From positions 1 to 36,124 of the IMG/VR virus record IMGVR_UViG_3300018719_000039: a stretch of 36,124 bases of DNA, one strand, 5' to 3'. The DNA is from a virus. The notes beneath the pieces were generated by a model. It saw nothing but the letters and a program-made list of their open reading frames with translations, had not been told where the DNA came from and did no database searches. This document shows positions 1 through 36,124 of this stretch, piece by piece; the stretch's first letter is position 1, and the number at the start of each line of letters is the position of its first letter. A program made the position numbers and the translations under genes.

Positions 1-804
1 TTAAATTGGGTAATTCGCTGTCAATACCTCAACCTTTCTCTTTAAATACCCAGATTTTGCATTTACGCTTACTTTCTGCTCCAATGACCACATGTGCCAC
101 CCAAACTTCTTTGTGGCCTTTAATAGCACCTCTGAGGGGTATGAAGACAATAAAAACTTGCCTTTGATGCTGGCCAGCGTTTCAAGTAATCGCTCGAAGT
201 CTTCTAGGCTATAACCATCGTAGTGGCCGCAATCTGAATTATAATACGGTGGGTCACAATAAAAAAAGGCGTTTTCTGTGTCCCGGCTTCTGATCACGTA
301 CAGGGCATCGGTACACTCCATTTGTACATTTTGCATGCGGATTGCCAGGTCTTCAGTTATTCGATCTTTTTTTGAGTGTACCGTTTTAGGTGTTCTACCT
401 TCAGATTTATCATATCCCCAGCTTCCGTCAATCTTTGAACTAAAGCTTTGGGAACTCAAAACCCAAACAGCCCAGGCTCTTTTGATGTCTGAAAACATAT
501 CCGGGTTGGTATAAATCACCCAGGCTTTACGGTGCAGGTCTCTACTGTGCAAAGTGATCCGGATTTCCTTTTCCAAGCTTACAAAGTCATTTTGAACAAC
601 CTTATAAAAATTGATAAGCTCCCGGTTAGTGTCATTGATCACTTCTACTTCAGCTGGTAGTTTAGCAAAAAAAATGGCAGCACCACCACAAAAAGGCTCG
701 ATATAAGCCAGGTGCTCAGGAATGCGCGGTAAAATGTGCGGGATCAGGTTTTGCTTGCCTCCATAGTAGGAAATAGGCGTGCGGAATTGAATTGTGTTTT
801 TCAT
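1..804 (-). CDS. D12-class DNA adenine-N6 methyltransferase (Dam-like)
   Basis: This enzyme should transfer a methyl group from S-adenosylmethionine to adenine N6 in DNA. Seen: the YYGGK motif near residues 13-17 that opens D12-class enzymes, the AdoMet-binding IEPFCGGAA stretch near residues 35-43, and the catalytic DPPY tetrad near residues 184-187. The length of 267 residues is normal for the class. I start at the ATG at 804. An upstream TTG at 924 keeps the frame open, but that extension runs through a strong terminator hairpin (849-892) and is probably not translated. The gene is last in the leftward late operon, where Mu carries mom, so protection of phage DNA against restriction is a reasonable inference. 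Target sequence is unknown, although D12 enzymes often methylate GATC. The stop codon is the very edge of the window. Confidence 0.9.
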   Translation of the reverse strand: MKNTIQFRTPISYYGGKQNLIPHILPRIPEHLAYIEPFCGGAAIFFAKLPAEVEVINDTNRELINFYKVVQNDFVSLEKEIRITLHSRDLHRKAWVIYTNPDMFSDIKRAWAVWVLSSQSFSSKIDGSWGYDKSEGRTPKTVHSKKDRITEDLAIRMQNVQMECTDALYVIRSRDTENAFFYCDPPYYNSDCGHYDGYSLEDFERLLETLASIKGKFLLSSYPSEVLLKATKKFGWHMWSLEQKVSVNAKSGYLKRKVEVLTANYPI

Positions 805-848
805 AGTACTGTTTGATTTTTGGTTGCTTATTCCCTCAAACAGTTTTG

Positions 849-892
849 AAAAAGGCCGCCCAAGTGTGCTTAGGTTACTAAGCCTGGGCGGC
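849..892 (-). terminator. Rho-independent terminator between tail fibre and methylase
   Basis: Arms GCCGCCCA plus GCTTAG (from 855) pair with CTAAGC plus TGGGCGGC (to 892), interrupted by a small internal loop. On the minus strand the stem is followed by CCTTTTTC. It lies just past the tail-fibre stop and would end most late transcripts, leaving the methylase to read-through or to its own promoter. Confidence 0.8.
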
Positions 893-916
893 GTATTAAA
901 ATAAAGTGGCCTCTTT

Positions 917-3900
917 TTATTCAATGATTGTTACAACCTGCCAAGTGAAAGAGGAACTGTTGCCAACAGTTTGAATAGCTATTGAAGAGCCATTTACGAC
1001 TATATTGACATTGCAAGAAGCCATGTCTCCAGTTGCAACCTTTGGCACTGTCTCTGTGTTTGTCAGAATGGTTACAGTGCCATTGCTATTCCTTAATGCT
1101 GCTTTTCTTTCTTGATAATAAGTGTCTCCATTTGCATTGACAGCACTTACCTTGACAGTTATCCAAAATATATTCCCATTGTTTATAATTGGAAAAGATT
1201 GTTGAATGGTAGGAGTTGTGCCAGTTGCAAAAGAATTAGAGTAACTCTCCTTTACATAGGTGTGCCAAGGTCCAGCATTAGAGGAGCCAACAATAACATT
1301 GCCATTGGCATCTGCTGCCAGAGGTCTTATGCCAGTACCAGTCAAGCCAGTTGCTTTGAGAGCTGTTGCTTTCACTGTTCCACCGACTTGCATAGATTCT
1401 CCTGTATTGTCAGTTGTATTGAACATGGCAACACCTCCACCATAAGGAAAGAAAGAAACTCCCCCATCGGCTAATTGCATACCAATGGTTGTACTTGCAC
1501 CTCTAAAGTTTAAAGTGCCTTTGAAATCAAAAGTCCCATCAAGTGTTAAATCAGATGTTTGATAACCCAAATAACCCGGCCTTGCTAGAATGAAGTTGCC
1601 ATCATTTGGCTTGCCTGTAATATCAGCCCAAGCCACTGAACCTCCAGAGCCATTGCTGCCACCAACAACACTCACCACTCCAGCCGGGTCAACAGAGAGA
1701 CCACTACCAATTCTGATGCCTCCAAGAGTTGAGTTTGATGCAATAGGCAAAGTGTATGAGCCTCCACCTCCCGAACCTGTTGCATGATCTTGCCAAGCAG
1801 TACCATTGAAATAAGAAAGTGTGTTTTGATCTGTACTGTACCACATGAAGCCATTATCATTAATATTCAGGCTGGCTGCTTGTGGCCTTTCTGAAAGCGT
1901 GCCAACGCCGGTGCCAAATGCTCTCCATTTTTCAGCAGCTAATTGAATAGCTGTTCCAGCTGGGGCTCCACCATTGGGAGTCACCATGAGGATAGTCTTA
2001 CCATTTTCAACAAACTTGTTCAAAATCATAGCTGTTGAAGTGGGCAATTGCAAGGTCATTCCTGTTTCCAGGTTATTTGAAATACCTGACAGCTCAATTC
2101 TGATATTATCAGTCCATTGAGTTAAAGCAATAGTCAAGCCTTCTGGAGTGTAACTACCGCCGCCTCCCTGGGAGACGATCCAGCCCTGTGGGTTTTTACC
2201 GTTATAAAGCTTGTTTATAACAACATCTCCGTTGAGTGCAAGTGAACCTCTGAACTCACTTATATTTTCACCAAAAGTCAAAAGCCTTCCATTCAAGCCA
2301 ATGTCTTTGTAGGAATATAACGGATAGCCCGTTTTTCTGAAGCCATTGTTCCAGGAAGTACCAGGCATTGACCTTTCTGCAAATTTTTGATAGGCCGCTA
2401 AACCTCCATAAGATTCAGTGTAATGGATTTTGCCATAGCCTGCATTCTCCTTTTTAATGATCCAGTTATTGCCATCTTCAGCAAAATAGATCTGCCTTTC
2501 ATTGACTCCATCAAATCCAATACTTCCAATATTAAGTTTGGAGGCTCCAGTGCCTAAATAGTAACCTCCTCCAATCATTCCATTTTCAAACATGCCTCCA
2601 ATGATTGTAGTGAGGTCAGTGAAGATATTTGGCATTTGTCCCTCATTATCACTGATATCAATTTGGCTTTCACCATAACAGCCAACATAAACAGATTTAG
2701 CATTTGGATCAGTAGTAGTATAATGCCCGGCATAGTTGCCATGACCCATGCAGAACTCAACATAAATGCCTAAAAAGGAATTGTCTTGAATACCCCATTC
2801 ACCATTTAAACGAAGGTCAATGCTTGAAATCTTTATGGAGTTGGCATCTCCACCAACAACACGAATACCACTCCTTGCATTGTAACCAACCTCTCCACCT
2901 AATACTTGAGCAAAGGAAGCATTGCCTCCAAACTCAAAAGAGATAGCTGTTGAGGTACTTGTGCCGATTGGAACGTACTCATCAAATTTTCCGTTCTTGC
3001 TGCCATCATTTGTATAAAACAAATCCCAAGTTCCTGTATAGGTCTCGATTCCTGCATCAAGAGAAGCATTGTGAATCAAAATATTCATCACGCCTCCACT
3101 ATAGCCTCCCAAATTGCCAGCAATCCAGATATTGTGATTGCTGGAAAGCCTTGCATACATTTCATAACCATTGTAAAGAGTGGCATTGGTAGTAATGTTG
3201 AAATTTCTTCCAGAAAGACCGATGTCTCCATAAATCTCAATTCCATGTCCATTATTGCGATTAGCACCAACGTTGTGCAATCTGGCTGGAGCTCTCAAAG
3301 CCCATCCATGTCCATTGCCTTGAGGAGAAAATGTGTTGCTTGCACCAAATTGCTTGACGTTGTATATGTCCATTTCTGAAAACACAACAAAGCCTTTTGT
3401 ATTGTTGTAGAACTCTACTCTCCCTTTTGGGTTACCAACCAAAGAAAACTTAGCCCCTCTCAATACAATTGGCTTTGCAAAATAATAAGTACCCTCCTGA
3501 GTCATGTGTATTGCAAGGCCAACACCTGCCCCTATTGCTTTTTGCATATTAAGGAACGGTGTGTCATTGTTGTGAGTCCTTCCATCTTTGTCAGCATATA
3601 CTCCATACCATGCAGCATTGATAATACCATCTTGAATAACTCGTTTAAAGTATTCACTTCCATACTTTACATGCAAAATGCCATCAATGTATTTCGATTC
3701 ATTGGATGAAGTGATAGTTGAGCCGTCTAACCATTTTGAAACCTTCTGATAGGTCACAGGTTCAGCTGTCGCAGCATCCAGTATATTATAGAGTATGTCA
3801 CCTTTTCGTTTGGCGGTAGATAGATTAGTGGTATAGACAGGGGGTGCATCGGGGCCGCTTGAAGCTATTATACCCTTAAAAGACCTTGTACCATTTACAT

Positions 3901-4315
3901 ATTGATACAGACTGTCGTTGGAAATTTGTACACTATCTACTTTGTTGCCGCCAGTTCCATTACCAACGCTGTCTTTGAAAGCAAAAGACCTTACTCCATT
4001 TTTTACACTGTACACAGAATCATTGCTTCTTATTATACCATCTAACTTGGTATTGATTCTATTGCTAAGTGGCGTAGTATCAGTTGCGCCTCCATTAACT
4101 TGCTGCTTTTGAATAAAATCCTTTACAGCCTTTGTAGAAGGTACTTCATTGTGGCCACCACTTAAAGTAGTGTCGGTAGTAACATTTTTGATCCATTTAC
4201 CACTTAGCCAAATGCTATCCCTAACTGTCACCTTTGCCGCATTCACATTTTGCGTTTGTGCCTGAGAAAGTAATGTGCTGGCAGAAAGCACCAGCAATCC
4301 GATCCATTTTTTCAT
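917..4315 (-). CDS. Large tail fibre/spike with beta-helix region and Sec-type signal peptide
   Basis: This 1132-residue protein is the probable receptor-binding fibre or spike. The N-terminus MKKWIGLLVLSASTLLSQA is a textbook Sec signal peptide ending in an AxA-like site, which is odd for a virion protein. A PSTKAVKDFI segment near residues 58-68 is common in phage fibres. Residues about 230-650 are rich in short Gly/Asn/Ile turns and resemble a right-handed parallel beta-helix, sometimes a polysaccharide depolymerase fold, but I cannot point to catalytic residues. Gly/Ser-rich linkers follow, then an LGGIRIGSGLSVDPAG motif typical of fibre repeats, then a C-terminal domain of unknown role. 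It sits 10 bases after the short fibre gene and before the methylase terminator. A secreted adhesin is the alternative, but the gene context argues for a tail protein. Confidence 0.75.
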   Translation of the reverse strand: MKKWIGLLVLSASTLLSQAQTQNVNAAKVTVRDSIWLSGKWIKNVTTDTTLSGGHNEVPSTKAVKDFIQKQQVNGGATDTTPLSNRINTKLDGIIRSNDSVYSVKNGVRSFAFKDSVGNGTGGNKVDSVQISNDSLYQYVNGTRSFKGIIASSGPDAPPVYTTNLSTAKRKGDILYNILDAATAEPVTYQKVSKWLDGSTITSSNESKYIDGILHVKYGSEYFKRVIQDGIINAAWYGVYADKDGRTHNNDTPFLNMQKAIGAGVGLAIHMTQEGTYYFAKPIVLRGAKFSLVGNPKGRVEFYNNTKGFVVFSEMDIYNVKQFGASNTFSPQGNGHGWALRAPARLHNVGANRNNGHGIEIYGDIGLSGRNFNITTNATLYNGYEMYARLSSNHNIWIAGNLGGYSGGVMNILIHNASLDAGIETYTGTWDLFYTNDGSKNGKFDEYVPIGTSTSTAISFEFGGNASFAQVLGGEVGYNARSGIRVVGGDANSIKISSIDLRLNGEWGIQDNSFLGIYVEFCMGHGNYAGHYTTTDPNAKSVYVGCYGESQIDISDNEGQMPNIFTDLTTIIGGMFENGMIGGGYYLGTGASKLNIGSIGFDGVNERQIYFAEDGNNWIIKKENAGYGKIHYTESYGGLAAYQKFAERSMPGTSWNNGFRKTGYPLYSYKDIGLNGRLLTFGENISEFRGSLALNGDVVINKLYNGKNPQGWIVSQGGGGSYTPEGLTIALTQWTDNIRIELSGISNNLETGMTLQLPTSTAMILNKFVENGKTILMVTPNGGAPAGTAIQLAAEKWRAFGTGVGTLSERPQAASLNINDNGFMWYSTDQNTLSYFNGTAWQDHATGSGGGGSYTLPIASNSTLGGIRIGSGLSVDPAGVVSVVGGSNGSGGSVAWADITGKPNDGNFILARPGYLGYQTSDLTLDGTFDFKGTLNFRGASTTIGMQLADGGVSFFPYGGGVAMFNTTDNTGESMQVGGTVKATALKATGLTGTGIRPLAADANGNVIVGSSNAGPWHTYVKESYSNSFATGTTPTIQQSFPIINNGNIFWITVKVSAVNANGDTYYQERKAALRNSNGTVTILTNTETVPKVATGDMASCNVNIVVNGSSIAIQTVGNSSSFTWQVVTIIE

Positions 4316-4325
4316 AGTACTAGAT

Positions 4326-4787
4326 TTATCGTTTAAAGAATTTGATTTTAGTTACCTGAGCGATACCTGATATATAAATGATCGTATCTACCTCAGCGAA
4401 GATGCCTAGCTGAATTGCTGACCATCTGCCTCCATCATAGTCGGTATCAGGCATAATATCAGCCAGACCCGGAGCTGATCCAATTCGAAGTGAAACTGGT
4501 GCAGGTGTATAAATGGCAATCAAATCAAGCAAGGTGCCTGCCTTTATATTATACTGTTTTTCGTTTTGGTTGTTATTCTGCTCTTCTGGATACAATCTAT
4601 CCTTAACCTGGTCTACGTCATTTTTCTGAGCCTTTTGTTGCAGAGCAGGTCCGAGCCCCTGAATGTCACCCAATTCAACTTCACCCTTAAAAACAATGCT
4701 GTCAAATAAATCCCAGAATTGTTGCTGTGTTGGATAAAGGCCAGTACGGAACCATTGTTTTATAGTATTCTTGGATTGTTGTGCCAT
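4326..4787 (-). CDS. Small tail-fibre-associated protein of Bacteroidota phages
   Basis: A 153-residue protein with an N-terminal NTIKQWFRTGLYPTQQQFWD segment. Starts of the style TIKxWFxTGxxPTxxQFWxxxDS recur, in my experience, in Bacteroidota phage tail genes next to fibres. A coiled-coil-like, Gln/Asn-rich middle (residues 50-78) is followed by a beta-rich C-terminal half ending in a basic tail (KFFKR). It lies 2 bases after the collar-domain gene and 10 bases before the big fibre, so it is probably a connector or short fibre of the baseplate. No enzymatic motif is visible, and the function is inferred from position. Confidence 0.55.
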   Translation of the reverse strand: MAQQSKNTIKQWFRTGLYPTQQQFWDLFDSIVFKGEVELGDIQGLGPALQQKAQKNDVDQVKDRLYPEEQNNNQNEKQYNIKAGTLLDLIAIYTPAPVSLRIGSAPGLADIMPDTDYDGGRWSAIQLGIFAEVDTIIYISGIAQVTKIKFFKR

Positions 4788-4789
4788 TT

Positions 4790-5548
4790 TTAGAGTTTGA
4801 TGATATAAGCAATAGTGTAATAGGTTGGCCGCTTGTCAAATGGCTGGCTACCTCCAGCAATTTTCATTGTAGTATTAACATCTTTATTTCCGAAAGAAGG
4901 ATCAGCTGACTCGCCGCCTACTGGTGTAGTATCAAGAACAACTACACCATTTGCCACACCGCCTTTTTTGATCATTTTACCAGTAATAGAAACGTTGATC
5001 TGAGAAGGTAAATGAGTAGATTGGAGTATTAATGACTTGTCACCGCCCGTTTTTCCAATTTCATTATAGTCTTCATCATTAGGATCAAAGCCTACTATGA
5101 ACTTTCCTTTCAATGCTTCAAATAGCTGCCATCCGGCTGGAATGTTATTTACTGAGCCACTCCACATAACCACTGTTCCTGGAGGGACACCAACATTAAC
5201 TGGTTTTAAATCTGAAAACGGAAAATTTCCAGGTGCCCCAATTGTGGCAATGCGTGTTTTATAAACCTGCCTGGCATTACCATCTTCGAATATTGCGGAC
5301 TGATCAGTGTCGATAATAACCACATCGTCACCTAATGCCCCGCCTTGAAATTTGATAATTTCACCTTGGTAAACTATCCAGCCATCCGTAACGTTTCCAC
5401 CTACCACTTGAACACCGCTTAAAATCACTTTATCGCCCAGCAAATGAGCTATGGAGGCAAACATATCATCATAGCTATCCTGCATGAATTTGAGCGTGTC
5501 CTGCTCTAATGGGAAGCCTCCTATATTATCGAGATCTATTTTATTCAT
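4790..5548 (-). CDS. Phage tail collar-domain fibre protein
   Basis: A 252-residue tail protein. The central PPGTVVMWSGSVNNIPAGW segment (about residues 122-140) followed by LKGKFIVGFD is the hallmark of the phage tail collar domain found in short tail fibres. The C-terminal DKRPTYYTIAYIIKL strand matches the usual RPxYYxxxYIIK ending of this family. Collar proteins trimerise and contact the host surface or the baseplate. The gene follows the baseplate genes with a 3-base gap and precedes two further fibre genes, the expected order. Residues 1-60 probably anchor it to the baseplate. Which surface structure it recognises cannot be told. Confidence 0.8.
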   Translation of the reverse strand: MNKIDLDNIGGFPLEQDTLKFMQDSYDDMFASIAHLLGDKVILSGVQVVGGNVTDGWIVYQGEIIKFQGGALGDDVVIIDTDQSAIFEDGNARQVYKTRIATIGAPGNFPFSDLKPVNVGVPPGTVVMWSGSVNNIPAGWQLFEALKGKFIVGFDPNDEDYNEIGKTGGDKSLILQSTHLPSQINVSITGKMIKKGGVANGVVVLDTTPVGGESADPSFGNKDVNTTMKIAGGSQPFDKRPTYYTIAYIIKL

Positions 5549-5551
5549 AGG

Positions 5552-6040
5552 TTACACTTTTTGAATTTTAAAACGGGTTCCAGCCAGCTTGTAAACTTTT
5601 ACCAGGCTTCGCATCTCAGCCAGTTCAAATTTTATATCCTGAGGCACCAAAACAATAAAGTCATCCTGTAATTGGCCACTCTCACCCTTGGTATATATCC
5701 ACTGCGGTTGGCCCTCACTTGCTTTCCTTATATATTTTGGTTTTAGTTCGTCATGTTGATAGATGTAAAATGGAGGCTTATCAAGTCCGTCTACTATCCT
5801 GATCCGACGTGCTGTAAAATCATATCGATCATTTAAAAGCCTTTCCAGGTAACACACCTGAGGGGTGATCATCAATTCATAAAGCTTCGCTCTGCGGAAC
5901 CTTAAAAAGTCCTGATAAAGAAAAACAACCCCACTAATCATGACCTTTAAAAATGCTACTAGCTTGCTTCTACGTATGCGGGCTGGTACCATCCAAGTGG
6001 TCACCTTTTCATAATTGATATCGTAAAGCTTTGCATTCAT
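5552..6040 (-). CDS. Putative baseplate/tail-tip protein (position of Mu gp48)
   Basis: A 162-residue protein. It contains a moderately hydrophobic stretch near residues 28-46 (FLKVMISGVVFLYQDFL), then an LERLLNDRYD...RRIRIVDG segment that recurs in Bacteroidota phage tail operons, and a beta-rich C-terminus. Its start codon overlaps the stop of the baseplate J-like gene by one base, so it is translationally coupled. Position immediately after the gp47/J-like protein corresponds to Mu gp48 or P2 gpI, which connect baseplate and fibres. I see no direct similarity to those proteins, so the role is inferred from synteny. Confidence 0.5.
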   Translation of the reverse strand: MNAKLYDINYEKVTTWMVPARIRRSKLVAFLKVMISGVVFLYQDFLRFRRAKLYELMITPQVCYLERLLNDRYDFTARRIRIVDGLDKPPFYIYQHDELKPKYIRKASEGQPQWIYTKGESGQLQDDFIVLVPQDIKFELAEMRSLVKVYKLAGTRFKIQKV

Positions 6041-6876
6041 CAGGCAGCAATAAATTGAATTGATAAATCAGCGTCCTCTATCCGTAAGTACCCACTATCA
6101 GGAGTATAGTCAATATCAACAGTAGTGAATGGCAATGCCCCATATTGTACCTTGACCTGATCCACTTTTACATCACTAACGCCTTCCACGGCCTGTATAG
6201 CATCTACCATTTTGGCAACCGAGAAAACGCCATTAAAAGGAAGGTTTTTTAAGAAAGTTTTAAGCGCCTCCTGAACTGGCTTTGCGCTAACACCATCTAT
6301 GCGCCCGCCGGCTGCATTGATCACAAGGGCATTATACTTGATACGAAGTGCCAGTTTCAATTTATCAGCTGGAGTGGATGTGATTGATAGTTTTACACCT
6401 GCATCTTTGATGCGCTGCATATAAGCTTTAAAAGCAGTCAACTGGCCAGCTGTAAGCGGTACCAGATCATTACCATTATCTGTAGCGATCTTTATTCGAA
6501 GGCGTATCTGTGCAGAATCTTGCTCTATCACAGCAGCATAATCAACTATTTTGCTTTGTTCAATTTCCTGCTGGGTAAGTCCCGTATTATCATAAAGGTC
6601 ACTTTCAGCAATAAGGTTATATCCATGCTGAAAAGCCCTTGATTTTTCTGCATACCACTGCAAGCTGTGAGGTTTCATGGCAGCTATGGTCTCATTGACT
6701 TCCTGCTTAAATAGATCATGTAGCTTCTCTAGCGTCCAATCACAAATAGAAGATATGTATAGCAATAGTCTATAAACCGCCACTTTGCTTGTGCTGGTTA
6801 AGTGGCCAGACAGAACCGGATCAGCTGCCACACGCTGCATCTTATCGTTGAATATGTCGTTTAGTAACCTTGCCAT
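6040..6876 (-). CDS. Baseplate J-like protein (Mu gp47-type)
   Basis: A 278-residue baseplate wedge protein. The N-terminal half is helical (through QWYAEKSRAFQHGYN). The C-terminal half has the alternating beta/alpha pattern of J-like proteins, with VSDVKVDQVKVQYGALP followed by YTPDSGYLRIEDADL close to the end. It is shorter than Mu gp47 or P2 gpJ. In Bacteroidota such proteins are often mislabelled as nucleotidyltransferases. Neighbours are the LysM-like and gp46/gp25-like genes upstream and the tail-tip gene downstream, each overlapping by one base, which gives the standard baseplate order. Confidence 0.7.
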   Translation of the reverse strand: MARLLNDIFNDKMQRVAADPVLSGHLTSTSKVAVYRLLLYISSICDWTLEKLHDLFKQEVNETIAAMKPHSLQWYAEKSRAFQHGYNLIAESDLYDNTGLTQQEIEQSKIVDYAAVIEQDSAQIRLRIKIATDNGNDLVPLTAGQLTAFKAYMQRIKDAGVKLSITSTPADKLKLALRIKYNALVINAAGGRIDGVSAKPVQEALKTFLKNLPFNGVFSVAKMVDAIQAVEGVSDVKVDQVKVQYGALPFTTVDIDYTPDSGYLRIEDADLSIQFIAA

Positions 6877-7154
6877 TATGATACTTTAAAAGTTGTTCCT
6901 ATTTGCATGAAACCGATTCCACCTTGAACCGGCTGCACATTTTGATCAGTTGTGATATCATGAATGCTTTTCTGATAAAAAGCCACGGTTTTTCTATCTA
7001 TCTCAGGTGCACTTAACTGTGTACCTGGTGCGATTTCTTCTGTAATGCTCACGCCGTTTTCCTGCGCCACATCAAATAATGCCTCAATTGATCCACTGTT
7101 TTGACAGGTAAAATCGATCAGGGTCTGTCGTTGTTTAATCTCTGTACTGCGCAT
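6876..7154 (-). CDS. Small LysM-like tail protein
   Basis: A 92-residue protein. The first 50 residues follow a LysM-type pattern: IKQRQTLIDFTCQNSGSIEA, then LFDVAQENGVS and the I(A/P)PGTQL turn. LysM-like proteins such as P2 gpX or Mu gp43-associated proteins sit between tape measure and baseplate and help fix the tail hub. Here it lies between gp46/gp25-like and J-like genes and overlaps the upstream gene by 20 bases. The C-terminal 40 residues carry a GGIGFMQIG segment of unknown role. The LysM assignment is by eye and moderate. Confidence 0.55.
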   Translation of the reverse strand: MRSTEIKQRQTLIDFTCQNSGSIEALFDVAQENGVSITEEIAPGTQLSAPEIDRKTVAFYQKSIHDITTDQNVQPVQGGIGFMQIGTTFKVS

Positions 7155-7422
7155 TGATCAAAAGTTTTTCATCAACAATAGCAACTGATTTTACGTCCAT
7201 TCCATCCTTTTCAAACTGTATCTTTATTTCTGACAGCATGCCTGAAGCATCTTCGTCCTTCAAAAATTCCAATACTCCAACTGCAATAAGCGGATTTTCT
7301 TTCCATTCACCTTTGGAAGTCATTAACAGCAAGTCCTGATGCTGTAAACTGCTTTCGTCTACAACAAAATCGCCGTTTTGAATATCGAGTTCCTGGTTAT
7401 TATCTAAAAGAAGATCTCTCAT
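7135..7422 (-). CDS. GPW/gp25-like baseplate wedge protein (Mu gp46-type)
   Basis: A 95-residue protein. The layout matches GPW/gp25-type baseplate proteins: an N-terminal GDFVVDESSLQHQDLLLMTSKGEWKENPL-type region (residues 17-45, split here only in description), a GVGVLEFL-like segment at residues 48-54, and an acidic C-terminal half with FEKDGMDVKSVAI. These proteins form the wedge that triggers sheath contraction in contractile tails. The start overlaps the stop of the 70-residue gene upstream by one base. There is no sign of lysozyme active-site residues, as usual for this short class. Confidence 0.65.
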   Translation of the reverse strand: MRDLLLDNNQELDIQNGDFVVDESSLQHQDLLLMTSKGEWKENPLIAVGVLEFLKDEDASGMLSEIKIQFEKDGMDVKSVAIVDEKLLINAQYRD

Positions 7423-7634
7423 TAGCTTACTGTATGATTGAATACCCCAGCCACGGCTCCATTCGGGGCAGTAAGACCGTTGGAATAAGTTATTTTTATT
7501 TGTTTCATTTCCTCAATGAAAACTTTTGCCAGGGCACCACATATGCGATCAATAGCAGCATCAGCGTCCTGCTCTTCCCCTTCTTCTTTATAAGCAGCTA
7601 TTAACTTTAGCTTCAGTCTGTTTTCATCAAGCAT
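7422..7634 (-). CDS. Small conserved phage protein, function unknown
   Basis: A 70-residue acidic protein. The N-terminal part (KLIAAYKEEGEEQDADAAI) is helical, followed by a helix (ICGALAKVFIEEMKQ) and a C-terminal beta hairpin KITYSNGLTAPNGAVAGVF. The pattern of an amphipathic helix followed by ITYxxGLxAPxGxVxG is something I associate with Bacteroidota phage baseplate operons, but no biochemical role is known to me. It overlaps the spike gene by 8 bases and the wedge gene by one. The tight packing supports a real gene; a small tail-hub accessory is the simplest guess. Confidence 0.6.
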   Translation of the reverse strand: MLDENRLKLKLIAAYKEEGEEQDADAAIDRICGALAKVFIEEMKQIKITYSNGLTAPNGAVAGVFNHTVS

Positions 7635-8133
7635 TGCGCAATATTTTTTGAAGTCTGGATTTTACATTGATGAATTTTTGTTTACTCAATGCTGTCATGT
7701 TTATAGTAGGGCCGTTTTTAGTGGTATGTCTTTCAGTAATACAGGCTTCAGCAAAATCAATGAGCACATCTAAAAGGTTCTCACCTCCTGCTTCTATTAA
7801 ATGGCCGCTTTCATCCACTTCATACCTGGCATCTCCTATTAAATAAAGAATCTTAGTTATTTCTTCTACTGCCACTACCACATATTCATCACTGTTCTCA
7901 ATTCTAGCCACCAGAACTATGCTATCAACCTTTGGAACCATGATCACCCGGTTACCTTCTTTGACTACACTTTTGAGCCTGCAATCATCGATAACGGCAT
8001 CATCACTAAACTGTATCTGAATGGTATCATCATTATTGATAGCCAGGACAAGTGCAGGCGCTATCGCTGCTGGCCCAAATCTGGCTGCAAATTCCGCTAG
8101 TCCCTGTCTGATCTGATCCTGTTCTAAACTCAT
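7627..8133 (-). CDS. Baseplate spike protein (Mu gp45/gpV-like)
   Basis: A 168-residue protein expected to form the trimeric central spike beneath the tail tube. The first 100 residues show the OB-fold pattern of gp45/gpV proteins: PALVLAINNDDTIQIQFSD, CRLKSVV, then NRVIMVPKVDSIVLVARIENS and YVVVAVEEITKI. The rest is a short helix-containing tail instead of a long beta-helix, so the spike may be short. It follows the hub gene (gp44-like) with 2 bases between, the same order as in Mu (44-45-46-47). No iron-binding HxH tip motif is evident at the C-terminus, apart from an RHTTKNGPT stretch. Confidence 0.6.
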   Translation of the reverse strand: MSLEQDQIRQGLAEFAARFGPAAIAPALVLAINNDDTIQIQFSDDAVIDDCRLKSVVKEGNRVIMVPKVDSIVLVARIENSDEYVVVAVEEITKILYLIGDARYEVDESGHLIEAGGENLLDVLIDFAEACITERHTTKNGPTINMTALSKQKFINVKSRLQKILRNA

Positions 8134-8135
8134 TT

Positions 8136-9164
8136 TTACAGTTTTGCGCCAATTCCTAATGTTCGCCTGGCACCGCTTGTACCATAGGTTACTTCTACAC
8201 TCTCACATATATAGTTACCAGAACGTTCCTGGTATTTTTTGTCTTCCAATATGACCTTGCATCCAGGCTCACAAAAAGGGACCAGGAATGCTGTTATTTT
8301 ACCTTCATAACCATCAAAGCTTAACTGTTGCATTTTAGCAGCTGCCATTTGTTGTAAGCTGGCCGCGTCGGTCACTGCATGGGTTTTTATCACCTTGGTT
8401 TCACCTGTGGTACCAGCGGCGCCTTTTGTTTTAATCACATTAGCCCTTGTGCGAGTTTTTCCATTCACTTCAACTTTAACCTTAGTGCCATCCTTCTTTT
8501 CCCCGATATAATTGACGGTTACATCCTGATTCTTTGCCTGGCGAAGCTTTAGATTACCATCTTTGATGACATTCCACCCTAAGCGGTATTTAACATCATA
8601 TAATGGCCTATTGTAAAGAAGTCCAGCATATAGCATCTTGCCTATGAAAAAAATGCGGATGGTACCGTCGCTGATTTTTTTGATCATTTCAAGGGCTTCT
8701 ATACCACTGTGCTTTTGCAATACCATTTTGTCAATGATAAAACGAGGAATGTTTTTTTCATCCAGTGTGATATCCGTTCCTGCTACCAGGTATTTCAAAA
8801 TATCAAGCAATTGAGCCTTAGCAAACGTTTTGAGGTAGGTTTTCTCTCTCAGTTGATAACTATAACCTTCACACTCTATTTCTACAGGAGATGTAAAGTT
8901 GATACGGCTGACGAAGCCGATAAATTCATTTTTCAAAGAACCATTATAGCCAAGATCAATCTTAACAGCATCCCCTTCCTGGAATTGCTTAGCAGTATCA
9001 ACGCTCTCTGTGATCACCTCACCAGCGCGTCTGATCCGGGCGCTTACAGGTAGCTTAATCACCGCTCGCTGCACGTATTCAAACATGCTCTTATTGATCT
9101 TTACCTCAATAGGCTTCACCTTTTTATAAGGGCCAATGGTGATATCGCTTCCCAGGATAAACAT
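8136..9164 (-). CDS. Baseplate hub protein (Mu gp44/P2 gpD-like)
   Basis: A 342-residue protein with the hub fold. The N-terminal region has antiparallel beta segments (SDITIGPYKKVKPIEVKINK, then VQRAVIKLPVS). A GDAVKIDLGYNGSLKNEFIG segment resembles the beta-barrel joints of gp44/gpD, followed by EIECEGYSYQLR. The C-terminal third carries repeated beta strands ending in YICESVEVTYGTSGARRTLGIG, as in gpD-family hubs. In contractile tails the trimeric hub joins the tube, spike and wedges. Its start overlaps the upstream DUF6046-like gene by one base and the spike gene follows, so synteny and architecture agree. Confidence 0.7.
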   Translation of the reverse strand: MFILGSDITIGPYKKVKPIEVKINKSMFEYVQRAVIKLPVSARIRRAGEVITESVDTAKQFQEGDAVKIDLGYNGSLKNEFIGFVSRINFTSPVEIECEGYSYQLREKTYLKTFAKAQLLDILKYLVAGTDITLDEKNIPRFIIDKMVLQKHSGIEALEMIKKISDGTIRIFFIGKMLYAGLLYNRPLYDVKYRLGWNVIKDGNLKLRQAKNQDVTVNYIGEKKDGTKVKVEVNGKTRTRANVIKTKGAAGTTGETKVIKTHAVTDAASLQQMAAAKMQQLSFDGYEGKITAFLVPFCEPGCKVILEDKKYQERSGNYICESVEVTYGTSGARRTLGIGAKL

Positions 9165-9709
9165 TAGTCGATGGTTAATTCAAATATGTGGTCACTGACT
9201 GCTTTAATTTCAAAAGCTTTTACATGCTCGACTCCAGATACTGGAGGCCAGTTGATATTCTGAATGATCACCTTTTGATCAAACTCCCCATTGAGAATAA
9301 TATCACTTAATGCACTATGCATGGAAAGGCTGGCATTTATTTTAAATAGGTTGTATAAATCAACAATATCCTGCTCTGGGAACTCTCCACCATCATCTAC
9401 CAATAAACCCTTAATGGTAAAATCATAATCATCAATTGAAATCAGTTCATGTACCTGCCCACTTCTTTCTGGCATTGGTGTATGAACAAATGTTTTCTTC
9501 CAGGTCATGCCCATCACCGCAAATGGTATAAGCTGCTTATTGATCCAGACCGGCAAAAAGAATTCACGCCCGGATAAATCTTCAGCATAATATTTTTGTC
9601 CTAGGCTACTCACCTCGCGTCTGCCTGGAGCTTGTTCAATAGAAAAGCTGGGTGGCGCTTCATAGCCAAAAGAATCCCGGAATATGTCTTTTAAATTGAA
9701 CTCGTTCAT
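9164..9709 (-). CDS. Tail protein, DUF6046-like
   Basis: A 181-residue protein. It has an N-terminal helix (NEFNLKDIFRDSFGYEAPP), then a beta-rich domain with FFLPVWINKQLIPFAVMG and an ISIDDYDFTIKGLLV segment. This pattern is one I associate with the DUF6046 family of Bacteroidota prophage tail regions. It stands between tape measure and hub, where Mu has gp43, a protein that links the tape measure end to the baseplate hub. I infer a similar tube-to-hub adaptor. No catalytic motif is seen. The family name is from memory and should be checked by profile search. Confidence 0.5.
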   Translation of the reverse strand: MNEFNLKDIFRDSFGYEAPPSFSIEQAPGRREVSSLGQKYYAEDLSGREFFLPVWINKQLIPFAVMGMTWKKTFVHTPMPERSGQVHELISIDDYDFTIKGLLVDDGGEFPEQDIVDLYNLFKINASLSMHSALSDIILNGEFDQKVIIQNINWPPVSGVEHVKAFEIKAVSDHIFELTID

Positions 9710-9718
9710 AACTTGTCT

Positions 9719-11467
9719 TTATGAGGCTACACTGTTTAAGCTGTATATAACACGTCTGATGCTTTCACGCACAATGCTTTCTATCTCTTGAGCCGTTTCT
9801 TTTGCACTCATTACATGAATCTGCAACGTCTCAATTTGCTTTCCAATATGAATAACAATGCTTCGCTGACCGCCACTGTTGATGCTGTCTGCCTTTGATT
9901 TTCCGGCAGCGCTTAAGCTTTTCATATCACTAGCAGAAAATGAAGGCATATCTGCTGTAGCGCTTGTTGGTGATACACCTGCTTTAGCCTTCGATGCCAT
10001 TTTTGCAGCAATTTGGGCTTGGCCATCTTTATAGCCTCCAGAAAAAGCAACACCTACTTTCTTACCATTTTCAACAGCATTTTTCACGGCATCCACACCA
10101 ACGATATCCTTTGCCGCTTGTTTACCTACATCCCAGGCTTTTTTCCAGGAACCTGTAAAGAAGTGGTAGAGCATCTCACCAATACCTGTAATACCTTTTA
10201 CCATTCCGCTGATTCGATCTATTACAAAATCCTTAATGAGGGTGCCAAATGATTTCAGCGCCTCCCAGGTACCAAGAACGGCACCACGAAACCAACCGAA
10301 TTTGTTCCAGGCATATATGACACCTGCCGTAAGTAGTGCAATTGCTGACACTACAAGCATTACCGGATTGGCTGCCATTACTGCGTTTAAAATGGCTGTT
10401 TTTATGCTCAATACCGAAGTAGCTACACTTCCACCCCAAATAGCTGCAGTAAGCGCTCCAACGGCCACCGCAATGGCGATTGCTGGCCCTTCTCCCGCTA
10501 GTAAGGATGTTCCAAAATCCATGACGGCAAATGCAATAGGTTTCAATGCCTGGCCAAAGCTTAGCAGCTTTTCTTTTCCTGCGTCCATAAAGGTGCTCCA
10601 CCTACCTGACATCGTTTGGCTTTGCAATTCCATCATGTTATGAAACTGTCCTCCTGGCCCGGTTGCTATCTGGAAGGCTTTCGTAACCATATCAGCACTG
10701 ATAGCGCCGTCTTCCATTTTCTTTTTAAGATCGGCCATTTTAATGCCCGTCTTTTCAGAGATGATCAATAGTGGGTTAAAGCCAGCATTGATCAATTGCA
10801 TTAAATCCTGCCCCTGCAAACGTCCCGTACTTTGTACTTGAGAAAAGGCAAGAGACAGACTCAAAAGTTTTTCTTTATTACCAGCTGCTACATCGCCGAG
10901 CATGCTAAGGTTTGGTAGTACTTTTTGATTTTCTATACCAAACTGTTTCATCGTTTGGGCAGCTTTGATCAAATCGCCGCTTTCATATGGAGTACGAGCG
11001 CCCATTGTTACAATGTCACTGAGCATCTTATCACCAGACTTCTGGCTTCCGGTCATTACCCGGAAACTAACCTGCTGCTGTTCCCGCTCCGCTGCCATGC
11101 TCAGGGCATTTGTTCCCAATGCTCCAACACCCACAGCGCCTAACATGCCTCCAGCCATTCCCATAAGTCCGCCACCTGAACGGCCTCTATTTTCCAGGCG
11201 TTCAATTTGTCTTTCCAGACGATTAGCAGCCCTGGTAGCTGTATCAAATTCTCTTTGAACAGTTGTGCTGAATCTTACCTGGTTAATAGCATTTAATCTG
11301 TTTCTAAGCTCGTCAACCGATGCTGTCATTCTTCTTCCACCGGAACCCATACGTTCAAATTGCCGCTCAATTTGAGCAGCACTGCTATTAGTTAAGCCAA
11401 CAGCCTGGCGCATACCAGGAGTGAACCTGTCAACGAGCTTTAATATGAATTCAAGATTAGTTGCCAT
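9719..11467 (-). CDS. Tape measure protein
   Basis: A 582-residue protein that should set tail length and lie inside the tail tube. Residues about 120-310 are the conserved tape-measure domain, including MTGSQKSGDKML, GARTPYESGDLIKAAQTMKQFG and QLINAGFNPLLIISEKTG. The N-terminal 100 residues are coiled-coil rich. Residues about 310-390 contain two to three hydrophobic segments (LAGEGPAIAIAVAVGALTAA and ANPVMLVVSAIALLTAG), which usually help DNA cross the inner membrane. Using the usual rule of about 0.15 nm per residue, a tail near 85-90 nm is inferred. It starts just after a hairpin with a U-run that may tune its expression relative to the chaperones. Confidence 0.85.
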   Translation of the reverse strand: MATNLEFILKLVDRFTPGMRQAVGLTNSSAAQIERQFERMGSGGRRMTASVDELRNRLNAINQVRFSTTVQREFDTATRAANRLERQIERLENRGRSGGGLMGMAGGMLGAVGVGALGTNALSMAAEREQQQVSFRVMTGSQKSGDKMLSDIVTMGARTPYESGDLIKAAQTMKQFGIENQKVLPNLSMLGDVAAGNKEKLLSLSLAFSQVQSTGRLQGQDLMQLINAGFNPLLIISEKTGIKMADLKKKMEDGAISADMVTKAFQIATGPGGQFHNMMELQSQTMSGRWSTFMDAGKEKLLSFGQALKPIAFAVMDFGTSLLAGEGPAIAIAVAVGALTAAIWGGSVATSVLSIKTAILNAVMAANPVMLVVSAIALLTAGVIYAWNKFGWFRGAVLGTWEALKSFGTLIKDFVIDRISGMVKGITGIGEMLYHFFTGSWKKAWDVGKQAAKDIVGVDAVKNAVENGKKVGVAFSGGYKDGQAQIAAKMASKAKAGVSPTSATADMPSFSASDMKSLSAAGKSKADSINSGGQRSIVIHIGKQIETLQIHVMSAKETAQEIESIVRESIRRVIYSLNSVAS

Positions 11468-11473
11468 GTTTAT

Positions 11474-11504
11474 TAAAAAGCCCTTCGCTTAATTTGGAAG
11501 GGCT
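11474..11504 (-). terminator. Hairpin with U-run just upstream of the tape measure gene
   Basis: Arms AGCCCTTC (11479-11486) and GAAGGGCT (11497-11504) are perfectly complementary. On the minus strand the stem is followed by TTTTTAAT. It overlaps the stop region of the chaperone extension and lies about 11 bases before the tape measure ATG. It could act as a partial terminator that lowers tape measure mRNA, or as a stabilising 3' end for the tail mRNA. Confidence 0.65.
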
Positions 11505-11674
11505 GTTTTAGCTTCGTTTTTTCTAATATCTGCAAGGATTGCATAGTGAACAGCCCATTCGTTGTCAGATAAAGATTCCAGTTCTTGTTTAGTCATGCCG
11601 AAATGCTTTCGAAGCTGTAGGTTTATATATAAAACCGGATTTGCTTCAAAACTTCCATCGGCACCGTCTAGCAC
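11489..11674 (-). CDS. Downstream reading frame of the tail assembly chaperone (frameshift extension)
   Basis: An open frame of 61 codons whose only early start is a GTG (11672-11674) inside the end of the preceding gene. Translated content includes LYINLQLRKHFGMTKQELES, with a helical look. It lies in the -1 frame relative to the upstream 101-residue gene and overlaps it at a GGGGG run. Phages with long tails generally place two frames fused by ribosomal frameshift directly upstream of the tape measure, with the fused product acting as a tape measure chaperone. I therefore read this as the extension (the T of a G/GT pair). Independent translation from GTG is the alternative. Confidence 0.65.
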   Translation of the reverse strand: MLDGADGSFEANPVLYINLQLRKHFGMTKQELESLSDNEWAVHYAILADIRKNEAKTALPN

Positions 11675-11973
11675 TCCCCCAGGCTGCCTTTCTTTTTATC
11701 TAGGAACTCTTCGACAAAATCAATGAGTCCGAAATAATACCGATCCACTTTGCGGATTTCCTCATCGCCACCCAACCAGATATATTCGATTACCGTTTCG
11801 TTGAACTTGGCCGGATTGGAAGAGACTTTTGAAAGAGCCACGCTGTAAACATTGCGGTCTACAGGGCGCAGAAAACAAACTTTACCATCAACTTCATACT
11901 TGAACACTTTACCATGTTCTTTCTTCCATTGCGCAATTTGTTCAGGGGTTACCATTGCTTTTGTTTTTTCCAT
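11668..11973 (-). CDS. Tail assembly chaperone, upstream frame (G-like)
   Basis: A 101-residue protein ending ...KKKGSLGEC. Seen features are a helical N-terminus (TPEQIAQWKKEHGKVFKYEV), a PVDRNVYSVALSKV segment and an acidic helical C-terminus. Tail chaperone upstream frames of contractile and siphophages are small, acidic and helical like this. It follows the tail tube gene and precedes the tape measure, the canonical position. Near its end the codons CTG GGG GAG precede the stop. Slipping one base backwards on the G run enters the downstream frame and would give a product of about 161 residues. See the frameshift entry. Confidence 0.7.
   Translation of the reverse strand: MEKTKAMVTPEQIAQWKKEHGKVFKYEVDGKVCFLRPVDRNVYSVALSKVSSNPAKFNETVIEYIWLGGDEEIRKVDRYYFGLIDFVEEFLDKKKGSLGEC
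11674..11682 (-). promoter_or_regulatory. Candidate -1 programmed frameshift site
   Basis: On the minus strand the sequence CTGGGGGAG reads CTG GGG GAG in the upstream frame, three codons before its TAG. A tRNA-Gly on GGG can re-pair with GGG one base back, which moves ribosomes into the frame of the 61-codon extension. Whether the 11479-11504 hairpin contributes is doubtful because it is about 170 bases away. Confidence 0.55.
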
Positions 11974-12014
11974 CGCTGTTTTTCTTTTATAGTAAAAAAT
12001 TGTTGACTAGTGCT

Positions 12015-12431
12015 TTATTTCAAGTCCATGTATAAAAAGGGTAGTTCCACTTCTTTGAACTTGTCACCTTGCTTCATGCCATCGGATGTTTTTGTAAACT
12101 CAACACCAATTAGTTTATCGGTTTGAATTGGACCACCCTCTTCCGGCATGTATACTACAGTGATGTTGATCAACTTTCCAGGAACAGCAACCAGGTTTTT
12201 ATAGCCAGCTGCTTTAGCAGCAAGTGTAAGCCTGTCATATTCACCTTTGAGAATGGTCAAGGTGCCAACCGGCTTTACGTTTCCACGCTGAATAGATCTA
12301 GGCTTGTTACCCTGAGCATACACATGCTCCTTTTCTTGTTCGTAGTCATAGGTAATGCCCCGCAATCCACTGAGTTCTACACCCAGCATGCTGACCCTGA
12401 TATCTGCGAATTCTAGTTCTCTGGAATTCAT
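12015..12431 (-). CDS. Tail tube protein
   Basis: A 138-residue protein with a beta-sandwich pattern typical of tail tubes. Recognisable parts are the N-terminal EFADIRVSMLGVELSGLRGI, the YAQGNKPRSIQRGNVKPVG loop (residues about 38-56), TLTILKGEYDRLTLAAKA, and the terminal VELPFLYMDL. The QxGNxxPxSIxRGN type of loop is characteristic of myovirus tube proteins with the XkdM-like fold. It follows the sheath gene with a gap of about 30 bases and precedes the chaperone pair, the normal order. Sheath plus tube implies a contractile tail. Confidence 0.75.
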   Translation of the reverse strand: MNSRELEFADIRVSMLGVELSGLRGITYDYEQEKEHVYAQGNKPRSIQRGNVKPVGTLTILKGEYDRLTLAAKAAGYKNLVAVPGKLINITVVYMPEEGGPIQTDKLIGVEFTKTSDGMKQGDKFKEVELPFLYMDLK

Positions 12432-12463
12432 ATTGAAAAAATTAAAGGTTGTTTAAATGAATT

Positions 12464-13702
12464 TTAAGCGACAAATCCCAAGAAAATATTGATGCGCTTC
12501 AAGCAGCCTTTGGGACGTAGGCTGATGAAGAGATAAACATTACCTCCGTCAAATACATTGAACTTTGGATTGTCAATCCCATTCTTAGTATAAAGGGCTG
12601 CAAACTCAAACGGATCAGGATTGACCAGGCATTCTACATCAGCAGAACTCTCGGCATTTTTGCTCAATTGGCTGCGCATCTGTTGATCAATTGCAGTCTC
12701 AATCTGAGTCTCCAGGGCTTTCTCGACCACTGGGGCTAATCTGCCACCAGCATCGACTTCAACATCCTCCTTCAGCTCATTATAATAGGTGGCATGTGCT
12801 ACACGAACAGCATTGTCAATGACGCGTCCATTACGCAGGTTATTATAATCATCGGTTTCTACCGTAGTGCTGTTGTCATCATTGAAAACAAAACCTGAAG
12901 CGATCTTATTTTTTTCAAAAGTGATGTAGCGCTTTTCATGCAGGGTGTTCAGATCAGCATCTGAAACCTTATCAGCTTCAGTGGCACCAATCCTAACCAT
13001 GTAGGTTTGATTGATATTCAAACTGCCGGACTTGATACGGCCAATGTTTTGCTGTGGCTGAATTCGGGCAGCCCTGCCAAGAGCCAGTAGAGTTGCAAAT
13101 AGAGAACCCGCTGCATTATTGCCGCCAACGTTCCCTACCACTATATGGCCATTGCGGAAAGCAGTCGTCTTATAGTCTTTGACATCAGCAGGAACACCTG
13201 TATAGGCAAATCCTTGGATGAAAAACCGGAAAGGCATTTTCTTGCCAAGCCAGGTGTTTGCAAGCGCCTGCATAGCAGCTGTAGCCGTATGCACGTCACC
13301 ATCAAAACCCTCAACTACATCAGGCACATAACCGGCAGCCGGTTGTTTGCATATAGCAACCAGACGAGCCTGGCCACCAGCTTTGTTTAAACCCAGTTCC
13401 GCTACAGCTGCTGCGGCCATTGCCGTCATTGTCGTTACCTGCGCCAGACATACAACAAAGAGTTTCGTTCCTTCAGGAGCTTCACCATAGAACGCTTCTA
13501 TGATCGCTTTCAGAACATCTGCATTGCCAGCTGCTGCAAAGGCTGCTTTAGCCTGGCCGATGCTTTTGATCTCAAAGGCTACACCATAACCAGCGGTAGG
13601 TGCGGCTGGGGTGGCCATGATCAGGACTGCTGTACCGAATTCTGAAGGTGGCTGGATATTCAACCCGCCATTTGATAAACCTATGATTACGTCTGGACGC
13701 AT
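12464..13702 (-). CDS. Tail sheath protein, DUF2586-type
   Basis: A 412-residue protein. It contains the N-terminal MRPDVIIGLSNGGLN segment, a Rossmann-like core (KLFVVCLAQVTTM, ARLVAICK), a GLNINQTYMVRIGATEAD-like region with DADLNTLHEKRYITFEKN, and a C-terminal beta handshake region (FVYLFISLRPKGCLKRI-like). This is the pattern of the DUF2586 family, the sheath type common in Bacteroidota Mu-like phages. Contraction of the sheath drives the tube through the envelope. The residue composition is Ala-rich in the centre. It is transcribed with the tube, 32 bases apart. The assignment is firm from composition and synteny. Confidence 0.75.
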   Translation of the reverse strand: MRPDVIIGLSNGGLNIQPPSEFGTAVLIMATPAAPTAGYGVAFEIKSIGQAKAAFAAAGNADVLKAIIEAFYGEAPEGTKLFVVCLAQVTTMTAMAAAAVAELGLNKAGGQARLVAICKQPAAGYVPDVVEGFDGDVHTATAAMQALANTWLGKKMPFRFFIQGFAYTGVPADVKDYKTTAFRNGHIVVGNVGGNNAAGSLFATLLALGRAARIQPQQNIGRIKSGSLNINQTYMVRIGATEADKVSDADLNTLHEKRYITFEKNKIASGFVFNDDNSTTVETDDYNNLRNGRVIDNAVRVAHATYYNELKEDVEVDAGGRLAPVVEKALETQIETAIDQQMRSQLSKNAESSADVECLVNPDPFEFAALYTKNGIDNPKFNVFDGGNVYLFISLRPKGCLKRINIFLGFVA

Positions 13703-13746
13703 GAGTATTTTTCTTTTCGATTAGTAAATGATTGTTGAAGCCTCGC

Positions 13747-14205
13747 TTATTCTGCACTTAAGGCATCCAGTTCTTCCTGGGCAGTCTCTAGTGCTTTAAC
13801 AGCAGCCTCCAATTTTTCCATCCTGGAAGCTTCGCTTTTCTGAAAAGTTTTGTTGTCTGGTTTTTCAGCCAGTTTTGCTGCTGCTTCATCATAAGCCGTT
13901 TTTGCATCTGCAACTGCCGTTTCAGCTTTAGTCACCTTTGCCTGGGCTGCGGCCAGTTGATCTTCTTTGGAAAGTGGCTCTTTTGCATCTGAAGCATCGC
14001 TATCAGATTCAGCAAGTGCTTCCTCTCTTGTAATGGATAGGATTTCAGCTTCATCACTTTGTTTTTCGCGCAGGCTGTTGCCATGATTGGTGGCATCATT
14101 CTTACCAAAAAAGGCCTGTCCATCCTTTGTAAAATGGATCTCATTTTCATTAGGATAGTTAGCAAAAAAGCTTGCGGCTAAAATCAGAAAAGAAGACTTT
14201 TTCAT
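13747..14205 (-). CDS. Conserved phage protein with N-terminal FHTxDGQAFF-type motif and coiled-coil C-terminus
   Basis: A 152-residue acidic protein. The N-terminus has a hydrophobic run (SSFLILAASFFANYP) followed by NENEIHFTKDGQAFFGKNDA and TNHGN. Small proteins with this NEIHFTxDGQAFFxxxDAxxH arrangement occur in Bacteroidota prophages, but I know no function. Residues 80-152 are a long Ala/Lys/Glu-rich coiled coil (AAAQAKVTKAETAVADAKTA). It sits between endolysin and sheath. It could be a head-tail joining or tail accessory protein, and a signal peptide is less likely because the hydrophobic run merges with the motif. Function unknown. Confidence 0.55.
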   Translation of the reverse strand: MKKSSFLILAASFFANYPNENEIHFTKDGQAFFGKNDATNHGNSLREKQSDEAEILSITREEALAESDSDASDAKEPLSKEDQLAAAQAKVTKAETAVADAKTAYDEAAAKLAEKPDNKTFQKSEASRMEKLEAAVKALETAQEELDALSAE

Positions 14206-14221
14206 ATGAGAATTTTAAATT

Positions 14222-14710
14222 TTATGGTTTGATAATTTTACCTGTCCTGTAATAGTAAGCCTCAATAGTTCGCCTCTTTCTCAACCCCTCTGACACTTTG
14301 CCATTGGCTTTATTCCATTTTAGAAACTCACCAGGGATACGCACATTCAATGGGTTAGCATTTACCAGTTTAAGTAGTGTACTATCACCCAGCCCTTCAG
14401 CTATATCATCTGCATCAATGTCGCTTCCTACGTTATAAGCGAAGCTTACCAGGGCATCGAACTGATGCTGTTGTACTTGACGTTTCAATAATGAATTCAC
14501 GTCCTTTTCAAACAGAGAAAGCACAAAGAGAAAAATGTCATCCGCTTCTTTTACTGTGATTGCGCGGTCTCTAAGCGTTACTTTCTTGCCGTTAGGATAA
14601 AACGTATTACCCCGGCCAATTGTAGGAACCCTCGCTTGACAGAGGTAAGGAACGAGCCTTAATCCTTCAAAGGCATGCATCATTTTTATCCCAGCTGCTG
14701 AAGTTCTCAT
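14222..14710 (-). CDS. Endolysin, glycoside hydrolase family 24 (T4-type lysozyme)
   Basis: A 162-residue muramidase expected to cut the glycan backbone of peptidoglycan at lysis. The GH24 catalytic arrangement E-8-(D/C)-5-T is present as E15, C24 and T30 in HAFEGLRLVPYL-C-QARVPT. Cys replaces the usual Asp, a variant that occurs in active family members. The conserved FDALVSFAYNVG motif follows at residues about 84-95, and a C-terminal GLRKRRTIEAYYY segment matches the R-x-x-E ending of the family. There is no signal peptide or N-terminal membrane anchor, so release should depend on the holin encoded two genes upstream. Low-GC structure upstream includes two GGGTAC(A/G)GAT repeats. Confidence 0.9.
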   Translation of the reverse strand: MRTSAAGIKMMHAFEGLRLVPYLCQARVPTIGRGNTFYPNGKKVTLRDRAITVKEADDIFLFVLSLFEKDVNSLLKRQVQQHQFDALVSFAYNVGSDIDADDIAEGLGDSTLLKLVNANPLNVRIPGEFLKWNKANGKVSEGLRKRRTIEAYYYRTGKIIKP

Positions 14711-14777
14711 AAGGGTACAGATTAACGTGTCGAAATTTGGGTACGGATAGGTTTTTGGATATTGGATTTTACAGGGC

Positions 14778-15248
14778 TTACTTGGAAGTATTTACCGCAG
14801 GGTTTTTGATTGATTGCACAATTGTTACAATCTCTGCCCAGGATAGCTTTCCATCAGTTAAATATTCACTCAGGGTGCTAGCGATGTCTAAGTATTTTCC
14901 GCGTCTGGCTTCTGGATCAAGGCTTTTCAAATAACTGATGGCACATTGTATAATGGCATCGTTACTATTGAGGTTTGAGCATCCTTGAGCAATTTTCAGC
15001 TTGACCAGGATACCTGGTAAAGCTTTTTTGATCTTGTCAGCAATGACATCATCCAATTCACCAGGTATCAGGTGTGTGATCACAGGCACGAAAGGGCTGT
15101 CAATAAACGATTTCAGCGCCTCTACAACAGCAATGGCAGCCGGTATTTCATTATTAACGAAGTCCTTAGCTTTTTTGAAAAGCTTTCTGAAATAAGCACC
15201 AATGGAATCAAACAGATTCGAGATAAAGGCAAATGGATTGAAGCGCAT
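14778..15248 (-). CDS. Amphipathic helical protein of the lysis region, function unknown
   Basis: A 156-residue, mostly helical protein. Residues 1-30 (PFAFISNLFDSIGAYFRKLF) are amphipathic, and residues 30-70 contain KAKDFVNNEIPAAIAVVEAL and FVPVITHLIPGELDD. The C-terminal part (YLTDGKLSWAEIVTIVQSI) recurs, as far as I remember, in proteins of Bacteroidota prophage lysis regions. It lies between holin and endolysin, so a lysis accessory (antiholin or spanin-like) role is possible, but there is no signal peptide, no lipobox and no clear membrane segment. Function unknown. Confidence 0.55.
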   Translation of the reverse strand: MRFNPFAFISNLFDSIGAYFRKLFKKAKDFVNNEIPAAIAVVEALKSFIDSPFVPVITHLIPGELDDVIADKIKKALPGILVKLKIAQGCSNLNSNDAIIQCAISYLKSLDPEARRGKYLDIASTLSEYLTDGKLSWAEIVTIVQSIKNPAVNTSK

Positions 15249-15261
15249 AACGAAATTTTAG

Positions 15262-15777
15262 TTATTTGAATATGGATAAGCGGTCTCTAAGCTTCTCCAG
15301 ATAAAATGCTTTTGGTTTTCCTTCAATTACTGCGATGTTTTCCATCACACTTAAAATGTTCTCTCCGCCAATATGTACTACCAGGTAGGTGTGTATCCAG
15401 CTGAATGTTTCAGCGGCCAGCATTTTACCGGCATGATCATAATTGACACTCATTGACTGACAGAAGAAAAAAACCGCCAGGTATGAAAAGAGCTTAAACA
15501 CAAACCTGCTGAACCGCTTTGTATTGAAATTGAAAGCACCACTCTGTACAGCCGATGCCTTGATCCCTGTAATCAACTCTGCTAGCATGATCACTACAAA
15601 ACCAACTAAGGCCATAGCCTGAAGGCCGGTAATTTGTTGTAAAAAGGTAGCAATGGCACTGATGCTGAAGAGCAGGATAGTGCATTGATATTTCAGGCTT
15701 GGTGCCAGGCTTTGAAAGAACTCGATAGAACTATTGAATTCATAGCTTTTCAATAGATCGATAAGTGGGTTTTTCAT
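15262..15777 (-). CDS. Phage holin (holin 4/toxin-secretion-lysis family)
   Basis: A 171-residue membrane protein. Hydrophobic segments lie at about residues 30-50 (QCTILLFSISAIATFLQQ), 55-70 (MALVGFVVIMLAELITG) and 90-108 (FVFKLFSYLAVFFFC). The ELITGIKAS segment followed by a basic linker and KLFSYLAV matches the holin 4_1-type family of toxin secretion/phage lysis holins. It should permeabilise the inner membrane to release the endolysin encoded downstream. The start codon is immediately preceded by an inverted repeat (15778-15804), and a second hairpin separates it from the capsid gene, so its expression may be limited. Confidence is good for a holin role. Confidence 0.8.
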   Translation of the reverse strand: MKNPLIDLLKSYEFNSSIEFFQSLAPSLKYQCTILLFSISAIATFLQQITGLQAMALVGFVVIMLAELITGIKASAVQSGAFNFNTKRFSRFVFKLFSYLAVFFFCQSMSVNYDHAGKMLAAETFSWIHTYLVVHIGGENILSVMENIAVIEGKPKAFYLEKLRDRLSIFK

Positions 15778-15804
15778 AGGCTTGTTTTCCGTCAGGGCAA
15801 GCCT
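15778..15804 (-). promoter_or_regulatory. Inverted repeat abutting the holin start codon
   Basis: Arms AGGCTTG (15778-15784) and CAAGCCT (15798-15804) flank a 13-base loop. On the minus strand the 3' arm ends exactly where the ATG begins. In the mRNA it could hinder initiation of the holin, or it could bind a protein. No U-run follows. Confidence 0.45.
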
Positions 15805-15811
15805 CCAGCCA

Positions 15812-15835
15812 GGCAGCCCGTTTTTCAGGGCTGCC
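15812..15835. promoter_or_regulatory. Strong hairpin between capsid and holin genes
   Basis: Arms GGCAGCCC (15812-15819) and GGGCTGCC (15828-15835) with loop GTTTTTCA. No U-run on either side, so it is not a classical terminator, but it may block exonuclease or partially terminate and raise capsid mRNA over lysis mRNA. A hairpin with the same GGCAGCC/GGCTGCC arms occurs at 23451-23470. Confidence 0.5.
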
Positions 15836-15872
15836 CTTCAGAGGTAGCAGCGGCGGATGAAAGAATTATATA

Positions 15873-16961
15873 TTAGGCTGGCACTCCTTGTCTGATCACA
15901 TATACACCTTTACCATCTTCGCGGCGTACACGTCCACCAGCCATTACTAAGGCGGAGTGAACATCACCCTGGTACAAGGCATCATTCAGGTTTTGGAAAA
16001 GCTTTTTATCACCAATTGCAAAGGCAACGGTATTTTTCTGCCAGGCAATTGAACATAAGTTGTCAGAGGCAGCCAGGGCAGAACCCAGGGCTTTGATGGC
16101 ATGTGCATTTGTTGCAGCCAAAACGCTTGCTCTTGTATAGATGTCAAACCCATGAAGCCTACCAACAACACCATTTGCAGCATCTACATATTTAGAGAAG
16201 TCTCTAGCTTGGTTATCGCTTAAGCTGTCGTAGAAGAACTGATACATATTATCATCAATCAATATGCAACGGTCATTTTTAGGCACACCATCAGCATTCA
16301 TACGGATCATTAGATTAGACAAATCTTTAGGATGTAAACCAAGTCGGTTACCTGCTTGTCCTGTGATTGGTCCAACTGTTCTTGTGTCAGCTGCGCCGGG
16401 CCCACCAGTAGTTGCAATGATAGTTGCGTTAGCACCCCATTTGATTAACATGTCATCAGCTACGGTTTCATCTAATGTGCTCATATGATCACCTAGAACT
16501 GAATCCTGCTTATCATAGCTTAGATGAATAGAATCAATATTTGGAATGTGAGTAGGATCGGTGCTATACTCGTCAAGTGCATAAACGATATCAGTATCAG
16601 CTCTACGTACTGCTGTAGCTGGCCATACCGCTCTGTTTTTTACCACATTTGGCTTGCTGCCAGGTTGTGGGATATGCACTATACGACCAGCAAGCACATA
16701 ATTACTGTCATCATAGGCACGCTTCAAAAAGGCATTGTCTTTCCAAAAGCGCTCCATGATATAGTTCGCCCAGGTTTCCAGAACAGTACCATACATGGCA
16801 CCTGCTGGCATTTGGATCAGGGAAGAAACAAAGAACAGGATGACAAATGTTGCCAGGGCAACCATCGGGGAGTCGAAAGCAACACCCATGATCAAGGCGA
16901 AGAGCGAAGCACGCAATAAGCCGTTAGCAAAAGACAGAAATTTTGTGTATTTCATTTTCAA
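15873..16961 (-). CDS. Major capsid protein with hydrophobic N-terminal extension
   Basis: A 362-residue head shell protein. From residue about 55 onward it has the pattern of Bacteroidota Mu-like capsid proteins: LETWANYIMERFWKDNAFLK, VHIPQPGSKPNVVKNR, ATAVRRADTDI, HLSYDKQDSVLGDH and a C-terminal domain with CILIDDNMYQFFYDSL. The HK97 fold is inferred. The first 50 residues instead contain two hydrophobic runs (LLRASLFALIMGVAF and VALATFVILFFVSSLI) that look like membrane helices or a long leader. A later start at Met51 (16811) would remove them. The preceding gene encodes the prohead protease, which could also cleave this leader. It is the expected partner of the scaffold and is followed by two hairpins. 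Confidence 0.8.
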   Translation of the reverse strand: MKMKYTKFLSFANGLLRASLFALIMGVAFDSPMVALATFVILFFVSSLIQMPAGAMYGTVLETWANYIMERFWKDNAFLKRAYDDSNYVLAGRIVHIPQPGSKPNVVKNRAVWPATAVRRADTDIVYALDEYSTDPTHIPNIDSIHLSYDKQDSVLGDHMSTLDETVADDMLIKWGANATIIATTGGPGAADTRTVGPITGQAGNRLGLHPKDLSNLMIRMNADGVPKNDRCILIDDNMYQFFYDSLSDNQARDFSKYVDAANGVVGRLHGFDIYTRASVLAATNAHAIKALGSALAASDNLCSIAWQKNTVAFAIGDKKLFQNLNDALYQGDVHSALVMAGGRVRREDGKGVYVIRQGVPA

Positions 16962-16998
16962 GGATTGAGAATTAAGAAGGTTTTTTCACTTATTGGAT

Positions 16999-17012
16999 AC
17001 CACTTAAGTGGT
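16999..17012. promoter_or_regulatory. Perfect 14-bp palindrome upstream of the capsid gene
   Basis: ACCACTTAAGTGGT is self-complementary over all 14 bases and lies in the 61-base gap between protease/scaffold and capsid. A TTG lies about 6 bases before it and a TATCC after it on the minus strand, which resembles but does not match a Bacteroidota promoter. It may be a binding site for a regulator that boosts capsid transcription. Confidence 0.45.
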
Positions 17013-17022
17013 GATTAAACAA

Positions 17023-18075
17023 TTATTTTGGTTCGCTACCGAAGTACTCTTTATACTTTAATTTGTATTGCTCTGCGCTCAAGGCTTTGAGCTTTTCAAA
17101 TTTGCCTTGCATGTACAGTTCACGTCCGCTCAGCTTTACCAGTTCTTGTAATTCTGCACTTGCTGAATCACCGCCACCAGACAAACGGTTTTCTACACTC
17201 TCATAAGCCTTCATACCATCAATCAAAGCTTTGGTAGTTTCATAGTCAGCTTTTGCCAGCTTGATATAATTTTCACGATCACCGGCAGCCAATTTTTTGC
17301 CATTGATTGCACCATCAACTAAATCAGTGACTTGCTTTTCAGCAGCAGCAGCCTTAAGTGTCTGGTTTTCTGTAGTGAGCGTAGAAACATCACCTTTCAG
17401 CTTTGTTACTTCTGTATCCAGGACAGCAAGCTTGGCACTGTCAGCCATTACCGCAGTCAATTTTGCAGTGATTTCGGCATCAGTAGCCGTTTCAGAAAGG
17501 CCAAGTTTTACGGCCATTAACTTTTTATCCATAGTTGTTGATTGTGGAATTAAGGAAGAGAGAAAAGAAATCACTTCTTCATTTTCATTGTCAGCGTTCA
17601 GTGCTACTTTTTTACCGGCGCTGTTGCGAATAGCTAAAGCATTCTTGCAATTGGGTATATCTACAATTGATGCTTCGAACAATCCCCATTTTGTAATGGT
17701 GGGTCCGATTTGTCCAGGAAGCATTAAAGCTTCTTCATCTGTAGCAGCTATTGGATCAATCCAAACAGAAGCGGCATTGAGATAGCCTTTCTCTACTTTC
17801 TTTTGGATTTTTTGTGCAAAGTCATCATCATCATCAAATTCAGGTTTCGCAAGGAGCTTGTTATTCTCAACCCGGATATCATACCATCTACCAATTGGTA
17901 GCACAACACCTTCTTCTAATGGTTTTGAATAATTGCTTTCAGCGCGTGCATGCATCATTAACATGACAGGGTTCTTCTGGAAAGCTTCAAGTTGGGCACC
18001 AGACATTAAAGCCCGGAAGCCGTACATAACGACGCTTTCATCCAGAAGAACAAAGTCAATGTTAAGTTTTGCCAT
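17023..18075 (-). CDS. Prohead protease fused to scaffold (Mu gpI/Z-like)
   Basis: A 350-residue two-part head maturation protein. The N-terminal part (to about residue 165) matches the caudovirus prohead protease pattern: VVMYGFRALMSGAQLEAF, NPVMLMMHARAE (with the catalytic His of such proteases), PIGRWYDIRVENNKLLAKPEF, and TKWGLFEASIVDIPNCKNA. The C-terminal part (from TTMDKKLMAVKLGLSETATD) is a long Lys/Glu/Ala-rich helix with coiled coil and a basic end, as in scaffolds. Mu makes its scaffold Z from an in-frame internal start in the same way, and an ATG at 17532 (Met of MDKKLMAV) could do so here. I use the ATG at 18075; a TTG at 18120 adds 15 residues without homologous look. Confidence 0.8.
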   Translation of the reverse strand: MAKLNIDFVLLDESVVMYGFRALMSGAQLEAFQKNPVMLMMHARAESNYSKPLEEGVVLPIGRWYDIRVENNKLLAKPEFDDDDDFAQKIQKKVEKGYLNAASVWIDPIAATDEEALMLPGQIGPTITKWGLFEASIVDIPNCKNALAIRNSAGKKVALNADNENEEVISFLSSLIPQSTTMDKKLMAVKLGLSETATDAEITAKLTAVMADSAKLAVLDTEVTKLKGDVSTLTTENQTLKAAAAEKQVTDLVDGAINGKKLAAGDRENYIKLAKADYETTKALIDGMKAYESVENRLSGGGDSASAELQELVKLSGRELYMQGKFEKLKALSAEQYKLKYKEYFGSEPK

Positions 18076-18127
18076 GAGCCGGTAGTTGTGGTTGCAATGA
18101 ATGAGGATGTAAAGTTGCAATCCGGTT

Positions 18128-18150
18128 GAAGCCGCTCCAAACGCGGTTTC
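18128..18150. promoter_or_regulatory. Inverted repeat in the divergent late control region
   Basis: Arms GAAGCCGC (18128-18135) and GCGGTTTC (18143-18150), with one G-T wobble and a 7-base spacer, lie in the 174-base gap between the two divergent late blocks. It could be the site of a late activator for one or both directions. I found no good TAnnTTTG promoter in this gap on either strand. Confidence 0.35.
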
Positions 18151-18249
18151 TATGGCAAGTGTCTAACTGTTGTGGGAATGCGCAAATTCTGACGTGTCAT
18201 TGATTTTGCAGTTTTAAACGGCACGATTGAAGAGGAAATTTGCTACACT

Positions 18250-18735
18250 ATGAAAGCAAAAAGCAAACCAATTGTTACCAAGCCGAAAGCAACAAAAGAA
18301 GAACTGGAACGGAAAAGAAGGTTGGCCTATACCTTATTTGTTGATAATGGCTTTGATCAAAAGGTAATTGCTGAAATAACCGGCATTAGTGAAAATAGTA
18401 TCACTAAATGGAAAAGAGATGGTGGATGGGAAGAGGCCAGGCAGGATGCCAGGTTAGGTACAGAGCAACAACGCCGCAGAATGCTCAAACAGTACAATGA
18501 ATTACTCACTCAAATTGAGAATCGACCTTCGCCTAATAATGTCCCAGATAGTAAAGAAGCTGACATTCTCAATAAGCTGGCTGATGCATCCAAGAAGTTA
18601 CAGACAGAGCTTTCATATGCGCACAAAGCTGAATCCGGAAAACAATTTATTTCTTATGTCCAACAGGTTTATGGTCAAGACAAAGCGGTTGAAGTGGTAG
18701 ACCTGTGGCATGAATTCCTAATGGCAACCGCATGA
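18250..18735 (+). CDS. Terminase small subunit-like HTH protein (Mu gp27-position)
   Basis: A 161-residue protein. Residues about 28-62 form a helix-turn-helix (FDQKVIAEITGISENSITKW, then KRDGGWEEARQDA), which is the DNA-recognition pattern of phage small terminases and DUF1804-type proteins. The remainder is helical (RRMLKQYNELLTQIE; LNKLADASKKLQTELSYAH). The stop overlaps the large subunit start by four bases (ATGA), a common coupling for terminase pairs. It is the first gene of the rightward late block. In a Mu-like phage it would mark packaging start near the phage end. Confidence is good from HTH plus synteny. Confidence 0.75.
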   Translation: MKAKSKPIVTKPKATKEELERKRRLAYTLFVDNGFDQKVIAEITGISENSITKWKRDGGWEEARQDARLGTEQQRRRMLKQYNELLTQIENRPSPNNVPDSKEADILNKLADASKKLQTELSYAHKAESGKQFISYVQQVYGQDKAVEVVDLWHEFLMATA

Positions 18736-20288
18736 GTGTACTTAATACCAAAGCTGCTATACTTGATTGGGAAAAATACCGGGAGGGTATTCGAAAAGGT
18801 ACACCTGTTGACCTTAACGAAACGCCTGAGCAAAAAAAGAAGCGTATAGATGAACTAGAAGCTGACCCCCAAAAATGGAAGCGCTATTATTTTTCAAAAT
18901 TCTTTACAAAGGAATCGGCACCTTTTCACGATAAAGCCACAAAGCGGCTTATAAAAAAGTTTCTTAATAACAAGCATTGGTATGAAGTACGCCACTGGTT
19001 TAGAGGCGCATCAAAAACCACTGTTACGATGATGGATATTCTATACCTGGTAATGACAGGTAAATTAAAAAACATCATTTATACCAGTAGCACCTATGAT
19101 GCAGCTGAACTCTTCCTGGAACGCTATCGAGCACAGTTGGATAGTAACCAACGCTTGATCAATGATTATGGCAAGCAGGAACTGCCAGGCAGCTGGAGCG
19201 CCGGAAGCTTTACTACCAGAAAAGGCGTAAAGTTCTTGGCTATTGGCGCAGGTCAAAGCCCCAGGGGTAATGGTAACGAGGAAATCAGACCAGACTGTAT
19301 TGTGGTTGATGACTTCGATACAGACGAAGAGTGCAGAAACCCAGAGATCATTCAAAAGAAGTGGGACTGGTTTGAGAAGGCTCTATTCTTTACTGTTGAT
19401 ACGGCCAATCCTTATCTGATAATTTGGCTGGGGAATATAATCGCTGAAGACTGTTGTGTAGTGAGGGCTGGTAAAATGGCAGATCACTGCGAAACCATTA
19501 ATATCAGGGATGAAGCCGGGAACTCCACGTGGCCTGCTAAAAATAGCGATGAGGATATCGATTACCAACTGAGTAAGGTAAGTTGGGAAGCTGGTCAGCA
19601 GGAACTATTCAATAATCCGCTTCGCCAGGGACAAACTTTTAAAGAAATCACCTGGGGGAAATGTCCCCCATTGTATAAACTTCCTTTTGCGTTAGTCTAC
19701 TCAGATCCGGCAACCTCCAACAAGGATAAGCCTACCCTGAAATCGAAAGCGCAAAATTCATGTAAAGCGGTAGTGCTAGTAGGCTACTACAACAAAAAAT
19801 ACTATCTCTATAAATGCTATTTGGATAACACAACCAACAGCAATTTTATAGACTGGATGTATGCCACCAGAGATCATGTAGACGAAGCCACTCCGCTTTA
19901 CATTTATATTGAAAACAACTCACTTCAAGACCCATTCTATGAGCAGGTATTCAAACGGCTTATAAAAGAGCGGGGTGACAAAGACCCCAAAGGCGTACTG
20001 CCAGTAATCCCAGATGGTGAAAAGAAAGGTGAAAAGTGGTTTCGTATAGAAGCTGATCTTGAACCCCTATTCAGGCTTGGTGATTTTGTATTTAATATCG
20101 ATGAACAGCATGATCCGCACATGAAACGCATGGCTTCACAGTTCACAACAGCAACACCAAACAGTAAGCTTCTAGATGGCCCGGATGCAGTTCAGGGTGC
20201 AGTGAGTAAAACAAAAGCAAAAATCACGGAATCTACTCCAGGTGGAATGAAGCTAGGTAAACGTCAATTAAATTCAAAACGATACTAA
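18732..20288 (+). CDS. Terminase large subunit
   Basis: A 518-residue packaging motor and nuclease. Seen motifs in order: a deviant Walker A WFRGASKTT (residues 89-97) that is normal for terminases, Walker B CIVVDDFD (about 189-196), a coupling motif IIWLGNI (about 230-236), then the RNase H-like nuclease with D in LVYSDPATS (D325), E in YIYIENNS (E394) and a D in LLDGPDAVQGA near residue 477. It packages DNA by the headful mechanism in Mu-like phages and docks on the portal encoded downstream. Start overlaps the small subunit by four bases. Length is normal for Mu gp28-type enzymes. Confidence 0.85.
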   Translation: MSVLNTKAAILDWEKYREGIRKGTPVDLNETPEQKKKRIDELEADPQKWKRYYFSKFFTKESAPFHDKATKRLIKKFLNNKHWYEVRHWFRGASKTTVTMMDILYLVMTGKLKNIIYTSSTYDAAELFLERYRAQLDSNQRLINDYGKQELPGSWSAGSFTTRKGVKFLAIGAGQSPRGNGNEEIRPDCIVVDDFDTDEECRNPEIIQKKWDWFEKALFFTVDTANPYLIIWLGNIIAEDCCVVRAGKMADHCETINIRDEAGNSTWPAKNSDEDIDYQLSKVSWEAGQQELFNNPLRQGQTFKEITWGKCPPLYKLPFALVYSDPATSNKDKPTLKSKAQNSCKAVVLVGYYNKKYYLYKCYLDNTTNSNFIDWMYATRDHVDEATPLYIYIENNSLQDPFYEQVFKRLIKERGDKDPKGVLPVIPDGEKKGEKWFRIEADLEPLFRLGDFVFNIDEQHDPHMKRMASQFTTATPNSKLLDGPDAVQGAVSKTKAKITESTPGGMKLGKRQLNSKRY

Positions 20289-20289
20289 G

Positions 20290-20376
20290 ATGAGAACGAG
20301 CCTTCATCAGTATATAGCATTTATGCTAATGCTACCATTCCTTTTACTTTTAAAAATATTGACATGGCATTTTTAG
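20290..20376 (+). CDS. Possible 28-residue single-membrane-span peptide
   Basis: The ATG at 20290 lies directly after the terminase stop and opens a short frame, MRTSLHQYIAFM... then LMLPFLLLLKILTW, ending at 20376 and overlapping the start of the next gene by 13 bases. Hydrophobic residues dominate positions 8-25, so it would be a membrane peptide. Tight spacing and overlap fit translational coupling, but no family is known to me and chance is possible. Its presence would explain the 75-base gap before the gp36-like gene. Confidence 0.3.
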   Translation: MRTSLHQYIAFMLMLPFLLLLKILTWHF

Positions 20377-20795
20377 AACCAGGTGATATACTATCACATC
20401 TTTACGAAGGGGTGATCGATGAAATTAACAGAGGCGATGACAGCAAGCTGCTAGAGGCAATTAAAGCAGCTATTGCGGAAGCCAGAGGTTATCTTACTGC
20501 TTATGACCTGGCAGCCATTTTTAGTACAGCTGGTGATGATCGCAACCCGATCTTACTGCTCTATATAAAAGACATTGCAGTATGGCATTATATACAACTG
20601 ACTAACCCAGGAGTAGAAATGCAATTGCGCTTAGATCGCTATGAAAAAGCGATCAAGTGGTTTGAAAAAGTGCAATCCGGAAAAACGAACCCTGACCTTC
20701 CATATCCTACAGAGCCGGTTGATCCACAATCAGGCAGCGTTGAAAATCATATAAAATGGGGCGGCAACAAAAAGCGAGGCAACTACTTTAACTAA
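20364..20795 (+). CDS. Mu gp36-like protein (DUF1320-type)
   Basis: A 143-residue mostly helical protein. It contains AIAEARGYLTAYDLAAIF, a core with LYIKDIAVWHYIQLTNPGVE, then DRYEKAIKWFEKVQSGK, and ends with IKWGGNKKRGNYFN. The WGxNxKRxNxF ending is characteristic of gp36/DUF1320 proteins, which in Mu-like phages are head or head-tail connection proteins. Here it precedes the portal instead of following the capsid gene as in Mu, reflecting the split late layout. The function within the virion is inferred only from the family. Confidence 0.75.
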   Translation: MAFLEPGDILSHLYEGVIDEINRGDDSKLLEAIKAAIAEARGYLTAYDLAAIFSTAGDDRNPILLLYIKDIAVWHYIQLTNPGVEMQLRLDRYEKAIKWFEKVQSGKTNPDLPYPTEPVDPQSGSVENHIKWGGNKKRGNYFN

Positions 20796-20812
20796 CTACA
20801 ATATCCTATCCT

Positions 20813-22132
20813 ATGACAAATGTCAAAAGAGGCACTCTAGAAAACAATCCTGAAAAAGGCATCGTTGTTCAAAATATTTCTATCCGTCCTGTCAACCGTC
20901 AAAGCCAAGACATTGATAAATGGCGCAATGCTATCAGAGCAGCTGAAGCTATAAATGGCACACGGGTTCCACTTTATGATTTATACAATGAGATTCTTTT
21001 AGATGGAGTATTGGAGAATGTTGTCAAAAAACGGGTACTCGGTGTTACCAAAACGAAATTGAAGTTTGTCAACAGTAACGGTGAGGAAGTGCCAGAAATG
21101 ACCAAACTGCTAAAGAAAAAACAGTTCCGAAAGCTTCGGAAGGAAATTCAATTGCAGAAAACATGGGGAATCTCAGTAGTTGAATTGATGAACGATGAAA
21201 AAGGCTTCCGGGTGTATTCTGTACCTCGAAAGCATATACGTCCTAAAGAAGGGCGCATTACCTATGAACAACATGGCGTTGATGGTATTGACTACCGACA
21301 GCCACCAGCAGATAAATTTATCCTGGAAGTAGGGGAATGGGATGACCTTGGCTTATTATTAAAAGCTGCGCCTTATGTAATTTATAAGCGCGGTGGGTTC
21401 GGAGACTGGGCGCAATTTGCTGAAGTTTTTGGTATGCCTTTCCGGGAAGCTCGTTATGATGGATTTAATGATGTAGTCCGCAAACAGCTAGAGATGGCTC
21501 TTGATCAAGCTGGCAGCGCTGCTTATGCTATTCTTCCAAAAGAAGCTGATTTCACCCTTCACCCAACTCCCAATACCCAGGGCAGCGGAGAATTATACAA
21601 TAACCTACGCAGGGCTTGTAATGAGGAACTTTCCATTCTATTCCTGGGACAAACTGAAACCACAACCAAAACAGCCGGTAAGCTTGGCGGTAATGATGAT
21701 ACCCATGAGCAGACAGAAGATGATATCAATGAAGATGATAAGGCAGATGAATTGGCCATCTTTAATGAACAAGTACTACCTATCCTTGCTAACCTAGGTT
21801 TTCCTGTACAAAATGGTGAGTTTGTACATGAGAAACAGGAAAAAGAAGTGCCGGTTAAAGAGAAGATCGATAATGTGATCAAACTGAAGAAAGATTTTGG
21901 TTTGCCTGTTGATGATGACTATGTATATGAAATGAGTGGCGTTCCTAAGCCCTCCAATTATGATCAGCTGAAAAAGGAACAACTGCAACAACAACAGGAA
22001 CCTACTCCAGCTGATAAAAAGAAAAAGAGATCTTCTAATGACCCAGGTGAATCGACAGAGGAAAAATTGGCATGGCTGGACCGGTTCCGTTTAAAGCTTT
22101 CCGATTTTTTCGACCAAGCCCCCAGAAGCTGA
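20813..22132 (+). CDS. Portal protein (Mu gp29-like, DUF935)
   Basis: A 439-residue portal that should form the dodecameric channel at the head vertex. Evidence: KRGGFGDWAQFAEVFGMPFR (about residues 193-212), the family's most conserved segment, an N-terminal domain with RVPLYDLYNEILLDGVLENVVKKRV, and a helical region with LYNNLRRACNEELSILFLGQT. The acidic C-terminal third with Gln-rich linkers and a Lys-rich end (DKKKKRSSN) is typical of portal tails. The MuF gene starts inside its 3' end, overlapping by 61 bases in another frame. Assignment is firm from motif and neighbours. Confidence 0.85.
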   Translation: MTNVKRGTLENNPEKGIVVQNISIRPVNRQSQDIDKWRNAIRAAEAINGTRVPLYDLYNEILLDGVLENVVKKRVLGVTKTKLKFVNSNGEEVPEMTKLLKKKQFRKLRKEIQLQKTWGISVVELMNDEKGFRVYSVPRKHIRPKEGRITYEQHGVDGIDYRQPPADKFILEVGEWDDLGLLLKAAPYVIYKRGGFGDWAQFAEVFGMPFREARYDGFNDVVRKQLEMALDQAGSAAYAILPKEADFTLHPTPNTQGSGELYNNLRRACNEELSILFLGQTETTTKTAGKLGGNDDTHEQTEDDINEDDKADELAIFNEQVLPILANLGFPVQNGEFVHEKQEKEVPVKEKIDNVIKLKKDFGLPVDDDYVYEMSGVPKPSNYDQLKKEQLQQQQEPTPADKKKKRSSNDPGESTEEKLAWLDRFRLKLSDFFDQAPRS

Positions 22133-23448
22133 TAGCAGAAATAAGGGGGCTGCAAGGAGTTTCATTTATTGATACCCAAAACCAGTATAGGTTATTAGGC
22201 TGTGAGTGTGGCCATGATCACTCTAGCGGCTACAAGCTTTCTGCAGGTGATGACCTGGCAAGTGAACTGGTTAGGATAGTAGAAGAAATTTGGGAGCGCA
22301 AAGGCATGCCAAAGCGGATCAGCAAAAAACTGATAGCTTATTATGGTAAGCACCTTTTAAGTGGTGTTGAAAAGGGTTATGGCCAAAAGTTGAGTGAGAT
22401 CGATTATGACACCCCTGATGGTAACATGCTGGAACACCTGGCAAAAAATGTGTATCACTTCTCTGCTGCCAAAACCTACACCCAGCTTCAACAGCTCACC
22501 CAGGCTCTGATAGGGGACGATGGAAAGTTGCGCAATTATAATCAGTTCAAAAAGGCTGCCTTTGACATTAATGACGCCCATGTAAACCAATGGCTAAAAG
22601 CTGAATATGAACTAGCCGTTGGAGGCGCTCAGATGGCATCCAAGTGGATAGATATTACTGGCAATCCGGCAACTACAATTCTGGAATTTGATGTGGTGAT
22701 GGATAGTAAAACCAGCGACATCTGTCGTCCACTTCATGGCATCCGCAGGCTGGTTAGTGATCCTATATTCAAAAAGTATTATCCGCCAAATCATTTTTGG
22801 TGCCGCACTACCATCAGACAACACACCGGGGGCAGCGTAACACCTGATAGCCAGATTGAGCTACCAGAAATACATGAAATGTTTCAGGTTAATCTGGCAG
22901 AAAGAAAAATCATATTTCCTCCTGGTCATTCCTATTGGGTGGGTACACCATCAGCGGTATTGAAAGAAGCCTTGGACCTGATGCCAAATAATAGCTGGCA
23001 CCTGGTGGAAAATAAGACCATCCGCATACATGCTAAAGTTGATACAACAGCTCCAGACTTTGAAAAGGTAATGGAGGTAGCTAGGGATAAAGCAAAAAAT
23101 GGTTCATCTGTTGACTTACTTCCGACATTAAACCATGAAAATGATCCTTTGTATAAAGAATTGTTCAAAGGAGCTAAGCCAGGGAAATGCCCGGATTTAA
23201 AAATTGACAATGAATTTGTTGAGGTAAAGGCACCGAAGAAAAACACAATCAATACCCTGAAGCATAGTATTGATAATGCCAGTAAGCAGGCTGATCATGT
23301 TATTATCCTAAATCCGATACGCAATGATTATAAGGAAATGAAACGCATTGCAAAGGGCCGGTTCAAGGATCATGAAAATTTGAAAATAATAGAGTTCAAA
23401 CAGCAAGGAGCTTATTACCGGTTTACAAGGGAGGGGCAGCTAAAATAA
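22072..23448 (+). CDS. MuF-type head protein with C-terminal PD-ExK/CdiA-CT-like nuclease domain
   Basis: A 458-residue protein. Residues about 80-260 are the MuF (gp30, head morphogenesis) domain, with LKAEYELAVGGAQMAS, DSKTSDICRPLHG and the closing PPNHFWCRTTIRQ, whose Cys residues and PxHxxCR pattern are usual. Residues about 316-458 are a separate domain starting with TIRIHAKVD. It carries a VARDKAKNGSSVDLLPTLNH helix-strand, then GKCPDLKI (P374-D375), FVEVKAPKK (E384, K386) and SKQADHVIILN. PD with ExK is a restriction-nuclease-like core, and the order matches CdiA C-terminal tRNase-type toxins. MuF proteins are packaged in heads and are known carriers of polymorphic toxins. No adjacent immunity gene is evident. 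The start at 22072 overlaps the portal gene by 61 bases. Confidence 0.8.
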   Translation: MAGPVPFKAFRFFRPSPQKLIAEIRGLQGVSFIDTQNQYRLLGCECGHDHSSGYKLSAGDDLASELVRIVEEIWERKGMPKRISKKLIAYYGKHLLSGVEKGYGQKLSEIDYDTPDGNMLEHLAKNVYHFSAAKTYTQLQQLTQALIGDDGKLRNYNQFKKAAFDINDAHVNQWLKAEYELAVGGAQMASKWIDITGNPATTILEFDVVMDSKTSDICRPLHGIRRLVSDPIFKKYYPPNHFWCRTTIRQHTGGSVTPDSQIELPEIHEMFQVNLAERKIIFPPGHSYWVGTPSAVLKEALDLMPNNSWHLVENKTIRIHAKVDTTAPDFEKVMEVARDKAKNGSSVDLLPTLNHENDPLYKELFKGAKPGKCPDLKIDNEFVEVKAPKKNTINTLKHSIDNASKQADHVIILNPIRNDYKEMKRIAKGRFKDHENLKIIEFKQQGAYYRFTREGQLK

Positions 23449-23450
23449 AG

Positions 23451-23470
23451 AGGCAGCCCGAAGGCTGCCT
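23451..23470. promoter_or_regulatory. Hairpin between MuF-nuclease and gpG genes
   Basis: Arms AGGCAGCC (23451-23458) and GGCTGCCT (23463-23470) with loop CGAA, placed in the 72-base gap after the MuF stop. No U-run follows, so it is probably an mRNA-stability or partial termination element. The same arm sequence is found at 15812-15835. Confidence 0.5.
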
Positions 23471-23520
23471 GGCACAATGCCCCGTAGGACTCTGTACCAC
23501 AAATATACATTTTTTAATCA

Positions 23521-24078
23521 ATGGCGCAACGGTTCAACATATCAGACCAGGAAAAACACTTCAGACAGGTTTTGCTGTATGCACCTGGTATGTTGGGTAA
23601 TATGGCCGTTAATTTTTTCCTGGATCGCTTCCGGTACCAGAACTGGCTGGGATCAACAACTGAGGCTTGGCGTCAGCGCCGCACAAATAGCCCAAGAAAC
23701 AGGGGAAGAAGTATTCTGGTACAATCGGGCCGCCTTCGTCGAAGCATTCGAATAACGCGCATTTCTGGCCTTACTGTGACCATTGGCAGCGATGTGCCGT
23801 ATGCAAAGGCACATAATGAAGGCTTCAGGGGAACAGTATCGGTAAAAGCACATAGCCGTAATAAGTACGGTAAAGAAAGGGTGAAGTCTGGCAAATTCAC
23901 AAAATCGGGCAAGGAACGAATGAAAACGATCCAGACCATTACTGCCACTGGCCAGGTTAAAGCACATACCCGCAAAGTGAATATTTTACGTCGTCAATTT
24001 ATGGGAAATAGCCCGGTATTGGAACAGCAAATGAACCGGCGATTGCTGGCTGAATTATTAAAAGGCTTACGAACTTAA
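23521..24078 (+). CDS. Virion morphogenesis protein (Mu gpG-like)
   Basis: A 185-residue basic protein. It shows the gpG-family features: RGRSILVQSGRLRRSIRIT (about residues 61-79), then TVTIGSDVPYAKAHNEGF, and an end rich in Arg/Lys (KVNILRRQFMGNSPVLEQQ). The sequence GRLRRSI...VPYAxxHNxG is highly conserved in phage virion morphogenesis proteins, which act in head-tail joining or tail completion. It follows the MuF gene and precedes the gp37-like gene as in Mu (30-G-...). A long overlapping frame starting at 23477 is a shadow. Confidence 0.8.
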   Translation: MAQRFNISDQEKHFRQVLLYAPGMLGNMAVNFFLDRFRYQNWLGSTTEAWRQRRTNSPRNRGRSILVQSGRLRRSIRITRISGLTVTIGSDVPYAKAHNEGFRGTVSVKAHSRNKYGKERVKSGKFTKSGKERMKTIQTITATGQVKAHTRKVNILRRQFMGNSPVLEQQMNRRLLAELLKGLRT

Positions 24079-24089
24079 ATGTTACTTAT

Positions 24090-24608
24090 ATGGAACTTAA
24101 AGCACACGAATCTTTATTATTTATGGCAATACTGGAACGCCTTTTAGACCAGGTGCCTGAGATCAGGTATATAGAGCAGGATCTGGGCCAACTGGAGAAC
24201 TACGAAATGCGCCCAGCTGTATCATGGCCATGCACCCTTATTGATATTGACGATCTTGATTTTTCAGAGACTGGAGGAAAGCTTGTTCAGTTGGCTCAAG
24301 GCTTTGTTCAAATTCGCTTGGGGCTGGTTAAATACACAGACTCAAATAACCTGGTACCAGCTAATATCCGGGCCAATTCACTACAATACCTGGAATTGGA
24401 AAACAAAGTTTATAAAGCGCTTCATGGGTGGGGACCCGAAGGTTTTAATAAAATGCTGAGGCGAAAAAGCGTGACAGAAAAAAGAGATGATGATATCCGG
24501 GTTAAGATTTTGAGATTTTCTATCGGCTATAAAGATGAAGGCGCTGTACCTGCAAGACTAAAGGTATCGAGACCAGGTGTAACTATTGGAACAGGGTTGA
24601 CCAGTTGA
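24090..24608 (+). CDS. Tail terminator/completion protein (Mu gp37-like)
   Basis: A 172-residue protein. It begins with helical MAILERLLDQVPEIRYIEQDLGQL and has PAVSWPCTLIDIDDLDF (about residues 48-64), a beta-rich middle (QLAQGFVQIRLGLVK), a helix (LQYLELENKVYKAL) and then KRDDDIRVKILRFSIGYKD. This alternating pattern, and the place after gpG, match gp37-type tail terminator proteins, which cap the tail tube and bind the head. It is the last gene of the rightward block and its end overlaps the convergent gene below by 26 bases. Confidence 0.55.
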   Translation: MELKAHESLLFMAILERLLDQVPEIRYIEQDLGQLENYEMRPAVSWPCTLIDIDDLDFSETGGKLVQLAQGFVQIRLGLVKYTDSNNLVPANIRANSLQYLELENKVYKALHGWGPEGFNKMLRRKSVTEKRDDDIRVKILRFSIGYKDEGAVPARLKVSRPGVTIGTGLTS

Positions 24609-24924
24609 GGTGAGGGTACTTTGATCGAAAGAACTTCAAATCGGGCTTCATTTTATGAAGCTCTTTTAATTGGCCCGAATGACGATTGATTATGTCAACA
24701 AGGGTACGTTCTGCCAGAAAGACTTCGTCTCTTAATAATTCCAGTGTCTTTTCGTATTGGCGTTCCTGAAGTTTGATGTAGTAGTAATAGCGGCAAACAA
24801 TCAACTCGTTCTGCTTGGTCTTCAACACCTCACTGCGACCCCTTCTTTCAGGCGCAGTTGTATCCGGCACTGGTACGGATTCATCTTTAAATAAGGTATT
24901 GTAAATGGATTGGGAGCCTCTCAT
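24583..24924 (-). CDS. Conserved Bacteroidota protein of unknown function
   Basis: A 113-residue protein from the ATG at 24924; a GTG at 24948 would add eight residues. The middle is GRSEVLKTKQNELIVCRYYYY followed by IKLQERQYEKTLELLRDEVFL and RTLVDIINRHSGQL, all helical and amphipathic, ending KPDLKFFRSKYPHLNW. Proteins like this occur widely in Bacteroidota genomes and are sometimes annotated as transposase, but no catalytic motif supports that. It is convergent with the tail terminator gene and lies beyond a terminator (24981-25012), so it may be expressed independently. A DNA-binding or scaffold-like role is only a guess. Confidence 0.5.
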   Translation of the reverse strand: MRGSQSIYNTLFKDESVPVPDTTAPERRGRSEVLKTKQNELIVCRYYYYIKLQERQYEKTLELLRDEVFLAERTLVDIINRHSGQLKELHKMKPDLKFFRSKYPHLNWSTLFQ

Positions 24925-24980
24925 TGCAGTCGTAATGCAATTTACCACAGCCTTTTAAGAAGTCATAAAAAAGATAGTTA

Positions 24981-25012
24981 CAAAAAAACCGCCGAACTTT
25001 TAGTCGGCGGTT
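24981..25012 (-). terminator. Rho-independent terminator of the lipoprotein gene
   Basis: Arms AACCGCCGA (24987-24995) and TCGGCGGTT (25004-25012) pair perfectly with an 8-base loop. On the minus strand the stem is followed by TTTTTTTG. It would end transcripts of the lipoprotein gene 24 bases after its stop. Confidence 0.85.
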
Positions 25013-25035
25013 CACATCATTCCAAGTTGGCGGTC

Positions 25036-25602
25036 TTAATGTTTCCAGTTCAAACCATCAACGTTGAACTCAATTACCCGATTTCCCGAATTAAAGAATT
25101 CTGCTTCAACCATAAGCTTTTTTGCTGTTTTCAACTTTGGTAATACCTTATTTAATGAGCCGAGGAAAATGACATTACTGCTCGCATCAGTTGTACCAGT
25201 ATAAGTTACATTGAAAGGTTTTTCATCATCGAATTTCAGACGTACTGTACGATCCCCTGAAATGCTCCCCATAAATTGACCCTTATCAACTATTATAAAA
25301 ACTTCATTCTTTTTGTCTCTATTCCTTACAAATAAATTGAAAGTAGAACCACCATTGTAAGGAAAATCAAATTCTATTTCATTTGTTGAAGTTGTTTGTG
25401 CAAAGTAGGAAGTGGAGTTATCCATTTTGTCTACTTCCTCATTATATCTCCATGCTTCAGGTGCTTTCTCTGGTTCTGAAACTAAAGACTCAGTTTTGTC
25501 AACAGATTTATCAGGAGTACTTGCATTAGCTTGATCTGAACCACATGATGTAACTGTAAAAAGAATTGCACTGGAAATAAAACTCAAAAAGATACTTTTC
25601 AT
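25036..25602 (-). CDS. Lipoprotein moron candidate
   Basis: A 188-residue secreted lipoprotein. The N-terminus MKSIFLSFISSAILFTVTSC carries a hydrophobic core and a lipobox V-T-S-C with the Cys at residue 20. A low-complexity Glu/Ser linker is followed by a globular part with WRYNEEVDKMDNSTSYFA, FDFPYNGGSTFNLFVRN, KGQFMGSI and a closing IEFNVDGLNW. This architecture resembles Bacteroidota lipoproteins of unknown function; no enzymatic motif is seen. It stands alone between early and late regions with its own likely promoter (25637-25668) and a strong terminator, the pattern of a moron expressed in the lysogen. A superinfection-exclusion or fitness role is inference. Confidence 0.7.
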   Translation of the reverse strand: MKSIFLSFISSAILFTVTSCGSDQANASTPDKSVDKTESLVSEPEKAPEAWRYNEEVDKMDNSTSYFAQTTSTNEIEFDFPYNGGSTFNLFVRNRDKKNEVFIIVDKGQFMGSISGDRTVRLKFDDEKPFNVTYTGTTDASSNVIFLGSLNKVLPKLKTAKKLMVEAEFFNSGNRVIEFNVDGLNWKH

Positions 25603-25626
25603 TTTGCTGTTATTTTGGTTAAATAT

Positions 25627-26025
25627 TTAGAGGCTTGAAAGATAATGTTTATAAGGCCCATTTTCAAACTGTGAGACCAATTTGGGCAGTTCGGCCTCTG
25701 TATAAGCATTCAATTCCTTTTTTAAATATCCATACTTCCTACACCATTCATTGAGCTTGGGCATATCAATCGTAGTTGTACCGGCATGGTGCCAATCAAT
25801 TTCATGTGCCAGCTTGATGATCTTACAGCGCATTTTATGGGCGCTATCCAAGCTTTTTAAGTGGGTAATAAGCGCTCGAGCTTCCTGGTAGCTAAGGTCT
25901 TTACTGCTTTTGCTACGTCCGGCAGTAAAGGAAATTACTAGCGTTTCCTTTTGAGACATCATTTTCGTACTATTCAGAAGGCTATGTAACAGCTTCATTT
26001 GTGCCGGCTGGATGGAGTTACTCAT
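25627..26025 (-). CDS. GemA/gp16-like regulatory protein (tentative)
   Basis: A 132-residue protein. A central SYQEARALITHLKSLDSAHKM-like region is followed by RCKIIKLAHEIDWHH (about residues 82-95) and a basic C-terminus ending LKKELNAYTEAELPKLVSQFE. Bacteroidota proteins with KII(S/K)xAHExxW and ELxxYTxxELPKLVxQFE resemble a divergent version of Mu gp16/GemA, which alters gyrase-dependent gene expression, but the match is weak. It lies at the end of the early/middle gene row, where a late-gene regulator would be expected. The promoter of the lipoprotein gene lies inside its 3' end. Start overlaps the upstream gene by four bases. Confidence 0.5.
   Translation of the reverse strand: MSNSIQPAQMKLLHSLLNSTKMMSQKETLVISFTAGRSKSSKDLSYQEARALITHLKSLDSAHKMRCKIIKLAHEIDWHHAGTTTIDMPKLNEWCRKYGYLKKELNAYTEAELPKLVSQFENGPYKHYLSSL
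25637..25668 (-). promoter_or_regulatory. Candidate Bacteroidota promoter for the lipoprotein gene
   Basis: On the minus strand TTTG (25668-25665) and TATCTTTC (25644-25637) are 20 bases apart. The consensus -33 TTG/-7 TAnnTTTG of Bacteroidota is matched except for the last base. A start site around 25630 would leave a leader of about 30 bases before the lipoprotein ATG. Found by eye; chance matches are possible. Confidence 0.5.
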
Positions 26026-26258
26026 ATTTTATAGGTATTTACAAATCCGTTGATTGGTTTGAAAAAGGTTTCTGCTGTATCATAATCGAGATCATCAGTC
26101 ATATTATTATAGAATTCAGCATATACAGCTTCAATACCATCAAAACCGATTGTGCGAACCCGATCAGACTTCAGGCAATAAATAGTTACCGCCTGATGGG
26201 TGAAACTCAGTGCAACTAGTACATTGTTATTTGATATTGTCGAGCATCTTGTTATCAT
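26022..26258 (-). CDS. Small accessory protein, function unknown
   Basis: A 78-residue protein. Residues 1-40 (SNNNVLVALSFTHQAVTIYCLK) are beta-like and the rest contains RVRTIGFDGIEAVYAEFYNN and an acidic stretch. No known motif is visible. The stop overlaps the start of the GemA-like gene by four bases (ATGA), which suggests co-translation and supports a real gene. It is separated by only 26 bases from a divergent plus-strand gene. Confidence 0.5.
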   Translation of the reverse strand: MITRCSTISNNNVLVALSFTHQAVTIYCLKSDRVRTIGFDGIEAVYAEFYNNMTDDLDYDTAETFFKPINGFVNTYKI

Positions 26259-26284
26259 ATGCTATTTTTAAAGAAATTATATTT

Positions 26285-26479
26285 ATGAAACCTATTTGGA
26301 TTGAGTTAATTGATACACATGGGAAAAAGGTTATTGTCAATGCATGTTTGATTGAGTACTTTAGAACAAGTAGTAGAGATAAAGACATCACCTATGTTTC
26401 TTTCGGAAATGAACATTTGATTGGGGTTAAACATACTGTCGAAGAATTGAGGAGCATAATTGATAAAGCAACTGACTAA
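26285..26479 (+). CDS. Small plus-strand protein, FlbD-like in outline
   Basis: A 64-residue protein reading against all neighbours. The layout WIELIDTHGKKVIVNACLIEYF, then ITYVSFGNEHLIGVKHTVEE, is a short beta-rich pattern similar in outline to small FlbD-like proteins, with an N-to-I beta turn followed by a helix. This may be coincidence. An upstream ATG at 26210 would add 25 residues that look like a shadow of the minus-strand gene. It begins 26 bases from the start of the gene at 26258 and ends one base before the next convergent gene. Function unknown. Confidence 0.5.
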   Translation: MKPIWIELIDTHGKKVIVNACLIEYFRTSSRDKDITYVSFGNEHLIGVKHTVEELRSIIDKATD

Positions 26480-26905
26480 TTATTTCCATTCATTTTCCCA
26501 GTAATGATCCCGAAGGTATTTTTCGGGATCAGCTTTTTTACGCCAGCCTGTTCCTTTCAAAAACTTATTATAAGCATCAACACCTATATATGCCTCCACT
26601 TGACTTGCCTTGGATAGTTTAGACCAAAGCGGCTCACATCTCTTCTTATTTACCTTGTAATCATATTTATTCCAAAACATTTCAAACGTGACTTCATATG
26701 AAGTTTCGACTATTGTAACTGAACCAGGTGTAAAAGCAGTTTCCAGCCTTTCGATTTGCCCAGGAACTTTTTCTTTGAAAATGTTTACAATAGCAGCAGG
26801 CATATTTGTAGCTATAAGGTCTAGTTTAACAAGGCGTCCATCCCCATCATATAGAATATCCGCTTCACCTGTAAAAGCAGATGATGTTATTAAAAAGCGT
26901 CTCAT
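26480..26905 (-). CDS. AFTG-domain protein with replisome-organiser-like C-terminus
   Basis: A 141-residue protein. The first 45 residues (FLITSSAFTGEADILYDGDG) are a diverged copy of the protein encoded at 27387-27608. Residues 75-141 instead have FEMFWNKYDYKVNKKRCEPLW, then KLSKASQVEAYIGVDAYNKF and DPEKYLRDHYWENEW. The FW..Y..K..K...W..L and PEKYL..H.WE..W pattern is the C-terminal segment of many phage replication/organiser proteins that recruit helicase or loader. Function is inferred. The start overlaps the DUF1643 gene by four bases (26902-26905). See findings for the paralogy. Confidence 0.55.
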   Translation of the reverse strand: MRRFLITSSAFTGEADILYDGDGRLVKLDLIATNMPAAIVNIFKEKVPGQIERLETAFTPGSVTIVETSYEVTFEMFWNKYDYKVNKKRCEPLWSKLSKASQVEAYIGVDAYNKFLKGTGWRKKADPEKYLRDHYWENEWK

Positions 26906-27390
26906 AGAATATTATAATTTTTGAATTCTATCAGTTTTGTACATGACTTACAGAATAAAGGATGCTGTGGAGAGCCATCTTTTAGAACATTTATCGCCAA
27001 AGGGTTTCCGATCATGGGAAATAGCTGCTTTGCTCTTTGCCGGGCCTGTTTAAAAGCACCCCAGGCACATACTATTCCCCATACCTGTCCTTGCACTAAA
27101 TTGATATATCTGTCATTGTCACCAATTGGATCAGGATGCGTTGATAACAAATCTGGGTCTTTCGATACTAAAGCAAACAGATTAATCATATAAATACCAC
27201 CAAAGCTGTTGTGTCTTGCAATAGCTATGACTCTTTTGATTGTATTGTCTGGTTCTGTTTCATTAGCTGTAGAAGGATTAATACCCATGAATGCAATATT
27301 CGGCTTAGACTCATCCCAAATACGCCACAGGGCATAACGATACTTTCTGCACTCACTAAATGAAGCACCGCTTTTTTCAAACATTTTCAT
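26902..27390 (-). CDS. DUF1643-family protein
   Basis: A 162-residue protein with the clear family pattern: CRKYRYALWRIWDESKPNIAF, MGINPSTANETEPDNTIKR (about residues 35-53), MINLFALVSKDPDLL, and the end SPQHPLF. DUF1643 proteins occur in many phages and bacteria, and their biochemical role is unknown to me. The conserved NPSTA and NLFA segments suggest a folded alpha/beta domain, but no catalytic residue can be named. It overlaps both neighbours by four bases, within a run of coupled small accessory genes. Confidence 0.75.
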   Translation of the reverse strand: MKMFEKSGASFSECRKYRYALWRIWDESKPNIAFMGINPSTANETEPDNTIKRVIAIARHNSFGGIYMINLFALVSKDPDLLSTHPDPIGDNDRYINLVQGQVWGIVCAWGAFKQARQRAKQLFPMIGNPLAINVLKDGSPQHPLFCKSCTKLIEFKNYNIL

Positions 27391-27608
27391 AATTCCACCT
27401 CCTCAATTCTAAAAATGCTGATGTCACTTGGCTTAAATAACTTCTTCATGGTATATGGTATCTGATACAGTAGAACCCCCATGATCTTGGATGAGCCGAC
27501 TGTGCCGGTCATATTGAAGTAGCACAACTGGCCCTCTTCATTGTACCAAGCATCCACTTTGCCTGTAAAGGCGTCTGAGGTAATTACATATTTATTTTTT
27601 ACTTCCAT
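27387..27608 (-). CDS. Stand-alone AFTG-domain protein
   Basis: A 73-residue protein: NKYVITSDAFTGKVDAWYNE, then GQLCYFNMTGT and a hydrophobic GVLLYQIPYTMKKLF segment. Its first 45 residues correspond to the N-terminus of the protein at 26480-26905 (shared xITSxAFTGxxDxxY). It overlaps the DUF1643 gene by four bases and the upstream gene by 17. No catalytic or DNA-binding motif is evident. I take it as a paralogue that lacks the replication-like C-terminal half. Function unknown. Confidence 0.55.
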   Translation of the reverse strand: MEVKNKYVITSDAFTGKVDAWYNEEGQLCYFNMTGTVGSSKIMGVLLYQIPYTMKKLFKPSDISIFRIEEVEL

Positions 27609-28035
27609 TGTTGTCTATTTTTCTTAAAAATGAAATTTCAGTTCCGTGGGGGATGAATACAAAATCTTTTGACCCATCCAGCTTTACAGCTTTGCATTCT
27701 CCTTTGGGCGTTGCCTGATATTTGAATTGTTCTAGGACAACGTATTCTTTTATGATATCGGTTCCGATAGTAAACACGTCCCCTGGCTTCAGCTGTTCGA
27801 TCAGGCCGTCTTCGCCAAACTCTAAAACAGTATGGCGCAGGAATCTTACAGGCGTACTTTCCTTTTTAATGTCATCATAAGGATGCACCCGTTCGCCCTG
27901 ATCGTTAAATTGATTGATAGCAACCTTGCCTTTTCCAATGGGAGCAACTACTTGCCAGACCTCTAATTTGCCAGGGAACGAGAAGCGGTCACCTATTCTA
28001 AGATTACCAAGGGTTGTAGCTGTATTACGCTGCAT
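27592..28035 (-). CDS. Accessory protein with two similar beta-rich halves
   Basis: A 147-residue protein from the ATG at 28035; an earlier start at 28059 adds eight residues but overlaps more of the upstream gene. Two halves have the same order: LRIGDRFSF...VWQVVAP...VAINQFND...STPVRFLRHT (about residues 10-75) and LKPGDVFTI...EYVVLEQFK...KAVKL...GTEISFLRK (about 85-145). This looks like a tandem duplication of a small beta-barrel (SH3-like or RNA-binding-like) module. The final ISFLRK and STPVRFLR endings are the most alike. No family recognised. Confidence 0.5.
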   Translation of the reverse strand: MQRNTATTLGNLRIGDRFSFPGKLEVWQVVAPIGKGKVAINQFNDQGERVHPYDDIKKESTPVRFLRHTVLEFGEDGLIEQLKPGDVFTIGTDIIKEYVVLEQFKYQATPKGECKAVKLDGSKDFVFIPHGTEISFLRKIDNNGSKK

Positions 28036-28315
28036 GATCTTCAGATTTAGTAAATACAATCATTTTGGATTTCGCTTTTATGCCAAATTGGCGACAAACC
28101 CATTTTTTAAAGTTGCTTGGTAATACACGTACACTTATTATGTCTTCAAATAAGACATCAGTTATGGGCATCATGCCAGCATATTTTTGGCGGTTCTTAA
28201 ATGCAATGCGAGCATATTTCTTACCCTTAAACTTGAAAATTTTTACTAGCCCTCCAGGCTGGAACGCTTTAGTGTAGATGATCTTTTTTCTTTCGAATAA
28301 TGAGTTGAATTTCAT
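28025..28315 (-). CDS. Small basic accessory protein
   Basis: A 96-residue basic protein (pI clearly high by Lys/Arg count). The N-terminal KFNSLFERKKIIYTKAF is followed by GGLVKIFKFKGKKYARIAFK, then DVLFEDIISVRVLPSNF and KWVCRQFGIKAKSK. The mixture suggests a beta-rich nucleic acid-binding fold, but nothing identifies it. The start overlaps the LuxR-HTH stop by four bases and the stop overlaps the next gene by 11. Function unknown. Confidence 0.5.
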   Translation of the reverse strand: MKFNSLFERKKIIYTKAFQPGGLVKIFKFKGKKYARIAFKNRQKYAGMMPITDVLFEDIISVRVLPSNFKKWVCRQFGIKAKSKMIVFTKSEDHAA

Positions 28316-28590
28316 TTTATTAAGTTTTTACGAAAGCATTCGGCTACTAAATGAGAAAGGGTTGTGCAATTCATCTCTCGTCTAAATTTCATCATATCAT
28401 TTTCTAAAGTCCTAGCAGTAAGGCATAATTCCTTTGCGGCCTGGCTTAAGGTCAATCCGTTAGCCATCATTTGAACAACATTCAAACGCCTTTCGTACGT
28501 GTAGTCGCTTCGCTTTTGCATTTTTCTTTGATAGGCTTCTACTTTAGCACGTACTGCTGCCGATGATAGTTTACCTAAGCTTTCTTCCAT
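28312..28590 (-). CDS. LuxR/GerE-type HTH regulator
   Basis: A 92-residue protein. The C-terminal 60 residues are a LuxR-type helix-turn-helix: NVVQMMANGLTLSQAAKELC, TARTLENDMMKFRREM, then TTLSHLVAECFRKNL. The LTLSQAAKEL-x-(L)TARTLENDM core is the recognition helix pair of this class. No sensory domain is attached, so it should act as a plain DNA-binding protein. It is the likeliest early gene to play the Mor/C late-activator role, by size and position, though this is inference. It starts two bases after the stop of the RecA-like ATPase gene and is coupled to the next gene by ATGA. Confidence 0.65.
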   Translation of the reverse strand: MEESLGKLSSAAVRAKVEAYQRKMQKRSDYTYERRLNVVQMMANGLTLSQAAKELCLTARTLENDMMKFRREMNCTTLSHLVAECFRKNLIK

Positions 28591-28591
28591 A

Positions 28592-29236
28592 TTATCGATT
28601 TACATGCTTTTTATACTCTTTACCCCACTTTTTACGAGCACCCTCTTCCCAGATTACATAGTTCTTATTGCCACCGTACCGGCTTACAATAAAGGCTATG
28701 TATTTTTCAATAAACACTTTTATACCGGCATCGTATCTGATCTTGTCCGCTACCTTACCATCTGGTATTTTACCTTTTGCATGAGAGATAAACAGGAATG
28801 ATTTTTTTGGAAAGGCTTCTTTCATTTCCTTATACTGCTCATAAGTAATGTTCCAGTACTGGAGGCTATCTATTACAATGAACTTGGGACTTTTCTTCTT
28901 TTTCAGCTTGATCATTAGTTTATCAAAAGTCATTTCGTGGTCGGCAAAGCTGATCTTGCCATTATGCAGTTCTTCGTTCAATTGACGCACAACCAGCGCT
29001 TGCATACTGGCCCCATGACCCTCTTCCAGCGATACATAAAGCACGCAGCCATATTTCATCATCTCACGCAGGAACTGCATCAAAAAATTTGATTTACCCT
29101 GTCCGCTCATGCCCCACACGATCATAACAAAGGCATCAATCATTTCTCCGAAACTTTCTTTAAATTTTGAGTCCAAGCCTTCCAGGAGTACGTAGCGCTT
29201 CTGAAGCAATTGCTTCAAGCCTAAAACTTTCGCCAT
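28592..29236 (-). CDS. RecA-like P-loop ATPase (Sak4/RadA-like)
   Basis: A 214-residue ATPase. Walker A is GMSGQGKS (residues 42-49), a catalytic Glu pair lies in VSLEEGHGAS (69-78), and Walker B is KFIVID (118-123). The order Walker A, E, Walker B and the small size match phage RecA-like single-strand annealing/recombination proteins such as Sak4, or a helicase-loader-like protein. The rest is helical (LSFISHAKGK; KVADKIRYDAGIKVF). In a Mu-like phage it could help recombination or replisome loading at transposition forks. It is encoded among early genes between HD phosphohydrolase and LuxR-HTH genes. Confidence 0.7.
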   Translation of the reverse strand: MAKVLGLKQLLQKRYVLLEGLDSKFKESFGEMIDAFVMIVWGMSGQGKSNFLMQFLREMMKYGCVLYVSLEEGHGASMQALVVRQLNEELHNGKISFADHEMTFDKLMIKLKKKKSPKFIVIDSLQYWNITYEQYKEMKEAFPKKSFLFISHAKGKIPDGKVADKIRYDAGIKVFIEKYIAFIVSRYGGNKNYVIWEEGARKKWGKEYKKHVNR

Positions 29237-29260
29237 GTTGGTTTTCTGAGAATGTGAGGG

Positions 29261-29845
29261 TTATAGATTAAAATATTCGTTGTAAGCGATCATAAAGAAC
29301 TTCCTGGATAGTTTGTGATCCCACGCCCATTGATCTGGCAATAACAGGGTATTTGCCTCTAGGGCTTCAATCAATGGCCCAAGTTTTCCATAGCGTAGCG
29401 CTTGGTCTTCCAGCTCCAACGCCTTGTGGTCAAAATGTTTTATTTGGAGGTAGATCTCTCCATCATCTAACCTGGTACCAAAATGTAAGTCTATTGCCCG
29501 GTTGAACTTATGCTCCATTATTCTGTATTCTTCGCCAAGCTTATTTTTTAAAGGCTTTATTACATCACCCAGATAAGCTTCAGTAGCATCATGCAATAGG
29601 GCTTCTCTTTTCAATTCCGGTGGGGCCATAGCTGCTACCAGTACGCTGTGTTGAGCTACGGAATAAAACAGATCACCAGCCAGTTGGCCTCCGAAACGGC
29701 AAATCTTTGACAGGCCAGCAGCTATATCTTCGATATCGATCATCTCACGGGTTGGTTTATCCAGGCTGATCTTTTTTCCGCTTGCTGCGTTAAATAGGCC
29801 ATCATTACATTGATGAACCGGGTGTAATGTAGATGTGTCGCGCAT
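29261..29845 (-). CDS. HD-domain phosphohydrolase (YfbR-like)
   Basis: A 194-residue protein with the HD-domain pattern: GDLFYSVAQHSVLVA (H66), LLHDATEAYLGD (H85-D86, with a supporting D94) and a downstream FDHKALELEDQAL helix (about residues 137-150). Metal-binding His and Asp positions follow the YfbR/5'-nucleotidase group, so dephosphorylation of deoxynucleoside monophosphates, adjusting the nucleotide pool during replication, is likely. Family homologues are common in bacteria and phages. Start: ATG at 29845, preceded by an A-rich stretch (AAAACAAAGTAAAAAA) that also precedes the MuB gene. Upstream gap of 120 bases has an imperfect inverted repeat near 29927-29956. Confidence 0.8.
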   Translation of the reverse strand: MRDTSTLHPVHQCNDGLFNAASGKKISLDKPTREMIDIEDIAAGLSKICRFGGQLAGDLFYSVAQHSVLVAAMAPPELKREALLHDATEAYLGDVIKPLKNKLGEEYRIMEHKFNRAIDLHFGTRLDDGEIYLQIKHFDHKALELEDQALRYGKLGPLIEALEANTLLLPDQWAWDHKLSRKFFMIAYNEYFNL

Positions 29846-29926
29846 TTTGTTTGTTTTTTACTTTGTTTTTATTGAGTGAAAAAGGGCAATACCCCCTCAC
29901 TTATTCTGCTATTATTGGTCTAAAAG

Positions 29927-29956
29927 CTGGCGATTTCCGAAGGGTTATCGGGCCAG
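29927..29956. repeat. Imperfect inverted repeat between zinc ribbon and HD genes
   Basis: CTGGCGAT (29927-29934) and ATCGGGCCAG (29947-29956) can pair as CTGGC-GAT with ATC-(GG)-GCCAG, with one small bulge. It lies in the 120-base gap downstream of the zinc ribbon gene. No U-run on either strand, so function is unclear. Confidence 0.35.
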
Positions 29957-29965
29957 TTTGGAGGA

Positions 29966-30124
29966 TCAATCATATAAATCATCGTCAATCTCATAGTCAT
30001 AATTGTTATCTACGTCTGTTACTTCAGGAGCTACAAAACCGCAGATGCTACATATTTGATACTCCTGATCAATCTCATCATAATCCTCTCTACAATTTGG
30101 GCATCTGATATATTGAATAGCCAT
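29966..30124 (-). CDS. 52-residue zinc-ribbon protein
   Basis: A small protein read from the ATG at 30122-30124: it begins MAIQYIRCPNCREDYDEIDQ and has CSICGF near residue 25, then an acidic Asp/Tyr-rich tail. The two C-x-x-C pairs (C8-C11 and C25-C28, 13 residues apart) are a typical zinc ribbon, a fold often used for nucleic-acid or protein contacts. The frame is closed by a TGA at 29966-29968. It lies in the early operon between Gam and HD genes, in a region otherwise full of inverted repeats. Function is unknown. Confidence 0.65.
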   Translation of the reverse strand: MAIQYIRCPNCREDYDEIDQEYQICSICGFVAPEVTDVDNNYDYEIDDDLYD

Positions 30125-30141
30125 TGTTCATTTTTTTGTGT

Positions 30142-30167
30142 GGGTGGCACTTCTCCGGCGGCCACCC
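30142..30167. repeat. Inverted repeat GGGTGGC/GCCACCC
   Basis: Arms GGGTGGC (30142-30148) and GCCACCC (30161-30167) flank a 12-base loop and lie 17 bases upstream of the zinc ribbon start. No convincing U-run on either strand. It may be an mRNA-processing or operator element. Confidence 0.4.
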
Positions 30168-30216
30168 TTTGCCATCATCGTTATTTAACCATTAAAAACC
30201 ATCTGTGTAAAGAGCC

Positions 30217-30257
30217 CTGCTTAGAAAAGCAGCGCGTATAAGGTTACCCTAATAACC
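30217..30257. repeat. Two further short inverted repeats downstream of Gam
   Basis: CTGCTT (30217-30222)/AAGCAG (30227-30232) with a 4-base loop, and GGTTA (30242-30246)/TAACC (30253-30257) with a 6-base loop, stand side by side four to forty bases past the Gam stop. Together with the repeat at 30142 they make this 136-base gap the most structured of the early region. Confidence 0.35.
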
Positions 30258-30260
30258 AAA

Positions 30261-30788
30261 TCATTGAGTGACAATTTCTTCCTGCTTGGCTTCTACAAAA
30301 AAGCATTCTTCCTGGTCAATGGATATATACGCATCCTCTTTTAACTGCCCCAGGATTGCCTGGTCTTTTGTAGCCAGTATTGCTTCTTTATTCAATTCTT
30401 CTTTTGTCCGGACAAATAACTTACTTAAGGCTTTGTGCTTTTTTACAAGCTCTAAAACAGCATCCCAGGTAAACTTTTTATCTTTCACAACTTTAGGGGT
30501 ACCAGTGCGGAAACCTATAACACAATGCACAAGCTCAAGGCTTTTCCTTTTACCCCAGTTGTTTTGCTGCTCTTTGGCAAATACCTCAAGCACCTGGGCT
30601 GGGGCTTCCAGTGCCTCCTGAAGGCGTGTTATATCTTCCTGGTATTTACTGCGAACTTTATTCAGTTCTTCATTAAGCTTTGCCTGTACCTTGCTAAGGG
30701 ATGTATGTGTCTGGGCAAATAACTGGCTTGCTTCCTGTGCACGCTCTAGGGTAATATTAGCTAGAACTGGTTTTTTAAGTCTGGTCAT
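30261..30788 (-). CDS. gam: Mu Gam-like host-nuclease inhibitor
   Basis: A 175-residue helical protein, the same length as Mu Gam (174 residues in the literature). Features: KVQAKLNEELNKVRSKYQED and LQEALEAPAQVLEVFAKEQ (N-terminal coiled coil), then the conserved block KSLELVHCVIGFRTGTPKVV (about residues 83-102), followed by a C-terminal region with KKFTWDAVLELVKKHKALSK. The LxxGxxxFRTGTP segment is the Gam-family hallmark. Ku-like Gam dimers bind double-strand ends and block host exonucleases, protecting transposing DNA. Position among early genes after MuB matches Mu. Confidence 0.85.
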   Translation of the reverse strand: MTRLKKPVLANITLERAQEASQLFAQTHTSLSKVQAKLNEELNKVRSKYQEDITRLQEALEAPAQVLEVFAKEQQNNWGKRKSLELVHCVIGFRTGTPKVVKDKKFTWDAVLELVKKHKALSKLFVRTKEELNKEAILATKDQAILGQLKEDAYISIDQEECFFVEAKQEEIVTQ

Positions 30789-30845
30789 GTTGATCTTGAT
30801 TTATAATTAAGAATTTGATTACGGTTATAGAATTATCGTTTCAGG

Positions 30846-31151
30846 TTATGAATAAAACTGGTGTATTTCATCAGCCATCTGTCTTAAGATGTTTGCTGTA
30901 TATGGGTTGCCTGCTGGAACATAAAAACTCAACAATCTGATTGAAAATGCTTGTACAGGGCTGAATGAAATACCATACTCTTTTTTCACATCAATCAACC
31001 TCTGCTCAAGTTTGCTGTGTACCTCAACTAAAGCCGCTATCAAAAGTTGCTCATACAGTGTTACAGAATTGTGTTCTTCGACTAGTTTTACTATCTGCCA
31101 CTGCAATGAAACAATGAAAGTCCTTGGAAGCTTTTTTTTATACTTCTTCAT
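30846..31151 (-). CDS. Small conserved early protein, function unknown
   Basis: A 101-residue helical, basic protein. It starts KKYKKKLPRTFIVSLQWQIV, has LYEQLLIAALVEVHSKLEQR and SPVQAFSIRLLSFYVPAGN, and ends with MADEIHQFY. Its start overlaps the DnaA-like gene by three to four bases, so it is co-translated. The architecture does not match Mu early proteins that I recognise. It may be a small nucleic-acid-binding or replisome accessory factor, but nothing in the sequence says so. Confidence 0.5.
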   Translation of the reverse strand: MKKYKKKLPRTFIVSLQWQIVKLVEEHNSVTLYEQLLIAALVEVHSKLEQRLIDVKKEYGISFSPVQAFSIRLLSFYVPAGNPYTANILRQMADEIHQFYS

Positions 31152-31498
31152 AACAATTGCTGTAAAGAATTATATATATTGATAATGTGATTTGCTAGTT
31201 TCTCATCTCCACCACTCAAGAGATCATTTACTCTTCTGATTTGACCAATAACAGCTTCATGTGATCTATTATATCTGTTGCCGATCATTTCAAATGTTTC
31301 ATAGGTGAGCATTCTGCTAAACCAGCTATAGCAATGCCTTGCTTCACTGATATGGAGCTTTTTTGAGCCCGACCCTAGTTCCTCTTCACTGGTTCCTAAT
31401 TCATTACATACTAGCTGTATTAATATGGCAGGCTTTATTTGACCTTTGTGCAGCCTACACCAATTTTCAACTTCTACAATCTCACACCTCTTACGCAT
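31148..31498 (-). CDS. Stand-alone DnaA domain IV-like DNA-binding protein
   Basis: A 116-residue protein from the ATG at 31498 (a GTG at 31504 is two codons earlier). Residues about 34-95 show the DnaA origin-recognition domain pattern: LGSGSKKLHISEARHCYSW, FSRMLTYETFEMIGNRY and NRSHEAVIGQIRRVNDLL. In DnaA the corresponding helix-turn-helix and signature contact the DnaA box; here the R and the GxxxxRxH-type loop are partly kept (NRSHEAV), so DNA binding is plausible. There is no ATPase domain. It may bind phage or host DNA in transposition-replication initiation. Start and stop overlap the neighbours by a few bases. Confidence 0.65.
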   Translation of the reverse strand: MRKRCEIVEVENWCRLHKGQIKPAILIQLVCNELGTSEEELGSGSKKLHISEARHCYSWFSRMLTYETFEMIGNRYNRSHEAVIGQIRRVNDLLSGGDEKLANHIINIYNSLQQLL

Positions 31499-31910
31499 GC
31501 ACACCCTCCTTTATGAGTGAATGAATCATCTGGTTATAGCTTTCATCCATGATCATACGACCTGGATAGATGTCGCAGGCCAATTGCCCGGCGTCATGGA
31601 GATGCCGGTAAAGGCTTCTACAGGTTTCAACACGTAGCTTGCTCAACTCTTCTTCTTGATCCTGTAAAAAAGCCTTATCCCGGATCATCCATTGGTTTTT
31701 CCACCAGTTCCAGAACAGAGGAGTGCGCTGAAGCATATCCTGCCCCCAGTGATCCCCGATTATATAGCTGCCTAAGTATGCCAGTCCCATTTGATATTGA
31801 AACTCGGCATACTGCAATTCGTCCCATCCAAGCAGGGCGCAAATGGTTTGCTTTAATTCGAGCGCCCCTTGTTTTGGGCTAGTTATACGACGTGTTGCTG
31901 TTTGTAACAT
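31491..31910 (-). CDS. Conserved early protein after MuB, function unknown
   Basis: A 139-residue protein from the ATG at 31910. An open frame continues upstream to 32108 but that part lies opposite to nothing and inside the MuB gene in another frame, so I reject it. The protein is rich in Trp and Tyr: ELKQTICALLGWDELQYAEF, MGLAYLGSYIIGDHWGQDM, FWNWWKNQWMIRDKAF, then a helix LSKLRVETCRSLYRHLHD. It could be a small adaptor of the transposition complex. Three TAAGCG repeats spaced one helical turn stand at its start. Confidence 0.5.
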   Translation of the reverse strand: MLQTATRRITSPKQGALELKQTICALLGWDELQYAEFQYQMGLAYLGSYIIGDHWGQDMLQRTPLFWNWWKNQWMIRDKAFLQDQEEELSKLRVETCRSLYRHLHDAGQLACDIYPGRMIMDESYNQMIHSLIKEGVHA

Positions 31911-31912
31911 TC

Positions 31913-31939
31913 TAAGCGGATTTAAGCGTTTTCTAAGCG
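31913..31939. repeat. Three TAAGCG repeats at about 10-11 bp spacing
   Basis: TAAGCG occurs at 31913-31918, 31923-31928 and 31934-31939, on one face of the helix, spanning the stop of MuB and the start of the next gene. Spacing by full turns suggests protein binding but this is unproven. Confidence 0.35.
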
Positions 31940-32811
31940 GCAATTGGTTTACTCTTCTTAACCCTGGCTTTGTGTACCAGTCTTTCCACCCGGCGCAGGT
32001 CAATATCTTCCTCCTTTCCAAAATCATTAATAATCTCATTGACAGACATGGGATCTTCAATCCCATTAGCCTGGCAGATTTCTTTGATCTCACCTTTATC
32101 GGCACCATGAAGCTGAACGAACCGGCGACCTATACGAGAGAGAATTTCAGCATAGCCTTTTTTATTGAGTTTGTAACCGCGCATGACACGCTTTGAAAGG
32201 AACTCCGTGGCCATGATCACAATGCCGCACTTTCCTTTGAGCATATTATATAAGGTGATAAAGAAGTATAGTGCCTGGTCATTAAGCTTATCAGCTTCAT
32301 CCAGGATGATCAGTGGCCGGTCCTGCTTCAGAAGGGTTTCTACAATGACATCCATCATCTCACCGATATTATAGCCAGTGTTCTCTTTACCCATCTTTTC
32401 CAGCAGCTTATTCAGGAACATTTTACGGTTCCAGAACTCAGCACATGTAACATGGTACACGTTCTGTTTATGTTTGGCAAACCATTCAGCTGTTGCACTT
32501 TTACCACTTCCTGCAGCACCTACAATGGCGAACACGTTACCATAATCCTTTGCATCTGAGAAGTAAGTCACCAGGGTTTTGAAGTCTAGGGTTTCTACAA
32601 GCGACCAGTTGCTATTGCCGCCCCAATTCAGTTGTTTACCGACATTGCGCCACATATCATCGCTAATGGCATCCCAGCGCTGTTTGCGCATCTGAATAAT
32701 AATGGCCTCGCTGACATTTTTCAGCCTGGCAGCGGCTTGAGCCTGGGACGGGAATTGTCCAATGAACTGCTCTAGCAGTAGAACGATTTCTTTTTTGTTG
32801 GCTTCTGTCAT
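31933..32811 (-). CDS. MuB-like AAA ATPase, target-selection protein
   Basis: A 292-residue protein. An N-terminal HTH-like region (SQAQAAARLKNVSEAIIIQM, about residues 22-41) is followed by Walker A GAAGSGKS (98-105), Walker B LIILDEAD (167-174), and a C-terminal LSRIGRRFVQLHGADKGE segment with sensor-like residues. This arrangement matches MuB, which binds target DNA, polymerises with ATP and activates MuA. The gene follows MuA directly with a 130-base gap. In Mu, B has 312 residues. A C-terminal KSKPIAA tail is short. Confidence 0.85.
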   Translation of the reverse strand: MTEANKKEIVLLLEQFIGQFPSQAQAAARLKNVSEAIIIQMRKQRWDAISDDMWRNVGKQLNWGGNSNWSLVETLDFKTLVTYFSDAKDYGNVFAIVGAAGSGKSATAEWFAKHKQNVYHVTCAEFWNRKMFLNKLLEKMGKENTGYNIGEMMDVIVETLLKQDRPLIILDEADKLNDQALYFFITLYNMLKGKCGIVIMATEFLSKRVMRGYKLNKKGYAEILSRIGRRFVQLHGADKGEIKEICQANGIEDPMSVNEIINDFGKEEDIDLRRVERLVHKARVKKSKPIAA

Positions 32812-32840
32812 AATTTTACTTTTTTACTTTGTTTTAATCC

Positions 32841-32870
32841 GCCCTGGACGTTTCGCCTCCGGGGCTTTTT
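32841..32870 (+). terminator. Hairpin with U-run on the plus strand between MuB and MuA
   Basis: GCCCTGGA (32841-32848) pairs with TCCGGGGC (32858-32865), with one G-T wobble, and TTTTT follows on the plus strand. This strand carries no gene here, so it would stop antisense transcription toward MuA. It lies in the 130-base gap between the two genes. Confidence 0.5.
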
Positions 32871-32941
32871 ATTGTGAAAGGTTATAGGTAGCTCTGGTAC
32901 ATTTAACACCCTGAGTCCAACAGGTGACCTTCCATAATTAT

Positions 32942-34891
32942 TTACATTAGATCAAGAGGGTTGAATGCCCTACGATCCTCAATGAATTGTCCGCTTTGAT
33001 AATCCAATTCTGCCTTTTGCTTCAACTCTTTGATCATTACACCAGATATCAGCAGGCTTTCCGCGTCAACACCATTCTCAACCAATACCTTCTCACGTTT
33101 TGCAGCTGCTGCATTGACATAATCTACCTGCTTGGCTTTTTCTGCCAGTAAAGCATTGATATAACTGCGGTCTCCTGGCTGGTAATCCTTCAGTGCTTTT
33201 GGAGCCAGTTGAGTAGTAGTGGCGGTAAAACGAAGGCTGCCGCCATCAGTGATCAAAACACGGCTCATGTCGTAGGGATCATACATTACATTCACCCGCT
33301 TTCCGATATTCAGAAGACTCAGCGCCGGTGGCACATCAAAGAAGTACTGCTGGTTATTGATCTGCGGTGCAACACCTTTATTGCTGATACTTACCTGGTG
33401 CTTATGCTGAACTCCGAAAATCATCAGGAACTGCTCATCGGTTATTTGCTTTTTTTCCGTATCAGCCAGTTTAACCCAGGCTTCAAGCCATTCCTGTTGT
33501 TTGCTTTTGCCATTGGTTTGTGGCAAATGGCGCAGGCGATGAAAGAAGGTCTCAATTTGATCTACAGCATCATGCTGTACAGTGGGATAGGATTTTTTAT
33601 TACTATTCAATATTTCTGTATTAACTCCCCGGTTCTTTGCTGTGATATTATTGCCGGTATAGTTATTAGCACCCATTTTAAGGCAACGCTTCCAGTGTGG
33701 AGTACGGAAGAATTGTTCTATGAAACCACGCTTTTTACTCCCAACTGGGCTTTCTATATAATGGCCCATGCTTTCATAAAATGGCTTTAGCTTTCCAATG
33801 GCCCACTTATCTGTTTTGGTTTCATGAGGTAGGTACCAGGCACCTGTAAGGGAGCGAATATGATACATGGCATTTGCATAGGCAGCTTTTACAAGTTCTA
33901 TCGAAAGGTCTTGCGAATAGGCATAGCCTAATACATAATCATTGAAAGAATCTACTACTACAATGGCTTTGTACTTGTGATAATACTTACCGCTGGGGCT
34001 TTCATCTTCAATATCAATAAAGAAGAGGTCTAAATGGTTATCATCGCTTTCAACCAGGAAAAGAGGGGCCGAGGGACGTTTACCTGGTACCTGCCTGCGG
34101 AAAGTCTGATCAAAGGCGGCCCAACCTTCACGCTTGGCTACAATCACATTGTTATTTTTCCTGCGCCATACCCCCACAGTAGCCGGTGTTATAAATTTGT
34201 AACCCTTCTCAATGGCTGCTTGGTTGTAGACCATCGCTATATATACATCATCATATTGATTAGGGTGACAAAGCAGTTCGATCAATAAACTTTCAGAAAA
34301 ATCATCGTTCACCTTTGCAGCCAGTTTGTTGCCAAATCTCCAGTCAATCAAACAAGGATAACCCTGCTCTTTAAATTCTTTCATCCTGGCAATTAACCTG
34401 CGGTTAGCTTCAGGAAGATCTATTTTATCAGATATGATCAATTCACGGATATTAGTCCAGAATGCTTCCATTGAAAGTCCCAGTTCTTTTTTGATGAATC
34501 CTTTCTTATCATCATTGAGCTTATTGAGCATATTCAACCAGCTTGCTGTTGTGGTATACTTTTCTACATGCTGCTTTGAAAGGCGCTTATTATCTCCATA
34601 GGTGTAACTCAGATAGAACTTATGCGCTTCAAAATCTTTTACAACTAGTTTTCGAATAGGGTCTTTAGCAATGAAATCATATGGGTTACCAAAACGGGCT
34701 TGTAGCTTTTCTTTATGAGCATCAACCAGTGTTTCATATTTCACCATCGGCCTGCGTTTGTCCGAAGGATTTGTAATCATCTGCCAACGATCCCCATTTC
34801 TTAAGTTGGCCTTTTTAACAGTATCCTCTTTCCAGCCCGCTTCTATAAAATCAGGAAACTCGATATAAAGGCAATTGTCAATTATTCTCAT
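32942..34891 (-). CDS. MuA-like DDE transposase
   Basis: A 649-residue enzyme that should bind phage ends, cut, and join them to target DNA during replicative transposition. The N-terminal 250 residues hold DNA-binding domains. The RNase H-like catalytic core begins near residue 276 with PLFLVESDDNHLDLFF (candidate first Asp D283/284), has KTDKWAIGKL (D361) and GFIEQFFRT (E392) as the remaining catalytic acids. IVVVDSFNDYVLGYAY in between is the typical central beta strand. The C-terminal part from about 520 should contact MuB and ClpX. Size is close to Mu A (663 residues). The start overlaps the Ner-like gene by 14 bases. Confidence 0.9.
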   Translation of the reverse strand: MRIIDNCLYIEFPDFIEAGWKEDTVKKANLRNGDRWQMITNPSDKRRPMVKYETLVDAHKEKLQARFGNPYDFIAKDPIRKLVVKDFEAHKFYLSYTYGDNKRLSKQHVEKYTTTASWLNMLNKLNDDKKGFIKKELGLSMEAFWTNIRELIISDKIDLPEANRRLIARMKEFKEQGYPCLIDWRFGNKLAAKVNDDFSESLLIELLCHPNQYDDVYIAMVYNQAAIEKGYKFITPATVGVWRRKNNNVIVAKREGWAAFDQTFRRQVPGKRPSAPLFLVESDDNHLDLFFIDIEDESPSGKYYHKYKAIVVVDSFNDYVLGYAYSQDLSIELVKAAYANAMYHIRSLTGAWYLPHETKTDKWAIGKLKPFYESMGHYIESPVGSKKRGFIEQFFRTPHWKRCLKMGANNYTGNNITAKNRGVNTEILNSNKKSYPTVQHDAVDQIETFFHRLRHLPQTNGKSKQQEWLEAWVKLADTEKKQITDEQFLMIFGVQHKHQVSISNKGVAPQINNQQYFFDVPPALSLLNIGKRVNVMYDPYDMSRVLITDGGSLRFTATTTQLAPKALKDYQPGDRSYINALLAEKAKQVDYVNAAAAKREKVLVENGVDAESLLISGVMIKELKQKAELDYQSGQFIEDRRAFNPLDLM

Positions 34892-35129
34892 TTGGCTTTG
34901 GATTAAAAGGGACTAATTTTTCAACTGCTGCTAAAAGGTGGTTTTGCCTGGCTGTTTGGTAAGCAGCTTGTTCCAATTCAAGTAATTCCATATAGGTGGC
35001 AATAATTTCATCGTTGTCATGATCTCCGCTAAGGACACGTCTAACATGCCTTTCTGAAACCCCCACTATTTCTGCCGTTTTCTTTACCCTGGCAGCTCTC
35101 TCTATATCTCTTTTGTAGGTTTTTTCCAT
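34878..35129 (-). CDS. Ner-like early HTH regulator
   Basis: An 83-residue protein: KRDIERAARVKKTAEIVGVS, then ERHVRRVLSGDHDNDEIIATY. The AARVKKTAEIVGVSERHVRRVL core is a plain helix-turn-helix. Size and position (first early gene, opposite the repressor) match Mu Ner, which damps early and repressor transcription. The C-terminal LEQAAYQTARQNHLLAAVEK is helical. It begins about 19 bases from the first operator and overlaps the transposase start by 14 bases. A Mu Ner homologue in sequence is not evident, so this is an analogue by context. Confidence 0.7.
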   Translation of the reverse strand: MEKTYKRDIERAARVKKTAEIVGVSERHVRRVLSGDHDNDEIIATYMELLELEQAAYQTARQNHLLAAVEKLVPFNPKPNENN

Positions 35130-35147
35130 ACATTTAAACCTTGTAAT

Positions 35148-35168
35148 TATGTCCGTTCAATGGACATA
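35148..35168. promoter_or_regulatory. Operator 1 candidate
   Basis: TATGTCC (35148-35154) and GGACATA (35162-35168) form a perfect 7-bp inverted repeat with a 7-base spacer. It covers the expected transcription start of the early promoter. The ATGTCC half-site recurs four times inside the repressor gene. Confidence 0.65.
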
Positions 35169-35169
35169 G

Positions 35170-35200
35170 CAAATATAATCTCAATAAAATGACATTACAA
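35170..35200 (-). promoter_or_regulatory. Early promoter, Bacteroidota type
   Basis: Minus strand: TTG (35200-35198), a 20-base spacer and TATATTTG (35177-35170), an exact match to TAnnTTTG. Start of transcription is expected near 35163-35165, inside operator 1, giving a leader of about 35 bases before the Ner-like gene. The -33 element lies in the spacer of operator 2, so both palindromes cover the promoter. I found no comparable promoter for the repressor. Confidence 0.75.
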
Positions 35201-35212
35201 AAAATAATGTCA
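35190..35212. promoter_or_regulatory. Operator 2 candidate
   Basis: TGACATTA (35190-35197) and TAATGTCA (35205-35212) are perfect 8-bp arms around the spacer CAAAAAA. Its centre lies about 43 bp from the centre of operator 1, roughly four helical turns. It covers the -33 element of the early promoter and lies upstream of the repressor start. Confidence 0.65.
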
Positions 35213-35220
35213 AAATATTT

Positions 35221-35232
35221 ACATTGAATGTC
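35221..35232. promoter_or_regulatory. Operator 3 candidate overlapping the repressor start
   Basis: ACATTGAATGTC contains ACATT and AATGT facing each other around one G, so a shorter dyad shares the (A)ATGTC half-site. It spans the repressor ATG at 35228 and would allow autoregulation. Confidence 0.45.
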
Positions 35233-36124
35233 AAATTTTTTTAAAACCAACTTGCTTGCTTTAAGAAAGAAAAGGGCTGTAACGCAGACTGATATTGGAT
35301 TACAGGTTAATAAAGGGCATACAACAATAGGTAATTGGGAGAAGGGTACAACCGAGCCATCCTTATCTGAATTGAGTATTCTATCTCAATATTTTGGCAT
35401 TAGCATAGATAGCCTGGTGAATCGAGATTTAAGCAATGTCCACCTAAATGAAATTGCAGAGCTTGAAAGAAATGTCCACCCAAATGTCCACGGAAATGTC
35501 CACCTAAAGGGTAAAAAAGGCGGGTTACATAATGATTTTATAGCATTCGAGGAGGCAGAAACACCTGCGTTTCGCAAAGGTGCAAAAGGGGTTCAAACAC
35601 TGCCTAAAGTTGTTACAATTGATACAAGTGGAGAGGAAAATGCAGTATATGTCCCGGTAAAGGCCAGGGCTGGTTATTTAGTAGGATATTCTGACCCAGA
35701 GTTTATTGAAAAACTACCTGCCTATCATATACCAGGACATCGCAATGGAACCTACAGAATTTTTGAGGTTGATGGGTTATCTATGTTCAATACATTACAG
35801 GATAAAGATCGCGTTGTTGGCCGCTGGACGCCGATTTCAGAAATTCGGGAAGATAGGGTTCATGTACTGACTACGAAGAACGACGGCATCTTGATTAAGC
35901 GCATTTTGAGCCGTCCACAAGAGGGTAAAATTATCTGTAAAAGTGACAATAACCATCATGGCCAATATCCTACAATTGTGTTGGACATGAATGAGGTAGT
36001 TGAAGTGTATTATGTGGTAGATAGATGGACCAGAATGCTTACAAACCCTGGAGAAGTCTATAAAAGAATAGTTGATCTTGAAGCTGATATGGCTATTATC
36101 AAACAAAAGCTTCTAAAATCATAG
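35228..36124 (+). CDS. Phage repressor, XRE HTH plus S24 (LexA-like) domain
   Basis: A 298-residue repressor that should keep the prophage silent. Residues 5-62 are an XRE-type HTH (TQTDIGLQVNKGHTTIGNWE, then LSELSILSQYFGISID). A linker at 70-93 carries four NVH units (NVHL, NVHP, NVHG, NVHL). Residues about 138-265 are the S24 peptidase-like domain, with the cleavage-type KARAGYL (A148-G149), the catalytic Ser in VDGLSMFNTL (S185) and the Lys in ILIKRIL (K224). RecA-stimulated self-cleavage under DNA damage, as in lambda CI or LexA, is therefore likely. Residues 275-298 are a helical dimer or coiled-coil tail. The window ends at its stop codon. Confidence 0.85.
   Translation: MSNFFKTNLLALRKKRAVTQTDIGLQVNKGHTTIGNWEKGTTEPSLSELSILSQYFGISIDSLVNRDLSNVHLNEIAELERNVHPNVHGNVHLKGKKGGLHNDFIAFEEAETPAFRKGAKGVQTLPKVVTIDTSGEENAVYVPVKARAGYLVGYSDPEFIEKLPAYHIPGHRNGTYRIFEVDGLSMFNTLQDKDRVVGRWTPISEIREDRVHVLTTKNDGILIKRILSRPQEGKIICKSDNNHHGQYPTIVLDMNEVVEVYYVVDRWTRMLTNPGEVYKRIVDLEADMAIIKQKLLKS
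35435..35503 (+). repeat. Four AATGTCCAC direct repeats inside the repressor gene
   Basis: AATGTCCAC occurs at 35435, 35471, 35483 and 35495, spaced 36, 12 and 12 bases, so all are in one phase and one reading frame. They encode the NVH units of the linker. The ATGTCC part equals half of operator 1. Confidence 0.85.

What the first reader, a model, noticed from the sequence alone, without database searches (positions are those of the whole stretch)
22072..23448. MuF head protein fused to a CdiA-CT/PD-ExK-like nuclease, with no adjacent immunity gene
Seen: after the MuF domain closes at PPNHFWCR (about residue 240) a new domain starts near residue 316, with PD (374-375), ExK (384-386) and a SKQADHVIILN helix-strand. 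Known: MuF proteins of temperate phages can carry polymorphic toxin domains, and CdiA-type toxin domains use similar layouts. Inference: the protein is packed in the phage head and its C-terminus is delivered into, or acts in, the next host. Only 72 bases and a hairpin separate it from gpG, so a usual immunity partner is missing. Either the enzyme is autoinhibited until injection or the immunity protein lies elsewhere (candidates: the 113-residue gene at 24583 or the lipoprotein).
Basis: partly seen in the sequence, partly recalled or inferred. Interest (0 to 1): 0.7.

Follow-up and report, generated by a model that had tools for sequence, protein, structure and literature searches.

The report
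Phage head nuclease paired with RNA
A Mu-like virus of Bacteroidota bacteria carries a swappable RNA-cutting-type enzyme on the end of one of its head proteins, and in the place where the gene for a protective protein would be expected there is a small structured RNA gene on the opposite strand, which swaps together with the enzyme in related viruses and is therefore a candidate RNA antidote.

Summary
In detail: window 22072-23448 is a MuF head protein whose residues ~316-458 form a PD-(D/E)xK nuclease domain of the CdiA_C family. The closest solved fold is the CdiA-CT tRNase of B. pseudomallei 1026b (model pLDDT 95.5; Foldseek 5.8e-5; Z 11.9). The domain is an exchangeable tip: nearest MuF relatives lack it or carry other toxin domains (PBECR2/3, Gln-deamidase, ADP-ribosyltransferase). 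MuF toxins are a known kind.

What was missed lies in the "empty" 72-bp gap. On the minus strand it holds a Bacteroidota promoter (TTG-N19-TATATTTG), a hairpin with a UACG loop and an intrinsic terminator ending at the MuF stop. No other such element occurs in the 36-kb window. The same opposite-strand element follows 32-34 of 43 related CdiA_C tips, but 0 of 42 tip-less MuF genes. In two phages 97% identical on both sides, tip and RNA body are replaced together, the promoter staying. Gln-deamidase and ADP-ribosyltransferase tips carry a small protein gene in that same opposite-strand slot. A chromosomal stand-alone tip also keeps the RNA.

Best reading: a toxin plus RNA-antidote cassette. Gene and linkage are strong; neutralisation is inferred, not shown.

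The parts
22072..22983 (+). MuF (SPP1 gp7/Mu gpF-type) head domain, residues 1-304
   Evidence: Pfam PF04233, PHROG 19194; relatives 31-49% identical
23017..23445 (+). exchangeable C-terminal nuclease domain (tip), residues 316-458
   Evidence: PF18451 CdiA_C; AF2 pLDDT 95.5; top PDB fold 4g6v_A
23191..23196 (+). P374-D375 of the PD-(D/E)xK signature
23221..23229 (+). E384-V385-K386 (ExK)
   Evidence: K replaced by E in 12 of 40 relatives
23281..23295 (+). S404-K-Q-A-D; Q406 nearly invariant
23527..23529 (-). -33 element TTG of the RNA promoter, inside the gpG start region
   Evidence: TTG at spacing 18-20 in about half of 40 loci
23500..23507 (-). -7 element TATATTTG (Bacteroidota TAnnTTTG)
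   Evidence: only three TAnnTTTG on the minus strand of the whole window
23440..23497 (-). small RNA gene (start and end approximate, about 55-60 nt), candidate RNA immunity determinant
23471..23498 (-). stem-loop 1 with C(UACG)G loop
   Evidence: fold; covariation in the UACG group and in a second group
23451..23470 (-). stem-loop 2 (GGCAGCC-UUCG-GGCUGCC), intrinsic terminator; T-rich tail 23450-23441 runs into the MuF stop codon
20813..22132 (+). Mu-type portal protein
   Evidence: PF06074 E 1e-65
23521..24078 (+). gpG-like virion morphogenesis protein (Phage_tail_S)
   Evidence: PF05069, PHROG 26
32942..34891 (-). Mu transposase A-like, with AAA ATPase (MuB-like) at 31933-32811: the phage is Mu-like
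   Evidence: transposase match just under the curated cut-off; AAA_22 1e-16; Mu-like_Pro at 17026-18120

Best explanation
The gene makes a minor head protein (MuF) whose C-terminal cassette is a PD-(D/E)xK nuclease most like the CdiA-CT tRNase of strain 1026b. The cassette does not end at the stop codon. On the opposite strand, between MuF and gpG, lies its partner: a small structured RNA made from its own host-type promoter and ended by its own terminator. I propose that the RNA is the immunity determinant. It would be made steadily in the lysogen, while MuF is made only late, and would hold the nuclease inactive by binding it, as RNA antitoxins of type III systems do; on infection of a cell without the RNA the nuclease would be free to cut host (or rival) RNA. 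Shown: domain, fold, exchangeability, the RNA's promoter/structure/terminator signals, joint replacement of tip and RNA. Inferred from family knowledge: RNase activity, packaging, injection. Inferred from position and co-inheritance only: that the RNA neutralises the enzyme, and how.
For: Fold: 4g6v_A Foldseek E 5.8e-5, prob 1.00, TM 0.61/0.69; VIA Z 11.9, 120 of 132 aligned, rmsd 2.7, next hit 6.6. RNA element (TAnnTTTG + terminator, opposite strand): 32/43 non-redundant CdiA_C-class loci against 0.03 expected from shuffles, 0/43 on the sense strand, 0/43 in a control region, 0/42 tip-less loci; 34/43 against 0/42 with a second rule; the only such element on either strand of the window. Compensatory changes above all shuffles and slides in two RNA groups; the minus strand folds better than the plus strand in 40 loci, p 6.5e-7. 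Cassette swap L178/L180: 97.5% identity up to the end of MuF, 97.4% again from the RNA promoter on, tip (35%) and RNA body both replaced between. Swap L132/L135: 98.6% identical backbone, PBECR3/LPD3-type tip + RNA against Gln_amidase tip + opposite-strand 70-aa ORF; L130 and L131 (ART) have 78- and 60-aa ORFs in the same slot. L016: stand-alone tip in a chromosome, no MuF or gpG, still with the UACG-loop RNA. RNA-first scan: 23 of 26 contigs carry the tip on the opposite strand 51-90 nt away. RNA similarity follows tip similarity after MuF is partialled out, r 0.28, p 0.0005. Held-out loci: 4/7 CdiA_C-type tips against 0/7 short MuF. Tip under purifying selection, dN/dS 0.03-0.22 in the two pairs where dS could be estimated.
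Against: No expression or biochemical data. The detector rules were written after the pattern was seen; the held-out set is small. RNA sequence is hardly conserved between subgroups: a model of one group finds the others only weakly (L009 E 0.055). 9-11 of 43 loci fail the strict rule, and PBECR2-type tips show it in only 8 of 24. Three RNA copies are not beside a CdiA_C tip (L191, L196, L209). Tips with damaged active-site motifs (L003, L031) keep the RNA. RNA also correlates with MuF after the tip is partialled out (r 0.17), as linkage would give. A few MuF genes counted as tip-less are mis-sorted (L122).
Confidence: 0.6

Rival explanations
1. The RNA is a cis-antisense silencer of the MuF mRNA (type I-like, as when an antisense RNA overlaps the 3' end of a toxin gene): it lowers leaky synthesis of the nuclease in the lysogen but does not touch the protein.
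For: By its place it is fully complementary to the MuF-gpG junction of the late mRNA, and it would swap with the tip for that reason alone.
Against: Stem-loop 1 is conserved as a structure with compensatory changes and folds better on the RNA strand; a UACG loop is a stability loop, ill suited to start pairing (general knowledge); apparently trans-acting copies exist away from any CdiA_C tip; ART and Gln-deamidase tips have a protein ORF in the slot.
Confidence: 0.2
2. The tip is a head-packaged 'polyvalent' effector for early infection that needs no antidote, and the opposite-strand RNA is a phage regulatory RNA with another job (for example on late-gene expression).
For: MuF fused to effector domains, delivered into the host at infection, is the proposal of Iyer et al. 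2017 (PMC5512222); PBECR2-type tips often lack a clear RNA; three RNA copies lie elsewhere.
Against: 0/42 tip-less MuF loci carry the element although they have the same late operon; tip and RNA body are replaced together; a stand-alone chromosomal tip keeps the RNA.
Confidence: 0.15
3. An immunity protein is encoded elsewhere in the phage (24583 gene or lipoprotein 25036).
For: Polymorphic toxins normally have one; 89% of MuF toxin genes in Jamet et al. [quoted passage not shown]
Against: 24583 homologues occur in tip-less phages and in phages with other tips; the lipoprotein has no relative in the loci compared.
Confidence: 0.04
4. Residues 316-458 are a structural part of the head protein.
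For: Present in many members of this phage group.
Against: Absent in the nearest MuF relatives L137 (49%) and L002 (44%); replaced by unrelated domains in backbones 97-99% identical.
Confidence: 0.01

Closest known systems
MuF polymorphic toxins of temperate phages (Jamet et al. 2017, PMC5576092)
   Same: MuF domain after the portal gene, variable C-terminal toxin domain, nucleases commonest, Mu-like temperate phage
   Different: that survey found toxin tips mainly in Firmicutes and a small downstream ORF behind 89% of them; here the host group is Bacteroidota and the slot holds an opposite-strand RNA
Bxa and related Bacteroidales MuF toxins (Alexei et al. 2024, PMC11699363)
   Same: Bacteroidota prophage MuF toxins with exchangeable tips, including ADP-ribosyltransferase and glutamine deaminase tips
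   Different: protein immunity (Bsi, BAH) there; no RNA partner described in the sections read
CdiA-CT of B. pseudomallei 1026b (PDB 4G6V; PD-(D/E)xK CdiA-CT group, reviewed in PMC9086364)
   Same: fold over 120 of 132 residues; acidic/ExK-type active site
   Different: 15% identity; delivered by a two-partner secretion exoprotein; protein immunity CdiI
Type III toxin-antitoxin systems (ToxIN)
   Same: nuclease protein paired with a structured RNA (proposed here)
   Different: known RNA antitoxins are tandem repeats upstream on the same strand as the toxin (general knowledge); here one RNA, downstream, opposite strand, own promoter
Polyvalent proteins / MuF-PBECR (Iyer et al. 2017, PMC5512222)
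   Same: MuF fused to nuclease domains, proposed to be injected
   Different: CdiA_C-type PD-(D/E)xK tip rather than a BECR RNase; opposite-strand RNA not described in the passages read

Membership tests
CdiA_C (PF18451) | score above the curated cut-off | tested here: met
   34.7 bits against 26.6; 29 of 40 relatives also match at E 0.01
PD-(D/E)xK nuclease superfamily | core fold | tested here: met
   top hit 4g6v_A, then splicing endonuclease, influenza PA endonuclease and Holliday-junction resolvases
PD-(D/E)xK nuclease superfamily | catalytic D, D/E, K | tested here: met
   D375, E384, K386 in the window; K is E in 12 of 40 relatives
PD-(D/E)xK nuclease superfamily | metal-dependent cleavage of nucleic acid | not testable with these tools
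   -
CDI system | CdiB/CdiA exoprotein with adjacent CdiI protein | tested here: not met
   the tip is on a MuF head protein in a phage; no ORF of 40 aa or more in the gap
MuF polymorphic toxin | MuF domain encoded after the portal gene | tested here: met
MuF polymorphic toxin | variable toxin tip on a conserved MuF part | tested here: met
   CdiA_C, PBECR2, PBECR3/LPD3, Gln_amidase, ART or no tip; swaps in near-identical backbones
MuF polymorphic toxin | small immunity ORF directly downstream | tested here: not met
   72-bp gap; 22 of 25 CdiA_C-class loci have gaps of 133 bp or less without an ORF
MuF polymorphic toxin | temperate phage | tested here: inconclusive
   Mu-like transposase and ATPase genes; lysogeny not shown
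Type III toxin-antitoxin | RNA antitoxin of tandem repeats on the same strand, upstream of the toxin | tested here: not met
   single RNA, opposite strand, downstream
Type III toxin-antitoxin | RNA binds and neutralises the nuclease | not testable with these tools
   -
Type I toxin-antitoxin | RNA antitoxin antisense to the toxin mRNA | tested here: inconclusive
   complementary to the junction after the stop codon by position; effect unknown
Rfam 15 families | match at gathering score | tested here: not met
   none in the window and 11 related loci; best sub-threshold matches E 4.5 and 8.4

The most novel reading that the evidence does not exclude
Bacteroidota phages use small RNAs, encoded on the opposite strand right behind the tip, as the immunity partners of head-borne nuclease toxins, in the same slot where tips with other activities use small proteins: RNA-based immunity in a polymorphic toxin system, exchanged as a toxin-RNA cassette.
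Probability: 0.5. Interest if true: 0.9.

Novelty: new variant of a known kind. Interest (0 to 1): 0.78.

Why it matters
Polymorphic toxins are found and named by the pair 'toxin domain plus small immunity ORF'; where no ORF is found the toxin is called orphan or harmless. If the partner can be an RNA on the other strand, many apparent orphans are complete systems that current annotation cannot see. It would also supply a family of natural RNA inhibitors for PD-(D/E)xK nucleases, and it makes a direct test possible of whether head-packaged MuF tips act on the infected cell: lysogens with and without the RNA can be compared.

Tried and rejected
Immunity protein elsewhere: 24583 and 25036 rejected. 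Structural-domain reading rejected. Tip alone in named phages and plasmids: no match. Reading the hairpin as a terminator of the MuF mRNA rejected: no T-run follows it on the plus strand, and sense-strand terminators occur in 2 of 43 loci. One covariance model for all the RNAs is not possible: the group model finds other groups weakly or not at all and one genome of 395, the one that also holds the tip. RHS-borne CdiA_C (L026) and two other PF18451 genes (L025, L028) lack the RNA signals. No paper on RNA immunity of polymorphic toxins, MuF plus RNA antitoxin, or a Bacteroidota Mu-like prophage small RNA was found in the open library; subscription journals are not covered.

Full report
What was checked. 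The 458-aa ORF at 22072-23448 was translated and scanned. It is a MuF head protein (Phage_Mu_F, residues 175-248) with a C-terminal stretch that matches CdiA_C (PF18451) above its curated cut-off. The neighbours are those of a Mu-like phage: portal, gp36-like and gpG-like genes around it, protease I, a MuA-like transposase and a MuB-like ATPase farther off. The window is a 36-kb virus record of its own.

What the domain is. An AlphaFold2 model of residues 307-458 made with 28 relatives has a mean pLDDT of 95.5. Foldseek gives one solved structure at E <= 0.001, 4g6v_A, the CdiA-CT of B. pseudomallei 1026b (E 5.8e-5, prob 1.00, TM 0.61/0.69), and VIA-align gives Z 11.9 over 120 of 132 residues at 2.7 A, with the next chain at 6.6. 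Further hits include splicing endonuclease, influenza PA endonuclease and Holliday-junction resolvases, all PD-(D/E)xK. PMC9086364 lists 1026b CdiA-CT as a Mg-dependent tRNase. The review lists D214 and D223 among its active-site residues; here D375 and E384 have the same spacing of nine. This is suggestive only: I did not superpose the residues. In the family, K386 is K in 25 of 40 and E in 12, so an ExE version of the site exists, also in the closest tip relative, L062.

The tip is exchangeable. MuF relatives from viral and bacterial contigs were sorted by what follows the MuF domain. Of 100 different tips, 49 fall in the window's family, 26 in a PBECR2 family and 10 in a PBECR3/LPD3 family; small groups include Gln_amidase and ADP-ribosyltransferase. 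The nearest MuF to the window's, L137 (49% identical), has no tip, nor has L002 (44%; gpG starts 9 bases later). On a MuF tree the label 'opposite-strand RNA signals', which goes with the tips, changes at least 17 times on well-supported branches. This kind of system is known: Jamet et al. 2017 (PMC5576092) and, for Bacteroidales, Alexei et al. 2024 (PMC11699363).

No immunity protein beside it. In Jamet et al. [quoted passage not shown] Here 22 of 25 CdiA_C-class loci, and nearly all PBECR2 loci, have no ORF of 50 aa or more between MuF and gpG.

The RNA. Read on the minus strand, the 72-base gap is TTG-N19-TATATTTG, then GGUACAG.GUCC-UACG-GGGC.UUGUGCC, then GGCAGCC-UUCG-GGCUGCC and a T-rich tail that runs into the complement of the MuF stop codon. 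It folds at -33.2 kcal/mol, z -5.4. TAnnTTTG is the known -7 box of Bacteroidota promoters (general knowledge). In 36 kb the box occurs three times on the minus strand (once at the head of the early operon, 35177) and six times on the plus strand, and box plus terminator occurs only here. No Rfam family matches.

It is a general feature of the tip. With fixed rules, the opposite-strand element is present in 32 of 43 non-redundant CdiA_C-class loci (41 have the box), against 0.03 expected from shuffles, 0 of 43 on the other strand, 0 of 43 in a control region and 0 of 42 tip-less MuF loci. A second rule that asks for the terminator at the MuF stop gives 34/43 and 0/42. A looser rule gives 46 of 51 for nuclease-like tips, 5 of 40 for tip-less and 0 of 9 for other tips. 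A TTG lies 18-20 bases upstream of the box in about half the loci. The RNA strand folds better than its complement (mean -28.7 against -23.6 kcal/mol, p 6.5e-7). In the Bacteroidales group stem-loop 1 has three pairs with compensatory changes and 100% paired cells. In the UACG group five of seven pairs have them, 17 cells, above all shuffles and slides.

It belongs to the tip and not to the head operon. (i) L178 and L180 are 97.5% identical over 6584 bp up to the end of MuF and 97.4% over 1494 bp from the RNA promoter on; between these points the tip (35% identity) and the whole RNA body differ. (ii) L132 and L135 share a 98.6% identical backbone; L132 has a PBECR3/LPD3-type tip and an opposite-strand RNA, L135 a Gln_amidase tip and, in the same place and orientation behind its own TATATTTG, a 70-aa ORF. 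The L130 Gln_amidase tip has a 78-aa ORF there, weakly similar to that of L135 (p 0.004), and the L131 ADP-ribosyltransferase tip a 60-aa ORF. (iii) L016 is a stand-alone 175-aa tip in a bacterial chromosome with no phage gene among the ORFs listed around it, and it has the UACG-loop RNA in the same position. (iv) Searching for the RNA by DNA pattern alone found 26 viral contigs, 23 with the tip on the opposite strand 51-90 nt away. (v) RNA similarity follows tip similarity beyond MuF similarity (partial Mantel r 0.28, p 0.0005), though MuF also keeps a smaller effect (r 0.17). (vi) In loci fetched afterwards, 4 of 7 CdiA_C-type tips have the element by the fixed rule (L215, L221, L224, L229; L216 has box and a strong hairpin with a longer loop), and none of 7 tip-less MuF genes has it.

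Mechanism. What is shown is a cassette: nuclease tip plus opposite-strand RNA. The proposal that the RNA is the antidote rests on position (the same slot holds a small protein gene behind deamidase and ADP-ribosyltransferase tips), on joint inheritance, on the promoter type (host-type, so likely active in the lysogen, while MuF is a late gene), and on the sense it makes for a nuclease to be held by an RNA. Direct binding is favoured over antisense action because the fold is conserved, the loop is of the stable UNCG kind, and copies away from any CdiA_C tip exist. Those copies (L191, L196, L209) can be read as orphan immunity or as a sign that the RNA has another job. No experiment has been done, and the antidote step stays an inference (about 0.6).

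Limits. The detectors were written after the pattern was seen. Tip classes are single-linkage clusters with a few errors: L122, L224 and L228 were first mis-sorted as tip-less. RNA sequences do not align across subgroups. PBECR2-type tips show the element in only 8 of 24 cases, often with longer spacing. Only open-access papers could be searched.

Noticed in passing
L130 4883-5115, L135 4059-4256, L131 (opposite strand, behind the MuF tip): Small ORFs (78, 70, 60 aa) on the strand opposite to MuF, behind TAnnTTTG boxes, after Gln_amidase and ADP-ribosyltransferase tips: candidate immunity proteins that same-strand searches would miss. No Pfam match.
   Followed up: partly
L191 3341, L196 2150, L209 4634: Copies of the RNA that are not beside a CdiA_C tip: behind a terminase small subunit-like gene, and behind gpG in phages with a PBECR3-like tip.
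   Followed up: partly
L016 6923-7520: Stand-alone CdiA_C-type tip (175 aa) with the opposite-strand RNA in a Bacteroidia chromosome, between a transporter gene and a 2-oxoacid oxidoreductase gene.
   Followed up: partly
L189 (Porphyromonas gingivalis phage) 3664-3920: Behind a portal-MuF-tip fusion: opposite-strand TATATTTG box and a strong terminator about 225 nt apart, perhaps a longer RNA of the same kind.
   Followed up: no
L005, L017, L021, downstream of MuF: Reverse transcriptase gene preceded by an Asn/Ala-rich repetitive stretch, looking like a diversity-generating retroelement.
   Followed up: no
L124 MuF protein: Intein-like insertion in the MuF domain just before the conserved 'CRC' motif.
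   Followed up: no
L076, L081, L088, L098, L103, L104, L123, L125: Tip-less MuF genes followed by a separate ~100-117-aa gene before gpG; function unknown.
   Followed up: no
tip residue 386 in L005-L022 and L062: The K of ExK is E in a whole clade and in the closest tip relative, while D375, E384 and Q406 are kept.
   Followed up: partly
window 35177 (-): TAnnTTTG box just upstream of the first early gene (34878-35129, minus strand), a likely early promoter of the same type as the RNA promoter.
   Followed up: no
window 26902-27390 (-): DUF1643 protein gene in the early region of the phage.
   Followed up: no
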